From Pseudomonas sp. p1(2021b) (lineage in GTDB: Bacteria > Pseudomonadota > Gammaproteobacteria > Pseudomonadales > Pseudomonadaceae), in assembly GCF_020151015.1 (NCBI RefSeq), contig NZ_CP083746.1, forward strand, positions 4,680,501-4,744,500: a DNA stretch of 64,000 nucleotides. Reading direction: 5' to 3'. Positions within the stretch are counted from its first letter, which is position 1, and each line of letters begins with the position of its first letter. The notes under the pieces were generated by a model. That model saw nothing but the letters and a program-made list of their open reading frames with translations, was not told where the DNA came from and searched no databases. Positions 1-64,000 of this stretch are shown here, one piece after another. The translations under genes were made by a program, and so were the position numbers.

Positions 1-1455
1 CAAGGCAGCGTGGACCTCTCCCATGTCGAGATCCTGGTCCTCGACGAAGCCGACCGCATGCTCGACATGGGCTTCATCCACGACGTCAAGAAGGTCCTTG
101 CACGCCTGCCGGCCAAGCGCCAGAACCTGCTGTTCTCGGCAACCTTCTCCAAGGACATCACCGACCTCGCCGACAAGCTGCTGCACAACCCCGAGCGCAT
201 CGAGGTCACGCCGCCGAATACCACGGTCGAGCGGATCGAGCAGCGCGTCTACCGCTTGCCGGCCAGCCACAAGCGCGCCCTGCTGGCGCACCTGATCACC
301 CTGGGCGCCTGGGAGCAGGTGCTGGTGTTCACCCGCACCAAGCACGGCGCCAATCGCCTGGCCGAGTACCTGGAAAAACATGGCCTGAGCGCCGCCGCGA
401 TCCACGGCAACAAGAGCCAGAATGCCCGCACCAAGGCCTTGGCCGACTTCAAGGCCAACACCGTACGCGTGCTGGTGGCCACCGACATCGCCGCCCGCGG
501 CCTGGATATCGACCAACTGCCTCACGTGGTCAACTTCGAGTTGCCGAACGTGGAGGAAGACTACGTCCACCGTATCGGCCGTACCGGTCGTGCCGGCCGC
601 TCGGGCGAGGCGATCTCGATGGTCGCGCCGGATGAAGAGAAACTGCTCAAGAGCATCGAGCGGGTCACCAAGCAGAAGATCCCGGACGGTGACCTGATGG
701 GCTTCGACCCAAGCCAGGTGGAAGCCGAAAAACCGGAAGTGCGCGAGCGCCCGCAGAACAATGGCCGTGGCGGTCGCAACCAGCAGCGCGCCGAAGGCAG
801 CAAGGACGGCAGCGGCGGTCGCAAGGACAAGGGCAAGGACAAAGGCAAGGCCAAGCAGCAGGCCGCCGAAAAACCTGCCGACAAGGAAAAGGCCGGCGAC
901 AAGGCACAGCAGCAGCGCAAACCGCGCAACAAGAAGCCGCGCCAGCAGCAGGCCTCCCAGGGCCAGGCCGGCATCCCGCCGGTTCCGGCCGATCGTGACC
1001 CGGAAGAGTTCCTGGACGACGAGATCGACAATTTCGGCAACCGCGCCGACTATGTCAGCCCGTACCAGAACACCAAGAACCAAGGCCGCAACCGCCGCCC
1101 AGGCGGCAATGGCGGCCAGGGGCAGGCCCAGGGCCAAGGCCAGCGCAATGGCGGCGGCCAGGGTCGTGGCAACGGCGGTCAGCGCCAGGGCCAAGGCTCC
1201 GGCGAGAAACGTGCCCGCAACAGCAACAACGGTGGCGCACGCCGTGACAACAACGGCGGTGGCCGCAACCGCTCCGCCGGCCGTGACGACTTCTCCCGCC
1301 AAGAACCGGCCGTGCGCAATCCACGCGAAACCCACCAGCCGGTGATCATCCGCAAGGAGTCCAAGCTCGACCGTTACCCGACGCCCGAGCAGCTGGATGA
1401 CCTGCCAAGCCGCCCACGCGGTGAGCGTCCCGCGCTGCTGACTCGCAAGGGCTGA
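1..1455 (+). CDS. rhlE: DEAD-box RNA helicase, RhlE-like (5' truncated by window edge)
   Basis: The frame is open at base 1, so the true start and helicase motifs Q, I and Ia lie outside the window. In the 484 codons seen, motif II DEAD is at 15-18, followed by SAT (motif III), RGLDI (motif V) and HRIGRTGR (motif VI, about 190-197). That covers the end of RecA domain 1 and all of domain 2. From about codon 240 the protein becomes a long low-complexity tail rich in K, Q, G, N and R with GGRGG and GQGQ runs, typical of an RNA-binding disordered extension. The expected role is ATP-dependent RNA unwinding in ribosome assembly or RNA decay. RhlE is the best subfamily guess; another DEAD-box member with a basic tail is possible. 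Confidence 0.85.
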
Positions 1456-1467
1456 CAACCGGGTATG

Positions 1468-1503
1468 TTGCGCCTTTCGCTGCCAGCTCAGCGAAAGGCG
1501 CAA
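1468..1503 (+). terminator. Strong hairpin after the helicase gene
   Basis: A perfect 15-bp inverted repeat (1468-1482 with 1489-1503) encloses a 6-nt loop, starting 12 bases after the helicase stop codon. There is no T tract, so intrinsic termination is likely but not certain. The remaining bases to 1708 are visibly more AT-rich and hold no feature I can name. Confidence 0.65.
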
Positions 1504-1708
1504 TACCGGCAGTTGCCGAATCAAGCCACGCGAAAGTTTAGTTACCGACGCGCCTCAGTATTCTTACCGCCTCCAGTAGTACGCATCCAATAACGCCATG
1601 GATTTTGGTGGTCTGCACGTATGTTGCGCAAAACTGTTAGTTCAGCCAGTTTTTCAAACTATTGCCCACCTGAACACTGAAGAGCCATAGCGTAATAAGT
1701 GGCTCAAC

Positions 1709-3235
1709 ATGAATACTTTTACACCGTCTCCAAAGTTCAATAAAACCGAGTCCTCGACCGGCATAACTACCGCAACACCGGTCATTACTAGCCTTTCGCT
1801 CAGGCGGGGTGCAAAGAATGATGTCCGAGGAAGCACATCCGTAACCCAAGGTGTGATCGAAGCCTTCTCCAATGGTACTTGGAAAGGGATTGCCGACGTA
1901 AAAGCCGATGGACGCTTTCATAATCCCGACTTGCCAGACAGCTACCTGCTGACCGCTGATACCGTACACGTGCGCGTCAACAGTTCGGGGCTCTCCCATC
2001 CCGTCACAGCGACGGATAGCTTTGTCCATCCGCGGTCCATCTACATAGGCCCCACGGCGGCCAAAGCCAACGACCAAGCGTTTTACCAATGGAGTCTACA
2101 GTGGGCCGACTATCAACCCACCGGCTATAAATTGCCTGCCGGTAAAAGCGCCTCCCTATGGCTTGAAGGGGACGATGAAGATGTGACAGTCCTGATAGGC
2201 GTACAAGGGCTGGCTGAGCAATCGAACCGCGCGATACAAACTCCAAACATGCGCGAGGTTCGCTTACAACGCGGTGACAACCGGCTGCAGCCCGACCTTG
2301 TCGGCGGCGTGATCCATATTCGCAATACGGGTAAGTCCGGCTGCCGCGTTATTCTCGACGGCGCCTTCCAGCCCATTCCTTATTTCATCCTTGGGCAGAC
2401 TCCGCCGAACGACTGGCATCGCATGCTCGATAAAAGCGATCGCCAAACAGAAGTCCAGCTCGTCGGCGACCGAGTGGTCATATCCGCCTACGCCGATACC
2501 TACCGGTTATTCGCGCACCCCGATGTTGGAGAGATTGTCAGGTCCCATGAAGAAGTCTTGAAAATCGAAGCGATTGCCGCCGGTCTGGACGGGTCTTCAC
2601 CGAGGCATACGCGAAGCAATTTATGGATTCATGCCGTAGAAAGCGTATCCAGTAGTTCGCCCTATGCCACCACGGGCTACATTGGCCTGCCCCACAGTCG
2701 CACCCAAGGCAGCGAATACATGGATGCATTATTGGGCGGGCGTGCACATAAGCTTTGGGTCACTCTGCATGAGTACGGCCATCATTTTCAGAACCGGACG
2801 AACACATTGGCGCCGTTGTTCGACGAAAACTCGGTGAACATCTATGCCCTTGCAGTCGGGCGCGTCCATTCGAACAATTACAGCGAAGAGTTCCCCAAAC
2901 GGTGGCCAAGCCTGAAGGCATGGTTGGCCAAGCCGCGCGACCAAAAGCACTATCCGGAATCTCCGGATACGCACGCTATCTTCGAACAGCTCAGAAAAGG
3001 ATTCGGCGACCATTACCTGCCCACCTGGGACCGCTTCGCCAGGGAGAACCCGATCAACGGTAATGACCTTGTCAACTTCACCACCTCGCTATGCAAGGTG
3101 GCCAACTGCAACCTGGCGGATTTCTTTGCCGACTGGGGGGTCATCAAGGAGGGTGATGCCACCTGGCACGCGTTACATGCCTTGCGACTGCCAGCAGCAC
3201 CTGCGGGGCTGATTCATCAAGTTCCATACACATAA
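1709..3235 (+). CDS. M60-like (enhancin-type) zinc metallopeptidase
   Basis: This 508-residue protein carries the gluzincin motif HEYGH at residues 354-358, followed by FQNRTN and, 14 residues on, E373 in DENSVNIYAL. This matches the HExxHx(8,28)E signature of the M60/enhancin family, whose members cleave mucin-like or heavily glycosylated proteins. H354 and H358 should bind zinc, E355 is the catalytic base and E373 the third ligand. The roughly 300 N-terminal residues look beta-rich, as in the accessory modules of the family. No Sec signal peptide or transmembrane segment is visible, so export is unclear. The gene stands alone between a helicase and yceI and is less GC-rich than its neighbours, which suggests acquisition. 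The start is the only early ATG but has a weak ribosome binding site. Substrate unknown. Confidence 0.75.
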   Translation: MNTFTPSPKFNKTESSTGITTATPVITSLSLRRGAKNDVRGSTSVTQGVIEAFSNGTWKGIADVKADGRFHNPDLPDSYLLTADTVHVRVNSSGLSHPVTATDSFVHPRSIYIGPTAAKANDQAFYQWSLQWADYQPTGYKLPAGKSASLWLEGDDEDVTVLIGVQGLAEQSNRAIQTPNMREVRLQRGDNRLQPDLVGGVIHIRNTGKSGCRVILDGAFQPIPYFILGQTPPNDWHRMLDKSDRQTEVQLVGDRVVISAYADTYRLFAHPDVGEIVRSHEEVLKIEAIAAGLDGSSPRHTRSNLWIHAVESVSSSSPYATTGYIGLPHSRTQGSEYMDALLGGRAHKLWVTLHEYGHHFQNRTNTLAPLFDENSVNIYALAVGRVHSNNYSEEFPKRWPSLKAWLAKPRDQKHYPESPDTHAIFEQLRKGFGDHYLPTWDRFARENPINGNDLVNFTTSLCKVANCNLADFFADWGVIKEGDATWHALHALRLPAAPAGLIHQVPYT

Positions 3236-3240
3236 GCATA

Positions 3241-3342
3241 GGGGCCACTACGCGGCCCTTCGCGGCGAAAGGCCCCTTCTACAGGCCCTGTGTGAGTCCT
3301 GTAGAAGCGGCCTTGTGCCGCGAAAGGGCTGCGCAGCAGCCC
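3241..3342. repeat. Inverted pair of REP elements (REPIN-like)
   Basis: Two copies of the CGGCCTTGTGCCGCGAAAGG-type palindrome lie in opposite orientation between the convergent M60 and yceI genes. The left copy is degenerate. The right copy carries the short GC hairpin tail GGGCTGCGCAGCAGCCC. The pair may also act as a bidirectional terminator. Confidence 0.8.
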
Positions 3343-3362
3343 TTGCTTTCAAACCGCTCGAA

Positions 3363-3941
3363 TTACTTCTGCTTCACACCTTCGACACTGATATCCAGGT
3401 CCAGGGTCTGGGAAGTGGCACCTGGGCCCTTGATACCGAAGTCGTTCAGGTTCAGCGTGGTGGTGGCATTGAAGCCTGCACGCTCGCCGCCCCATGGGTC
3501 CTTGCCTTCACCGTTGAAGGTAGCCTTGAAGGTGACTGGCTTGGTCACGCCGTGCATGGTCAGGTCGCCGGTCACATCGGCAGTCTTGTCGCCGGTCTTC
3601 TTCACGCTGGTGGAGACGAACTTGGCTTCTGGATACTTCTTCACGTCCAGGAAGTCGGCGCTGGCGATGTGCTTGTCACGCTCGGCGTGGTTCGACCACA
3701 GGCTCGCGGTCTTCAGCTCGACATTGATCTTGCTGTCTTCCGGCTTGGCGCTGTCCCAAGTGAAGTTACCGTCGAAGTCCTTGAAGGTGCCGTGGATGAA
3801 GCTATAGCCCAGGTGGCTGATCTTCCAGTCGACGAACGCGTGCTGGCCTTCCTTGTCGATCTTGTACTCGGCGGCCATGGCCTGGCCAGCGGAGAGCAGT
3901 GCGGTACCGAGCGCCAGAGCGGCAAAAGTCTTTTTGAACAT
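3363..3941 (-). CDS. yceI: YceI family periplasmic protein
   Basis: 192 residues starting at [12 protein letters not shown]. This start is preferred over an upstream in-frame one because a GGAAGGAAGTAAGGA stretch precedes it and it opens a clean Sec signal peptide, cleaved after AMA at residue 23. The mature part is a complete YceI lipocalin-like domain ([16 protein letters not shown]-type strands, [14 protein letters not shown]), a fold that binds isoprenoid chains such as polyprenyl lipids. It lies 34 bases downstream of the cytochrome b561 gene on the same strand, a pairing common in proteobacteria that suggests co-transcription and a link to quinone or isoprenoid handling at the membrane. 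The precise ligand is not known from sequence. Confidence 0.9.
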
Positions 3942-3975
3942 CCTTACTTCCTTCCTATGCAATTGAGGTAGAGAG

Positions 3976-4527
3976 TCAAGCTTTGCGGCCCAGCATGCGG
4001 GCCAGGGTCGCGTCACGGTCGATGAAATGGTGTTTCAGTGCTGCCAAGGCATGCAGGATGGCGAAAATCACCAGCCCCCAGGCCAGGTAGAGGTGGATGA
4101 CCCCGGCGACGTCAGCCTGGTCGGGCAGATCGCTGACAAGCGCCGGAACCTCGAACAAACCGAATACCGGGATGCCCACGCCGTCGGCGGTGGAGATCAG
4201 GTAACCTGCGATCATCACGCCGAACAGGCCAAGGTAGAGCAGCGCATGCCCCAGCTTGGCGGCCAGGCGGGTGAATGCCCCGTGGCTGGCCGGCGCCGGC
4301 GGTGGCGGGCTGACGAAGCGCCAAATCACACGCAACAACATCACCCCCAGCAACACCAGGCCGATGCTTTTATGCAGGTCGGGCGCGGATTTGCGCCACG
4401 GGCTGTAGTAGTCGAGGCCGACCATCCACAAGCCCAGGCCGAACAGCCCGAAGACTGCCAGGGCCACGCCCCAGTGCATGACGATGCTGACCAGGCCATA
4501 ACGAGAGGACGAATTGCGCAGTTGCAT
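3976..4527 (-). CDS. Cytochrome b561 family membrane protein
   Basis: A 183-residue protein with four predicted membrane helices (about 12-38, 53-72, 90-112 and 145-165). Conserved histidines fit coordination of two b hemes: H18 in IVMHW, H52 in DLHKS, one in KLGHALLY and the cluster in [11 protein letters not shown]. Members transfer electrons between quinol and periplasmic acceptors, and some act as superoxide:quinone oxidoreductases (CybB). It is the first gene of a probable two-gene unit with yceI. The start follows a region of about 250 bases that holds its promoter and a REP. Its physiological partner cannot be told from sequence. Confidence 0.88.
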
Positions 4528-4700
4528 GTTGGTGTGTTTCCCCGTGAAAGCTGGTGCACAGACTAGCGCGTAACGTATCGAATAAAAGCGGAAAAACTTG
4601 CTTCGGATGATCGAAAAATTAGATGTGTATTGTGTAACCTTCCCATTAAGGAAACATTAACGATAGCCGGTCAGGAATCTGTTGCCAGTGCCGACCCAAT

Positions 4701-4742
4701 CCCTGGGCAAGCCCGCTCCCACAGGGGTGGAAGCGGGATCGT
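4701..4742. repeat. Single REP element
   Basis: Contains GGGCAAGCCCGCTCCCACAG, the P. putida-type REP core, in the interval between the cytochrome b561 start and the amine oxidase stop. A degenerate inverted half (GAAGCGGGATCG) follows it. Confidence 0.75.
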
Positions 4743-4774
4743 CACACTAAGGCCAGCACTGGCTACAACGAAAC

Positions 4775-6415
4775 TCAGCCAGCCTTGGCCTTGGGTTCCG
4801 CCGCCGCCTCAGGCTCGGCCTTGGCAGGCACATCGCCCTTATCGGCACCACCGAACATCCGCGAGAAGAAGCCCGGCTTGTCTTCCTTGGTCGGCTCCTG
4901 TTTCACAGGTTCGGCCTTCGCCTTGTCGGCCTTGCCGGACGCCCCACCGAACAGGTTGGCGAAGAACCCGCCCTTGTCCTTGGCACCGGCAGTACTCGGG
5001 GTTGCGGCGACTGGCGCGACCTTGGCCGGCTCGAACGACTTGCCGTCCGCCAGGTCCTGCACCTGGCTCGCGGCACGCTGGCCACTGCGCAGCGCCCCCT
5101 CCAGCGTGCCGGGGTAGAGCGCATCGGTGTGCTCGCCGGCAAAGGCGATGCGTTGCACCGGGCGCTCCCACAAACGCCAGTACTTGCTGATCTGGCCTGG
5201 ACCGTAAGCCAGGTAGGCACCACCCATTCCGGCGTCGGTGCTGTAGCGACGCACTTCATATCCGGTGAAGGCGCCACGAGCCTGTGGGTAGAAGGCATGC
5301 ATGCGGATCAGCACCTGGTCGACCATTTGCTTGTCACCAAAGGCCTGCAGCAGACGGGCGTTGTCGCCCGACAGGTTGATCACCACATTGGCGCCGCCCT
5401 TGAGCGCCGGTTCGATCCACAGCATGCCAAGGCCTGCATTGCTGAAGATCTCGCCCGACATGCGTGCGCGGCTTTCCCATACCGGCTTCTTGAACTTGAG
5501 CATCAGCTGGTCACGCCAGCCGTAGTTGGTACCCTTGAGGGCAGCCAGGTGCTTGCCGTCCAGGCCTGGGGTCATCTGGATCTTCGCCAGCGCCCGCAGC
5601 GGCACGGCCATCACCAGGTAATCGGCCTGGTAGGCAACGCTGCCGACCTTGACCGTCACGCCGGTCTTGTCCTGGATGATCGCGGTCACCGGCGAACGGG
5701 TCTTGATGGTCTTGAGTTGCTTGACGAAGGCCTGGGCCAGCACCGGGCTGCCGCCTGGCAAGCGCGCGGCACGCAGGTCGCGGTCGCTGACCCCACGGTA
5801 GACGCGCGTCTGCTGGGCGAAGTAGAGCAACGACAGGCGCGACGGTTCGTCGTAACGGGTCCGGATCTGCTGGTTGACCAGTTGCCGGGCGGTGGCCGGC
5901 AACTGCAGCTTGTCGAGCCAGGTGGAGACGTTCATCTGGTCGAGGGCGAACAAGGTGCTGGTGGCCGCCGGGTTCAACGGGTCGTCGATCGAACGGGCCA
6001 GGTCGTCGAGGGTCTTCTCGTAGCGTTTGAGCGCGTCCGCGGTGGCCGGCTGCTTGGTCGCCAGGTCATTGGCGCTGTAGTACTCGCCATCGATCAGGTA
6101 GCCGGGGGTACGTACGAATTCCGGCGCAGGCAGTGTTTCGAGCTTGAAGCGGTCCAGGTACTGGTTGAGCACCGGCTGGCTCTTGCCGTTGCCGATCCAT
6201 TCGCTGGTGGCCAGGCCCGAGCGCCCGCCCATACCGGTCTTCGCTTCCAGCACCGTCACCTGCCAGCCCTTGTTCTGCAGTTCGTAGGCCGCGGTCAGGC
6301 CCGCCAGCCCACCGCCAACGACGATCGCCGTGGGGCTCTTGTCCTTGGCCAGCGCACCGGCGCTGGACACACCAATCAATACCAACGCACACAGGCGTAC
6401 CCAAGCAGCAGCCAT
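4775..6415 (-). CDS. Secreted flavin-dependent amine oxidase
   Basis: 546 residues from the ATG at 6415, chosen because CCGGAG lies upstream and the protein then begins with a signal peptide ending in AGALA (about residue 23). A Rossmann FAD motif VVGGGLAGLTAAYEL follows, then EAKTGMGGR, and the typical C-terminal FAD motif FAGEHTDALYPGTLEGALRS. It belongs to the monoamine oxidase / phytoene desaturase-like flavoprotein superfamily; the amine substrate is not evident. After the catalytic domain (about residue 460) there is a low-complexity K/A/P/E-rich tail with two near-repeats, GGFFANLFGGA and PGFFSRMFGGA. The gene is divergent from bioA across about 230 bases, which should contain both promoters. 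Confidence 0.85.
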   Translation of the reverse strand: MAAAWVRLCALVLIGVSSAGALAKDKSPTAIVVGGGLAGLTAAYELQNKGWQVTVLEAKTGMGGRSGLATSEWIGNGKSQPVLNQYLDRFKLETLPAPEFVRTPGYLIDGEYYSANDLATKQPATADALKRYEKTLDDLARSIDDPLNPAATSTLFALDQMNVSTWLDKLQLPATARQLVNQQIRTRYDEPSRLSLLYFAQQTRVYRGVSDRDLRAARLPGGSPVLAQAFVKQLKTIKTRSPVTAIIQDKTGVTVKVGSVAYQADYLVMAVPLRALAKIQMTPGLDGKHLAALKGTNYGWRDQLMLKFKKPVWESRARMSGEIFSNAGLGMLWIEPALKGGANVVINLSGDNARLLQAFGDKQMVDQVLIRMHAFYPQARGAFTGYEVRRYSTDAGMGGAYLAYGPGQISKYWRLWERPVQRIAFAGEHTDALYPGTLEGALRSGQRAASQVQDLADGKSFEPAKVAPVAATPSTAGAKDKGGFFANLFGGASGKADKAKAEPVKQEPTKEDKPGFFSRMFGGADKGDVPAKAEPEAAAEPKAKAG

Positions 6416-6645
6416 TTTGGCGAACTCCGGAAATAAAGGTGACAAAAAGAGGGGAAGAACGCCCCGGGACGAGATGCGTTAAGAATACGTCAGGTATCCA
6501 GACCCTGCCAGCGTAGTGACATCAAGTGCCCGTCGGCACAGGAAATTCAGTTTTCGGCACCGCCGCATGCTGCGCGTCGGTTGTCCTGCGCGGCCCCATT
6601 GCTTAGGCTTGTCGGCCAAAGCACGCCCCGCCAGGAGATCTGCCC

Positions 6646-8052
6646 ATGGGCCTCAACCAACAGTGGATGCAACGCGACCTGAAAGTCCTGTGGCACCCCT
6701 GCACCCAGATGAAAGACCACGAGCAGCTGCCGCTGATCCCTATCCGCCGTGGTGAAGGCGTGTGGCTGGAAGACTTCGAAGGCAAGCGCTACCTGGATGC
6801 CGTCAGCTCCTGGTGGGTCAATGTGTTCGGCCATGCCAACCCGCGCATCAACCAGCGCATCAAGGACCAGGTCGACCAGCTCGAGCACGTCATCCTGGCC
6901 GGTTTCAGCCACCAGCCGGTCATCGAGCTGTCCGAGCGCCTCGTCGCCATGACGCCGGCTGGCCTGGACCGGGTGTTCTACGCCGACAACGGCTCGTCCT
7001 GCATCGAAGTGGCGCTGAAGATGAGCTACCACTACTGGCAGAACCAGGGCCAGGTGGACAAGAAGCGCTTCGTCACCCTGACCAACAGCTACCACGGCGA
7101 GACCATCGCCGCCATGTCGGTGGGCGACGTGCCGCTGTTCACCGAAACCTACAAGGCGCTGCTGCTCGACACCATCAAAGTGCCGAGCCCGGACTGCTAC
7201 CTGCGCCCCGACGGCATGGGCTGGGAAGAGCATTCGCGCAACCTGTTCGCGCTGATGGAACAGACCCTGGCCGAGCACCACGCCAGCATCGCCGCGGTGA
7301 TCGTCGAGCCGCTGATCCAGGGGGCCGGCGGCATGCGCATGTACCACCCGGTGTACCTCAAGCTGCTGCGCCAGGCGTGCGACCGCTACGGCGTGCACCT
7401 GATCCATGACGAGATCGCCGTAGGCTTCGGCCGTACCGGCACGATGTTCGCCTGCGAACAGGCTGGTATCCGCCCGGATTTCCTGTGCCTGTCCAAGGCC
7501 CTGACCGGCGGCTACCTGCCCCTGGCCGCCTGCCTGACCACCGACGATGTGTACCAGGCCTTCTACGACGACTACCCGACCCTGCGCGCCTTCCTCCATT
7601 CGCACAGCTATACCGGCAACCCGCTGGCCTGTGCCGCGGCGCTGGCGACCCTGGATATTTTCGAGCAAGACAATGTGATCGAGGCCAATAAGGCGCTGTC
7701 AGCGCGCATGGCCAGCGCCACCGCGCACCTGGCCGAGCATGCCCATGTCGCCGAGATCCGCCAGACCGGCATGGCCCTGGCCATCGAAATGGTCCAGGAC
7801 AAGGCCGGCAAGGTCGCCTACCCCTGGCAGGAGCGCCGCGGCCTGAAGGTCTTCGAGCATGCCCTGACCCGTGGCGCGCTGCTTCGGCCACTGGGTAGCG
7901 TGGTGTATTTCCTGCCGCCGTACGTGATCACCCCGGAGCAGATCGATTTTCTGGCCGAGGTGGCCAGCGAAGGTATCGACATCGCCACCCGCGACAGCGT
8001 CAGCGTGGCGGTGCCGGCGAATTTCCACCCCGACTTCCGTGATCCAGGCTAG
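6646..8052 (+). CDS. bioA: Adenosylmethionine-8-amino-7-oxononanoate aminotransferase
   Basis: A 468-residue class III PLP-dependent aminotransferase that converts KAPA to 7,8-diaminopelargonate in biotin synthesis, using S-adenosylmethionine as amino donor. Visible features are the early W-H-P-C-TQM segment, SSWWVNVFGHANP (substrate pocket), DNGSSCIEVALKM, SYHGET, HDEIAVGFGRTG with the PLP-ring Asp, and the PLP lysine K284 in LSKALTGG. AGGAGA precedes the start at a good distance. Unlike in enteric bacteria, no other bio gene is adjacent here. Length and motifs are full-size for the family. Confidence 0.95.
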   Translation: MGLNQQWMQRDLKVLWHPCTQMKDHEQLPLIPIRRGEGVWLEDFEGKRYLDAVSSWWVNVFGHANPRINQRIKDQVDQLEHVILAGFSHQPVIELSERLVAMTPAGLDRVFYADNGSSCIEVALKMSYHYWQNQGQVDKKRFVTLTNSYHGETIAAMSVGDVPLFTETYKALLLDTIKVPSPDCYLRPDGMGWEEHSRNLFALMEQTLAEHHASIAAVIVEPLIQGAGGMRMYHPVYLKLLRQACDRYGVHLIHDEIAVGFGRTGTMFACEQAGIRPDFLCLSKALTGGYLPLAACLTTDDVYQAFYDDYPTLRAFLHSHSYTGNPLACAAALATLDIFEQDNVIEANKALSARMASATAHLAEHAHVAEIRQTGMALAIEMVQDKAGKVAYPWQERRGLKVFEHALTRGALLRPLGSVVYFLPPYVITPEQIDFLAEVASEGIDIATRDSVSVAVPANFHPDFRDPG

Positions 8053-8063
8053 CCTGCGCGTCC

Positions 8064-8172
8064 CTGTAGGAGCGGCCTTGTGCCGCGAAAGGGCCGCAAC
8101 GCGGCCCGGCAAAATATGGAAACCTGGGGCCGCTACGCGCCCCTTTCGCGGCACAAGGCCGCTCCTACACAG
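8064..8172. repeat. REP pair forming a long inverted repeat
   Basis: Two REPs of the GGAGCGGCCTTGTGCCGCGAAAGGG type, each with a short GC-rich tail hairpin, face each other across an AT-richer centre (AAAATATGGAAA) between bioA and rsmE. A classic REPIN arrangement. Confidence 0.85.
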
Positions 8173-8202
8173 TGTGCGTAGCCCTTTTTTGACGAGCCCC
8201 CC

Positions 8203-8922
8203 ATGAGACTGTCCCGCTTCTTCATCGACGCCCCCCTGAGCCTCGGCGAACACGAGTTGCCCGAAGCCCAGGCCCATTACATCGGCCGCGTGCTGCGCAT
8301 GGCCCCTGGCGATGCCGTGCAATTGTTCGACGGCAGCGGCCAGGAATTCCGTGGCCAGTTGCTGGAGGTCGGCAAGAAAGCCGTGCGCGTAGCGCTCGAC
8401 GAGACCCTCCCCGGCCAGGCCGAATCGCCGCTGCAGGTGCACCTTGGCCAAGGCCTGTCGCGGGGCGAGCGAATGGATTGGGCGATCCAGAAGGCCACCG
8501 AGCTGGGCGTCAGCGCCATCACGCCGATCGTCAGCGAACGCTGCGAAGTGCGCCTCAAAGATGAACGCGCCGACAAGCGCCTGGCCCACTGGCGCCAGGT
8601 GGCGATCAGCGCCTGCGAGCAATGCGGCCGCTCGACCGTGCCGGTGATCCACCCGCCAGTGACGCTTGCCGACTGGTTGAAGGAAACCGACGCTGACCTC
8701 AAGCTGGTACTGCACCCGGTCGCAGAGCCCTTGACCCGCCACGAACGCCCGGTGCGCCTGGCCTTCCTGATCGGCCCGGAAGGCGGCCTGAGCGATGCCG
8801 AGGTGGAGCAGGCCAAGGCGGCCGGCTTCCACTCGGCACGCCTGGGCCCGCGAGTGCTGCGCACCGAGACCGCGCCGGTGGTCGCGCTGGCGGTGGCGCA
8901 GCAGCTGTGGGGTGACATCTAG
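8203..8922 (+). CDS. rsmE: 16S rRNA (uracil-1498-N3)-methyltransferase
   Basis: A 239-residue SPOUT methyltransferase that methylates U1498 of 16S rRNA with SAM. An N-terminal PUA-like domain (AHYIGRVLRMAPGDAVQLFDG) is followed by the knotted C-terminal domain with LIGPEGGLSDAEV and LGPRVLRTETAPVVAL, the SAM-binding trefoil-knot segments. It lies between a REPIN and a 163-bp palindrome. The TAG stop codon is the first three bases of that palindrome. A second, diverged RsmE-family gene occurs at 40155-40862. Confidence 0.93.
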   Translation: MRLSRFFIDAPLSLGEHELPEAQAHYIGRVLRMAPGDAVQLFDGSGQEFRGQLLEVGKKAVRVALDETLPGQAESPLQVHLGQGLSRGERMDWAIQKATELGVSAITPIVSERCEVRLKDERADKRLAHWRQVAISACEQCGRSTVPVIHPPVTLADWLKETDADLKLVLHPVAEPLTRHERPVRLAFLIGPEGGLSDAEVEQAKAAGFHSARLGPRVLRTETAPVVALAVAQQLWGDI

Positions 8923-9082
8923 TGTGGTGTTTCACAAATAACGACCATAACTCGCGGCGCTTTTTGCGCACATGCGGCGTTGTCGCTCCTCGCCGTAGCT
9001 GGGCTACGACTCGTCGCGACGCCTTGCCTGAGCGCAAAAATCGCTCGCGAGTTATTGGTCGTATTTGCAAAACACCACACTA
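8920..9082. repeat. 163-bp imperfect palindrome between convergent genes
   Basis: The left arm starts TAGTGTGGTGTTT and the right arm ends AAACACCACACTA. The arms match through the CGACCA/TAACTCGCG and GCGCTTTTTGCGC segments to a central CGTAGCTGGGCTACG. Base changes are scattered and small gaps occur, so a cruciform or an RNA hairpin of about 75 bp could form. Internal T5/A5 runs sit next to GC stems on both strands, which suits bidirectional termination. The outermost triplets are the TAG stop codons of rsmE and of the opposing hemolysin III gene. Confidence 0.9.
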
Positions 9083-9697
9083 GCGCACGTAGAAGAACAC
9101 CGCGACGAAGTGCATCAGGCTGCCGGCGATGACGAACAGGTGCCAGATGCCATGCCAATGGCGGAAGCGGCTGTCGAAGGCGAAGAACAGGATGCCGATG
9201 GTGTAGAACGCCCCGCCCGCCGCCAGCCAGGCGAACCCGGCACCGCCCAGGCTGTGCAGCAGGGGCTTGACTGCCACCAGGACGATCCAGCCCATCACCG
9301 CATAGATGATGATCGACAGGATCCGCGCCTCCGAGCGCGGCTTGATCTCCTGGAGCATGCCGACCACCGCCAGCCCCCAGACCACGCCGAACAGGCTCCA
9401 GCCCCAGGGGCCACGCAGGCTGACCAGGCAGAACGGGGTATAGCTGCCGGCGATCAGCAGGTAGATCGACAAGTGATCGAGCTTGCGCATGATCACCTTC
9501 GCCCGGCCGCGGGTGCTGTGGTAGAGGGTGGAGATGCTGTAGAGCAGCAGCAAGGTGCTGCCATAGATGGAGAAGCTGACGATCTTCCAGGGGTCGCCCT
9601 GCAACCCGGCCACGACGATCAGCCAGATGGCGCCGATACAGGCCAGCACGGCACCGACCAGGTGCGTCCAGGCATTAAAACGTTCACCGTAGTACAT
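9080..9697 (-). CDS. Hemolysin III family (PAQR-like) membrane protein
   Basis: 205 residues from MYYGERFNAWTHLVGA; the ATG at 9697 is chosen because CAGGAGG lies just upstream. Seven membrane segments are visible, with the conserved family features NAWTHLVGA near the N terminus, STLYHS after helix 2, KLDHLSIYLLIAGSYTPF, and the C-terminal HWHGIWHLFVIAGSLMHF. The conserved Ser, Asp and His residues fit the alkaline-ceramidase/PAQR hydrolase superfamily. The biochemical role of the bacterial members is unsettled, and the hemolysin name is historical. It lies downstream of chpC on the same strand, with a REP between, so it probably has its own transcript. Confidence 0.85.
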   Translation of the reverse strand: MYYGERFNAWTHLVGAVLACIGAIWLIVVAGLQGDPWKIVSFSIYGSTLLLLYSISTLYHSTRGRAKVIMRKLDHLSIYLLIAGSYTPFCLVSLRGPWGWSLFGVVWGLAVVGMLQEIKPRSEARILSIIIYAVMGWIVLVAVKPLLHSLGGAGFAWLAAGGAFYTIGILFFAFDSRFRHWHGIWHLFVIAGSLMHFVAVFFYVR

Positions 9698-9748
9698 GCA
9701 GACACAGACCTCCTGAAGCGTGCCAGGTTCCGCATCGCCGCTGCCCTC

Positions 9749-9780
9749 ATCGCGGGACAAGCCCGCTCCCACAGGGGCGG
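9749..9780. repeat. Single REP element
   Basis: GCGGGACAAGCCCGCTCCCA core between chpC and the hemolysin III gene. No inverted partner is visible nearby. Confidence 0.75.
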
Positions 9781-9822
9781 CGCTAGCCACCTGTTCTCTG
9801 CGCAGCGGCCCCAACCCGCATA

Positions 9823-10296
9823 CTACCCGGCGACAGGTTGCAGATCGGCGTCACGCACCATCCGCTCCAACCCCGCCAGGTCCGGCACCCTAGCCACCTG
9901 TTCGCCCACCTGCACCGCGGCCAGTTCCAGGCTGGCCAGCGGCACGTCCACGTAATTGAGCTGGCTGTCGAGCTTGCACGAGCGTGGGATGTCCTGCAGC
10001 AGCAGCGCCAGGTAGCGCAGCCCGGTATCGCCCAGGGCGTTGAGCACCACGACACGGGCCCGATCACCGCAAAGGGTTTCGCCACCACAGGCCGCCTCGA
10101 AGCCGATCAGCGGCAGCCGCTGCTGGCGCCAGTCGATCCAGCCCAGGTGCCAGGCCGGGTCATGGGCCTCGCAGGTGAACGCGCGCTGGCCGATCAGTTC
10201 GGCCACGGCGACATTGGGCAGCACCAGGGTCCGGTCGCTCATGGGCAGCAGCAGGCCGGTCAGGCTGCTGCGCTGGCCGGCGATATGTTCAAGCAT
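9823..10296 (-). CDS. chpC: CheW-like adaptor protein, ChpC type
   Basis: 157 residues from MLEHIAGQRSSLTGLLLP; the ATG at 10296 overlaps the end of chpA by 8 bases, indicating translational coupling. The body matches a CheW domain: LLPMSDRTLVLPNVAVAELI, then WIDWRQQRLPLIGFE, then RVVVLNALGDTGLRYLALLLQDIP. Such adaptors dock chemoreceptors to a CheA-type kinase. Position directly after chpA suggests ChpC of the Pil-Chp pathway; in P. aeruginosa chpB lies between the two, but here it is absent. The name rests on context. Confidence 0.75.
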   Translation of the reverse strand: MLEHIAGQRSSLTGLLLPMSDRTLVLPNVAVAELIGQRAFTCEAHDPAWHLGWIDWRQQRLPLIGFEAACGGETLCGDRARVVVLNALGDTGLRYLALLLQDIPRSCKLDSQLNYVDVPLASLELAAVQVGEQVARVPDLAGLERMVRDADLQPVAG

Positions 10297-13200
10297 GGGT
10301 CTGGCTCCAGTGGGCAATGCTCGCGAGCAATACCGACTCCTGGTACGGCTTGCCCAGGTAGTCGTTGACACCGATGGCCATCGCCCGGTCGCGGTGTTTC
10401 TGGCCTGTACGCGAAGTGATCATGATGATCGGCAGGTCCTTGAGCCGCGCGTCGCGCCGGATACGGGTGGCCACCTCGAAACCGTCCATGCGCGGCATTT
10501 CGATATCCAGCAGCAGCACGTCCGGGCGATGTTCCTCGAGCAGGGTCATGGCATCCACCCCGTCCTTGGCCGTGAGCACGTTCATGCCATGGCGCTCGAG
10601 CAGGCGGCTGGTGACCTTGCGCACGGTCACCGAGTCGTCCACCACCATCACCAGCAGACGCCGGCGTGGCGCCGGCCCGAGCAACGGCCGCTGGCCGCCA
10701 TAGCCACCCGGCAGGCGCGCCAGGCGTCGCTGCTGGCCACGCAACTGGCCGAGCAGGTCGAGGATCAGCACCACCCGGCCATCGCCCAGCAAGGTCGCGC
10801 CGGACAGCCCCGGCACCGCCGCGAACTGCGGCCCCAGGCTCTTGACCACGATCTCACGGCTGGGCGACAGGCTGTCTACCTGGATGGCGAAGGATTGCTC
10901 CTGGGAGTGCACCAGCAACACCGGCAGCGGCACGCTCTGGCCCAGCAGGCTGGGGCGGGGCCTGCCCCCTTGCAGCACTTCGCCAAGGTAACGCAGGTGG
11001 TATTCGTGCCCGGCATAGACATAGCGCGGCGCACTCAACTGGTAACAGGCCTCGAGCTCCGCGGGCGGCACGCGCACGATGCCCTCGATGGTGTTGAGCG
11101 GTATCGCGTATTGTTCATCGTCCAGGTGCACCATCAGCGCCCGGTTCATGGAGACGGTGAACGGCAGGCGAATCAGGAAACGTGCGCCCTTGCCCGGGCT
11201 CGACTCGATGCTCATGGAGCCGCCCAGCTGCTTGACCTCTTCATGGACCACGTCCATGCCAAGCCCGCGGCCGGAAATCTGGGTGATCTTCTCAGCGGTG
11301 GAAAACCCGGGGCGCAGGATGAACTGCAGGATCTCGTGGTCGCTCAAGTACGCCTGCGGGTCCAGCAAGCCGCGCTTGATCGCCTTGTTACGGACCGCCT
11401 CCAGGGGCACGCCGGCACCGTCGTCGCTCATTTCGATGACGATGTCGGCGCCCTCGTGGAGCAGGTTCAGGTGAATGGTGCCCTGCTCCGGCTTGCCGGC
11501 AGCCAGGCGCACCTCCCGGGTTTCCAGGCCATGGTCGACCGCGTTGCGCAGCATGTGCTCGAGCGGCGCCACCATGCGTTCGAGCACGCTGCGGTCCAGC
11601 TCGCCCTCGGCATTGCCGACCACCAGTTCCACCTGTTTGCCCAGCTCGCTGGCCACCTGCCGCACCACACGCTGCAGGCGCGGCACCAGGCGCTCGAAAG
11701 GCACCATCAAGGTGGCCGTCAGCCCCTCCTGCAACTGGCTGTTCACCCGCGCCTGCTGCTGCAGCAGGCTGTAGGCATCCTGGGCACGCTGGGCCAGGGT
11801 TTCCTTGAGGTCGAGCAGGTCGGAGGCCGATTCGAACAGCGCCCGCGATAACTGCTGCAACTGGGAATGGCGGTCCATTTCCAGGGGGTCGAAGTCGTCA
11901 TAGGCATCGCCTTCGGCCTGGTAACGGCTGGACATCCGCCCCTGGGTCTCGATATCCAGGCGCAGCAACTGGTCGCGCATGCGCTCCAGGGTGGTTTCCA
12001 TTTCGTTGAGGGCGAACTGGGCATCGTTGACTTGCTGCTCGATGCGGCCCCGGATGATCGAATGCTCGCTGGCCAGGTTGCCCAGGTCGTCCAGCAGCTC
12101 GGCATCCACCTTGACCATGTCGCCTGCGGCCCGCTCCGGGGTGACCGCCGGTGCTTCGGCGGCAGGCACCTCGGCCTGTGCCTGGCCTGCGGCGCTGTCG
12201 GTCAGCGCCGCGCTGCTGAAGTTGCGGATATAGTCGATCAGCGCCGTAGCGGCGTGCAGCGGTTGGCCAAGGCGCACCGCGTCGAGCATGTGGGCGAGGC
12301 GGTCATGGCAATTCTGCAGCAGGGCGAACAATGCCGGGCTCGGCGGCAGGCGGCCAGCGGCGAGCAGTTCGTAGAGGAATTCCAACTCGTGGGCCAGGTC
12401 GCCGATCGCCGCGACCTCGACCATCCGCGCCCCACCCTTGAGGGTGTGCAAGTCGCGCAGCAGGTTCTCGACCTCAATGCTGTTGCGCGGGTCGGCCTGC
12501 CAGCGGGCCAAGGCGGCGGCGGCGCTTTCGACGATATCCGAGCTTTCTTCCAGGAAGACTTCACGCAGTTCGCTGTCGCCCGGGCTCTGGGCCTCGCCTG
12601 CCCCAGGCTCGGCAACCGGCGCGGCCGGGAAGGGCAAAGGCGTCACCGTGTCGAGGCCGACCTTGCCCATCGCGTCAGGCGCCAGGGCATCGTCCAACAG
12701 GCCACGCAGGGCCGCCACGCACTCCAGGCGTGCCTCGACCTGCTGCCCGGCGGCGATCTCGTCGAACATGTCGAGCAAGGCCTCGTGGGCCTGCTGGGCC
12801 AGGCCGAAGAAGCGCCCATTGGCGGCCAGGCTGCCCTCCTCCACGGCGCCGTACAGGTCGAGCAGCGCTTCACAGACTTCATCCACCTGCCACAGCTCGG
12901 CCAGGTGGGCCGCCTGCCCGAGGGCCGTCAGGTCATCGAGCAGGGTTTCCAGCTCCTGGCGCTCGCCCGGGTGCTCCTGCCAGCGCGACAGCAGCGATTC
13001 GGCATCGAGCAGGATGTCCATGCCCTGCGCCAGGAAGGCCGCGATACGCTGCGGGTCGCGCCCGGAGCGTTGGGCCGGGGGCGGGTTCTGCTCAAGAAAT
13101 GCCAGGCGCGCATCCACCGCCTGGCCGACCTGCTCGATCAGCGCCGCGGCGTCCGGGATGGGCGCCAAGGGCGTGCTGTCGAGCTGGGCGAGGCCCAGGT

Positions 13201-15184
13201 GGAACAAAGCCCGGGCTGCCTCCAGCCATTCGAGCTCGGCGACTTGCAACGCCAGCCCGTGCCCTTTGTATTCCCGAACCAGACGGTCGAACGCCGTGGC
13301 CAGCTCGGCAATCGGCATGACACCCGCCATGGCGGCGCTGCCCTTGAGGGTATGCAGGGCGCGCTGCAGGCTGTCGCTGACGGGCGAGCCCTCGCCGTCC
13401 GCACCGCGCAGGAAGGTTTCCAGGCTGCCCAGGTGGCCCTGGGCCTCGTTGCGGAAGATTTCCAGCAATTGAGGGTCCAGCCCGTGGGCCGCCGCCACCG
13501 GTGGATTGTGGATGGCCAACTGATGCAGATGGCTGGACAAGGCCTCGGCCTCGGCCAGCGGCGTCAGGTGACCCACCGCGAAATCGGCCAGCAGGTCCGG
13601 CAAACGCACCAGCACCTGTTGCAAGGCCACCACACTCTCCGCCGCCAGGGTGATGCGCCCCTCCAATACGCGGTTGAGCAGGTGCTCGGCGCCCCAGGCC
13701 AGCTCCGCCAGGGCCTCGGCATGCACCATTCGCCCGCTGCCCTTGAGGGTATGCAGCGCCCGGCGTACCTCCACCAGCGCATCGCGCAAGGTGTTGTCGG
13801 CACGCCAGCGCAACCAGTGGCGTTCGATCTCCGGCAGCAGCTCGCCGGCTTCCTCGAGGAAAACGTCGCGCAGCTCGTCATCGATCGCCTCGGGCTCGAG
13901 GCAGGCCTGGGGCTGCTGGCATACCACGCCGATCGCCGCCAGGCTGGCACGGGCCATGTCGAGGAATGGCTGGGCGTCGGCCAGGGGGTCGGCTGCGCGC
14001 CATTGCAGATACATTTCGCCGGCACTCAGCGCTTCGGCCAGGTGCGCAAGCTCCTCGGCGGGCGGTTCCTGTTCCAAGTGGGCAAGCCAGCCCTGCACGT
14101 AACCGGCGCAACCACCGAACACCTCGGCCACCTCCGGCAGCATGAGCATGGACAAGGCACCGCGCACCTGGTGCAACAGGCCTGGCAGCGGCTGCAGGCG
14201 CTCGCGTGGCCAGCCGGACTCCAGGCAATCGCCGATCAGGTCCTTGGCCTGCTGCAACACCGCCAGCGCCTCGTTCAACACCAACTGGCGGATCTCGATC
14301 ACGTCGGCGCCCGGCAGGTTGCCCTGGCCGCTTTCATCCAAGGGCCCGACCATGCCGTTGAGGGTCGCCTCCACGTACAGCAAGGCGCCGGCGATATCCA
14401 TCAACACCGCATCGTCCACGGCTCGCTCGCCCTGGGCCAGGGCCTGCAAGGCCAGTACCTGGTCGATGATCACCCGGCGCGGTTGCTGGAAGGCCAGTAC
14501 CGCCAAGGTATCGGCGACCTGGCGCAGCGGCGCCAGCAGGGCCTCCAACTGCTCGCGCTGCTGGCGATCGCCACGCACGAACAGGTCCAGCCGCTCCTTG
14601 ATCCGTACCAGGTCGTCGCACAGCGCCATCACCACCGAACGCAACGCATCGCGGCCTTGCCCTGCCTGCAACTGTTCGCGCCAATTGCCCAGGGACAGGT
14701 CCAGGTCAGCCAGGTCGGCAGCCCCGGCCAGACGCTGCGCAGCCTGGCCGACCAGGCTGCCCTGCGGCAACGGCTCGACGCCTCGGCACCCGCGCAACTG
14801 GTTCAGCAACGGCACCACCACCAACGGCAGGTCGTGACGTGCCCCGCGCAGGCGCTCCAGGTACGGAGGCAACTGCTCGAGCCCCCGGAACAGCGCGCCG
14901 AGGCAATCGCCCCGGGGGCTGACCTGGCCATCGGCCATGGCCCGGCCGAGCAGCTCCAGTTCCTCGGCCAGGTGAGTCGCACCGCGCAGCTCGAGCATGC
15001 GCAGGCAGCCGTGCACCTGGTGCAGATTGTCGATGAAGAAGGCCAGCATTGCCGGGTCTTCCGGCTCGCTGGCGAAACGCTCCAGGGCCTGGCGGGCCTG
15101 ACCCAGGCAGTCGAGGATGGCTGCCTTGGCCCAGGCCAGGGCAACGGTGTCGTGGCGCTCGGGGCTCACGGTCGTGGGCACCAT
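10289..15184 (-). CDS. chpA: ChpA-type hybrid histidine kinase with multiple Hpt domains
   Basis: A 1631-residue CheA-like kinase of the type IV pilus chemosensory system. Three canonical phosphoacceptor motifs are visible: HTLKGSGRM (about 475), HTLKGSAAM (about 611) and HTLKGGARM (about 913). The N-terminal part holds two degenerate modules, QVHGCLRM (about 58) and QVRGALSM (about 338, Arg in place of His). A dimerisation region follows, then the HATPase (LRNAVDHGLE about 1213, DDGAGVPLEAV, GRGLGMDVV), a CheW domain (about 1370-1490) and a C-terminal receiver (VVDDSVTVRK about 1513, acceptor Asp in LLLDIEMPRMDG about 1558, KPYQE). P. aeruginosa ChpA is about 2470 residues, so this form is much shorter. 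GAGGAG precedes the ATG, 10 bases after pilJ. Confidence 0.92.
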   Translation of the reverse strand: MVPTTVSPERHDTVALAWAKAAILDCLGQARQALERFASEPEDPAMLAFFIDNLHQVHGCLRMLELRGATHLAEELELLGRAMADGQVSPRGDCLGALFRGLEQLPPYLERLRGARHDLPLVVVPLLNQLRGCRGVEPLPQGSLVGQAAQRLAGAADLADLDLSLGNWREQLQAGQGRDALRSVVMALCDDLVRIKERLDLFVRGDRQQREQLEALLAPLRQVADTLAVLAFQQPRRVIIDQVLALQALAQGERAVDDAVLMDIAGALLYVEATLNGMVGPLDESGQGNLPGADVIEIRQLVLNEALAVLQQAKDLIGDCLESGWPRERLQPLPGLLHQVRGALSMLMLPEVAEVFGGCAGYVQGWLAHLEQEPPAEELAHLAEALSAGEMYLQWRAADPLADAQPFLDMARASLAAIGVVCQQPQACLEPEAIDDELRDVFLEEAGELLPEIERHWLRWRADNTLRDALVEVRRALHTLKGSGRMVHAEALAELAWGAEHLLNRVLEGRITLAAESVVALQQVLVRLPDLLADFAVGHLTPLAEAEALSSHLHQLAIHNPPVAAAHGLDPQLLEIFRNEAQGHLGSLETFLRGADGEGSPVSDSLQRALHTLKGSAAMAGVMPIAELATAFDRLVREYKGHGLALQVAELEWLEAARALFHLGLAQLDSTPLAPIPDAAALIEQVGQAVDARLAFLEQNPPPAQRSGRDPQRIAAFLAQGMDILLDAESLLSRWQEHPGERQELETLLDDLTALGQAAHLAELWQVDEVCEALLDLYGAVEEGSLAANGRFFGLAQQAHEALLDMFDEIAAGQQVEARLECVAALRGLLDDALAPDAMGKVGLDTVTPLPFPAAPVAEPGAGEAQSPGDSELREVFLEESSDIVESAAAALARWQADPRNSIEVENLLRDLHTLKGGARMVEVAAIGDLAHELEFLYELLAAGRLPPSPALFALLQNCHDRLAHMLDAVRLGQPLHAATALIDYIRNFSSAALTDSAAGQAQAEVPAAEAPAVTPERAAGDMVKVDAELLDDLGNLASEHSIIRGRIEQQVNDAQFALNEMETTLERMRDQLLRLDIETQGRMSSRYQAEGDAYDDFDPLEMDRHSQLQQLSRALFESASDLLDLKETLAQRAQDAYSLLQQQARVNSQLQEGLTATLMVPFERLVPRLQRVVRQVASELGKQVELVVGNAEGELDRSVLERMVAPLEHMLRNAVDHGLETREVRLAAGKPEQGTIHLNLLHEGADIVIEMSDDGAGVPLEAVRNKAIKRGLLDPQAYLSDHEILQFILRPGFSTAEKITQISGRGLGMDVVHEEVKQLGGSMSIESSPGKGARFLIRLPFTVSMNRALMVHLDDEQYAIPLNTIEGIVRVPPAELEACYQLSAPRYVYAGHEYHLRYLGEVLQGGRPRPSLLGQSVPLPVLLVHSQEQSFAIQVDSLSPSREIVVKSLGPQFAAVPGLSGATLLGDGRVVLILDLLGQLRGQQRRLARLPGGYGGQRPLLGPAPRRRLLVMVVDDSVTVRKVTSRLLERHGMNVLTAKDGVDAMTLLEEHRPDVLLLDIEMPRMDGFEVATRIRRDARLKDLPIIMITSRTGQKHRDRAMAIGVNDYLGKPYQESVLLASIAHWSQTHA

Positions 15185-15194
15185 GGCTCGCTCC

Positions 15195-17255
15195 TCAACG
15201 TGGTTCGGCGGGGGCCGGCAGGGTGAAGCCGGAGACCGAGCGGCGCATCTCGCTGGCCATGCGCGCCAGGTGGCGGATGCTGTCGGCGGTGGCGCCGGAG
15301 CCGGCGGAGGTCTGCGCGGTGATCTGCTGGATCACCGCCATAGTGTGGGAGATCTGCCCGGCCGAGGAAGTCTGCAACTGGGCAGCGTCGGAAATGCTGT
15401 GGATAAGGTCGGCCAGCGTCTGCGACACGCCCTCGATCTCGGCCAGGGCGACGCCGGCGTCCTGGGCCAGGCGCGCGCCGCGCACCACCTCGGCGGTGGT
15501 CTGCTCCATGGAGATCACCGCCTCGTTGGTATCGGCCTGGATGGTGCGTACCAGCGCCTCGATCTGCCGGGTGGCCGACGACGAACGCTCGGCCAGGCGC
15601 TGCACCTCGTCGGCGACCACGGCGAAACCACGCCCGGCCTCGCCGGCGAGGGAGGCCTGGATCGCCGCATTGAGGGCGAGGATGTTGGTCTGGTCGGCGA
15701 TGTCGTCGATCAGGCTGACGATGTCGCCGATCTCCTGGGAGGACTCGCCCAGGCGCTTGATCCGCTTGGCGGTGTCCTGGATCTGCTCACGGATGTTGTC
15801 CATGCCGTGGATGGTGTTGTGCACCACCTCGTTGCCCTTGTTGGCGATGGCCACCGAGCGCTCGGCTACCTTCGCCGACTCGTAGGCGTGGGCCGACACC
15901 CGGTCGATCGATTCGACCATGTCACCTACCGCCAGGGACGCCTCGCTGATCTGCTCGGCCTGGTGCTCGGAGGCCTTGGCCAACTGGCGAGCGGTGTTCT
16001 GGGTGTCCTGCACGGCCGCCGCGACCTGCTCGGCACTGTGGTTGATGGTCGCCACCAGGTCGCGCAACTGGTCGACCGAATAGTTGATCGAGTCGGCGAT
16101 GGCCCCGGTGAAGTCCTCGGTGACCGACACGGTGACGGTCAGGTCGCCGTCAGCCAGCTCTTCGATCTCGTCGAGCAGGCGCATGATCGCTTGCTGGTTG
16201 CGTTCGTTCTTCTCGGCGGTCTCGCGCAGCTGGCGGTGGGTGGCGCGTACCATCACCAGGCCGATGAGGATGATCGAGGCCAGGGCCACCAGCCCCAGCA
16301 GGTAGCCGCCGATGGTGGCCAGGGTGCGACCACTGGCCAGGTTCTCGAAACCGTTGGCCAGGTGCGAGGCTTCGTCGAGCAGGGTCTGCGACAGGCTGAA
16401 GATGTTGCCGGCCGCCTCGCGCACGCGCAGCAGCTCCGGCGAGGTCTCGAGGATTTCATCCACGGAGCCTGCGACGAACTGGAACAGCTCGGCGATTTCG
16501 GCCAGTCGCGCGCGGGCGTCGGCGTCCTCGACCTTGGTCACCTGGATCGCTGGGTTGCCGCCGAGCATGCCCTCGAGCACCTGGCCGAAACGGCTGGCAT
16601 CGCGCCCGAAGGCATCCGCCGCCTGGGCCGAGCTGTCGTCGCCCGCCAGCACCGTGTTGACCGAGCCGAGGATGCGCTCGGCCAGCAACAGCTGGCGCTG
16701 GGCCACAGCCACCTGGCTGGCCGGCGCACCGCTCTGCAGGAGGATCTCCACGACCTTTTCATACTCGACCTGCAACTGCGGCACGGTCTCGGCCAGGGTC
16801 GCTGCCACCTGGTGCAGCGACAGCACGGTCTGCTCGCTGGCAAGGATGGTGTCGGTGTTCTTGCGCAGGTTTTCCCAGTCCTGGCGCACGGCGTCCATTT
16901 CGTCGCGCACGGCCATGGGCGCCGGCGGCAGCCCAGTGGCCTGATCACCCTCGCGCAGGTAGCGCCAGCGCCGCTCGAAGTCGTTGCGCGCATCGGACAG
17001 CAACTTGAAGGCCAACGCCTTGCCGGCCGCCGCCTCGGTGGCGTTCTTGGCGATGCGCTGGGAAAGCACGCGCAACTCGCCGGCATGGCCGATGTACTGC
17101 TTGTCGTAGTTGGCCTGGGTGTTGAGGTAGGCGAAGTTGGCGAACAGCAGGATGATCGACAGGATCAGCAGCAGGAACAGCACGGTGATCTGCGCGATGC
17201 TGCGCCGACGCGGGCTCACGACAGCCGGGGCAACGGGTGTGGCGGGTTTGTTCAC
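15195..17255 (-). CDS. pilJ: Type IV pilus methyl-accepting chemotaxis protein PilJ
   Basis: A 686-residue chemoreceptor. A first membrane helix (about 20-43, [20 protein letters not shown]) and a second (about 312-335) flank a periplasmic domain of about 270 residues containing two tandem PilJ-type segments, each with a Q/RIAKNA-like helix. HAMP follows, and then a cytoplasmic coiled coil with the hairpin tip [20 protein letters not shown], in which Gln replaces the usual Glu before [18 protein letters not shown]. PilJ passes pilus-related surface signals to the kinase ChpA via PilI/ChpC. It sits 14 bases after pilI and 10 before chpA. No pilK methyltransferase gene follows it. Confidence 0.93.
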
Positions 17256-17269
17256 GGTCGATGGGTCCT

Positions 17270-17824
17270 CTACAGCGCCACGTCGAGAAAGCCCGGCGCC
17301 TGGGCCAGGGCGAACGGGCTGAAGATCGCCCAGTTGCGTTCACGGGGGAAATGGCCCTGGACGAAGGGCGCGGCAGCGCGCAACAACGGCTGCGGCGGGG
17401 ACAACTCCAGGCTGCTCAGGGCGAAGTGCTGCAGCCCCAGGACTTCATCCACCAACAGGCCTGCGAACAGCGCTTCATGGTCCAGCACCAGCACCCGCCG
17501 CTGCTTGCCCGCCAATGCCGGGCCAAGGCCGAAGAACGCGCTCAGGTCCATGACCGGCAACAGCCGGCCACGCAGGTTGGCCACTCCGCAAACCCAGGGC
17601 TGGACACCAGGCACCCGGCTGCTGCGCGGCTCGTGCAACACTTCGGCGACCTCGCCCATGGGCGCCACGAACCACTGCTGGGCAATACGAAAGCCGATAC
17701 CGCTCCACTGTTGCTGGCGGGTGTCCTGGGGCGGTTGGTCGGCCACCAGCAGACGGCAGCGCCGGTCGATGTCCAGCAGCAGTTCGAAGGCGGTCAGCGA
17801 CGCGCCCTGCGGACGGGTGGTCAA
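17270..17824 (-). CDS. pilI: CheW-like adaptor PilI (TTG start)
   Basis: 184 residues if translation begins at the TTG at 17824, whose last two bases overlap the pilH stop in a TTGA junction. The first residues are then [20 protein letters not shown]. The CheW fold is clear: [59 protein letters not shown] longer frame exists upstream, but it runs in the wrong frame through pilH, so the coupled start is preferred. It links the receptor PilJ to the kinase ChpA. Confidence 0.85.
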
Positions 17825-18186
17825 GCCCCGATGACCTCTTTGAGCTTGTCGATCAGCGCCGCTTCCTCCACCGGCTTGGTCAGGAAGTCCCGCGCGCCCT
17901 GGCGCGTGGCCCAGACCCGGTCGGTTTCCTGGTCCTTGGTGGTCACCACGATCACCGGAATGGCGCGGGTCTCGGGGTCCTTGCTCAACTGCCGGGTGGC
18001 CTGGAAACCGTTCATGCCGGGCATGACGATGTCCATCAACACCGCGTCGGGCTTTTCCTGGCGGGCCAGGGCCACGCCATCGGCGCCGTTGTCGGCCTTG
18101 AGCACCTGGTGGCCATGCTTCTCCAGCCAGGCGGTCAGCTTGTACATCTCTGTCGGCGAGTCGTCGACGATCAAAACTCGGGCCAT
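17821..18186 (-). CDS. pilH: Response regulator PilH
   Basis: A single receiver domain of 121 residues starting MARVLIVDDSPTEMYKL. The acidic pocket DD, acceptor Asp in AVLMDIVMPGMNG, switch Thr in VVTTKDQETD and Lys in FLTKPVEE are all present, with no output domain. PilH works with PilG downstream of ChpA to control the pilus extension and retraction motors; in P. aeruginosa it is thought to act as a phosphate sink. The start is the internal ATG at 18186, giving the family's usual length. Confidence 0.93.
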   Translation of the reverse strand: MARVLIVDDSPTEMYKLTAWLEKHGHQVLKADNGADGVALARQEKPDAVLMDIVMPGMNGFQATRQLSKDPETRAIPVIVVTTKDQETDRVWATRQGARDFLTKPVEEAALIDKLKEVIGA

Positions 18187-18232
18187 GCTGTTTCCCCATG
18201 AAGGAAAGAAGACACCGCCATGGCGGGCGGGG

Positions 18233-18634
18233 TCAGGGTGCGTGTTGGGCCTGCGCGGCGAACCCGGGCACATGGGCCCTGATCGCATCGAGCAGTTCTT
18301 CCTTGCTGAACGGTTTGGTCAGGAACTGGTCGGAGCCGACCACCCGGCCACGGGCCTTGTCGAACAGGCCGTCGCGCGAGGACAGCAGGATGACCGGGGT
18401 GTCCTTGAAGGCGCTGTTCTGCTTGATCACGGCGCAGGTCTGGTAGCCGTCCAGGCGCGGCATCAGCACATCGACGAAGATGATCCGGGGCTTGTGATCG
18501 ACGATCTTGGCCAGGGCATCGAAGCCGTCGCTGGCGGTGATCACCTCGCAGCCTGCTTCGCCGAGCAACATCTGGGCGGTGCGGCGGATCGTGCGGGAAT
18601 CGTCGATCACCATCACCTTCAGGGGTTGTTCCAT
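18233..18634 (-). CDS. pilG: Response regulator PilG
   Basis: 133 residues from MEQPLKVMVIDDSRTIRRTA: a stand-alone receiver with acceptor Asp in IIFVDVLMPRLDG, LLSSRDGLFDKARG and KPFSKEELL. It is nearly identical in layout to PilG, the regulator that activates pilus extension and adenylate cyclase signalling in P. aeruginosa. An ATG 15 bases further upstream (MVAQLMEQ) is an alternative start; neither has a convincing ribosome binding site, so the homologue-length start is used. It is the first gene of the pil-chp operon, divergent from gshB. Confidence 0.9.
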   Translation of the reverse strand: MEQPLKVMVIDDSRTIRRTAQMLLGEAGCEVITASDGFDALAKIVDHKPRIIFVDVLMPRLDGYQTCAVIKQNSAFKDTPVILLSSRDGLFDKARGRVVGSDQFLTKPFSKEELLDAIRAHVPGFAAQAQHAP

Positions 18635-18970
18635 AAGTTGGGCTACCATCGCGGCTCTGGCTGACATCCGGGGCCGCTTCGCGCCCCATCGCGGGGCAAG
18701 CCCGCTCCTACACGGCCCTGCGACAACAGAGCCCCGAGCCCGGCACAGACCCTGTGGGAGCGGGCTTGCCCCGCGATGGACTGCGCAGCAGTCCCAAGCG
18801 ACATCATGCTTGGCTCCTGTGAACGGCATCAAGCACTATGCCTGGCATTTTTAGCACAGTCCGCAGGGGCATTCCATCCGCCGCCCCCTTGACCATCGGC
18901 GTTCCCGGCGCCACCCTGAGCCACTTTTCATCGAACCATCGCGGCAATCGCCGCCAATGAGGAATTACCC
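18635..18970. other. Divergent pilG/gshB intergenic region
   Basis: 336 bases with no gene. It holds an inverted REP pair (18671-18795) and, towards gshB, the ribosome binding sequence GAGGAATTACCC. Both divergent promoters should lie here, but I cannot point to -35/-10 boxes with confidence. Confidence 0.6.
18671..18795. repeat. Inverted REP pair
   Basis: Two CGGGGCAAGCCCGCTCCTACA-type cores face each other, each followed by a short tail hairpin (GGGCCGCTTCGCGCCCC and GGACTGCGCAGCAGTCC). They lie between the divergent genes pilG and gshB. Confidence 0.85.
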
Positions 18971-19924
18971 ATGAGCGTTCGCCTCGGGATTGTCATGGAC
19001 CCCATCGCGTCCATCTCCTACAAGAAGGACAGCTCGCTGGCCATGCTGCTGGCGGCCCAGGCCCGTGGCTGGACCCTGTTCTACATGGAGCAGCGCGACC
19101 TCTACCTGGGTGCAGGCCAGGCCCGCGCGCAAATGCGCCCATTGAAGGTGTTCGCCGATCCGGCCCGCTGGTTCGAGCTGGGCGAAGAGCAGGACAGCGC
19201 CCTGGCCGACCTGGACGTGATCCTGATGCGCAAGGACCCGCCCTTCGACATGGAATTCGTCTACAGCACCTACCTGCTGGAGCAGGCCGAGCGCGAGGGC
19301 GTGCTGGTGGTCAACCGGCCGCAGAGCCTGCGCGACTGCAACGAGAAGCTGTTCGCCACCCAGTTCCCGCAGTGCATGGCGCCGACCCTGGTCAGCCGCC
19401 GCGTGGACATCCTGCGCGAGTTCGCCAACAGCCGCGGCGACGTGATCCTCAAGCCGCTGGACGGCATGGGCGGCGCCTCGGTGTTCCGCCACCGCAAGGA
19501 CGACCCGAACCTGTCGGTGATCCTCGAGACCCTGACCCAGCACGGCACCCAGCAAATCATGGCCCAGGAGTACCTGCCGCAGATCGTCGACGGCGACAAG
19601 CGCATCCTGATGATCGACGGCGAGCCGGTCGACTACTGCCTGGCACGCATCCCGGCCAGCGGCGAAACCCGTGGCAACCTGGCCGCCGGGGGGCGTGGCG
19701 AGGCCCGCCCGTTGACCGAGCGCGACCGCTGGATCGCCGCCCAAGTCGGCCCGACCCTGCGTGAAAAAGGCCTGCTGTTCGTCGGCCTGGACGTGATCGG
19801 CGACTACCTCACCGAGATCAACGTCACCAGCCCCACCTGCATCCGCGAGATCGACGCGGCCTACAACACCGATATCGGCGGGCAACTGATGGATGCCATT
19901 GATCGCCAGCTCAAGGCGCGCTGA
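18971..19924 (+). CDS. gshB: Glutathione synthetase
   Basis: A 317-residue ATP-grasp enzyme joining gamma-glutamylcysteine and glycine. The N-terminal domain MSVRLGIVMDPIASISYKKD is diagnostic. ATP-grasp segments follow: LMRKDPPFDMEF, LKPLDGMGGASVFR (glycine-rich loop), AQEYLPQI, DGEPVDYCLARIPA, and metal-binding EINVTSPT near the end. GAGGA precedes the ATG. It heads a rightward run with tonB, algH, ruvX and the pyr genes. Confidence 0.95.
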   Translation: MSVRLGIVMDPIASISYKKDSSLAMLLAAQARGWTLFYMEQRDLYLGAGQARAQMRPLKVFADPARWFELGEEQDSALADLDVILMRKDPPFDMEFVYSTYLLEQAEREGVLVVNRPQSLRDCNEKLFATQFPQCMAPTLVSRRVDILREFANSRGDVILKPLDGMGGASVFRHRKDDPNLSVILETLTQHGTQQIMAQEYLPQIVDGDKRILMIDGEPVDYCLARIPASGETRGNLAAGGRGEARPLTERDRWIAAQVGPTLREKGLLFVGLDVIGDYLTEINVTSPTCIREIDAAYNTDIGGQLMDAIDRQLKAR

Positions 19925-20015
19925 CCGCCGACGCGGAGCAATTTCGCGCAGTGGGGTATGATGCCAGTCCTTTTCGATTGAGCCGCCACCCCGCTTTGCG
20001 GTTGCTGGATACCTG

Positions 20016-20912
20016 ATGACGCTGCCTGCCGACATCCCCGCCGACCTGCTGCCTCCCCGCGTCCGCCCTGCGGACCGGCTCGGCTTCACCCTGTTCCTGG
20101 CTGCCCTGGTGCACCTGGCGCTGATCCTGGGCGTGAGCTTCACCATCGCCAAGCCCAGCGAAATCCGCCGCAGCATGGAAATCACCCTGGCGACCTTCAA
20201 GAGCGAGAAACCGCCCGAGAAGGCCGACTTCCAGGCCCAGGACAACCAGCAGGGCAGCGGCACCCTGGAGAAGAAGGCGGTGCCCAAGACCACCGAGGTC
20301 GCGCCGTTCCAGGACAGCAAAATCAACAAGGTCACCCCGCCCCCGGCCGCTAAGCGGGAAAGCCCGCCGGCCCCGCAGAAGTCCGCCGTGGCCACCAAGG
20401 CGCCCAAGCCGCAGAAGGTCGAGCCCAAGCCCAAGGAAAGCAAACCACAGCCCAAGCCCCAGGCGGTGCCGGACTTCGACAGCTCGCAATTGTCCAGCCA
20501 GATCGCCAGCCTCGAGGCGGAGCTTTCCAACGAACAGCAGCTGTACGCCAAGCGCCCGCGCATCCACCGCCTCAACGCTGCCTCGACCATGCGCGACAAG
20601 GGCGCCTGGTACAAGGAAGAGTGGCGCAAGAAGGTCGAGCGGGTCGGCAATCTCAACTACCCCGAGCAGGCGCGTCGCCAACAAATCTACGGCAGCCTGC
20701 GGATGATGGTGTCGATCAACCGCGACGGTTCGTTGTACGAGGTGCTGGTGCTGGAGTCCTCCGGCCAGCCGGTGCTCGACCAGGCAGCCCAGCGCATCGT
20801 CCGCCTGTCGGCACCGTTCGCACCGTTCACCGGCGACCTGGCCGAGTTCGACCGGCTGGAGATCATCCGCACCTGGCGCTTTGCCCGCGGTGACCGCCTG
20901 TCCAGTAATTGA
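20016..20912 (+). CDS. Energy transducer TonB family protein (TonB3-like)
   Basis: 298 residues with one N-terminal membrane anchor (about 22-43), a long periplasmic linker rich in Pro, Lys and Glu (about 60-150), a helical segment (SSQIASLEAELSNEQQ), and a C-terminal TonB domain (NYPEQARRQQIYGSLRMMVS ... VLESSGQPVLDQAA). In P. aeruginosa the gene in this position next to gshB and pilG is tonB3, which is needed for twitching rather than iron uptake. No exbB or exbD accompanies it here. The genetic link to the pil-chp operon across gshB is the main clue to function. Confidence 0.85.
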   Translation: MTLPADIPADLLPPRVRPADRLGFTLFLAALVHLALILGVSFTIAKPSEIRRSMEITLATFKSEKPPEKADFQAQDNQQGSGTLEKKAVPKTTEVAPFQDSKINKVTPPPAAKRESPPAPQKSAVATKAPKPQKVEPKPKESKPQPKPQAVPDFDSSQLSSQIASLEAELSNEQQLYAKRPRIHRLNAASTMRDKGAWYKEEWRKKVERVGNLNYPEQARRQQIYGSLRMMVSINRDGSLYEVLVLESSGQPVLDQAAQRIVRLSAPFAPFTGDLAEFDRLEIIRTWRFARGDRLSSN

Positions 20913-21048
20913 ATGATGGTTGGTCCGTAGGGCTTGAGTGTGCGGTGGCGCACGCGTCATCAGGCGCCCCCAAACCACCAACCTGCACAACGCCCAGCAA
21001 CACACTGGCACCTTGTCAGCCTCGCCACCTGACGCCACACTATCACCC

Positions 21049-21618
21049 ATGAAAACCCTCAGCCCGAGCTACCTCAAGCACCAGTTCCTCATCGCCATGC
21101 CGCACATGGCCGACCCGAACTTTGCCCAGACCCTCACCTATATCGTCGAGCACAACGCCAATGGCGCCATGGGCCTGGTGGTCAATCGGCCTCAGGAGCT
21201 GAACCTGGCGGACATCCTGGAGCAGCTGCGTCCGGACGAGGTGCCGCCGGCCAGCACCCTGCAGGTGCCGATCTACCAAGGTGGCCCGGTGCAGACCGAT
21301 CGCGGTTTCGTATTGCACACCAGCGAATGCAGCTACCAGGCCACCGTCGAGCTGCAGGGCCTGTCGCTTTCCACCTCCCAGGACGTGCTGTTCGCCATCG
21401 CCGATGGCGTAGGGCCGAAACAGAGCCTGATCACCCTGGGCTACGCCGGCTGGGAGGCAGGCCAGCTGGAAGCCGAGCTTGCCGACAACGCCTGGCTCAA
21501 CTGCCCGTTCGACCCCGAGATCATCTTCGGCCTGGCCAGCGACCAACGCCTGGAGGCCGCCGCCGCGAGCCTGGGCATCAACCTCAGCCTGCTGACCAGC
21601 CAGGCGGGCCACGCCTGA
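21049..21618 (+). CDS. algH: AlgH / YqgE family protein
   Basis: 189 residues from MKTLSPSYLKHQFLIAMPHM; an upstream in-frame extension is rejected because it lacks family similarity. Conserved YqgE features are PHMADPNFAQTLTYIVEHN, GAMGLVVNRP, YQGGPVQTDRGFVLHT and LGYAGWEAGQLEAELADNAW. The biochemical function is unknown; P. aeruginosa AlgH was first linked to alginate gene expression. The stop codon overlaps the ruvX start (TGATG), so the two are translationally coupled. Confidence 0.93.
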   Translation: MKTLSPSYLKHQFLIAMPHMADPNFAQTLTYIVEHNANGAMGLVVNRPQELNLADILEQLRPDEVPPASTLQVPIYQGGPVQTDRGFVLHTSECSYQATVELQGLSLSTSQDVLFAIADGVGPKQSLITLGYAGWEAGQLEAELADNAWLNCPFDPEIIFGLASDQRLEAAAASLGINLSLLTSQAGHA

Positions 21619-22043
21619 TGGCCGAATTACGCCTGCTGCTGGGCTTCGACTACGGCAGCAAACAAATCGGCGTGGCCGTCGGCCAGGTGATCACCGGCCA
21701 GGCCCGCGAGCTGTGCACGCTCAAGGCCCAGAACGGCGTGCCGGACTGGGCCCAGGTGGAAAGACTCATCAAGGAATGGAAGCCCGATGCCATCGTCGTC
21801 GGCCTGCCGCTGAACATGGACGGCACGCCCAGCGAGATGAGCGAGCGCGCCGAAAAGTTCGCCCGGCGCCTGCATGGCCGCTACAACCTGCCCGTGCACA
21901 CCCATGACGAACGCCTGACCACCTTCGAAGCCAAGGGCGAGCAGATGGCCCGCGGCATGCGCCACGGCAGCTACCGCGACAACCCGGTCGATGCCATCGC
22001 CGCCGCCCTGCTCCTGCAAGGCTGGCTGGAGGCCAACACTTAA
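21618..22043 (+). CDS. ruvX: Holliday junction resolvase-like RuvX/YqgF
   Basis: 141 residues from [22 protein letters not shown], an RNase H-fold protein. Acidic residues expected for metal binding are seen in GFDYG, in the [10 protein letters not shown] segment, in [10 protein letters not shown] and in [16 protein letters not shown]. The family is implicated in 16S rRNA 5' maturation and proposed as a junction resolvase. It overlaps algH and is 49 bases ahead of pyrR. Confidence 0.92.
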
Positions 22044-22092
22044 ATCCGCTTTGCCGCCGGCCCACCCGGCGCCCCCTCCCGAGGAGCACGCA

Positions 22093-22611
22093 ATGAGCCT
22101 ACCCAACCCCGCCGACCTGATCCGGCAGATGGCCGTCGACCTTCGCGCCCACCTGGCCCGCCGTGCCATCACCGAGCCACGCTTCATCGGCATCCGCACT
22201 GGCGGTGTGTGGGTAGCCCAGGCCTTGCAGCAGGCGCTGGGCGACAGCAGCGCGCTGGGCACCCTGGACGTCTCCTTCTACCGCGACGACTTCAGCCAGA
22301 ACGGCCTGCATCCGCAGGTGCGCCCTTCGGAACTGCCCTTCGAGGTCGAAGGCCAGCACCTGGTGCTGGTGGACGACGTGCTGATGAGCGGGCGTACCAT
22401 CCGCGCCGCGCTCAACGAACTGTTCGACTATGGCCGCCCGGCCAGCGTCACCCTGGTCTGCCTGCTGGACCTGGACGCCGGCGAACTGCCGATCCGCCCC
22501 AACGTGCTCGGCGCCACCTTGCAACTGGCGCCCACTGAACGGGTAAAATTGACCGGACCCGCACCGCTCGCCCTCGAGCGCCAGGACCTCGCCACCGCTT
22601 CCGCCCTTTAA
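22093..22611 (+). CDS. pyrR: PyrR: pyrimidine operon regulator / PRTase-fold protein
   Basis: 172 residues starting [20 protein letters not shown] after a strong GAGGAG. The PRPP-binding loop [21 protein letters not shown] is intact, as is the family motif [15 protein letters not shown]. In Gram-positives PyrR binds RNA to attenuate pyr operons and has uracil phosphoribosyltransferase activity. In Pseudomonas it lies ahead of pyrB-pyrC' and is reported to affect pyrimidine gene expression. It is 12 bases from pyrB and so co-transcribed. I see no clear antiterminator in the short upstream gap. Confidence 0.92.
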
Positions 22612-22623
22612 GAGTCCCCCGCG

Positions 22624-23628
22624 ATGACGCCATTCGACGCCAAGCGCCCGCTGCAGCTCAATGACCAGGGCCAGCTGCGCCACTTTCTCTCGCTCGACGG
22701 TTTGCCCCGCGAACTGCTGACCGAGATCCTCGACACCGCCGACTCCTTCCTGGAAGTCGGTGCCCGGGCCGTGAAAAAAGTCCCGTTGCTGCGCGGCAAG
22801 ACCGTGTGCAACGTGTTCTTCGAGAACTCGACCCGCACCCGCACCACCTTCGAACTGGCCGCCCAGCGCCTGTCGGCCGATGTGATCAGCCTGAACGTGT
22901 CGACCTCCTCGACCAGCAAGGGCGAGACCCTGTTCGACACCCTGCGCAACCTGGAGGCCATGGCCGCCGACATGTTCGTCGTGCGCCATTCCGACTCCGG
23001 CGCCGCACACTTCATCGCCGAGCACGTCTGCCCGGATGTGGCGGTGATCAACGGCGGCGACGGCCGCCATGCGCACCCGACCCAGGGTATGCTCGACATG
23101 CTGACCATCCGTCGCCACAAGGGCAGCTTCGAGAACCTCTCGGTGGCCATCGTCGGTGACATCCTGCACTCGCGCGTGGCCCGCTCCGACATGCTCGCGC
23201 TCAAGGCGCTGGGTTGCCCGGATATCCGCGTGGTCGGCCCGAAGACCCTGATCCCGGTAGGTATCGAGCAATATGGCGTGAAGGTCTATACCGACCTGGC
23301 CCAGGGCCTGAAGGACGTCGACGTGGTGATCATGCTGCGCCTGCAGCGTGAGCGCATGGCTGGCGGCCTGCTGCCCAGCGAAGGCGAGTTCTACCGCCTG
23401 TTCGGCCTGACCACGGCACGCCTGGCCGGGGCCAAGCCCGACGCCATCGTCATGCACCCGGGCCCGATCAACCGCGGCGTGGAAATCGAGTCGGCGGTGG
23501 CCGACGGCGCCCATTCGGTGATTCTCAACCAGGTCACCTACGGCATCGCCGTGCGCATGGCGGTGCTGTCCATGGCCATGAGCGGCCAGGCCGCGCAACG
23601 TCAACTCGACCAGGAGAACGCCCTGTGA
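22624..23628 (+). CDS. pyrB: Aspartate carbamoyltransferase catalytic subunit
   Basis: 334 residues, committing step of pyrimidine synthesis. Carbamoyl-phosphate site [17 protein letters not shown], the mobile loop [30 protein letters not shown] and [10 protein letters not shown] are all present. It is longer at the N terminus than E. coli PyrB, as usual in Pseudomonas, where the catalytic chain assembles with the inactive dihydroorotase homologue encoded next. The stop overlaps the pyrC' GTG start by four bases. Confidence 0.96.
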
Positions 23629-24896
23629 GCATCAGTATTCTTGGCGCCCGGGTCATCGACCCCAGCAGCGGCCTGGACCAAGTCACCGACCTGCACCTGG
23701 ACGGCGGTCGCATCGTCGCCATCGGCGCCGCACCAGCAGGCTTCAGCGCCAGCCGCACGCTGCAGGCCGACGGCCTGGTCGCAGCACCCGGCCTGGTGGA
23801 CCTCGACGTCGCCCTGCGCGAGCCGGGCTACAGCCGCAAGGGCAACATCGCCAGCGAGACCCGCGCCGCGGTGGCCGGCGGCGTCACCAGCCTGTGCTGC
23901 CCGCCCCAGACCCGCCCGATCCTCGATACCTCGGCCGTGGCCGAGCTGATCCTCGACCGCGCCCGTGAAGCCGGCAACAGCAAGGTCTACCCGGTCGGCG
24001 CGCTGACCAAGGGCCTGGAAGGCGAGCAACTGGCCGAGCTGGTCGCCCTGCGTGACACCGGCTGCGTTGCGTTCGGCAATGGCCTGAAGGACATTCCCAA
24101 CAACCGCACCCTGGTCCGCGCCTTGGAATACGCCGCCACCTTCGACCTGACGGTGGTGTTCCACTCCCAGGACGGCGACCTGGCCCAAGGCGGCCTGGCC
24201 CATGAAGGTGCCATGGCCAGTTTCCTCGGCCTGGCGGGCATCCCGGAAACCGCGGAAACCGTGGCCCTGGCGCGCAACCTGCTGCTGGTCGAACAGACCG
24301 GCGTACGTGCCCACTTCACCCAGATCACCAGCGCCCGTGGCGCGCGGCTGATCGCCCAGGCCCAGCAGCTGGGCCTGCCGGTCACCGCCGACGTGGCGCT
24401 GTACCAGCTGATCCTCACGGACGAGGCCCTGCGCGACTTCTCCAGTCTCTACCACGTACAGCCTCCGCTGCGCACCGCCGCCGACCGCGATGGCCTGCGC
24501 GAAGCGGTGAAGGCCGGGGTGATCCAGGCGATCTCCAGCCATCACCAGCCCCATGAACGCGACGCCAAGCTGGCCCCGTTCGGCGCCACCGAGCCTGGCA
24601 TCAGCAGCGTCGAGCTGCTGCTGCCGCTGGCCATGACCCTGGTGCAGGACGGCCTGCTCGACCTGCCGACCCTGCTGGCCCGCTTGACCTACGGCCCGGC
24701 CAAGGCCATGCGCCTGCCGGCGGGCGAGCTGAAGGTCGGTGCGGCGGCGGACCTGGTGCTGTTCGACCCACAGGCCTCCACGGTCGCTGGCGAGCAATGG
24801 TATTCGCGTGGCGAGAACTGCCCGTTCATTGGCCACTGCCTGCCAGGCGCGGTGCGTTATACCTTGGTCGACGGGCACGTTTGCCACGAGGCCTGA
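23625..24896 (+). CDS. pyrC': Dihydroorotase-like protein PyrC' (probably inactive)
   Basis: A 423-residue amidohydrolase-fold protein starting at GTG within the pyrB stop (GTGA). The place where active dihydroorotases carry HxHxRxPG reads [18 protein letters not shown]: both histidines of the metal motif are missing while REPG remains. Later metal-ligand positions are also poorly kept, apart from [10 protein letters not shown]. This matches the known Pseudomonas pyrC' product, a catalytically dead subunit needed for assembly of the PyrB dodecamer. A functional dihydroorotase should be encoded elsewhere. Confidence 0.92.
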
Positions 24897-24913
24897 CAGA
24901 CCGCGTCACCCTT

Positions 24914-24977
24914 TTCGCGGGTAAACCCGCTCCCACAGGGGCCTCGATACCCCTGTGGGAGCGGGCTTGCCCGCGAA
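24914..24977. repeat. Near-perfect inverted REP pair
   Basis: TTCGCGGGTAAACCCGCTCC faces GGAGCGGGCTTGCCCGCGAA across GGCCTCGATACC. It is a compact REPIN of 64 bases between pyrC' and hslV, differing between arms by about one base. Confidence 0.88.
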
Positions 24978-25100
24978 TGCCGCAACGCCAATGGTCCTGC
25001 CCCAGCGCAACCATTCATCCCCCACGGTTGAAATCCTTCCCCCCACCCCCATATGAGTCTGCAACAGGCATTTTCGCCCCGCTGCGTGGAGACTCTTCCC

Positions 25101-25631
25101 TTGACTACCATCGTTTCAGTCCGCCGCCACGGCAAAGTCGTCATGGGCGGCGACGGCCAGGTTTCCCTCGGCAACACCGTGATGAAAGGCAATGCGAAGA
25201 AAGTCCGCCGCCTGTACCACGGCCAGGTCATCGCCGGCTTCGCCGGTGCCACCGCCGACGCCTTCACCCTGTTCGAGCGCTTCGAAGGTCAGCTGGAAAA
25301 ACACCAGGGCCACCTGATTCGTGCCGCCGTGGAACTGGCCAAGGAATGGCGTACCGACCGTTCCCTGAGCCGCCTGGAAGCCATGCTCGCCGTGGCCAAC
25401 AAGGACGCCTCGCTGATCATCACCGGCAACGGTGACGTGGTCGAGCCCGAGGATGGCCTGATCGCCATGGGTTCCGGCGGCGCCTACGCCCAGGCCGCGG
25501 CCCGCGCCCTGCTGAACAAGACCGACCTCTCGGCCCGCGAAATCGCCGAGACCGCCCTGAACATCGCCGGCGATATCTGCGTGTTCACCAACCACAACCT
25601 GACCATCGAGGAGCAGGACCTGGCCGAATAA
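25101..25631 (+). CDS. hslV: HslV protease subunit (TTG start)
   Basis: 176 residues if initiated at the TTG at 25101, giving [20 protein letters not shown]. This start is required because Thr2 must become the N-terminal nucleophile after Met removal; a longer frame from 25053 would bury it. GGAG lies 11 bases upstream. HslV is the proteasome-like peptidase of the HslUV (ClpYQ) complex. Catalytic-core residues (GDGQ, K in [11 protein letters not shown]) and [15 protein letters not shown] are present. hslU follows after 74 bases. Confidence 0.95.
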
Positions 25632-25647
25632 TCAGTTGTTCTGGCGT

Positions 25648-25668
25648 CCCGCCGCGAGCGGGGCTTTT
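25648..25668 (+). terminator. Small hairpin with T run between hslV and hslU
   Basis: CCCGC and GCGGG pair across CGCGA, followed by GCTTTT. It is short and may only attenuate transcription from hslV into hslU, or act as an mRNA stability element. Confidence 0.4.
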
Positions 25669-25705
25669 CCACGCTGATTCATTCCGCCCGAGGACCATTT
25701 TCATC

Positions 25706-27049
25706 ATGTCCATGACCCCCCGCGAGATCGTCCACGAACTCAACCGCCACATCATCGGCCAGGACGACGCCAAGCGCGCCGTGGCCATCGCCCTGCGCAA
25801 CCGCTGGCGGCGCATGCAGCTGCCGGCCGAGCTGCGTGCCGAAGTCACGCCCAAGAACATCCTGATGATCGGCCCGACCGGCGTGGGCAAGACCGAAATC
25901 GCCCGCCGCCTGGCCAAGCTGGCCAACGCACCGTTCATCAAGGTCGAAGCGACCAAGTTCACCGAAGTCGGCTATGTCGGCCGTGACGTCGAGTCGATCA
26001 TCCGCGACCTGGCCGATGCCGCGCTGAAGATGCTGCGCGAGCAGGAAATCATCCGCGTGCGCCACCGCGCCGAAGATGCCGCCGAGGACCGCATCCTCGA
26101 CGCCCTGCTGCCCCAGGCCCGGGTCAGCAGCTTCTCTGAAGAGGCGTCGCAGTCGAGCACCGATTCCAACACTCGCCAGCTGTTCCGCAAGCGCCTGCGC
26201 GAAGGCCAGCTGGATGACAAGGAAATCGAGATCGAAGTGGCCGAGTCCATGGGCGTCGAGATCGCCGCGCCGCCCGGCATGGAAGAAATGACCAACCAGC
26301 TGCAGAGCCTGTTCGCCAACATGGGCAAGGGCAAGCGCAAGGCGCGCAAGCTCAAGGTCAAGGAAGCGCTGAAGATGGTCCGCGACGAGGAAGCCAGCCG
26401 CCTGGTCAACGAGGAAGAACTCAAGGCCAAGGCCCTGGAAGCGGTCGAGCAGCACGGCATCGTGTTCATCGACGAGATCGACAAGGTGGCCAAGCGCGGC
26501 AACGTCGGCGGTGCCGATGTGTCCCGCGAAGGCGTGCAGCGCGACCTGCTGCCGCTGATCGAGGGCTGCACCGTCAACACCAAGCTGGGTATGGTCAAGA
26601 CCGACCACATCCTGTTCATCGCCTCCGGCGCGTTCCACCTGAGCAAGCCGAGCGACCTGGTGCCCGAGCTGCAGGGCCGCCTGCCGATCCGCGTCGAGCT
26701 CAAGGCCCTGACCCCGGAAGACTTCGAGCGCATCCTGCAGGAGCCGCATGCTTCGCTGACCGAACAGTACCGTGAGCTGCTCAAGACCGAAGGCCTGAAC
26801 ATCGAATTCGCCGCCGAGGGCATCAAGCGCCTGGCCGAGATCGCCTACCAGGTCAACGAGAAGACCGAGAACATCGGTGCCCGTCGCCTGCACACCCTGC
26901 TCGAGCGCCTGCTCGAAGAGGTGTCGTTCAGTGCCGGCGACCTGGCCAGTGCCCACGACGAAGCGCCGATTAAGATCGACGCCGCGTACGTGAACAGCCA
27001 CCTGGGCGAGCTGGCGCAGAACGAAGACCTGTCGCGCTACATCCTGTAA
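25706..27049 (+). CDS. hslU: HslU ATPase subunit of HslUV protease
   Basis: 447 residues, AAA+ unfoldase. Walker [17 protein letters not shown], pore loop GYVGRD, Walker [14 protein letters not shown], sensor segments and the C-terminal LSRYIL tail that docks into HslV are all visible. The I domain occupies about residues 110-240. It unfolds substrates for HslV and is probably heat-inducible, but no sigma-32 promoter could be defined here. Confidence 0.97.
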
Positions 27050-27055
27050 GCCCGC

Positions 27056-27149
27056 ACGGGGCCGCTGCGCGGCCCTTTCGCGGCGCAAGGCCGCTCCTAC
27101 CTGGGCACGCGCATTGCTGTAGGAGCGGATGGGCTGCGCAGCAGCCCCC
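27056..27149. repeat. REP pair, second copy with a core deletion
   Basis: A complete REP (GGCCCTTTCGCGGCGCAAGG then CCGCTCCTACC) is followed by CTGTAGGAGCGG joined directly to the tail ATGGGCTGCGCAGCAGCCCC. The right half of the core, CCTTGTGCCGCG in other copies, is missing. Confidence 0.8.
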
Positions 27150-27208
27150 TTGCACATTGGCCGGATTCTCCCGAAGCTTGCATCATCAGCTCACGAGAGA
27201 TCCAGCCC

Positions 27209-27586
27209 ATGGCCCGCCTCCCCACCGCCATCAACCTGCACAAAGCCTCCAAGACCCTCACCCTCACCTATGGGCCGAACGAGGTCTACCACCTGCCCGC
27301 CGAATTCCTGCGGGTGCACTCCCCTTCCGCCGAAGTCCAGGGCCACGGCAACCCTATCCTGCAATTCGGCAAGATCAACGTCGGCCTCGTCGGCCTCGAG
27401 CCTGCCGGCCAATATGCACTGAAACTGACCTTCGACGACGGCCATGACAGCGGCCTGTTCACCTGGGAATACCTCGAGCAGCTGTGCCTGCGCCAGGAGG
27501 CACTGTGGGCCGAGTATCTCGATGACCTGCACAAGGCCGGCAAATCCCGCGACCCGTCGGAGACCGTGGTCAAGCTGATGCTCTAG
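27209..27586 (+). CDS. DUF971 (gamma-butyrobetaine hydroxylase-like N-terminal) protein
   Basis: A 125-residue single-domain protein with the DUF971 pattern: YGPNEVYHLPAEFLRVHSPSAEVQG, VGLVGLEPAGQYALKLTFDDGHDSGLFTWEYL. In eukaryotic carnitine hydroxylases this module precedes the catalytic domain; in bacteria it occurs alone, sometimes linked to Fe-S cluster proteins. It sits after hslVU and before the pha cluster. Function unknown. Confidence 0.85.
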   Translation: MARLPTAINLHKASKTLTLTYGPNEVYHLPAEFLRVHSPSAEVQGHGNPILQFGKINVGLVGLEPAGQYALKLTFDDGHDSGLFTWEYLEQLCLRQEALWAEYLDDLHKAGKSRDPSETVVKLML

Positions 27587-27606
27587 CGCAGGGCCTGCGG
27601 GATTTA

Positions 27607-27640
27607 GAGCGCATTTTCTAAAGTCATCTGCTTGAATGCC
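27607..27640. promoter_or_regulatory. Candidate PhaD operator upstream of phaC1
   Basis: GAGCGCATTTTCTAA followed by CTTGAATGCC resembles the element GAGCATTCTAA...TTATGCTC ahead of phaI (34223-34255). PhaD is known to regulate both transcripts in P. putida. The match is by eye. Confidence 0.4.
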
Positions 27641-27702
27641 CTTGCACCTGCCGATCACAGGCTGTCTTGCGCATTACATGAAAGTCGGGTAACCAATGGA
27701 GC

Positions 27703-27718
27703 TGGCAAGTTCCCTGCA
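27703..27718 (+). promoter_or_regulatory. Candidate sigma-54 promoter of phaC1
   Basis: TGGCAAGTTCCCTGCA has GG and GC exactly 10 bases apart and matches TGGCACG-N4-TTGCA at all but two fixed positions. A sigma-54-type promoter has been proposed ahead of phaC1 in other pseudomonads. It lies about 220 bases before the start codon. Confidence 0.4.
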
Positions 27719-27936
27719 TCGTCCATCGTGCGATCAGGGCCGGGCCGGCATGTAGAGGTCGCGAGCGAAAGCAGGCTGTCTTCACCCGCAGGAAAACCCG
27801 CCGCTCGTCGCCACACGCATCCGGCCCGCAACCGCTGTTTCTTATCACTGGGTCACCCGAGCAGCAGTACCGGGCAGTCGTCTGTGTACCCGCCACAGCC
27901 AACCGGTACTCGTCTCAGGACAACGGAGCGTCGTAG

Positions 27937-29613
27937 ATGAGTAAGCACAACGATGAGTTGCAGCGGCAGGCCTCGGCCAACACCCTGGGCCTGAACCCGG
28001 TCATCGGCATTCGCCGCAAGGACCTGCTGAGTTCGGCGCGCACCGTATTGCGCCAAGCGGTTCGCCAGCCATTGCACAGCGCCAAGCACGTGGCGCATTT
28101 CGGCCTGGAACTCAAGAACGTGCTGCTGGGCAAGTCCAACCTGCAGCCCGGCAGCGACGACCGCCGCTTCAGCGACCCCGCCTGGAGCCACAACCCGCTG
28201 TACCGCCGCTACCTGCAGACCTACCTCGCCTGGCGCAAGGAGCTGCACGAGTGGATCGGCAACAGCGACCTGTCGCCCCAGGATGTCAGCCGCGGGCAGT
28301 TCGTCATCAACCTGATGACCGAGGCGATGGCGCCCACCAATACCCTGGCCAACCCGGCAGCGGTCAAGCGCTTCTTTGAAACTGGCGGCAAGAGCCTGCT
28401 CGACGGCCTGTCCAACCTGGCCAAGGACATGGTCAACAACGGCGGCATGCCCAGCCAGGTGAACATGGATGCCTTCGAGGTGGGCAAGAACCTGGCCACC
28501 AGTGAAGGGGTGGTGGTGTATCGCAACGATGTGCTGGAATTGATCCAGTACAGCCCCATCACCGAGCAGGTGCATGCCCGCCCGCTGCTGATCGTGCCGC
28601 CGCAGATCAACAAGTTCTACGTCTTCGATCTCAGCCCGGAGAAGAGCCTGGCACGCTTCTGCCTGCGCTCCAGTCAGCAGACCTTCATCATCAGTTGGCG
28701 CAACCCGACCAAGGCCCAGCGCGAATGGGGCCTGTCGACCTATATCGACGCACTCAAGGAAGCGGTGGACGCCGTGCTGGCGATCACCGGCAGCACGGAC
28801 CTGAACATGCTGGGTGCCTGCTCGGGGGGCATCACCTGCACCGCCCTGGTCGGCCATTACGCTGCACTCGGCGAGAACAAGGTCAATGCCCTGACCCTGC
28901 TGGTCAGCGTGCTCGATACCACCTTGGACAACCAGGTCGCGCTGTTCGTCGACGAACAGACCCTCGAGGCCGCCAAGCGCCACTCCTACCAGGCCGGTGT
29001 GCTCGAGGGCAGCGACATGGCCAAGGTGTTCGCCTGGATGCGCCCCAACGACCTGATCTGGAACTACTGGGTCAACAACTACCTGCTCGGCAACGAGCCG
29101 CCGGTGTTCGACATCCTGTTCTGGAACAACGACACCACGCGCCTGCCGGCCGCCTTCCACGGCGACCTGATCGAGATGTTCAAGAACAACCCCCTGACCC
29201 GCGCCGACGCCCTGGAAGTGTGCGGCACGTCAATCGACCTGAAGAAGGTCCAGTGCGATATCTACAGCGTCGCCGGCACCGCCGACCACATCACGCCGTG
29301 GCAGTCCTGCTATCGCTCGGCCCACCTGTTCGGCGGCAAGATCGAGTTCGTGCTGTCCAACAGCGGGCATATCCAGAGCATCCTCAACCCGCCCGGTAAC
29401 CCCAAGGCACGCTTCATGACCGGCGAGGACCGTCCGGACGATCCGCTGGCCTGGCAGGACAACGCGGTCAAGCACGCCGATTCCTGGTGGCTGCACTGGC
29501 AAACCTGGCTGAGCGAGCGCGCGGGCGACCTGAAGAAAGCCCCCGCACGCCTGGGTAATCGCACTTATAGCGCTGGCGAGTCAGCACCGGGCACTTATGT
29601 GCACGAACGATAG
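27937..29613 (+). CDS. phaC1: Class II poly(3-hydroxyalkanoate) synthase 1
   Basis: 558 residues, polymerises medium-chain (R)-3-hydroxyacyl-CoA into PHA at the granule surface. It has an alpha/beta-hydrolase-like fold with lipase-box-like GACSGG, catalytic Cys295, Asp450 in TADHITPW and His478 in NSGHIQS. Family signatures FSDPAWSHNPLYRRYLQ and PPQINKFYVFDLSPEKS are present. It is the first gene of phaC1-phaZ-phaC2-phaD; the start has CGGAG eight bases upstream. Closely similar to phaC2 over its whole length. Confidence 0.97.
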   Translation: MSKHNDELQRQASANTLGLNPVIGIRRKDLLSSARTVLRQAVRQPLHSAKHVAHFGLELKNVLLGKSNLQPGSDDRRFSDPAWSHNPLYRRYLQTYLAWRKELHEWIGNSDLSPQDVSRGQFVINLMTEAMAPTNTLANPAAVKRFFETGGKSLLDGLSNLAKDMVNNGGMPSQVNMDAFEVGKNLATSEGVVVYRNDVLELIQYSPITEQVHARPLLIVPPQINKFYVFDLSPEKSLARFCLRSSQQTFIISWRNPTKAQREWGLSTYIDALKEAVDAVLAITGSTDLNMLGACSGGITCTALVGHYAALGENKVNALTLLVSVLDTTLDNQVALFVDEQTLEAAKRHSYQAGVLEGSDMAKVFAWMRPNDLIWNYWVNNYLLGNEPPVFDILFWNNDTTRLPAAFHGDLIEMFKNNPLTRADALEVCGTSIDLKKVQCDIYSVAGTADHITPWQSCYRSAHLFGGKIEFVLSNSGHIQSILNPPGNPKARFMTGEDRPDDPLAWQDNAVKHADSWWLHWQTWLSERAGDLKKAPARLGNRTYSAGESAPGTYVHER

Positions 29614-29676
29614 GCCACCGCGATCATGGCCATTTGATACGATGACAGAGCGACTTATCCACCTAGAGTTTCGTGC

Positions 29677-30522
29677 ATGGCGCAACCGTACATTTTCAGG
29701 ACCGTGGAGTTGGACAACCAGTCCATCCGTACCGCGGTCCGCCCAGGCAAGTCAGAGCTGACGCCGCTGCTGATCTTCAACGGCATCGGCGCCAACATGG
29801 AGCTGATCTTCCCGCTCATCGAGGCGCTGGACCCGGACATCGAAGTCATCGCCTTCGATGTGCCCGGTGTCGGGGGCTCTTCCACGCCCAGCCGTCCGTA
29901 TCGTTTCCCCGGCCTGGCCAAGCTCACCGCACGCATGCTCGACTATCTGGACTACGGCCAGGTCAATGTCATCGGGGTTTCCTGGGGCGGGGGCCTGGCC
30001 CAGCAATTCGCCCATGACTACCCCGAGCGCTGCAAGAAGCTGATCCTCGCCGCCACCGCTGCCGGTGCCTTCATGGTGCCCGGCAAGCCCAAGGTGCTGT
30101 GGGCGATGGCCAGCCCCCGACGCTATGTACAGCCCTCCTATGTGCAGTACATCGCGGCGCAAGTCTACGGCGGCGGTTTCCGTCGCGACCCCGAGCTGGC
30201 CCTGCATCATGCTGCCAAAGTGCGCTCCAGCGGCAAGACCGGCTACTACTGGCAACTGTTCGCGGGCCTGGGCTGGACCAGCATCCACTGGCTGCACAAG
30301 CTCCACCAGCCGACCCTGGTGCTGGCCGGCGACGACGACCCGTTGATCCCGCTGATCAACATGCGCCTGCTGGCCTGGCGAATTCCAAATGCCCAGCTAC
30401 ACATTATCGACGACGGGCACCTGTTCCTGATCACCCGGGCCGAGGCGGTCGCGCCGATCATCATGAAATTCCTCCAGCAGGAACGCCAACGCGCGGTGAT
30501 GCACCCCCGCCCCGGAGGCTGA
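29677..30522 (+). CDS. phaZ: Intracellular medium-chain PHA depolymerase
   Basis: A 281-residue alpha/beta hydrolase with nucleophile Ser102 in GVSWGGG, an Asp in GDDDPLIP (219-221) and His248 in DDGHLF. It lies between the two synthase genes, as in all mcl-PHA pseudomonads, and releases 3-hydroxyalkanoates from stored polymer. No signal peptide is present, fitting an intracellular granule enzyme. The ribosome binding site is weak, which may keep its level below the synthase. Confidence 0.96.
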   Translation: MAQPYIFRTVELDNQSIRTAVRPGKSELTPLLIFNGIGANMELIFPLIEALDPDIEVIAFDVPGVGGSSTPSRPYRFPGLAKLTARMLDYLDYGQVNVIGVSWGGGLAQQFAHDYPERCKKLILAATAAGAFMVPGKPKVLWAMASPRRYVQPSYVQYIAAQVYGGGFRRDPELALHHAAKVRSSGKTGYYWQLFAGLGWTSIHWLHKLHQPTLVLAGDDDPLIPLINMRLLAWRIPNAQLHIIDDGHLFLITRAEAVAPIIMKFLQQERQRAVMHPRPGG

Positions 30523-30570
30523 CAACCCATGACACACGAACCCGGATGATCGCTGACGACGGAGTGAGGG

Positions 30571-32253
30571 ATGAAAGACAAACCGGCAAAAGGGACGAGA
30601 CCGGTCCCCGCTGCGAGCATCAATGTACAGAACGCGATCACCGGACTGCGCGGTCGTGACCTGTTCTCCACGCTGCGCAACGTCGGCCGCCTGAGCCTGG
30701 GCAACCCGTTGCACACCGCACACCACCTGCTGGCCCTGGGCAGCCAGCTGGGGCGAGTGATGCTCGGCGAAACGCCGCACCAGCCACACCCGCGCGACAA
30801 CCGCTTCAGCGACCCGACCTGGAGCCAGAACCCGTTCTACCGCCGTGGCCTGCAAGCCTACCTCGCCTGGCAGAAGCAGACCCGCCAATGGATCGAGGAA
30901 AGCTCGCTGGACGACGACGAGCGCGCCCGGGTGCACTTCCTGTTCAACCTGCTCAACGATGCCTTGGCACCGAGCAATTCGTTGCTCAACCCGTTGGCGG
31001 TCAAGGAACTGTTCAATACCGGCGGGCAGAGCTTGGTGCGCGGCCTGGCCCACCTGGTCGACGACCTGCGCCACAACGATGGCCTGCCACGCCAGGTGGA
31101 TGAACGCGCCTTCGAGGTTGGCGTCAACCTGGCGACCACACCCGGCGCGGTGGTGTTTCGCAACGAATTGCTCGAGCTTATCCAGTACCGGCCGATGAGC
31201 GAGAAACAGTACGCCCGGCCGCTGCTGATCATCCCGCCCCAGATCAACAAGTTCTATATCTTCGACCTGGGACCGACCAACAGCTTCGTCCAGTACATGC
31301 TCAAGAGTGGCCTGCAGGTGTTCATGGTCAGCTGGCGCAACCCGGACCCGCGTCATCGCGAGTGGGGCCTGTCCAGCTATGTCCAGGCGCTGGAGGAGGC
31401 GCTCGCGGCATGCCGCAGCATCACCGGCAGCCGCGACCCGAACCTGATGGGCGCCTGTGCCGGCGGGTTGACCATGGCCGCATTGCTGGGCCACCTGCAG
31501 GCCAAGCGTCAGCTGCGCCGGGTGCGCAGCGCCACCTACCTGGTGAGCCTGCTGGACAGCCAGTTCGACAGCCCCGCCAGCCTGTTCGCCGACGAACAGA
31601 CCATCGAGGCCTCCAAACGGCGCTCCTACCAGCGTGGCGTGCTGGACGGCGGCGAGGTGGCGCGAATCTTCGCCTGGATGCGGCCCAACGACCTGATCTG
31701 GAACTACTGGGTTAACAACTACCTGCTTGGCCGCACGCCCCCGGCGTTCGACATCCTCTACTGGAACGCCGACAACACCCGCCTGCCCGCTGCCTTTCAC
31801 GGCGAGCTGCTGGACTTCTTCAAGCTCAACCCGCTGACCCAACCGCAAGGGCTGCACGTGTGCGGCACGCCTATCGACCTGGGCCAGGTCGACCTCGACA
31901 GTTTCACCGTCGCTGGCAGCAACGACCACATCACCCCGTGGGACGCCGTCTATCGCTCGGCCCTGCTGCTCGGAGGCGATCGCCGCTTCGTGCTGGCCAA
32001 CAGCGGCCATATCCAGAGCATCATCAACCCGCCCGGCAACCCCAAGGCCTTCTTCCTGGAAAACCCGACGCTTTCCAGCGACCCACGCGCCTGGGTGCAC
32101 GATGCCACGCGCCACGAAGGCAGCTGGTGGCCGCAATGGCAGGCCTGGATCGCCCAGCGCTCCGGCCGGCTGAAGGCGCCGCGCAGCGAGCTGGGCAACG
32201 CCACCTACCCACCGCTGGGCCCGGCACCGGGCAGCTACGTACGGACACGTTGA
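30571..32253 (+). CDS. phaC2: Class II poly(3-hydroxyalkanoate) synthase 2
   Basis: A 560-residue paralogue of phaC1 with the same architecture. GACAGG carries catalytic Cys296, SNDHITPW holds Asp452, and NSGHIQS holds His480. FSDPTWSQNPFYRRGLQAYL and PPQINKFYIFDLGPTNS mirror PhaC1. The N-terminal 40 residues differ most. Preceded by GGAGTGAGG directly before ATG. phaD follows after four bases. Confidence 0.97.
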   Translation: MKDKPAKGTRPVPAASINVQNAITGLRGRDLFSTLRNVGRLSLGNPLHTAHHLLALGSQLGRVMLGETPHQPHPRDNRFSDPTWSQNPFYRRGLQAYLAWQKQTRQWIEESSLDDDERARVHFLFNLLNDALAPSNSLLNPLAVKELFNTGGQSLVRGLAHLVDDLRHNDGLPRQVDERAFEVGVNLATTPGAVVFRNELLELIQYRPMSEKQYARPLLIIPPQINKFYIFDLGPTNSFVQYMLKSGLQVFMVSWRNPDPRHREWGLSSYVQALEEALAACRSITGSRDPNLMGACAGGLTMAALLGHLQAKRQLRRVRSATYLVSLLDSQFDSPASLFADEQTIEASKRRSYQRGVLDGGEVARIFAWMRPNDLIWNYWVNNYLLGRTPPAFDILYWNADNTRLPAAFHGELLDFFKLNPLTQPQGLHVCGTPIDLGQVDLDSFTVAGSNDHITPWDAVYRSALLLGGDRRFVLANSGHIQSIINPPGNPKAFFLENPTLSSDPRAWVHDATRHEGSWWPQWQAWIAQRSGRLKAPRSELGNATYPPLGPAPGSYVRTR

Positions 32254-32257
32254 GCGG

Positions 32258-32872
32258 ATGAAGACCCGCGACCGGATCCTCGAATGCGCCCTGCAGTTGT
32301 TCAACCAACAGGGTGAGCCGAACGTCTCGACGTTGGAAATCGCCAACGAACTGGGGATCAGCCCAGGCAACCTGTACTACCACTTCCACGGCAAGGAGCC
32401 GTTGGTGCTGGGCTTGTTCGAACGCTTCGAGGAAGGGCTCCTGCCGCTGCTCGATCCCCCCATCGGGGTGCGCCTGGGGGCCGAGGACTACTGGCTGTTC
32501 CTGCACCTGATCGTCGAGCAGATGGCTCACTACCGGTTCCTGTTCCAGGACCTCTCCAACCTGACCGGGCGGCTGCCGAAACTGGCCCGGAACATGCGCA
32601 GCCTGATCAATGCCCTCAAACGCACCCTCGCCGCCCTGCTGGCCAGCCTGAAGGCACATGGGCAGGTGACCAGTGAGACACAGGCGCTGGGGCAACTGGT
32701 GGAGCAGATCACCCTGACGTTGATGTTCTCGCTGGATTATCAGCGCGTGCTGGGGCGCCAGGGGGATGTGGGAGTGGTGGTGTACCAGGTGATGATGCTT
32801 GTGGCGCCACACTTGGTGGAGCCGGCGCGGGAAGCGGCGGAGCAACTGGCGGGGAAATACCTGGAAGGGTAG
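32258..32872 (+). CDS. phaD: TetR-family regulator PhaD
   Basis: 204 residues. The N-terminal helix-turn-helix VSTLEIANELGISPGNLYYH is typical of TetR regulators; the C-terminal helical domain is for ligand binding and dimerisation. In P. putida PhaD is described as an unusual TetR member that activates the phaC1 and phaIF promoters in response to a fatty-acid metabolite. Its start is four bases past the phaC2 stop, so it is the end of that transcript. Convergent with phaF, with a REP pair between. Confidence 0.94.
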   Translation: MKTRDRILECALQLFNQQGEPNVSTLEIANELGISPGNLYYHFHGKEPLVLGLFERFEEGLLPLLDPPIGVRLGAEDYWLFLHLIVEQMAHYRFLFQDLSNLTGRLPKLARNMRSLINALKRTLAALLASLKAHGQVTSETQALGQLVEQITLTLMFSLDYQRVLGRQGDVGVVVYQVMMLVAPHLVEPAREAAEQLAGKYLEG

Positions 32873-32890
32873 GACCGCCTGCGCGGGCTC

Positions 32891-32976
32891 AATCGCGGGA
32901 CAAGCCCGCTCCCACAGATGCAACGCCCTCCGGGAGGTTTGCGCTGAACCTGTGGGAGCGGGCTTGTCCCGCGATA
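32891..32976. repeat. Inverted REP pair between phaD and phaF
   Basis: GCGGGACAAGCCCGCTCCCA and its inverse TGGGAGCGGGCTTGTCCCGC flank about 36 bases that contain CCCTCCGGGAGG. It lies between convergent transcription units, where it could terminate both. Confidence 0.85.
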
Positions 32977-32988
32977 TAGGCGACGCAG

Positions 32989-33738
32989 TCAGGCCTGGGA
33001 AGCCGGAGTGGCCGCTGCCGCCGGGACGTTGCTGGCCGGTGCCGCTGCCGGTGCTGCATTGACTGCCGCTGCAGCCTTCGTGACTGCCGCTTTTGCCGGC
33101 GCCTTCTTCACTGCAGGTTTTTTCGCCGCAGGCTTTGCCGCCGGCTTGGCAGCTGCTGGCTTGGCCGCAGCCGCCTTGGCTGCAGGTTTTGCCGCAGCGG
33201 CCTTCGCCGCAGGTTTTGTCGCAGCCTTGGCAGCAGGTTTTGCCGAGACGGTTTTAGCCGCCGGCTTGGCTGCCGCCTTGGCCAGGGGCTTGGCGGTCGT
33301 CTTGCTGGCTGCAGCCTTCGAAACCGGGGCCACCGAAGCGCCGGTCAGTTTCTCGATCTGCTTGGTCAGGCTATCGACTTGCTGGTGCAGGGCCTTGATC
33401 TCGTTGCGGCTCGGCACGCCCAGGCGCGAAATGGCGCTGTTCAGACGCTTGTCGAAAGCCTCCTCCAGCTCGCTCCATTTGCCCAGCGCGCGCTCCTTCA
33501 CATCCGACACCCGCGAGGACGTCGCGGACTTGGCGGTGTCGGCAGCCGAGCCTGCGCTTTTCTTCGCCTGCCTTTCAGCCTTCTCGCCGTCCTTGACCAA
33601 CGAATCGAACAGCTTGGGGCCGTCCTGGTCGATCTTGGAATAGATGCCCAGGCCAGCCAGCCAGATCTTGCGCGAGTACTTTTCGATACCGCCGACCCAC
33701 GAGCCGCCTTCTTTCTCGGTGTTCTTCTTGCCAGCCAT
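32989..33738 (-). CDS. phaF: PHA granule-associated phasin PhaF
   Basis: 249 residues from MAGKKNTEK, with AGGAGAGCAGG-like sequence upstream. The N-terminal half is an amphipathic phasin domain (WLAGLGIYSKIDQDGPKLFDSLVKDG) that coats granules, ending in a leucine-zipper-like stretch IKALHQQVDSLTKQIEKL. From about residue 150 it is a histone H1-like tail of many AAKPAAK-type repeats that binds DNA and helps share granules between daughter cells. It is transcribed with phaI, opposite to phaC1ZC2D. Confidence 0.96.
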   Translation of the reverse strand: MAGKKNTEKEGGSWVGGIEKYSRKIWLAGLGIYSKIDQDGPKLFDSLVKDGEKAERQAKKSAGSAADTAKSATSSRVSDVKERALGKWSELEEAFDKRLNSAISRLGVPSRNEIKALHQQVDSLTKQIEKLTGASVAPVSKAAASKTTAKPLAKAAAKPAAKTVSAKPAAKAATKPAAKAAAAKPAAKAAAAKPAAAKPAAKPAAKKPAVKKAPAKAAVTKAAAAVNAAPAAAPASNVPAAAATPASQA

Positions 33739-33748
33739 CCTGCTCTCC

Positions 33749-34171
33749 TTATGGTTTGCGCGCGACACGCTCGAGCAACTCGGTCAGCTGTTCGAGTTTG
33801 ATGGACAGCGCCTCAACGTCATGTTTAGACGCAATGCCGAAGCGATTCAAGGCGCGGGCGACCCGTGCATCGAAAGCTTTTTCGATCTTGTCCAGTTGAA
33901 CTTCGACCCTGCCGCGTACGCGGCTTGCTTCAAGGGTCGCTTCGTCGATCGAGTGGTTGGCCGCATCGAGTTGTTGACCCAGGCGTTTCTTGCCACGTTT
34001 CTCGATGCTTTCGCCGGCCTTGACCAGCTCCTTGAAGTAATCCGAACCTTCCTGGCCAACGCGGGCATAGGCACCCAGGCCTGCCAGCCAGATCCTGCGC
34101 GCATAGCCGCGCACCTCACCCAGGGTGCTGCCCGGGGCATCGTCCTTTTTCCTAACGTTCACGTTGGCCAT
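33749..34171 (-). CDS. phaI: Phasin PhaI
   Basis: 140 residues from MANVNVRKKDD; the ATG at 34171 gives the family's usual length, while upstream in-frame starts do not. The phasin signature YARRIWLAGLGAYARVGQEG parallels the N-terminal domain of PhaF, and the C-terminal helix ALSIKLEQLTELLERV fits oligomerisation. It coats PHA granules and lies 10 bases ahead of phaF in one operon, with the operator-like inverted repeat at 34223-34255 upstream. Confidence 0.95.
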   Translation of the reverse strand: MANVNVRKKDDAPGSTLGEVRGYARRIWLAGLGAYARVGQEGSDYFKELVKAGESIEKRGKKRLGQQLDAANHSIDEATLEASRVRGRVEVQLDKIEKAFDARVARALNRFGIASKHDVEALSIKLEQLTELLERVARKP

Positions 34172-34222
34172 GTTCGGCACCTCATGCTCATGAAGGGACA
34201 TGTGCCCATTGAATGCGGGCTC

Positions 34223-34255
34223 GAGCATAAGGTAGGGCGAAAAATTAGAATGCTC
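34223..34255. promoter_or_regulatory. Candidate PhaD operator upstream of phaI
   Basis: The inverted repeat GAGCAT...ATGCTC (34223-34228 and 34250-34255) lies about 50 bases ahead of the phaI start. One arm reads GAGCATTCTAA on the phaI strand, like GAGCGCATTTTCTAA before phaC1. Confidence 0.45.
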
Positions 34256-34414
34256 ACCCTAAGCAACAAGGAAGGCTGAGGCTACAGGGTGTCCCGCGGG
34301 ATGCAGCAAGGACCGCTCCACACCACGCGGTGGCAGTGGTGGGAGCGACTGTCTTGAGTTGCCTGCCCCGGCGATGGGGCGCATAGCGGCCCTGTTTCGG
34401 CCGGCAGTCGACGA

Positions 34415-34690
34415 TCAGGCCAGTGCCTTGTCCAGCGCCCGCTCGATCTCACCCTTGATGGTGCCGCTCATCATCGACAGCATCATGCCGAGCTTGAGCT
34501 CCACACGGATGGTGTCCTCGCCGATATGCACGCAGCCGTTGGCGCCGCTGCGCGCCACATCGACGCGGTCGCCCTGCCAGTTGGCCTTGAGGTCGTATTC
34601 GCGGGTCAGGCGCTCCACCAGCGCCTCGGCCTTGGCGCGCGCGGCTTCACGGCCGAGAGAGTGCTTGCGTTCAACGCTGATCTGGGTCAT
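34415..34690 (-). CDS. Polyhydroxyalkanoic acid system family protein
   Basis: 91 residues from MTQISVERKHSLGREAARAK, a small protein of the PHA_gran_rgn family often encoded at pha loci. It has an SRPBCC-like short pattern (AEALVERLTREYDLKANWQGD, then a C-terminal helix GTIKGEIERALDKALA). It is encoded upstream of phaI on the same strand but separated by about 240 bases. Role not established; a regulatory or granule function is inferred from family name and context. Confidence 0.8.
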   Translation of the reverse strand: MTQISVERKHSLGREAARAKAEALVERLTREYDLKANWQGDRVDVARSGANGCVHIGEDTIRVELKLGMMLSMMSGTIKGEIERALDKALA

Positions 34691-34814
34691 GCGGGTAATC
34701 CTGGATATCAACACAATGAACGCATTATGCCCGTGCCCATCCAACGGAGCACCCCGCCAAGACAAATTGGCCCGATGCCCCTAGAATGGCGGTAATTTTT
34801 TCCGGTGAAGCGAT

Positions 34815-35585
34815 ATGAACGACCAGCGCAAAGGCGACCACGCCGAACCCACCACCCATTTCGGCTACCAGAACGTACCCGAGAGCCAGAAGGCGAAGAA
34901 AGTCGCCGAGGTGTTCCACTCCGTAGCCGCCAAGTACGACCTGATGAACGACGTCCTCTCCGGTGGCATGCACCGGTTGTGGAAGCGCTTCACCATCGAG
35001 CTGTCCGGCGTGCGCAGCGGCAACCGGGTGCTGGATATCGCCGGCGGCACGGGCGACCTGGCCGCCAAGTTCTCGCGCCTGGTCGGCCCTACCGGCCAGG
35101 TGGTGCTGGCCGACATCAACGAGTCGATGCTCAAGGTCGGTCGCGACCGCCTGCTCGACCGTGGTGTGGCCGGCAACATCGAGTTCGTCCAGGCCGACGC
35201 CGAGAAGCTGCCGTTCCCGGACAACCACTTCGACTGCGTGACCATCGCCTTCGGCCTGCGCAACGTCACCCACAAGGAAGACGCCATCCGCTCCATGCTG
35301 CGCGTGCTCAAGCCCGGTGGCCGCCTGCTGGTGCTGGAGTTCTCCAAGCCGACCAATAAATTCATGTCCAAGGCCTACGACGCCTACTCGTTCGCCTTCA
35401 TGCCCCTGGCCGGCAAGCTGATCACCAACGACTCGGAAAGCTACCGCTACCTGGCCGAATCGATCCGCATGCACCCGGACCAGGAAACCCTCAAGGCCAT
35501 GATGGTCGACGCCGGCTTCGACCGCGTCACCTACCACAACATGACCAGCGGCATCGTCGCCGTGCACCGGGGGATCAAGCCCTGA
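34815..35585 (+). CDS. ubiE: Ubiquinone/menaquinone biosynthesis C-methyltransferase
   Basis: A 256-residue SAM-dependent class I methyltransferase. [16 protein letters not shown] is motif [19 protein letters not shown] motif II, and [17 protein letters not shown] and [13 protein letters not shown] are UbiE signatures. It C-methylates the benzoquinol ring of ubiquinone. First of three coupled genes: its TGA overlaps the ubiJ ATG. Confidence 0.96.
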
Positions 35586-36208
35586 TGCTCCTGGCCGGGC
35601 TGCTCGCCAGCGTCGAGCACGGGCTCAACCGCGTGCTGCGCATGGACAGCACGGCCCTGCCGCGCCTGGCCGCGCTCGAGGGCAAGGTGGTCGAGATCGA
35701 CTGCCTGCAACCGGCCCTGCAGCTGTTCATCCTGCCAGACGACGAAGGCCTGATGCTCGCCGCCCACTGGGAGGGCGAGGTCGATTGCACCCTGCGCGCC
35801 CCAGCCGGCAGCCTGGCGCAACTGGCCTTGGCCAAGGACAAGACCGCCGTGCTGCACAGCCCGCAGGTCGAGCTGCACGGTGACAGCGCCGTGCTGCTCG
35901 ACCTGGTCGGCGTGCTCCAGGACCTGGAGCTGGACTGGGAGTACGAGCTGTCGCGCTGGCTGGGCCCCGTGGCCACTGCCCTGGTCGCCGGGCATATCCG
36001 CCTGCGCGCCCGCTGGACCCGCCAGGGCCTGTCACGCTTCAGCCAGAACCTCTCCGAATACCTGGCCGAAGAATCCCGCACCCTGGTCGGCCGGCGCGAA
36101 GCCGAAGCGGCTTTCAGCGAGCTCGATGCCCTGAAGGTCGACATTGAACGCCTCGAGGCACGCATCCGTCGCCTCGCCCGATCCCTTGATACCAGCGATA
36201 ACGCATGA
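35585..36208 (+). CDS. ubiJ: Ubiquinone biosynthesis accessory factor UbiJ (SCP2 domain)
   Basis: A 207-residue protein with a sterol-carrier-like SCP2 domain (about 20-115, [19 protein letters not shown] ... [20 protein letters not shown]) and a C-terminal coiled coil ([20 protein letters not shown]). It binds ubiquinone intermediates and helps assemble the Ubi metabolon. It overlaps both ubiE and ubiB by a few bases, so expression of the three is tied. Confidence 0.94.
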
Positions 36209-37815
36209 AGCTGCTCGCCGTCCGCCGTCTGTTGCGCATCCAGCGCGTCGTGATCCGCTACCGCCTCGATGACCTGCTGTTCGACCTTCCCCTGCCCTGG
36301 TGGCTGATGAGCCTGCGCCTGCTGCTGCCCTGGCGCTGGCTGCCGCGCAAGCCGTCCGCGCTCAGCCGGGGCGCGCGACTGCGCATGGCCCTGCAGGACC
36401 TGGGGCCGATCTTCATCAAGTTCGGCCAACTGCTGTCCACCCGCCGCGACCTGCTGCCCGCCGACATCGCCGATGAGCTGATGCTGCTGCAGGACCGGGT
36501 GCCGCCCTTCGACCCGAAGAAGGCTGTGGAACTGATCGAAGAGCAGCTTGGCGCCAAGGTCGGCGAGGTGTTCAGCCGTTTCGACGTCGAACCGCTGGCT
36601 TCGGCCTCGGTGGCCCAGGTCCATGCCGCGCGCCTCAAGAGCGGCGAGGAAGTCGTGGTCAAGGTCGTGCGCCCGGGCCTCAAGCCGGTGATCGCCCAGG
36701 ACCTGGCCTGGCTGTTCCTGATCGCCAAGGGCGCCGAGCGGGTGTCCGCCGACGCGCGCCGCCTGCACCCGGTCGAGGTGGTCAGCGACTACGAGAAGAC
36801 CATCTACGACGAGCTCGACCTGCTGCGCGAGGCGGCCAACGCCAGCCAGCTGCGCCGCAACTTCGAAGGCTCGGAGCTGATGTACGTGCCCCAGGTGTAC
36901 TGGGACTGGTGCCGCCCCAAGGTGCTGGTGATGGAGCGTATCTATGGCGTGCCGGTCACCGACCTGGCCACCCTGGCCGACCAGCGCACCGACATGAAGC
37001 TGCTGGCCGAGCGCGGCGTGGAGATCTTCTTCACCCAGGTGTTCCGCGACAGCTTCTTCCACGCCGACATGCACCCGGGCAACATCTTCGTCAGCACGGT
37101 CAAGCCGTGGAGCCCGCAATACATCGCCATCGACTGCGGCATCGTCGGCAGCCTCACCGGCGAAGACCAGGACTACCTGGCGCGCAACCTGATTGCGTTC
37201 TTCAAGCGTGACTATCGCCGTGTCGCCCAGTTGCACATCGACTCTGGCTGGGTGCCCGCCCAGACCAAAGTCAATGAGTTCGAAGCGGCGATCCGCACGG
37301 TGTGCGAGCCGATTTTCGAAAAGCCGCTCAAGGACATCTCCTTCGGCCAGGTGCTGATGCGCCTGTTCCAGACCGCCCGGCGCTTCAACATGGAAGTCCA
37401 GCCGCAGCTGGTGCTGCTGCAGAAGACCCTGCTCAATATCGAAGGCTTGGGCCGCCAGCTGTACCCTGACCTGGACCTGTGGAGCACAGCCAAGCCGTAC
37501 CTGGAGCGGTGGATGCGCGAGCGCATGAGCCCCAAGGCGGTATTCGGCAACCTGCAGAGCCAGGTGGAACAACTGCCGCACCTGGCCGACATGACCCGCG
37601 ACCTGCTCGAACGCCTGTCGCAACCGCACCTGCACGACCCGCAGATGCCCGAGCGGCGACGCCAGGGCGACCGCTGGGCCCTGCGCCTGCTGGGCGCCGG
37701 CCTGCTCGCAGGCGGCGCCACGCTGGCGGCCGGCGCCGCCAGCCTCAGCGCCCCGGCCGCCTGGCCGGCCTGGCTGATGCTTGCGGCCGGGCTCTACCTG
37801 GTCGTGCGCCAATAG
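36205..37815 (+). CDS. ubiB: Atypical kinase/ATPase UbiB
   Basis: A 536-residue ABC1/ADCK family protein. The KxGQ motif is in [16 protein letters not shown] (about 70-85), the Ala-rich loop in [21 protein letters not shown] follows, and [10 protein letters not shown] plus IDCGIVG hold the catalytic and metal-binding residues. Two hydrophobic helices at the C terminus (about 490-534) anchor it to the inner membrane. Required for early ubiquinone synthesis. ATGA overlap with ubiJ. Confidence 0.96.
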
Positions 37816-37833
37816 CCAGCTGCGCAGCTGGCT
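37814..37833. terminator. Perfect 20-bp palindrome at the ubiB stop
   Basis: AGCCAGCTGC and GCAGCTGGCT are exact inverse arms with no spacer, overlapping the ubiB stop codon. A second GC hairpin (GGGCCCG / CGGGCCC, 37850-37872) follows before hisI. Together they may separate the ubi and his/tat transcripts; neither has a T run. Confidence 0.45.
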
Positions 37834-37888
37834 GGCACACTAGCGCAAAGGGCCCGGCACTGGCGCGGGCCCGGATTTGGAGTCGACG

Positions 37889-38281
37889 ATGAAAGACTGG
37901 CTGGACGAGATCAAGTGGAACAGCGAGGGCCTGGTGCCGGCGATCGCGCAGGACCACAAGACCGGGCGCGTACTGATGATGGCCTGGATGAACCGCGAAT
38001 CCCTGGCCCTGACCGCCGCTGAACAACGTGCCATCTACTGGTCGCGTTCGCGTGGCAAACTGTGGCGCAAGGGCGAAGAGTCGGGGCATGTGCAAAAGCT
38101 GCACGAGATGCGCCTGGACTGCGATGCCGATGTGATCATCCTGATGGTCGAGCAACTAGGCCACATCGCCTGCCATACCGGCCGTGAAAGCTGCTTCTAC
38201 CGCGTCTTCGAAGACGGCCAGTGGAAAACCGTCGACCCGGTCCTGAAGGACCCGGATGCCATCTATAGCGCAGGACACTGA
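37889..38281 (+). CDS. hisI: Phosphoribosyl-AMP cyclohydrolase
   Basis: 130 residues from [20 protein letters not shown], with GGAG upstream. Signature segments are [32 protein letters not shown], metal-binding DCDAD, and CHTGRESCF with the catalytic cysteines. Third step of histidine synthesis. In Pseudomonas it is separate from hisE, in contrast to the fused enterobacterial HisIE. Its stop is one base before hisE. Confidence 0.96.
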
Positions 38282-38282
38282 C

Positions 38283-38618
38283 ATGAGCGACACCCTCAAC
38301 CGCCTCGCCGAGGTGCTCGAGCAACGCAAGCAGGCGGCGCCCGACAGCTCCTATGTGGCCAGCCTGTACCACAAGGGCCTGAACAAGATCCTCGAGAAGC
38401 TCGGCGAAGAGTCCGTGGAGACCATCATCGCCGCCAAGGATGCCGCCGTCAGCCAGGATTGCAGCGATGTCATCTATGAAACCGCCGACCTGTGGTTTCA
38501 TAGCCTGGTGATGCTCAGCGCCCTGGGCCAGCATCCCCAGGCGGTGCTCGACGAGCTGGAGCGCCGCTTCGGGCTTTCCGGGCATGACGAAAAGGCCGCG
38601 CGCCAGCCGTCTGCCTGA
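38283..38618 (+). CDS. hisE: Phosphoribosyl-ATP pyrophosphatase
   Basis: 111 residues from [16 protein letters not shown]. The MazG-like all-alpha fold motif [14 protein letters not shown] and [19 protein letters not shown] metal-binding helix are visible. Second step of histidine synthesis, co-transcribed with hisI. The tat genes follow after about 120 bases with a REP. Confidence 0.95.
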
Positions 38619-38654
38619 ACTATTACCGGGGGCGCCTTGCAGATTCGCAGTTCC

Positions 38655-38698
38655 CTGTAGGAGCGGCCTCGTGCCGCGATGGGCTGCAACGCAGCCCC
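38655..38698. repeat. Single REP with tail hairpin
   Basis: CTGTAGGAGCGGCCTCGTGC followed by CGCGA and the tail GGGCTGCAACGCAGCCC, between hisE and tatA. Confidence 0.8.
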
Positions 38699-38737
38699 AA
38701 GGGTCAACAGACCGACACACATTTTCAGGAGTACGAA

Positions 38738-39010
38738 ATGGGTATTTTTGACTGGAAACACTGGATCGTCCTGCTGGTCGTCGTGGTCCTGGTCTTTGGC
38801 ACCAAGAAGCTGAAGAACCTGGGCAGCGACCTGGGCGAATCCATCAAGGGCTTTCGCAAGGCCATGAACGAGGAAGAGACCAAGCCGGCCGAGCAGACCC
38901 CGCCACCGGCGCAACCCGCCCAGCCCGTGCAGAACACCGCGCAGCAGAACCAGGGCCACACCCTCGAAGGCCAGGCCCAACCGGTCCAAGAGCCGCAGCG
39001 GAAAGACTGA
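38738..39010 (+). CDS. tatA: Sec-independent translocase subunit TatA
   Basis: A 90-residue protein with one N-terminal transmembrane helix ([18 protein letters not shown]), the FGTKKL hinge, an amphipathic helix ([16 protein letters not shown]) and a flexible Pro/Gln tail. It forms the size-adjustable pore of the twin-arginine system. CAGGAG precedes the start. Confidence 0.96.
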
Positions 39011-39013
39011 CCC

Positions 39014-39370
39014 ATGTTCGGCATCAGCTTCAGCGAGCTGCTGCTCGTCGGCCTGGTCGCCCTGCTGGTGCTCGGCCCCGAGCGCCTGCCCGGTGCCGCC
39101 CGCACCGCAGGCCTGTGGATCGGCCGGCTCAAGCGCAGCTTCAACAGCATCAAGATGGAAGTCGAGCGTGAGATCGGCGCCGACGAGATCCGTCGCCAGC
39201 TGCACAACGAGCACATCCTGTCGATGGAACAGGAGGCCCGGCGCATCCTCAACCCGCAGACGCCACCGGCCCAGCCGAGCAGCACCGAAGCACCTGCCAA
39301 CCCGACGGCGAGCACACCTGCGGCCCCGGCCACGCCATCCGAGCCTCCCCAACCGCCACGAGCCCCATGA
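39014..39370 (+). CDS. tatB: Sec-independent translocase subunit TatB
   Basis: 118 residues starting [20 protein letters not shown], with the conserved Glu in FSELL, the GPERLP hinge, a long amphipathic helix and a Pro/Thr/Ala-rich tail. With TatC it binds twin-arginine signal peptides. Three bases after tatA; its end overlaps tatC by four bases. Confidence 0.96.
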
Positions 39371-40158
39371 GCGATAGACCGGAAACCGACCAGCCGATGC
39401 CGCTGGTCTCGCACCTGACCGAACTGCGCACCCGCCTGCTGCGCTGCGTTGCCGCCGTCTTCCTGATCTTCGCCGGGCTGTTCTCCTTCGCCCAGCAGAT
39501 CTACACCCTGGTCTCGGCACCCTTGCGCGCGCACTTGCCGGCCAACGCGACGATGATCGCCACAGACGTGGCCTCGCCGTTCCTGACGCCGTTCAAGCTG
39601 ACCATGATCGTCTCGCTGTTCCTGGCCATCCCGTTCATCCTCCAGCAGATCTGGGGCTTCATCGCGCCGGGGCTGTATCGCCATGAAAAGCGCATCGCCA
39701 TCCCGCTGCTGGTGTCGAGCATCCTGCTGTTCTACGCCGGCATGGCGTTCGCCTATTTCCTGGTATTCCCACTGATCTTCGGCTTCTTCGCCAGCGCCAC
39801 GCCCGAAGGCGTGTCGATGATGACGGATATCTCCAGCTACCTGGACTTCGTCATGACGCTGTTCTTCGCTTTTGGCGTCGCCTTCGAGATTCCGGTGGCC
39901 GTGGTACTGCTGGTGTGGATCGGCGTGGTGGACGTGCAGTACCTGAAGAAGATCCGCCCCTACGTGATCATCGGCTGCTTCGTGGTCGGCATGGTCCTCA
40001 CGCCACCGGACATCTTCTCCCAGACCCTGCTCGCCGTGCCCATGTGGATGCTGTTCGAGGTGGGCGTGCTGTGCGGCAGCCTGATCCGCAAGCGCAGCCA
40101 CGCCCAGGAAGGCGCGCCGGACGACCACAACGACCAACCGCCAGCGACCCAATCGTGA
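39367..40158 (+). CDS. tatC: Sec-independent translocase subunit TatC
   Basis: 263 residues, six membrane helices. Family marks are [17 protein letters not shown] (cytoplasmic N-tail with the conserved HLxELR), [15 protein letters not shown] and [24 protein letters not shown]. It is the signal-peptide receptor of the Tat pathway. Stop overlaps the next gene's GTG start (GTGA). Confidence 0.97.
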
Positions 40159-40862
40159 ACCTGTTGTTGCTCGAGGAGGCCGATTTCATCGCGGCCGACC
40201 GTGTGGTGCTGGCCGATCGACGCTTCACCCACATGCAGGAGATCCATCGCGTGGCGGTGGGGGACACCTTGCGGGTCGGTCGCATCGGCGGGCTGATGGG
40301 CCTGGCCAGCGTGCTGCGTCTGGAGGGGCACGAGGCCGAGCTGCAGGTCGCCTTCGACCAGCCGCCACCGGCCAAGCTGCCCCTGACGCTGATCCTCGCC
40401 GTACCGCGCCCCAAGATGCTGCGCCGCCTGTTCCAGACGGTCGCCACCCTGGGCGTGCCGCGGCTGATCCTGGTCAACAGCTACAAGGTCGAGAAAAGCT
40501 TCTGGCAGACCCCCTTCCTGAACCCCGAGACCATCCGCGAGAACCTGATCCTGGGCCTGGAGCAGGCACGCGACACGGTGCTGCCCGAGGTGATCATCGA
40601 AAAACGCTTCAAGCCGTTCGTCGAAGACCGCCTGCCGGCGATCGCCAGTGGCACCCTGGGCCTGGTCGGCCACCCCGGCCCCTACCCCGCCTGCCCGCGT
40701 GCTGTCGACGAGCCGGTTACCCTCGCGATCGGGCCAGAAGGCGGCTGGATCCCCTACGAAGTCGACCTGTTGGGCAAGGCGGGCCTGGCCCCGGTGCAAT
40801 TGGGCGAGCGCATCCTGCGCGTGGAAACCGCCGTCACGGCGCTGCTGTCGCGTATTTTCTGA
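40155..40862 (+). CDS. RsmE-family rRNA methyltransferase (second paralogue)
   Basis: 235 residues from the GTG that overlaps the tatC stop ([20 protein letters not shown]). It has the same fold as RsmE: PUA-like N domain ([20 protein letters not shown]) and SPOUT knot ([37 protein letters not shown]). A true rsmE is at 8203-8922. This copy diverges strongly, particularly in the N domain and in [14 protein letters not shown], so it may methylate a different uridine or have lost activity. It is translationally coupled to tatC. Confidence 0.85.
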
Positions 40863-40864
40863 CG

Positions 40865-40886
40865 GACGGGTCAGCCTTGACCCGTC
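40865..40886 (+). terminator. Terminator hairpin after the tat/rsmE-like operon
   Basis: A perfect 9-bp stem GACGGGTCA/TGACCCGTC with a 4-base loop starts three bases after the stop codon and is followed by AAGTTTCC. Confidence 0.65.
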
Positions 40887-40956
40887 AAGTTTCCCCGGCG
40901 CACGCCGATGGCCTTGGCAACATTACAAAAATGCTACCGTTGCCGGGGAGTAGAAC

Positions 40957-42558
40957 ATGTACCGATGGTTTAACCAGTCGCTGGGGAATATGAGCGTCAA
41001 TCGCAAGCTGGGTTTCGGTTTCGGCCTGGTATTGCTCTTGACCCTGGCCATTACCGTTACCGGCTGGATCGGCCTGGACAATGTCACCAACCGCGGTGAC
41101 AAGCTGGGCAACATCTCGCTGATCTACGAGACCACTCAAGACCTGCGCATCGCTCGCCTCCACTACCAGACGACCCATGACCAGGCCTCGATCACCGAGC
41201 TGGAGAAGGTCCTCGACCAGCTCGAACAGCAGATCCAGTCGATGCTCGGGCAAATCGAGCAACCGGCCGATCAACAGCGCCTGCGCCAGCAGCTTGAAGC
41301 CACGCGCCAGTATCGCCAGGCATTCGACCAACTCAGGCAGGCCGACCAGCGCAAAGGCACCCTGGTCGACGATGCCCTGGGTGCCAGCCAACAGGCCTTG
41401 GAGCGCATGGCTGCGCAAGGCACGGTGCTCAAGGACACCAGCCAGGCGCTGACCGCCTCGCAAACCGCGGTCCGTGACGCCGGCACCCGCCAGGCCAAGC
41501 AGACCCTGGCTGGCGCTGCCGCCCTGGCGTTGCTGCTCGGTTTGCTGGCCGCCTGGGCCATCACCCGCCAGATCGTCGCTCCCCTGCGCCAGGCCCTGGC
41601 CGCCGCCGAACGCGTGGCCAACGGCGACTTGCGCCAGGAGCCGCCGGTGGAGCGCCGCGATGAAATGGGGCAACTGCAAGCCAGCATGCAACGCATGACC
41701 CAAGGCTTGCGCGAGCTTATCGGCGGCATCGGTGATGGCATCACCCAGATCGCCAGTGCCGCCGAACAGTTGTCGGCCGTCACCGAGCAGACCAGTGCCG
41801 GGGTCAACAACCAGAAGGTCGAGACCGACCAGGTGGCCACGGCGATGAACGAGATGGCCGCCACGGTGCACGAGGTGGCACGCAACGCCGAACAAGCCTC
41901 GGAGGCTGCCGTGGCAGCCGACCAGCAGGCGCGCGAAGGGGACCGGGTGGTGGGTGAGGCCATCGCCCAGATCGAGCGGCTGGCCAACGAGGTGATCAAC
42001 TCCAGCGAAGCAATGAACCAGCTCAAGGCCGAAAGCGACAAGATCGGCAGCGTGCTGGACGTGATCAAGTCGGTGGCCCAGCAGACCAACCTGCTGGCGC
42101 TCAATGCGGCCATCGAGGCGGCCCGGGCTGGCGAGGCCGGCCGAGGCTTCGCCGTGGTGGCCGACGAAGTACGCAGCCTGGCCCAGCGTACCCAACAGTC
42201 CACCGAGGAAATCGAGGAGCTGATCGCCAGCCTGCAGAACGGCACCCAGCGAGTCGCTGGCGTGATGGATGGCAGCCGTGCGCTGACCGACAGCAGCGTC
42301 GAACTGACCCGCCGTGCCGGCGGCTCGCTGGCGACCATCACCCGCACCGTGTCGGCGATCCAGGCGATGAACCAGCAAATCGCTACCGCGGCGGAGCAGC
42401 AGAGTGCCACGGCCGAGGAAATCAACCGGAGCGTGATGAACGTACGGGATATTTCCGACCAGACCTCGGCGGCGAGCGAAGAGACGGCGAGCTCGACCGT
42501 CGAACTGGCGCGGCTGGGGACGCACCTGCAAGGGCTGGTTGGGCGGTTCAGGCTCTAA
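40957..42558 (+). CDS. Methyl-accepting chemotaxis protein
   Basis: A 533-residue chemoreceptor. Helix 1 at about 17-38, a periplasmic four-helix-bundle-type domain of about 145 residues ([11 protein letters not shown] ... [17 protein letters not shown]), helix 2 at about 183-203, HAMP ([20 protein letters not shown]), then the signalling domain with methylation helices and the tip [20 protein letters not shown]. No C-terminal CheR-binding pentapeptide is seen. GGGAG precedes the ATG. Its ligand cannot be assigned; proximity to an amino-acid ABC transporter on the opposite strand is only suggestive. Confidence 0.93.
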
Positions 42559-42607
42559 GGCCTGCTGCGCAGCCCAATCGCACAACGCCCGCTCTCACAG
42601 TACCCCC

Positions 42608-42651
42608 CTGTAGGAGCGGGCTTGCCCCGCGATGGCCGCCATAGCGGCCCC
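42608..42651. repeat. Single REP with tail hairpin
   Basis: CTGTAGGAGCGGGCTTGCCC then CGCGATGGCCGCCATAGCGGCC, between the convergent chemoreceptor and ABC transporter genes. Confidence 0.8.
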
Positions 42652-42656
42652 GGCGG

Positions 42657-43391
42657 TTACAGCACCTGACGCAGGAACGCCTGGGCCCGTGGGTCCTTGG
42701 GCGCGGCGAAGAACTGCTCGGGCGGCGAGTCTTCCAGCAACTTGCCATGGTCGAAGAACAGGACACGGTCGGCCACTTCCCGGGCAAAGCCCATCTCGTG
42801 GGTCACGCAGACCATGGTCATGCCCTCCTGGGCCAGGGTCTTCATCACATCCAGCACCTCGCCGACCATCTCCGGGTCCAGCGCCGAGGTCGGTTCGTCG
42901 AACAGCATGACCTTGGGGTCCATCGCCAGGGCCCGGGCGATGGCCACCCGCTGCTGTTGGCCACCGGACAACCGCGACGGGTACTCGTTGGCCTTCTGGC
43001 CGATGCCAACCTTCTCCAGCAGCGCCTTGGCCTTGGCTTCACGCTCGGCCTTGCTGCGCTTGCGCACCACCTTCTGGGCCAGACACAGGTTCTCCAGCAC
43101 GGTCATGTGCGGGAACAGGTTGAAATGCTGGAACACCATGCCGACTTCGCGGCGGTAGGCGTTGATGTCGGTCTTCGGGTCATCCAGTTGCAGGCCGTCG
43201 ATGGACACATGCCCCATGTCGAAATGCTCGAGGCCATTGAGGCAACGAAGGAAGGTCGACTTGCCCGAGCCAGACGGCCCCAGCACCACCACCACCTCGC
43301 CCTTGGCCACGCCGGTGGTGACGTTGTCCACCGCACGCACCACCTGGCCGCGGGTGTCGAAGACTTTTACCAGGTCACGGACTTCAATCAC
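42657..43391 (-). CDS. Polar amino-acid ABC transporter ATP-binding protein
   Basis: 244 residues if started at the GTG at 43391 ([15 protein letters not shown]). This is preferred over a TTG nine bases upstream because GGAGG lies 10 bases before the GTG but almost touches the TTG. Walker [20 protein letters not shown]-loop [15 protein letters not shown], signature [16 protein letters not shown] and Walker [15 protein letters not shown] are all intact, typical of the HisP/GlnQ family. Overlaps the permease gene by 8 bases. Confidence 0.93.
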
Positions 43392-44346
43392 TTTGCGCAA
43401 GCCTCCGCTCGAGCCGGCTGGCGATGTGCGACAGCGGCAGGTTGATCAGCAGGTACAGGCCTGCCACGCAGAACCAGATCTCGAAGGTCGAGAACGAGGT
43501 GGTGATGGCCTCGCGGCCGCTCTTGGTCAGTTCGGTGATGGCGATCACCGAGACCAGCGAGGTGTCCTTGACCAGGCTGATGAACTGCCCGGCCAGCGGC
43601 GGCAGCACGCGTTTGAAGGCCTGGGGCAGGATCACATGACGCATCGACTGGCTGGCGTTCAGGCCCAGCGAGCGCGCCGCCTCGTTCTGGCCTTTGGCGA
43701 TGGACTGCACGCCGGCGCGCACGATCTCCGCCACGTAGGCGCCGGTGAACAGCGCCAGCGCCGCCACCCCGGCGAACTCCCGGGACAGGTTGAGCACGGT
43801 GCCGATGAAGAAGTAGAAGATGAAGATCTGTACCAGCAGCGGCGTGCCGCGCACCAGTTCGACATACACCGTGGACAGGTCGCGCAGGGTCGGGTTGTTC
43901 GACAGCCGGCACAGCCCGGCGAACAGGCCGATCACCAGGCCCAGGGCACCGGACACCACCGAGATCCACAGAGTGGTCCACAAACCCCAGGCCAACGGGC
44001 CGGCTGCCCAATGGCGGGTCACGCCGATCGCATCGCCTTCGGCGACGTCGTCGCCACGGCTGAGCAGCATGCTGTCCTTGTCCACCTCCACGACCTGCTG
44101 GCCGCCGCTTTCGTCCTTGAGGGTGACGCGCGCGGTATCGCCGCTGACCACGATCTCTTGGACCGTACCGTAGTCGGCAGCGCGCTGGGTTTCTTCGGCC
44201 TTGTAGGCGAAATACTGGGGGACGCGGTTCCAGCGCCACTCATAGGAAATCATCGAGGTGGCCAGGTAGAGGCTGAACGCCAGCCCCACCAGTACCAGCG
44301 CGGTCAACCCGTGCCAGGGCCACTGGGCTTTCTTGTGCTTGATCAA
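43384..44346 (-). CDS. Polar amino-acid ABC transporter permease with periplasmic insert
   Basis: 320 residues. The C-terminal two thirds is a HisM/GlnP-type permease ([40 protein letters not shown], and the [12 protein letters not shown] coupling loop that contacts the ATPase). The N terminus has one helix (about 12-33) followed by about 80 hydrophilic residues ([20 protein letters not shown] to VTRHWAAGP) that are absent from standard permeases. The insert should lie in the periplasm. The gene sits between the binding-protein and ATPase genes of one operon. Confidence 0.92.
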
Positions 44347-44425
44347 TTGGGGTACTTCCGTAAAAGCGAACGCGCAGGGTTTGCCTGCGCGTCGGGGTGA
44401 TAAAGCCGGGCTTGTGGCCAGGGCC

Positions 44426-45226
44426 TTATTCCATTTCCTTCAGCCAGTCCTTGTTCTTGAACCACTTGTCGTGGATCCGATCGTAGGTCCCGTCGTTCTT
44501 GATCTGGTGCAGGAAGTTGTTGATGAAGTTGATGCTGTCGTAGTCGCCTTTCTTCAGGCCGAAGGCCAGCGGCTCGTAGGTGAAGGGCTCTTCGAGGAAC
44601 AGCAGCTTGCCGGCACCGGCCTTGTCCACCGCCACCACGTTGTACGGTGCGTCGTAGACGAAGGCATCGGCCTTGCCGTTGACCACATCCATCACGCCTT
44701 CCTGCTCGTTGTCGTAGCCGTGGTACTTGGCCTTGCCGATCAGCTTCTTGGCGACCATCTCGCCGGTGGTGCCGAGCTTGGAGGTGATGCGGTACTTCTC
44801 GTTGTTCAGGTCCTTGTACGACTTGATCTCGCCTGCCAACTCCTTGCGGATCAGCAGGGTCTGGCCGACCACGATGAAGGGTTCGCTGAAGTTCAGGCGC
44901 AGGTTGCGTTCCTGGGTGAGGGTCATGCCGCTGCCGATCATGTCGAACTTGTCGGTCAGCAGGGCCGGGATGATGCCGTCATAGGCGGTGGAGACGGTCT
45001 CCAGCTTGACGCCCATGGACTTGGCCATGGCCTTGAGGATGTCGACCTCGAAGCCGATGATCTCGCCACGCTTGTTGGTCATCTCGAAGGGCATGTAGGT
45101 GGGGTCCATGCCGACCCGCAGCGTGCCACGCTTGACCGCGTCTTCGATGGCGCCCGCTTGGGCGGCGGTGACCGCGACCAGCGCGGTGACACCGACCAAG
45201 AGTCGCGACAGGTATTTTTTCATCAT
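44426..45226 (-). CDS. Polar amino-acid ABC transporter substrate-binding protein
   Basis: 266 residues from MMKKYLSRLLVG, with GGGGA seven bases upstream and a signal peptide ending AAQA (about residue 24). It is a family 3 solute-binding protein (GTLRVGMDPTYMPFEMTNKR, GFEVDILKAMAKSMGVK, ALLTDKFDMIGSGMTLTQER, AFVYDAPYNVV). Ligand-contacting residues fit a polar amino acid, but the specificity is not readable. First gene of the transporter operon. The following 200 bases upstream contain a REP and the promoter. Confidence 0.93.
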   Translation of the reverse strand: MMKKYLSRLLVGVTALVAVTAAQAGAIEDAVKRGTLRVGMDPTYMPFEMTNKRGEIIGFEVDILKAMAKSMGVKLETVSTAYDGIIPALLTDKFDMIGSGMTLTQERNLRLNFSEPFIVVGQTLLIRKELAGEIKSYKDLNNEKYRITSKLGTTGEMVAKKLIGKAKYHGYDNEQEGVMDVVNGKADAFVYDAPYNVVAVDKAGAGKLLFLEEPFTYEPLAFGLKKGDYDSINFINNFLHQIKNDGTYDRIHDKWFKNKDWLKEME

Positions 45227-45372
45227 CACCAGGTCCCCTAGCAAAGTAGTGCGAATTTTATTGTTGGAAAGGTCGATAGACCGATACGCAATATCGAGAG
45301 GGATGCTAACGCATGCGCAGGCTGGGACCTAGAGCCAGGGGGGACTTTGTTGGCCAAAATCGAAGAGATGGC

Positions 45373-45443
45373 GAGGGCTGCGCCCTCGATCGCGGCACAA
45401 GGCCGCTCCTACAGGGGACGTGCAACGTAGGAGCGGCCTTGTG
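45373..45443. repeat. REP pair, second copy truncated near the opgH stop
   Basis: GCGGCACAAGGCCGCTCCTA with tail GAGGGCTGCGCCCTC is followed by GTAGGAGCGGCCTTGTG, which breaks off into AAAGATCAGG. The opgH stop codon begins a few bases later. Confidence 0.75.
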
Positions 45444-45448
45444 AAAGA

Positions 45449-48022
45449 TCAGGCGCCGACCAGCGAAGGCTGGGCCTGATTGTCCGGGTGCAGCGGCAGC
45501 AACGGCGAGTGCGGGTCGCTGGTGATGGAGTTGCGCCACACGCCGATCCACGCTTCGTTGTGCGTGGCCCAGACCTGCTCGTGCAGGCGCGACAGCGCCA
45601 CCGGGTCGCTCAGCAAGGCCAGGCGCGTGTTGCCATCCAGCCCCTTGGGACCCACTTCCAGCGCCTTGGCCACGCGCTCGGCGCGCAACGCCTCGATCGG
45701 CGCCGCCTGGCCATGGCGTGCCGTGGCCATGGCGCAGGCCAGGGCGTTCTGCCGAGGGTCGACCACGGCCCGGACGAAACCGTCATGCATGGCATGCCAA
45801 CGGTTTTCGTGAGTGTACTGGTCGGTGGCCAGCAACTCGTGCGGGGTCGCATATTCCTCAGGGATCAGGAACAGCTTTTCGTCCTTGGCGCTCAGGCCCA
45901 GGCGCACGCGGCTGGAGATCACCGACACCGGGATCGACAGCACCAGCGAGCCCACGATCGGCGCCAGCCACCACAGGAAGCTCGGGTTCAGCCAAGCCAC
46001 CAGGGCCGCCCAGGCGATGCCCAGCAGGGTTTGCGGGCCGTGGCGACGCACGGCTTCGCTCCACGGGGTGGAGTCATCGTCACGCTGCGGCGAGTTCCAG
46101 GTCGCCGCCCAGCCGAGGAACGCAGCCAGGACGAAGCGGGTGTGGAAGATCATCCGCACCGGCGCCAGCAGCATGGAGAACAGCATCTCGATCAGCATCG
46201 ACAAGGTGACCTTGATGCGCCCGCCGAACTCGGTGGCGCCCTTGGCCCAGATCAGCACGATGCTCAGCAGCTTGGGCAGGAACAACAGCACGATGGTGGT
46301 GGAGAACAGCGCGATGGCCTTCTCCGGGTGCCATTGCGGCCACAGTGGGTAGAGCTGGAACGGCTCGATGAAGTACTGCGGCTCCATCAAGGTGTTGGTG
46401 GCCAGCAATGCGGTCGAAAGCACCAGGAAGAAGAACCACAGCGGCGCCGACAGGTACGACATCACGCCGGTGAGGAACACCGCGCGATGCACCGGGTGCA
46501 TGCCTTTTACCAGGAACAGGCGGAAGTTCATCAGGTTGCCGTGGCACCAGCGCCGGTCGCGCTTGAGCTCGTCGAGTAGGTTCGGCGGCAGTTCCTCGTA
46601 GCTGCCCGGCAGGTCGTAGGCGATCCACACGCCCCAGCCGGCACGGCGCATCAGCGCGGCTTCGACGAAGTCGTGGGAGAGGATCGCACCGGCGAAGGCC
46701 CCCTTGCCCGGCAGCGGCGCCAGGGCGCAATGCTCGATGAAGGGCTTCATGCGGATGATCGCGTTGTGGCCCCAATAATGCGATTCGCCCAGCTGCCAGA
46801 AGTGCAGGCCGGCGGTGAACAGCGGGCCGTAGACACGGGTGGCGAATTGCTGGATGCGTGCATAGAGGGTGTCCATGCCCGACGCCTTCGGCGCGGTCTG
46901 GATGATGCCCGCGTCCGGGTTGGCCTCCATCAGGCGCACCAGGCTGGTCAGGCACTCGCCGCTCATGACGCTGTCGGCGTCGAGCACGACCATGTACTTG
47001 TACTCACCACCCCAGCGACGGCAGAAGTCGTCCAGGTTACCGCTCTTGCGCTTCACGCGGCGGCGACGGCGGCGATAGAAGATGCGCCCGAAACCTTTGG
47101 CTTCGCGGCATACCTCGAGCCAGGCCTGCTGTTCGGCGACGGCGATGTCGGTGTCGTTGGTGTCGCTGAGCACGAAGAAGTCGAAGCGGTCCAGGTCGCC
47201 CGTGGCGGCCACCGACTCGAAAGTCGCGCGCAGGCCCGCGAAGACCCGCGGCACGTCCTCGTTGCAGATCGGCATCACCAATGCAGTACGCGCCTGGGGC
47301 GCGATCGGCTCGCTGCCGGCGCTGCTGCCGGAGATGCGGTATTTGTCACGCCCGGTGAGCAGCTCGAGAAAGCCCATCAGCGCGGTCCAGAAACCTGCCG
47401 ACACCCAGCAGAACAGGATGCCGAACAAGACCAGGATGGAGGTCTGCAAGGCGTACGGCCAGACCTGCACCACGGTTTCCCAGAAGGTCTGGGCCATGAT
47501 CTCGTCGAGCGAGACGAACGACCAGCCCTGGTAAGGCAGGATGCCCTTCATGTACCAGCCGGCCACGAGGGTCTGGCCGATCATCAGCAGCAGCAGGATG
47601 TAGCGACGCAGGGAGCCGACCCGGCGCCAGCGGGCCGGTGGCAGCTCGCGCTTGGGCGGCTGCGGGGCGTTGGTACGCCCGGTGAGGCGCCGCCACATCC
47701 GCACCAGCACGTTGGTGCGCCAGGGTTCGGGCACCACGCGGGTACGCTTGATCGGCGGCGCGATCTTCAGGCACAGCCGCCCGCCGGCGTCGACGCCGAG
47801 CATCTCAGCCTCTTCCAGCTCGGCGGCGCTGCCCACGGTCAGGCGTGGGCCCACCGAGGCCTGCACGGCCTCGGCGGCAGTGGCGGCCGGATGGGCCGCC
47901 AGGCGTTGGTGCAGCTCACTGAACGAGGTGCAGCTGGCAAGTTCTGCCCGCTGCTCGTCGCTCAGTGGTAGGTGGGCCAGGTATTCGGCAAGCGATTCTG
48001 GCCGGGCGCTTGAGTTACTCAT
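45449..48022 (-). CDS. opgH: Glucans biosynthesis glucosyltransferase H
   Basis: An 857-residue inner-membrane family 2 glycosyltransferase that makes the beta-1,2 backbone of osmoregulated periplasmic glucans. Two helices precede the catalytic loop ([18 protein letters not shown] and [18 protein letters not shown]). Catalytic acids are in SDTNDTD, LDADSVM and the D of SHDFVEAAL, with [12 protein letters not shown] as the QxxRW-type motif. C-terminal helices follow. Its ATG overlaps the opgG stop by 8 bases. Also called mdoH. Confidence 0.95.
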
Positions 48023-49736
48023 CGGCAGGCAACTGATAGCTCCAGGTCTCGGTCATCACCTTCTCGGTGGTGGCCGGGGCCCCGTTGGTGGGCGCCGCAT
48101 CGGCGGCAGGTTGTTCAGCCTTGACGGCGTTCTCGGCCTTGGCGTGCTTGCCAGTGGCCTTTTCCTGCTTGCCTTCCTTGGCCGGCTTGGCCGGTTCCAC
48201 CGGAACGTCGCGTACCAGCGCGGCACGCATCTCGGTGGACTTACTCGGGTCCTTGACCTTCAACCGCAGGGTCAGGCGCCAGCCCTTGATTTCAGGGTTG
48301 TAGCGCAGGTTGTTCTCGACCACCTCGGCGTTGTCGCCCACGCTGACCTGGCTGCGCAGGGCGGTGTCCTCAGGCAGGGCGGCCAGCGCCGGGCCTTCGA
48401 AGTCGACCAGGAAGGCCACGCTGCCATCGGCCTCACGGATCAGGTTGGACTGCTTCACGTCACCGGTCGAACGCATGGTCTGCTTGACCCAGCCCAGCTC
48501 CGGCGAATGCAGCTGGGACTCGTCGATGGTCCAGCGCAGGCGGTATTCGAACTCCATCGGCTTGCCCGGCTCTGGCAGTTTCTCCGGGCTCCAGAAGGCA
48601 ACGATGTTGTCGTTGGTCTCGTCGGCGGTGGGGATCTCGACCAGGTCGACAGTACCTTTACCCCAGTCGCCACGGGGTTCGATCCAGGCGCTCGGACGCT
48701 TCTGGTAGTTGTCGTCGAGGTCTTCGTAGTGGCTGAACTCACGCTGGCGCTGCAGCAGGCCGAAACCACGCGGGTTCTCCACGCTGAAGCTGCTCACGGC
48801 CAGGTGCTTGGGGTTGTTCAGCGGACGCCACAGCCACTCGCCGTTGCCGGCGTGGATCGACAGGCCTTCGGAGTCGTGCAGGGCCGGGCGGTAGTTGAGG
48901 ACCTTGGATGGCTGGTTGCTGCCGAACAGGTACATGCTGGTCAGCGGGGCAACGCCCAGGCGGCTGACGTGATCACGCAGGAACACCTTGGACTTTACGT
49001 CCACCAGCGTGTCGCTGCCCGGACGCAGGATCAGCTTGTAGGCACCGGTGGAGCGCGGCGAGTCCAGCAGGGCGTAGATCACCAGGTGCTTGTCGGTGGG
49101 CTTGGGCTTCTCGACCCAGAACTCACGGAAGCGCGGGAACTCCTCGCCCGACGGCAGCGCGGTGTCGATGGCCAGGCCACGGGCCGACAGGCCGTACACG
49201 TGGCCCTTGCCGACCACGCGGAAATAGCTGGCGCCCAGCAGGGTCATGATCTCGTCCTGCTTACCGGCCTTGTTGATCGGGTAGAGCACGCGGAAACCGG
49301 CGTAGCCCAGGTTCTCGACGGTCTTGGGGTCATGGGGTACGTCGCCGAACTCGAAGCGGCTCGGGTCGTACTTGATCTCCTCGACGCTGGTGGCGGTGAC
49401 CTGGTTGATCTTCACCGGCGTGTCGAAATGCATGCCCTGGTGGTAGAAGGACAGCTTGAACGGCGTCTTGTCCTTGGCCCACTCGGCCTTTTCCTGGATG
49501 AAGCGGATCTTCTGGTAGTCCGCGAATTTCATGTCACGGAACACCGCCGGCAGATTGCTCTTGGGTGCTTCGAATTTCTGGCCGGCGAGATCCTTTGCCT
49601 TGGCTGCAACATCGTCAAGATTGAATGCCCACAGCTGGCCAGCGCTCATCAGGCCGATCAGTGCAACGCCTGCCGCCAGGGCCTTGCGCAGACGATTTCC
49701 GGGGATTCTTTGTGCAATACAGGGACTTACAATCAC
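48015..49736 (-). CDS. opgG: Periplasmic glucan biosynthesis protein G (GTG start)
   Basis: 573 residues from the GTG at 49736, preferred over an ATG nine codons upstream because GAGGG lies six bases before it. A signal sequence ends at QLWA (residue 37). The MdoG domain ([57 protein letters not shown]) covers the rest, with a K/A/P-rich tail before [12 protein letters not shown]. It modifies or branches periplasmic glucans; related enzymes are now known to be glucanases. Overlaps opgH. Confidence 0.94.
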
Positions 49737-49872
49737 GAGCAACCCTCGCCGAAAACAGATCATGAAACCAACGGCCAGCGACCAATGCCGGGTTGGCGAG
49801 CACTGTTCGGACCCCGTGAGGGCGCAATGATTCCCCAAACGGTTCCAGACAATGCTCGAGTCAGAGTGAAAC

Positions 49873-49892
49873 GAGCCTGCGAACGCAGGCTC
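49873..49892 (-). terminator. Hairpin between dtd and opgG
   Basis: GAGCCTGCG and CGCAGGCTC form a perfect 9-bp stem with a 2-base spacer, about 110 bases after the dtd stop and 140 before opgG. It could end the pip-dtd transcript or lie in the opgG leader. Confidence 0.4.
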
Positions 49893-49999
49893 ACGCAGCG
49901 CGCGATTATCCAGCAGGGCGCGTTACAACGCATCAGGCTGGAACAACTATTTATCGTACAAACCCTCTTGTTTTTCACGCAAACATAGGGTTTTTAAGC

Positions 50000-50437
50000 T
50001 CAAATTTGTAACATAAATGTCACTGGGCCATCATTGACCAGATGCACCTGCATATCGGCACCGAAACAGCCGCTGGCGACAGTGTCGTGCGCGGCGCGGG
50101 CTCGCTCGAGCAGGTAGTCGAACAATTCGGCGCCGAGGGCCGGCGGCGCCGCGGTGGAGAAGCTCGGGCGCATGCCGTTGCGGGTGTCGGCCGCCAGGGT
50201 GAACTGGGACACCAGCAGCAAGCCGCCGCCGATGTCCTTGAGCGACAGGTTCATCTTGCCCTGGGAATCGCTGAACACACGGTAGTTGAGCAGCTTGTGC
50301 AAAAGCTTGTCGGCGTGCTCGCGGGTATCCCCCGGCTCCACCGCCACCAGCACCAGCAGGCCTTGGTCGATAGCGCCGACGATTTCCCCCTCCACCTCTA
50401 CCCGCGCGCCCCGCACGCGCTGCAGCAGGCCCTTCAT
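50000..50437 (-). CDS. dtd: D-aminoacyl-tRNA deacylase
   Basis: 145 residues. [20 protein letters not shown], the [17 protein letters not shown] motif and the C-terminal [10 protein letters not shown] motif (GPVT cis-Pro region) define DTD1. It removes D-amino acids and glycine from mischarged tRNA. ATGA overlap with the upstream pip gene indicates coupling. Confidence 0.95.
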
Positions 50438-51405
50438 GCTTCTTCCAGGGGCAGGTCGAGCAGGCGGCGGGCCATCTGGTCGGCGGCGCGCACCAGGGCA
50501 TCGGTGATACCCGGCTCGGAGGCGGCATGGCCGGCGTCGCGGATCACCTTCAGCTCGCTGTTCGGCCAGGCCTGGTGCAGCGCCCAGGCGTTTTCCAGCG
50601 GGCAGATCACATCGTAGCGGCCGTGCACGATCACCGCGGGCAGGTGGGCGATCTTCGGCAGGTCACGGATCAGTTGGTCCGGCTCGAGGAAGGCATTGTT
50701 CATGAAGTAGTGGCATTCGATGCGGGCGATCGACAGGGCGCGCTGTGGCTCGGAGAAGCGGTCGACCACCAGCGGGTTGGGGCGCAGCGTCGCGGTGCGG
50801 CCCTCCCAGGTGGACCAGGCCTTGGCGGCGTGCATCTGGGCGATCTGGTCGTTGCCGGTCAGGCGCTTGTGGAAGGCCTTGACCAGGTCACCGCGCTCTT
50901 CCGGCGGAATCGGTGCGATGTAGTCCTGCCAGTAGTCCGGGAACAGGCGGCTGGCACCTTCCTGGTAGAACCATTGGATCTCCTGGGGGCGGCACAGGAA
51001 GATGCCCCGCAGGATCAGGCCATGGACGCGCTCGGGGTGGGTCTGGGCATAGGCCAGGGCCAGGGTGGAACCCCAGGAGCCGCCGAACAGCACCCATTTG
51101 TCGATCCCCAGGTGCTCGCGGATGCGCTCCAGGTCCTCGACCAGATGCCAGGTGGTGTTGTTCTCCAGGCTGGCGTGGGGCGTGGAACGGCCACAGCCGC
51201 GCTGGTCGAAGGTGATGATGCGGTACAGGTTGGGGTCGAAGTAGCAGCGGCTCTGGGCATCGCAGCCAGCGCCCGGGCCACCGTGGATGAACACCACCGG
51301 CAGACCTTCCGGCGAACCGCTTTCGTCGACATACAGCACATGCGGCGCTTCCACGGCCAGATCGTGCCGGGCGTAGGGTTTGATCTGCGGGTACAGGGTC
51401 TGCAT
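50434..51405 (-). CDS. pip: Proline iminopeptidase
   Basis: 323 residues from [20 protein letters not shown], with GGAG upstream. An alpha/beta hydrolase of the S33 family: [13 protein letters not shown] (oxyanion region), [11 protein letters not shown], nucleophile Ser in [11 protein letters not shown], catalytic His in DAGHAASEP. It releases N-terminal proline from peptides in the cytoplasm. Followed by dtd in a two-gene unit. Confidence 0.94.
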
Positions 51406-51509
51406 TGCGCACTCCGTGTGAGGATTTAGTCTGCCGCCTGGCATCATAAACCTGAATTGCGCTTTGAGCATGTGTCGCGGTGAAACAGGTGGATGTCGAT
51501 CGGGATACT

Positions 51510-51612
51510 GGGGCCGCTTTGCGCCCTTTCGCGGCACAAGGCCGCTCCTACAAGAACCTCGCGATCTCCTGTAGGAGCGGCCTTGTGCCGCGAAAGGGCT
51601 GCAAGGCAGCCC
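51510..51612. repeat. Inverted REP pair with tails
   Basis: CCTTTCGCGGCACAAGGCCG faces CGGCCTTGTGCCGCGAAAGG across AAGAACCTCGCGATCTC. Both outer ends carry GC tail hairpins. It lies between pip and the hutG stop. Confidence 0.88.
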
Positions 51613-51617
51613 AAGTA

Positions 51618-52421
51618 TCAACGCCCGTAGCGCTCCTTGCCCCAGGCCACGACGGTTTCCAGCAACCGCTTCAACACCACCTGGGTCGGCTGGGCCAGCT
51701 CCTCGCGGTAGGCGAACGGCTCGACCTCTTCCATGTAGGTGCTCTGCGCCAGCTCCAGTTGCACCGCATGGATGTGGTTCGCCGGGTCGCCGTAATGACG
51801 GGTGATGTGCCCGCCCTTGAAACGCCCGTTGAGCACAGAGGTGTAGCCCTGGGCCTGAGCGCAGACACCCAGCAGGCGCTCGGCCAGGACCGGGTCGCAG
51901 CTGGCGCCATTGAAGGTGCCCAGGTTGAAATCCGGCAACTTGCCGTCGAACAGGTGCGGGATGACCGAGTGGATCGAGTGGGCGTCCCACAACAGGGCAT
52001 AGCCGTGAATCTCGCGCAGGCGCGCGAGTTCCTGTCGGATCGTCTCGTGGTAGGGCCGCCAGATCTGCTCCAGATAGCCCTTGCGCTCGTCCGCAGAGGG
52101 TTCCTGACCCGCCTTGAACAACGGCTCGCCCTCGAACAGCGTCGCCGGGTACAGGCCCGTCGTGGCGCCGGCATACAACGGCTTGTCGTCATCCGGGCGG
52201 TTCAGGTCGATGACGAACCGCGAATATTCCGCAGCCACCACGCTGGCACCCAGGTTTCGGGCGAAATCGTACAGCCGTGGGATATGCCAGTCGGTGTCCG
52301 GCAGGCTGCGCGCCTGCTCGACCAAACCGTCACGCACGGTCTCGGTCAGGCCAAGGCCTGCATGAGGCATGCTGATCAGCAGCGGCAGCTGGCCCTGGTG
52401 AAAACTCAATACCTTGTCCAT
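51618..52421 (-). CDS. hutG: N-formylglutamate deformylase
   Basis: 267 residues from MDKVLSFHQGQLPLLISMPH, with GAGGG just before the ATG. Family features: LISMPHAGLGLTETVRDGL, DTDWHIPRLYDFA, RFVIDLNRPDDDKPLY, DAHSIHSVIPHLFDG and NGRFKGGHITRHYG, giving the metal-binding His and Asp residues. It performs the last step of the five-step histidine pathway, yielding glutamate and formate. Ten bases after hutI, last gene of the leftward hut run. Confidence 0.95.
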   Translation of the reverse strand: MDKVLSFHQGQLPLLISMPHAGLGLTETVRDGLVEQARSLPDTDWHIPRLYDFARNLGASVVAAEYSRFVIDLNRPDDDKPLYAGATTGLYPATLFEGEPLFKAGQEPSADERKGYLEQIWRPYHETIRQELARLREIHGYALLWDAHSIHSVIPHLFDGKLPDFNLGTFNGASCDPVLAERLLGVCAQAQGYTSVLNGRFKGGHITRHYGDPANHIHAVQLELAQSTYMEEVEPFAYREELAQPTQVVLKRLLETVVAWGKERYGR

Positions 52422-52431
52422 GTGCCCTCGC

Positions 52432-53637
52432 TCAGTTGGATATCTCATGGCCCAGGCGTACCACCCGCTTGGGCAGGTCGCCGCCGAGCCAGTAGCTCAG
52501 ATCCGCCGGGCGTTCGATCTGCCAGGCGACGAAGTCCGCCACCTTGCCCACCTCCAGCGAGCCGTGGCTTTCGCCCAGGCCCAGTGCCGTGGCGGCGTGC
52601 AGGGTGACGCCGGCAAGCGCCTCCTCGGGGGTCATGCGGAACAAGGTGCAGCCCATGTTCAGCATCAGGCGCAGCGACAACCCAGGCGAGGTGCCGGGGT
52701 TCAGGTCGCTGGCCAGGGCGATCTTCACGCCGTGGCGGCGCAGGGCCTCCATCGGCGGCAGCTGGGTTTCGCGCAGGAAATAGAACGCCCCCGGCAGCAG
52801 CACGGCGACGGTGCCGGCCTCGGCCATGGCGATGGCGTCTTCCTCGGTCATGAACTCCAGGTGGTCGGCCGACAGCGCATGGTAGCGCGCCGCCAGGCTC
52901 GAGCCGTGCAGCGACGACAGCTGCTCGGCGTGGAGCTTGACCGGCAGGCCCAGCTCGCGCGCCTTGATGAACACCTTCTCGACCTGGGCTGGCGAGAATG
53001 CCAGGTGTTCGCAGAAGGCATCCACCGCGTCCACTAGGCCTTCCTCGGCCAGGGCGGGCAGCATCTGGTCGCAGATATGCGCGATGTAGTCGTCCGCCCG
53101 GCCGGCGTATTCCGGCGGCAAGGCATGGGCAGCCAGGCAGGTGCTGCGCACGGTCAGCGGCAGCTCCTCGCCCAGGCGCCGGGCGACCCGCAGCATCTTG
53201 CGCTCGTTGGCCAGGTCCAGGCCGTAGCCGGACTTGATCTCCAGCGTGGTCATACCATCGCGCATCAATGCCTGGACCCGCTGGCGTGCACTGGCGAACA
53301 GCTCGTCCTCGCTGGCCGCACGGGTCGCCCGCACGGTGCTGGCGATACCGCCGCCCTGGGCGGCGATCTCGGCGTAGCTGACGCCCTGCAGGCGCTGCTC
53401 GAACTCGCCGCTGCGGTTACCACCGAACACCGCATGGGAGTGGCAATCGATCAGCCCCGGGGTGACCCAGGCGCCGCCCAGGTCGACCGTACGCTCGGCG
53501 TCGACCGACGGCTGTTCGCCACGTGGGCCGATCCATTCGATCCGCCCCGCGTTGGTGACGATCGCCGCATCCTCGATGATCGAGTAGCGGCCTTGGGCCA
53601 TGGTCGCCACGTGACAGTGCTGCCAGAGGGTTCTCAT
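52432..53637 (-). CDS. hutI: Imidazolonepropionase
   Basis: 401 residues, an amidohydrolase that opens the imidazolone ring to give N-formiminoglutamate. Metal motif [15 protein letters not shown], substrate segments KSGYGLD, and [11 protein letters not shown] and DLNPGTSP are seen. GGAGA precedes the ATG. It lies 15 bases after hutT, consistent with a single operon. Confidence 0.96.
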
Positions 53638-53652
53638 AAGCGGTCTCCGTTT

Positions 53653-55056
53653 CTAGCGGTGCAGTTCGGCCGGCTCCCGGACTGGCTGGCCCTGCCCTGC
53701 CCGCGGCTTGCACCACAGCAGGTAGGAGGCCACCAGGAACACCACCCAGATGACGCCGACGATCAACGCAGCCTGAGTATCCGGGAAGTAACCAAGTACA
53801 CCAAAGATGAACAACATGAAAGCGATGGCCATGGCCGGCCCGTAGGGCCAGAACGGCACGGGGAACTTCAGCTCGGCGACTTGCTGGGCGCTCAGGCGGC
53901 GACGCATGGCCACTTGGCTGACCAGGATCATCGTCCATACCCACACGGTGGCGAAGGTGGCGATCGAGGCGATCAGCAGGAACACGTTCTCCGGGATCAG
54001 GTAGTTCAGCAGCACGCCGACCAGCAGCGCAGCGCCCATCACCAGCACGGTCATCCATGGCACGCCGTGGCGGGACAGTTTGCCGAAGCTGCGCGGCGCA
54101 TGGCCTTGCTGGGCCAGGCCATACATCATGCGGCCGGCGCCGAAGATGTCGCTGTTGATGGCCGACACCGCGGCCGAGATCACCACCACGTTCAGCACGG
54201 CAGCGGCCGAACCAATGCCCAGGTTGCTGAAGATCTGCACGAATGGGCTGCCCTGGCTGCCGATCTGCGGCCAGGGGTACAGGCACATCAGCACGAACAG
54301 GGTGAGCACGTAGAACAGCAGGATGCGCAGCGGCACGGCGTTGATCGCCTTGGGGATGACGCGTTGCGGGTCCTTGGCTTCACCGGCGGTGACACCGATG
54401 ATCTCGATGCCACCGAAGGCGAACATCACCACGGCGAAGCAAGCGATCAGGCCGCCGATACCGTTGGGCATGAAGCCGCCATTGCTGACCAGGTTGCTCA
54501 CACCGACGGTGGTTTCGGTGGTGGCGTGGCCCAGGCCGAAGATCATGATGCCGAAGCCGGCCAGGATCATGGCGACGATCGCCCCGACCTTGAGCAGCGA
54601 CAGCCAGAACTCCATTTCGCCGAAGACCTTGACGTTGCACAGGTTAAGGCCGCCGATGATGAAGACGATGCCCAGCACCCAGATCCAGCGGGCCACTTCC
54701 GGGAACCAGAAGCCCATGTAGATCCCGAATGCGGTGACGTCGGCGATGGCGACGATGACCATCTCGAAGGCGTAGGTCCAGCCGAGGATGAAGCCCGCCA
54801 TGGGGCCGAGGTAGGTACTGGCGTAGTGACCGAAGGAGCCGGCCACCGGGTTGTGCACGGCCATCTCACCGAGGGCGCGCATGACCATGAACACCGCCGC
54901 GCCACCGATCAGGTAGGCCAGCAGGACGGCCGGGCCGGCCATCTGGATGGCTGAGGCCGAACCGTAGAACAGCCCGGTACCGATCGCGGAACCGAGCGCC
55001 ATGAAACGAATGTGCCGGGCCGATAGCCCGCGCTTGAGACCTTGGGTTTGTTGCAT
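53653..55056 (-). CDS. hutT: Histidine transporter HutT (amino-acid permease)
   Basis: A 467-residue APC-superfamily permease with twelve predicted helices; starts [20 protein letters not shown] and has the consensus [20 protein letters not shown] and the [19 protein letters not shown] segment. It resembles ProY/HutT carriers. Location between hutH and hutI supports histidine as substrate; proline-type carriers are the alternative. A REP pair separates it from hutH. Confidence 0.9.
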
Positions 55057-55098
55057 GTCACGTCCTTCTTGAATTGTTCTTGTGGTCGTGAAATAGAA

Positions 55099-55184
55099 GG
55101 GGCTGCTACGCAGCCCAATCGCGGGGCAAGCCCGCTCCTACAGGTACGGCGAGGTCCCTGTGGGAGCGGGCTTGTCCCGCGATG
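55099..55184. repeat. Inverted REP pair inside the hut run
   Basis: CGCGGGGCAAGCCCGCTCCT and GGGAGCGGGCTTGTCCCGCG face each other across about 20 bases, between hutT and hutH on the same strand. It may tune downstream expression or mRNA stability. Confidence 0.85.
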
Positions 55185-55190
55185 GCGATG

Positions 55191-56723
55191 TCACAGGCTT
55201 GGCAGGACGCCGGCCGGCAGCAGGCTGGTCAAGGTCCCTTTGGCCAGCAGCTCGGCGGCGATTTCGATGTCCGGCGCGAAGAAGCGGTCACGGTCGTAGT
55301 GCGGCACTTCGCGGCGCAGGGCCTGGCGCGCCTGTTCCAGCTTGGCGGAGGTCTTCAGGCCCTTGCGCAGGTCCAGGCCCTGGCAGGCGCCCAGCCATTC
55401 GATGGCGAGCACACCACGGGTGTTCTCGGCCATTTCCCACAGGCGCTTGCCGGCGGCAGGGGCCATCGACACGTGGTCTTCCTGGTTGGCGGAGGTCGGC
55501 AGGCTGTCGACGCTGTGCGGATGCGACAGGGCCTTGTTCTCGCTGGCCAGGGCGGCAGCGGTGACCTGGGCGATCATGAAGCCGGAGTTCACCCCACCGT
55601 TCTCCACCAGGAACGGCGGCAGCTGGGACATGTGCTTGTCCATCATCAGCGAGATACGGCGCTCGCTCAGCGAGCCCATTTCGGCGATGGCCAGGGCGAT
55701 GTTGTCGGCGGCCATGGCCACAGGCTCGGCGTGGAAGTTGCCACCGGAGATCACGTCGCCTTCGGCGGCGAATACCAGCGGGTTGTCCGACACGGCGTTG
55801 GCTTCGATGCCCAGCACTTCGGCCGCCTGGCGGATCTGGGTCAGGCAGGCGCCCATGACTTGCGGCTGGCAACGCAGGGAGTACGGGTCCTGGACCTTGT
55901 CGCAGTTCTTGTGCGACAGCGAAACTTCGCTGGAGTCGCCCAGCAGGTCGCGGAAGCAGGCGGCGGTGTCGATCTGGCCACGCTGGCCACGCACTTCATG
56001 AATGCGCGCATCGAACGGCGAGCGCGAACCCAGTGCCGCTTCGACGCTCAGGCCGCCACAGGCGATGGCCGCGGCGTACAGGTCTTCGGCGGCGAACAGG
56101 CCGCGCAGGGCATAGGCGGTGGATGCCTGGGTGCCGTTGAGCAGGGCCAGGCCTTCTTTCGCGGCCAGGGTCAGCGGCTCCAGGCCGGCGACCGCCAGGG
56201 CTTCGGTGGCTGGCAGCCACTGGCCTTTGTGGCGGGCCTTGCCTTCACCCAGCAGCACCAGCGACATGTGGGCCAGCGGTGCCAGGTCGCCCGAGGCGCC
56301 TACCGAGCCCTTGAGCGGGATGTGCGGGTAGACTTCGGCGTTGACCAGGGCGATCAACGCGTCGATGACCTTGCGGCGGATGCCGGAGAAGCCACGGCTG
56401 AGGCTGTTGATCTTCAGCACCATGATCAGGCGCACCAGGGCGTCGTCCAGCGGCGCGCCGATACCGGCGGCGTGGGACAGCACCAGCGAGCGCTGCAGGT
56501 TTTCCAGGTCATGGCTGGCGATGCGGGTCGAGGCCAGCAGGCCGAAACCGGTATTGATGCCGTAGGCAGTACGGTCTTCGGCGATGATCTGCTCGACGCA
56601 GGCGACGCTGGCGTCGATCGCCGGGATTGCGCTGGCGTCCAGCTGCAGGCGTACAGGCGCTGCGTGGACAGCACGCAGTTGGGCCAGGGTCAGGGTGCCG
56701 GGCTTGAGAGTCAGGTCGGTCAC
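55191..56723 (-). CDS. hutH: Histidine ammonia-lyase
   Basis: 510 residues starting at GTG with GGAG seven bases upstream. The MIO prosthetic group forms from Ala142-Ser143-Gly144 in [15 protein letters not shown]. Other family parts: [11 protein letters not shown] near the N terminus and [11 protein letters not shown] with catalytic residues. It deaminates histidine to urocanate, the first step of the pathway. Follows hutU on the same strand. Confidence 0.97.
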
Positions 56724-56810
56724 TTCGCTACTCCAATTCGCATGGGGCCCGCAGGCCCCTTCTTGTTGTTCAGTATCAACGTTGTTCGGCGACAGCCAAA
56801 GGAACGCCGA

Positions 56811-58484
56811 TCAGCCCGTGATCATCGGCAGGTCCAGGCCCTGCTCCTTGGCGCAGTCGATGGCGATCTGGTAGCCGGCGTCGGCGTGGCGCATGACGCC
56901 GGTCCCTGGGTCGTTGGTCAGTACGCGGGCGATACGTGCAGCGGCTTCGTCGGTACCGTCGCAGACGATGACCATGCCCGAGTGCTGGGAGAAGCCCATG
57001 CCTACGCCGCCGCCGTGGTGCAGCGAAACCCAGGTGGCGCCGCCTGCGGTGTTGAGCAGCGCGTTGAGCAGCGGCCAGTCGGAGACAGCATCGGAGCCGT
57101 CACGCATGGCTTCGGTCTCGCGGTTCGGGCTGGACACGGAACCGGAGTCCAGGTGGTCGCGGCCGATGACGATCGGCGCGGACAGCTCGCCGCTGCGGAC
57201 CATTTCGTTGAACGCCAGGCCCAGCTTGGCGCGCAGGCCCAGGCCAACCCAGCAGATACGTGCCGGCAGGCCCTGGAAGCTGATGCGCTCGCGGGCCATG
57301 TCCAGCCAACGGTGCAGGTGGGCGTCGTCCGGGATCAGTTCCTTGACCTTGGCGTCGGTCTTGTAGATGTCCTCGGCATCGCCCGACAGCGCCGCCCAGC
57401 GGAACGGGCCGACACCACGGCAGAACAGCGGGCGGATGTAGGCCGGTACGAAGCCAGGGAAGTCGAAGGCATTGGCTACGCCCTCTTCCTTGGCCATCTG
57501 GCGGATGTTGTTGCCGTAGTCGAAGGTCGGCACGCCCATCTTCTGGAAGTCGAGCATGGCTTGTACGTGTACGGCCATCGATTGCTTGGCCGCTTTGACC
57601 ACGGCAGCGGCGTCGGTCTGGGCGCGGTCGCGGTACTCTTCCCAGGTCCAGCCGGCCGGCAGGTAGCCGTTGAGCGGGTCGTGGGCGCTGGTCTGGTCGG
57701 TGACCATGTCCGGGCGCACGCCACGCTTGACCAGCTCAGGCAGGATTTCGGCAGCGTTGCCGTGCAGGGCGATGGAGATGGCCTTGCCTTCGGCGGTGTA
57801 CTTGGCGATGCGCGCCAGGGCGTCGTCCAGGTCCTTGGCCTGCTCGTCCACGTAGCGGGTCTGCAGGCGGAAGTCGATGCGGCTCTGCTGGCACTCGATG
57901 TTCAGCGAGCAGGCACCGGCCAGGGTCGCGGCCAGAGGCTGGGCGCCGCCCATGCCACCGAGGCCTGCGGTCAGGACCCACTTGCCGGTCAGGTTGCCAT
58001 TGTAGTGCTGGCGGCCTGCTTCGACGAAGGTTTCGTAGGTGCCCTGGACGATGCCCTGGCTGCCGATGTAGATCCAGCTGCCGGCGGTCATCTGGCCGTA
58101 CATGGCCAGGCCCTTGGCGTCCAGTTCGTTGAAGTGTTCCCAGTTGGCCCAGTGCGGCACCAGGTTGGAGTTGGCGATCAGCACGCGCGGGGCGTTGGCG
58201 TGGGTCTTGAAGACACCGACCGGCTTGCCGGACTGCACCAGCAGGGTCTCGTCGTCTTCCAGGCGGGTCAGGGTCTCGACGATCTTGTCGTAGCACTCCC
58301 AGTTACGCGCGGCACGGCCGATACCGCCGTAGACCACCAGTTCCTTCGGGTTCTCGGCGACCTGCGGGTCGAGGTTGTTCATCAGCATGCGCAGCGGCGC
58401 TTCGGTCAGCCAGCTCTTGGCGGTCAGCTTGTTGCCACGCGGGGCGCGGATTTCTACGTCACGGTATTTGTTGTTGTCAGTCAC
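56811..58484 (-). CDS. hutU: Urocanate hydratase (GTG start)
   Basis: 557 residues from the GTG at 58484 ([20 protein letters not shown]), chosen because GAGGA lies eight bases upstream and the length matches family enzymes. NAD-binding [15 protein letters not shown], the [19 protein letters not shown] segment and the conserved Cys of [14 protein letters not shown] are present. It hydrates urocanate to imidazolone propionate. Head of the leftward hut operon, with a HutC operator-like palindrome upstream. Confidence 0.96.
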
Positions 58485-58549
58485 GGGTGTGTCCTCTGCG
58501 GTCGGTGTCGACGGCGGTGTGTCGATGGCGATATACAAACACACCTTTA

Positions 58550-58563
58550 CTTGTACATACAAG
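58550..58563. promoter_or_regulatory. HutC operator-like palindrome before hutU
   Basis: CTTGTACATACAAG is a perfect inverted repeat (CTTGTA-CA-TACAAG) about 65 bases ahead of hutU. TATACAAAC at 58532-58540 may be a second half-site. It resembles the site before hutF. Confidence 0.65.
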
Positions 58564-58614
58564 CATGGACAACTAAATTTTTTCTACCGTTCCTCGGGAA
58601 ACCGAAAAACCAAA

Positions 58615-58735
58615 GGGGCCGCTGCGCGACCCAATCGCGGGACAAGCCCGCTCCCACAGGCTCGCGTTGCCCTTGAGGCGGCGCGGTACCTGTGGGAGCG
58701 GGCTTGTCCCGCGATTGAGGCTGCGCAGCAGCCCC
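58615..58735. repeat. Inverted REP pair between hutU and hutD
   Basis: ATCGCGGGACAAGCCCGCTC and GAGCGGGCTTGTCCCGCGAT face each other across about 45 bases, with a GGGGCTGCTGCGCAGCC-type tail on the right side. Confidence 0.87.
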
Positions 58736-58752
58736 CTTTCACGATGCCAGGC

Positions 58753-59325
58753 TTAACGCGGCATCAATTCGATCAGGCAGAACCGCCCTTGCACATCCAG
58801 CCTCAGCAGCTCTTCGTTGCCCTCCAGGCGCAGGCAGTCATACAAGCCCAGCCGCTGCACCCCATGCCCCGATACGCTCGCCTCGACATGCCCGCTGGCC
58901 GCGAACAGCAGCACCGTCGAGGCCGAGCTGTATAACCGCTGCGTGCCATCGAACCATTGCAGCCGCGCCCGGTAGCGTTGCGGCGCGTAGATCAGGTTGA
59001 AGTCGCGGATCGGCCCGCCCAGCAGCTTGCAGCTGACCTGGCTTTCGCCCCTGAAGGCGAAGGCATCGAACGGCAGCAATGGCCGGCTGGCCTGGCCGTC
59101 GACCAGCAGGCGCATGCCATCGCCCTGGAGCACGGTGATGATCCGCTGGTAACCGGCGAAGGTGGAAAACCCGCCGGACTCCTCGATATCGGCGATCGAC
59201 AAGCGCCAGCCAAAACCCTCCAGGCCCTCGCCGGCGTCGCGGGTAATCTCTTCGGTGAAGCCTCCACCGTTCTTCCAGGGCATGCGCGGGTAGTCTTGGG
59301 CGCGCAACAGCTGCAATTGACTCAT
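58753..59325 (-). CDS. hutD: HutD family cupin protein
   Basis: 190 residues from MSQLQLLRAQDYPRMPWKNG, whose ATG overlaps the hutC stop (ATGA). The HutD signature MPWKNGGGFTEEI opens the protein, followed by a double cupin-like barrel (RLSIADIEESGGFSTFAGYQ, VLQGDGMRL, RDFNLIYAP). It is required for full fitness on histidine in P. fluorescens, possibly by limiting hut overexpression, but its biochemistry is not settled. Co-transcribed with hutC. Confidence 0.93.
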   Translation of the reverse strand: MSQLQLLRAQDYPRMPWKNGGGFTEEITRDAGEGLEGFGWRLSIADIEESGGFSTFAGYQRIITVLQGDGMRLLVDGQASRPLLPFDAFAFRGESQVSCKLLGGPIRDFNLIYAPQRYRARLQWFDGTQRLYSSASTVLLFAASGHVEASVSGHGVQRLGLYDCLRLEGNEELLRLDVQGRFCLIELMPR

Positions 59326-60068
59326 TTGCTGAATCGTCCTTCCAGGCGATGACGGGAACCAGGGTGGATCAGGCGTGCGGCGGTCACCGGCTGACGGCCG
59401 GACCAGGTGCGACGGCGGATCAGCAGGCACGGCTCGCCGCGCTCGATCTGCAACAGGCGGCATTCCTCGGGCTCGGCCAGGATCGCCTCGACCACGTGCT
59501 CGCCCTCGGTCAACGGGGCGACCTGCGACAGGTAGGCGTAGGGCGTCTGCCGGGTGAAATCCTGCTTGAGGTAGTCCGGGGCGATCTGCGCGTTGACGTA
59601 GCGGTCCTCGATCTGCACTGGCACGCCGTTTTCGTAGTGCACGATGAGCGAATGGAACACCCGCTGCCCTTCGCGCATGTCCAAGGCCAAGGCACGCTCG
59701 GAGCCGGCCGCTTCCTCGGCGAGGCGGATCACCTGGCAGCTATGCTGGTGGCCACGGCCGGCGATCTCGTCAGCGATGTTGTTGACCTCGAACAGCGCCG
59801 AACGGGTCTTGGGCTCGGCCACGAAGGTGCCGACGCCCTGCATGCGCACCAGCAGCCCTTCGGCGGTGAGTTCGCGCAGGGCACGGTTGATGGTCATGCG
59901 GCTGAAGCCCAGCTGGCTGACCAGCTCGCTTTCCGAGGGAACCCGGTGGTGCGGCGGCCAGCTGCCGTTTTCGATCTGCTGGACGATCATCTGCTTGACC
60001 CGGGCATACAGCGGCGCCGGACCTTCGCCCATCTGGGCAACCAGCGCGGAGACAGGAGGTGTCGGCAC
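59322..60068 (-). CDS. hutC: Histidine utilisation repressor HutC (GTG start)
   Basis: 248 residues from the GTG at 60068 (MPTPPVSALVAQMGEGPAPL), with AAGGA upstream; this gives the family's usual length. N-terminal GntR winged helix (VPSESELVSQLGFSRMTINR), C-terminal UTRA ligand domain (HENGVPVQIEDRYVNA-like pattern, ERGEPCLLIRRRTWS). It represses hut promoters until urocanate binds. Divergent from hutF, sharing the intervening operator region. Confidence 0.95.
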   Translation of the reverse strand: MPTPPVSALVAQMGEGPAPLYARVKQMIVQQIENGSWPPHHRVPSESELVSQLGFSRMTINRALRELTAEGLLVRMQGVGTFVAEPKTRSALFEVNNIADEIAGRGHQHSCQVIRLAEEAAGSERALALDMREGQRVFHSLIVHYENGVPVQIEDRYVNAQIAPDYLKQDFTRQTPYAYLSQVAPLTEGEHVVEAILAEPEECRLLQIERGEPCLLIRRRTWSGRQPVTAARLIHPGSRHRLEGRFSK

Positions 60069-60132
60069 GGCGTTGAATCCTTGTGCAATTGGTTGAACGG
60101 TAGCTTGCCGCAGTTTACCCGGCACGCAAACG

Positions 60133-60152
60133 CCTGTATATGTATATACAAG
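60133..60152. promoter_or_regulatory. HutC operator-like palindrome before hutF
   Basis: CCTGTATATGTATATACAAG lies between divergent hutC and hutF, about 25 bases from the hutF start. It shares the TGTATxTACA core with the site before hutU. Binding here could control both directions. Confidence 0.65.
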
Positions 60153-60177
60153 TTAAACAATAACAGGATTTTTCCCA

Positions 60178-61542
60178 ATGCCTGCCTTTTTCGCCGAACG
60201 CGCCCTGCTGCCCACTGGCTGGGCCAGCAATGTCCGCCTGGAAGTCGCCGAAGACGGTCGTCTGAGCCACGTCGAGGCCAACGCCTCGGCCGAGGGCGCC
60301 GAGCGCCTGGCCGGCCCGCTGCTGCCGGGCATGCCCAACCTGCATTCCCATGCCTTCCAGCGCGCCATGGCAGGCCTTGCGGAAGTGGCCGGCAACCCCA
60401 ACGACAGCTTCTGGACCTGGCGCGACCTGATGTACCGCCTGGTCGGCCGGATCACGCCGCAACAGCTCCAGGTCATCGCCCGCCAGCTGTACATCGAAAT
60501 GCTCAAGGCCGGCTATACCTCGGTGGCCGAGTTCCATTACGTGCACCACGACCACAATGGCCACGCCTATGCTGACGCCGCCGAGCTGTCGCTGCGCATC
60601 AGTGCCGCCGCCGCCGACACCGGCATCGGCCTGACCCTGCTGCCGGTGCTCTACAGCCATGCAGGCTTCGGCGGCCAGGCGCCGAGCGAAGGCCAGCGCC
60701 GTTTCATCAACTCCAGCGAGCAGTACCTGCGCCTGCAACAGCAGCTCGCCCCGCAGCTGGCGGCGCAACCTGCCCAGCGCCTGGGCCTGTGCTTCCACTC
60801 CCTGCGCGCGGTCACCCCTGGGCAGATCGCCGAGGTGTTGGCTGCCAGCGACCAACGTTGCCCGGTGCACATCCATATCGCCGAACAGCAGAAGGAAGTC
60901 GACGACTGCCTGGCCTGGAGTGGCCTGCGCCCCCTGCAATGGCTCTATGAAAACGTCGAGGTAGACGAACGCTGGTGCCTGGTCCATGCGACCCACGCCG
61001 AGCCCGATGAAGTCAGCGCCATGGCCCGCAGCCGCGCCGTGGCCGGCCTGTGCCTGACCACCGAGGCCAACCTGGGCGACGGTATCTTCCCGGCCGTGGA
61101 TTTCATGGCCCAGGGCGGGCGCATGGGCATCGGCTCGGACAGCCACGTGTCACTGAGCGTGGTGGAAGAGCTGCGCTGGCTGGAATACGGCCAACGCCTG
61201 CGCGACCAGCGACGCAACCGGCTGTATCGCGGCGACCAGCCGATGGTTGGCCGGACCTTGTACGACGCAGCCTTGGTCGGCGGCGCCCAGGCGATGGGCC
61301 AACCCATCGGCGAACTGGCCGTAGGCAAGCGCGCCGACTGGCTGGTGCTCGATGGGCAAGACCCTTACCTGGCGACGGCGAACGGGGATGCCATTCTCAA
61401 CCGCTGGCTGTTCGCCGGCGGCGATCGCCAGGTGCGCGACGTGATGGTCAACGGGCAATGGGTGGTGCGCCAGGGGCGGCACGAACAGGAAGAGGCGAGT
61501 GCGCAGGCGTTCGTCGAGGTACTGCGCCAGCTGCTCGACTGA
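60178..61542 (+). CDS. hutF: Formimidoylglutamate deiminase
   Basis: 454 residues, an amidohydrolase-superfamily enzyme. Metal motif NLHSHAFQRAMAGLAE, then EFHYVHHDHNG, HIHIAEQQKEV (zinc His), CLVHATH and GSDSHVSLS with catalytic residues. It deaminates N-formiminoglutamate to N-formylglutamate, the substrate of HutG, showing that the five-step route is used here. Divergent from hutC. Confidence 0.96.
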   Translation: MPAFFAERALLPTGWASNVRLEVAEDGRLSHVEANASAEGAERLAGPLLPGMPNLHSHAFQRAMAGLAEVAGNPNDSFWTWRDLMYRLVGRITPQQLQVIARQLYIEMLKAGYTSVAEFHYVHHDHNGHAYADAAELSLRISAAAADTGIGLTLLPVLYSHAGFGGQAPSEGQRRFINSSEQYLRLQQQLAPQLAAQPAQRLGLCFHSLRAVTPGQIAEVLAASDQRCPVHIHIAEQQKEVDDCLAWSGLRPLQWLYENVEVDERWCLVHATHAEPDEVSAMARSRAVAGLCLTTEANLGDGIFPAVDFMAQGGRMGIGSDSHVSLSVVEELRWLEYGQRLRDQRRNRLYRGDQPMVGRTLYDAALVGGAQAMGQPIGELAVGKRADWLVLDGQDPYLATANGDAILNRWLFAGGDRQVRDVMVNGQWVVRQGRHEQEEASAQAFVEVLRQLLD

Positions 61543-61548
61543 CGACGG

Positions 61549-61610
61549 CAAGGGCTTCGCCCTTGATCGCGAGCCCGCTCCCACAGTGATCACCGTCACC
61601 CTTGTGGGAG
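61549..61610. repeat. REP pair interrupted by the IS element
   Basis: A degenerate REP (GATCGCGAGCCCGCTCCCAC, lacking GGACAA) faces CTTGTGGGAG, which ends abruptly at 61610. The missing half CGGGCTTGTCCCGCGATCGC is at 62783 beyond the transposon, so the second REP was split by insertion. Confidence 0.85.
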
Positions 61611-61613
61611 ATT

Positions 61614-62576
61614 CTATGGTTGTGGGCAAGCATTTTTAGCTGTTCTGGTGACGTATTCGCCCTGACTCTTCAATAGGGCGAATGCGACTCTGGCGAGCTT
61701 CCTGGCCAAGATCACCAGGGCCTCGGTAGTAGCCTTACCTTTGCTCCTGTGGTGTGCATACACCTCTTTCCAGGCCACTGATCGACTAGCCGACATTGCC
61801 GCATTGTGCAGAAGGCGTCGTATCTCAGAGCAGCCCCGCTTGGTGAGCCGCCGACGGCCGGTTTTTTGCCCGGAGTCAGAGATTTGCAAGTCCATGCCCA
61901 AGAAAGCGATGAATGAATCACCATTCTTGAAGTCCCCCCGGATAAACGCTGTCACCAACCCCACAGCGGTCAAAAATCCGATGCCTTCTATCTTTTGGCA
62001 GCGGGCGACCTGCTCGCTTAATCCGGCTTCGCGCACCAACTCCTTGAGCTTTTTCTGAAGCAGTACATCGAGTTTCTCCATGTTCTTGGCAAAGGATTTG
62101 AACACGGTCTCAAGGCTTCTTTCATTGGACCAGCTTTGCATCAAGGCGGTGCGTGCCGAGACCAGCGAGGCGCGGCGACGCAGAAGGCTCTGGAGCTTGC
62201 CGTAGACGGCTGGAGGTGGGCTCCAGGGACGTAGTCCACTGCCTTCGCGGGAAAGATAGCGAGAGAGTAGATAAGCGTCAGAGGCGTCCGTCTTCACCCG
62301 ACCACCGACGCTCTTTCGATAGTTACTGAGCTGGAAGCCATCGACCACGTAGACTGCAAAGCCTTTTTCATAAGCCATCTCCACCAGGTCGAGATGGTAG
62401 GTATTCGTTGCTTCGACGCAGATAGCGGTATTGGCGGGTTGTTGTCCCAGCCATTTTTTGATTTCGGGTTTGGTATTTTTCAGCGAGGACTGTTCATCAC
62501 GGTCTTCGAAATGGACAACCAATTCGACTTTGGCCACATCCACACCAATGATGAATTGGCTTACCTGCATTGCCAT
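61614..62576 (-). CDS. IS110-family transposase (DEDD type)
   Basis: 320 residues from MAMQVSQFIIGVDVAKVELV; the ATG at 62576 has GGGAG eight bases upstream. The N-terminal RuvC-like DEDD domain shows Asp in IGVDVAK, Glu in AICVEATNTYHL and two Asp in KTDASDAYLL. The C-terminal Transposase_20 domain shows IEGIGFLTAVGLVTAFIRGD and TGRRRLTKRGCSEIRRLLHN with the serine-bearing AAMSAS. Full-length and without frameshift, so potentially active. Confidence 0.95.
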   Translation of the reverse strand: MAMQVSQFIIGVDVAKVELVVHFEDRDEQSSLKNTKPEIKKWLGQQPANTAICVEATNTYHLDLVEMAYEKGFAVYVVDGFQLSNYRKSVGGRVKTDASDAYLLSRYLSREGSGLRPWSPPPAVYGKLQSLLRRRASLVSARTALMQSWSNERSLETVFKSFAKNMEKLDVLLQKKLKELVREAGLSEQVARCQKIEGIGFLTAVGLVTAFIRGDFKNGDSFIAFLGMDLQISDSGQKTGRRRLTKRGCSEIRRLLHNAAMSASRSVAWKEVYAHHRSKGKATTEALVILARKLARVAFALLKSQGEYVTRTAKNACPQP

Positions 62577-62780
62577 TGGCCACACTCCCACGTATGGTTT
62601 TTCTGCTTGGAGGGGTTTTCACCAAGAGGCGCTGGCTTGCTTCTATCGTCGCTTGCAAACGATGCATTCTTTATCGGCGCTTTGGTGAAGGGGTGGGGCG
62701 ATGTCTCCCACGGTCTGTACTGCGGCTAACAGTCAGAATCGGCTTTTTCGTCCCACCACCCCTTCAAGTATCACCATACA
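62577..62780 (-). ncRNA. Candidate bridge RNA region of the IS110 element
   Basis: The noncoding 5' end of the element, upstream of the transposase. IS110 elements such as IS621 express a bridge RNA from this place. GTGGGAG (complement of 62705-62711) can pair with the target CTCCCAC next to the CT core. It sits inside a possible stem, CGAT-TCT with AGA-CATCG. A second hairpin, ATCGT/ACGAT, follows and could be the donor loop. Limits and folding are inferred by eye only. Confidence 0.4.
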
Positions 62781-62782
62781 AG

Positions 62783-62803
62783 CGGGCTTGTCCCGCGATC
62801 GCG
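62783..62803. repeat. Right half of the REP split by the IS element
   Basis: CGGGCTTGTCCCGCGATCGC completes the half-REP ending at 61610. The lipocalin gene stop codon follows 16 bases later. Confidence 0.8.
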
Positions 62804-62818
62804 ATCCAGCAGCAGAAC

Positions 62819-63391
62819 TCAGTGCGAAGCGACGATCTGCTTGTCCGACGCCCGCCAGATCAGGCGGGTGGTGTCGTACCCCTGCTGCCGGGCCTTGGCC
62901 AGCAGGCTCTCGCGCTCCACCGCCGGCAGGCTCTGGGTCCGCGACAGGATCCACAGGTATTTGCGGTCCGGGCTGCCGACGATCGCCGTGCGGTAGCGCT
63001 CGTCCACGTACAGCACCCAGTACTCGCCCTTGGCCACACCCGGCACCAGATGCGTGAACCAGTTGTTGAACTCCACCCACAACCGGTCATTGTGCCCCTG
63101 CTCCTGCGGCCAGGCCGAACCCTCGGCGCGCAACCACTCACCGTCGATCATGCGGCAGCGGTTCAGCACGCCCATCGAACCATCGGGCTTGAGGTTGTAA
63201 TGGGCCTCGGACTGGGCACAATCGCGCTGGTAAGGCATCGGCAACCGCGCCAGCTCGAACCATTTGCCCTCATAGCGCTTCAGGTCGAGACCGCCTGCGG
63301 TCTTAGGCGCCAGCGGGTCGCTCGGGGACGTGGCGCAACCGCCCAGCAGCAACGCTGCACAAACCGCCAGCAGCAGGTGGATACGCTTCAT
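62819..63391 (-). CDS. blc: Outer-membrane lipoprotein lipocalin (Blc-type)
   Basis: 190 residues from MKRIHLLLAVCAALLLGGCA, ATG overlapping the upstream stop (ATGA). The lipobox LGGC places the lipidated Cys at 19. Lipocalin marks: GKWFELARLPMPYQRDC (GxW motif), YVDERYRTAIVGSPDRKYLW and ILSRTQSLP. Bacterial lipocalins bind lysophospholipids or other lipids at the outer membrane. It is the second gene of a two-gene unit with a small lipoprotein. Confidence 0.92.
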   Translation of the reverse strand: MKRIHLLLAVCAALLLGGCATSPSDPLAPKTAGGLDLKRYEGKWFELARLPMPYQRDCAQSEAHYNLKPDGSMGVLNRCRMIDGEWLRAEGSAWPQEQGHNDRLWVEFNNWFTHLVPGVAKGEYWVLYVDERYRTAIVGSPDRKYLWILSRTQSLPAVERESLLAKARQQGYDTTRLIWRASDKQIVASH

Positions 63392-63642
63392 TTGAGACCC
63401 TGCCCGGAATACATCAAGACCTTGTCGGCAGCGTACTGAACGCTGATGAAGCTCTTCTCGTCGCCCCAGGTGCAGCTGCTCATGCCCAGCGCCCCCGAAC
63501 ATTCTGCCGGGGTGCCGAGCAGTTGCTCGACCTCGGCCTTGCTCATGCCGGCCTTGAGCTTGGAATAGTTTTCCTGGTTGATCTTGCTGCAGGCAGTCAG
63601 GACGACGCACAAGGACAACAGGGCGAGGGAACGCAACGACAT
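63388..63642 (-). CDS. Small lipoprotein, BamE/SmpA-like fold
   Basis: 84 residues, MSLRSLALLSLCVVLTACSK, with lipobox LTAC (Cys18). The mature 66 residues have the YSKLKAGMSKAEVEQLLGTP segment common to SmpA/OmlA-like and BLIP-like lipoproteins (helix then turn), and two cysteines in ECSGALGMSSCTWGD that could form a disulfide. Coupled to the lipocalin gene. Function unknown. Confidence 0.8.
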   Translation of the reverse strand: MSLRSLALLSLCVVLTACSKINQENYSKLKAGMSKAEVEQLLGTPAECSGALGMSSCTWGDEKSFISVQYAADKVLMYSGQGLK

Positions 63643-63796
63643 GAAGGGACACTCCTGGAGATGAAGGCACAGGCATGGTGACCTGCAGACAGCTTAGAAG
63701 GCAAAAAGCCGCCTCGGTTCCCTGCTCCCCTGGGTTTGTGCCTACACCGTTGGTCGGCTGGCGTGAACCTTGCGAACCTGTTCACATCGCCAAAAC

Positions 63797-63857
63797 GATT
63801 GCGGGGCGAACCCGCCCCCCCTGCATCACGCATGAGAGCGGCTTTGCCCCGCAAAGG
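63797..63857. repeat. Degenerate inverted REP pair
   Basis: GCGGGGCGAACCCGCCCCCC and GAGCGGCTTTGCCCCGC face each other; both differ from the other copies by several bases. Between the small lipoprotein and the DUF924 gene. Confidence 0.6.
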
Positions 63858-63866
63858 CCTGCTGGC

Positions 63867-64000
63867 CTAGAAACGCGAGCCTGGCTCGAGCAGGAAGTCC
63901 ATCTCTTCATCGGTGCTCGGCCGGCCCAGCACCAGGTTGCGGTGCGGGAAGCGGCCGAAGCGGGCGATCACCCGTTGGTGCTGCTCGGCGTAATCGAGGA
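63867..64000 (-). CDS. DUF924 family protein (C-terminal end only)
   Basis: The last 43 codons of a gene running off the right edge, ending at TAG (63867-63869). The visible part reads LDYAEQHQRVIARFGRFPHR then NLVLGRPSTDEEMDFL, closely matching the conserved C-terminal region of DUF924 proteins, which have a TPR-like helical fold. Function unknown. The start and most of the gene lie outside the window. Confidence 0.8.
   Translation of the reverse strand, partial: LDYAEQHQRVIARFGRFPHRNLVLGRPSTDEEMDFLLEPGSRF

Follow-up and report, generated by a model that had tools for sequence, protein, structure and literature searches.

The noncoding left end of an IS110-group insertion sequence from Pseudomonas sp. 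p1(2021b) is very likely to encode a bridge RNA, with AAAGCCG as the left target guide, GTGGGAG as the right target guide, and putative donor pairing by the segments AGAAU and AUA..CAAG. The insertion site of the element is thus very probably selected by a guide RNA made from this end. The element lies in a stretch of DNA of 64,000 nucleotides, which is referred to as the window; the coordinates of the relevant features are collected in Table 1. The ends of the element, its insertion sites, a conserved and covarying fold, and the covariation between guides and sites are established by sequence comparison.

Table 1. Features of the insertion sequence and of its predicted bridge RNA (window coordinates).
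Feature	Coordinates	Strand	Basis or remark
IS110-group insertion sequence, 1170 bp	61611..62780	minus	ends from the four own copies and relatives
CT core outside both element ends	62782-62781 and 61610-61609	minus	
IS110-family transposase gene (tnp)	61614..62576	minus	Pfam PF01548 and PF02371, NCBIfam NF033542, PDB matches ISCro4 and IS621
Predicted body of the bridge RNA (about 163 nt), 5' arm to 3' arm of the closing stem	62606..62768	minus	fold z and conserved architecture; RNA ends predicted
Closing stem P1, 5' arm CTTGAAGGGG	62759..62768	minus	
Closing stem P1, 3' arm CCCCTCCAAG	62606..62615	minus	arm swap 0/10,000 with extra-genus sequences
Target-loop stem P2, 5' arm GGTGGG	62752..62757	minus	arm swap 0/5000
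Target-loop stem P2, 3' arm CCCACC	62692..62697	minus	arm swap 0/5000
Apical stem of target loop, 5' arm TCTGACTG, 3' arm CAGTACAGA	62730..62737 (5' arm), 62722-62714 (3' arm)	minus	arm swap 160/5000
Donor-loop stem P4	62677..62687 (5' arm), 62632-62620 (3' arm)	minus	arm swap 0/5000
Left target guide AAAGCCG	62740..62746 (core-facing AU at 62739-62738)	minus	guide-site covariation; own copies 5, 5, 5 and 6 of 7
Right target guide GTGGGAG	62705..62711	minus	position in left end and guide-site covariation
Probable left donor guide AGAAU, identical in letters to right end AGAAT	62666..62670	minus	putative function
Probable split right donor guide AUA..CAAG, can pair with left-end CTTGTAT around a bulge	62636..62646	minus	putative function, by analogy with IS621
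Possible junction promoter, -35 TTGCCC and partner -10 TATGGT	61624..61629 (-35), 62778-62773 (-10)	minus	17 nt apart once ends are joined; 4/6 and 4/6
Promoter-like antisense pair TTGCCA-17-TATGGT across the leader and the start codons of tnp	62570..62598	plus	0.6 such sites expected by chance in the region

On the basis of its sequence, the element is a member of the IS110 group. The long noncoding region is located upstream of tnp in the IS110 group and downstream of it in IS1111, in which subterminal inverted repeats are usually 11-13 bp long (PMC11187229). In the present element, 204 nt of noncoding DNA precede tnp and 3 nt follow it; the full left end (62577-62780) starts at 62780, directly after the CT core, and the ATG of tnp begins at 62576. 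Long subterminal inverted repeats are absent, which is a trait of the IS110 group, and only a 6-bp ACCATA/TATGGT pair is found near the ends. The two halves of this short inverted pair lie at 61618-61613 (ACCATA, right end) and 62778-62773 (TATGGT, left end), and its variable base covaries in relatives: of 22 distinct end pairs, 15 have G-C, 4 have T-A and 3 have an unpaired C/C. The stop codon TAG of tnp falls inside the conserved right end CATAGAAT (61611-61616), which leaves the noncoding right end of 3 nt. The transposase matched the Pfam models and NCBIfam NF033542, the model of IS110 RNA-guided transposases, above their cut-offs, and the PDB search with this protein returned two distinct solved sequences, ISCro4 and IS621. 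The protein thereby shows the make-up of the group, a DEDD transposase that has a Transposase_20 domain at its C-terminus and a serine. Residues D13, E55, D97, D100 and S235 are invariant across 13 aligned transposase proteins, and we take them to be catalytic, relying on the alignment with ISCro4. The mention of S241 of IS621 in PMC11208158 was also taken into account in this assignment.

The genome of origin contains four copies of the element; each lies within a REP, and neither the position in the REP nor the orientation differs among them. Their left flanks read ..AAG(C/G)CCG-CT and their right flanks CT-CC(C/T)ACA; including the CT core, the right flank is CTCCCAC in three copies and CTCCTAC in the fourth. 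Across the genome, 740 sites fit the pattern AANSCCGCTCCYACA, compared with 1 site for the reversed control pattern, and 26 REP-like CGCTCCYAC sites are present in the 64-kb window, against 1.8 expected. The own insertions fall in the two commonest REP types of an 81-site sample, which consisted of the window, the own-copy loci and the first 30 of the 740 pattern matches, and no preference among the REPs of this genome was evident in it.

Relatives of the element were collected within and outside the genus. In the genus search, 55 of 398 genomes, the own genome counted, gave a match at E 1e-40 or better; 60 further stretches were fetched, and 92 copies from 41 Pseudomonas genomes were analysed, the own genome being included in both numbers. 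A covariance model built from 42 distinct left ends, that of the window among them, found matches in 5 of 293 genomes sampled from the order, namely the own genome and four outside the genus. A peptide-pattern scan of named genomes, derived from the protein alignment and represented by the best 80 of 229 relatives, placed them in Pseudomonas, Alcanivorax and its family, Halomonas and Natronospira. The standard anchor parsed 73 of these 80, and from the remaining seven a Halomonas locus (L144) and a Natronospira locus (L196) were added by a looser anchor. The scan with a peptide pattern from a single transposase protein returned 27 stretches, none of them a relative; the search of plasmid records gave no match, and Rfam at gathering scores gave 0 matches in the 64-kb window. 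At one locus (L014, on G066 contig 45), the element is present twice, both copies being oriented alike and their genes lying 1352 bp apart.

The predicted RNA of the window consists of a closing stem (P1), a target loop formed by P2 and the apical stem, and a donor loop formed by P4. Folding of positions 62610-62770 gave a z value of -3.77 against shuffled sequences, and 1 of 200 shuffles was as good. RNAalifold applied to an automatic alignment indicated double changes in 3 of 30 pairs; the stem types were misaligned there, and RNAalifold was therefore replaced by arm-swap tests on parsed arms. In these permutations, which leave the kinship among sequences in place, no swap among 5000 equalled the observed pairing of P2 or P4 in the 42 left ends, and the corresponding counts were 160/5000 for the apical stem and 672/5000 for P1. 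The genus-only set thus leaves P1 unsupported, and both P1 and the apical stem are weaker in it than P2 and P4. When left ends from outside the genus were added (3 of 75 left ends unparsed), P1 formed 9.06 of 10 pairs compared with 8.35 after swapping, with 0/10,000 swaps as good over 16 distinct arm pairs, and its two middle positions paired in only 21 of 32 cases. The initial annotation had proposed a bridge RNA in this noncoding end, and the comparison supports it well: the covariance model and the folding of homologous left ends revealed a conserved fold, the relatives share one two-loop architecture, as in bridge RNAs of the IS621 type, the stems covary, and both target guides covary with their sites.

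According to the rule described for IS621, the left guide repeats the top-strand letters that precede the core, and the right guide is the complement of those that follow it (PMC11208160). The left and right target guides of the present element likewise match the bottom and top strand around the core. The right target guide was confirmed by sequence comparison as GTGGGAG, the word that had been proposed earlier for its complementarity to CTCCCAC, CT included, right of the insertion point. The word is indeed present at this place on the minus strand, where any given 7-mer would be expected about 0.012 times in 204 nt, and the complementarity is true at three of the four own copies. Among 138 family copies, GTGGGAG stands at the right-guide position in 126, facing CTCCCAC in 120 of them, CTCCTAC in 5 and TTCCCAC in 1. 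The variant GTAGGAG faces CTCCTAC in all 7 of its copies, and in 5 copies GTGAGAG stands opposite CTCCCAC, with a single mismatch. The Fisher value for this association is small but takes no account of relatedness: GTAGGAG is carried by one Pseudomonas genome and by the Alcanivorax family. At five more loci from outside the genus (four of genome G577, and L144 of Halomonas), GTGGGAG faces CTCCTAC, a combination that G-U pairing would permit, and locus L131 has ACGTGAG at CTCACAT, matching in 6 of 7 positions after the best 7-mer of the segment was picked, which favours the match. A second GTGGGAG (62591-62585) was rejected as a guide; it is the ribosome-binding site and is missing there in the relatives compared.

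The left target guide, as identified by its covariation with the insertion site, is AAAGCCG. Across the 92 copies, 549 of 644 bases at this position are identical to those of the own site in register 0, compared with 279 in register +1, 172 in -1, 165 in +2 and 108 in -2. All seven letters match in 39 copies, six in 33, five in 10, four in 3, three in 2 and two in 5. Averaged by genome over the 41 Pseudomonas genomes, the match is 5.857 of 7, compared with 4.778 for shuffled genomes, and 0 of 10,000 shuffles were as good; shuffling within stem types gave a mean of 4.96 and again 0/10,000. The same register holds outside the genus, where 83 of 105 bases are identical at 15 loci (none of the shifts tried gave more than 38) and where 13 distinct pairs match in 5.62 of 7 letters compared with 3.34 (0/10,000 shuffles), the anchor having been loosened for a few of these loci and some of them having been eyed before scoring. 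The window's own left guide is imperfect at all four own copies (Table 1). The misfits include G091 (3/7), G186 (2/7) and L189 (1/7, with an N in its site), as well as the guide ..AAAGCTCGTCA (G382, G128, P. laurylsulfativorans), which matches in 1-2 of 7 letters and would need a 2-nt register shift; these rows were kept in the by-genome permutation. The mismatches of the left guide show no wobble bias (21 vs 19), rows with the guide ..GCTCGTCA being omitted from this count only. At locus L021 of G186, CTCCCACATTTGGTAGCT stands on both flanks and the left site is 2/7 to the guide, as if a rearrangement had replaced the left flank. In G577, the L137 copy with guide AGGCAAG lies at AGGCAAG, and the L129, L133 and L135 copies with guide AAGCAAG lie at GGGCAAG, which perhaps reflects retargeting inside one genome.

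The regular occupation of REPs could also be explained by a transposase that reads the REP alone, the left end acting only as a folded leader that keeps translation low, a role suggested for ISPpu9. The REP sites are alike in all relatives, and the ISPpu9 leader is described as limiting tnp translation (PMC8450116), which is in line with this explanation; however, the variable letters of the left end track the variable letters of the site in one fixed register, both in and outside the genus, and the explanation is therefore considered very unlikely. The leader role and the bridge RNA role may coexist. It is extremely improbable that the agreement of guide and site is a by-product, without function, of a host history common to element lineages and REP variants. 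The copies and genomes are related, and the permutation counts therefore overstate their independence, but a common history, which may associate letters, gives no reason for their letter-by-letter identity; the shuffles within stem types were equally clear, and the same outcome is seen at loci from other families.

Returning to the bridge RNA, the donor guides are most likely AGAAU and AUA..CAAG, the first of which, on the left, has no counterpart in the initial annotation. At the left-donor-guide position, AGAAT is found in 28 and GGAAT in 14 of the 42 left ends. CAAG (62639-62636) is present in 42/42, with ATAG directly upstream in 41/42, and the right donor guide of IS621 is described as discontinuous (PMC11208158). 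The ends of the element hardly vary among relatives, and the putative donor-guide segments are conserved, with no covariation to score. The ATCGT/ACGAT hairpin containing GCAAG, to which a donor-guide role had been ascribed, does exist (62663-62645), but the role is not supported: GCAAG occurs there in 5 of 42 left ends, the window included, and thus recurs in only 4 of the 41 others. A bridge RNA with the guides as originally placed, i.e., with TTAGCCGC or CAAGCCAGC as the left target guide and this GCAAG as the donor guide, is hardly credible. The named words are all present in the window, but it is AAAGCCG that follows the site letters; of the 42 left ends, 6 contain TTAGCCGC, and the five besides that of the window are at ..GCTCGCT sites, which differ from the window's; and CAAGC is invariant and CAAGCC present in 41/42 left ends although the sites differ.

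Transcription, a circular intermediate, the use of the donor guides and catalysis are inferred as follows. After excision, the ends of the element would probably join and a promoter would form across the junction, driving an RNA of about 160-170 nt. In its first internal loop, the left guide AAAGCCG and the right guide GTGGGAG would jointly select and orient the REP around the CT core, and the second loop would pair with the joined ends, AGAAU with the right end and AUA..CAAG with CTTGTAT. The DEDD/serine transposase would then exchange strands at CT. A promoter across the junction of right and left ends is plausible from the sequence: the joined ends contain TTGCCC-17-TATGGT, with a score of 8/12 that is equalled by a second pair of hexamers found there, and 33 of 44 junctions have TT as the first two letters of the -35.

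An antisense promoter over the tnp start codons is weakly supported. The pattern ATGRCAAT, present at 61 of 62 distinct tnp starts, itself fixes the antisense -35 as TTGCCA or TTGTCA, and therefore only the -10 is informative; it scores a mean of 3.1/6 at 17 nt, and the best spacing is 17 in 34, 15 in 22 and 18 in 5. For ISPpu9, the antisense RNA Asr9 is reported as proven, with the -35 of its promoter in the first tnp codons and the -10 at the ribosome-binding site (PMC8450116), and the case for the antisense promoter gains weight only from this similarly placed promoter with a proven product. It may be speculated that this branch makes an anti-bridge RNA from that promoter, opposite the whole bridge RNA, which would limit or time not only translation but also the recognition of target and donor, with Asr9 as one case; the proposal is tentative and rather doubtful. 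No literature linking Asr9 with bridge RNA was found in a search whose coverage did not extend to bioRxiv and most subscription journals.

That ISPpu9 and ISPpu10 insert into REPs was already known in 2006 (PMC1525189), and a bridge RNA of the REP-targeting ISPpu10, an IS110-family element of P. putida, was predicted in 2024 (PMC11208160). REP-targeting IS110 bridge RNAs are therefore an already known kind, of which the present element is a further example with guide positions mapped more exactly. As described, ISPpu10 resembles it in the REP target and the predicted bridge RNA (PMC11208160, PMC1525189). ISPpu9 of P. putida is likewise an IS110 element in REPs with a structured leader and a similarly placed antisense promoter, but its published description includes an AG repeat, a 5'-UTR of 244 nt and an Ssr9 RNA located downstream, compared with the 204-nt left end and 3 nt after the stop found here (PMC8450116). 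With IS621 and ISCro4, the element shares the transposase family, the location of the predicted RNA in the left end, the CT core, the order of left guide, apical stem and right guide followed by the donor loop, and probably the discontinuous right donor guide (PMC11208160, PMC11208158). Unlike IS621, which is described with a separate 5' stem-loop (PMC11208158), the element has P1 joining the 5' and 3' ends of the predicted RNA; the right guide comprises 7 nt in comparison with 4 nt in IS621, and longer ones are reported in orthologues (PMC11208160).

In natural copies from Pseudomonas, Alcanivorax, Halomonas and Natronospira, the guide letters change with the REP variant at the insertion site, which is direct comparative evidence that this IS110 branch retargets through the change of a few guide letters. 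The guide map of the element is corrected and natural guide/site pairs are supplied, and the antisense control of bridge RNAs becomes a testable question.
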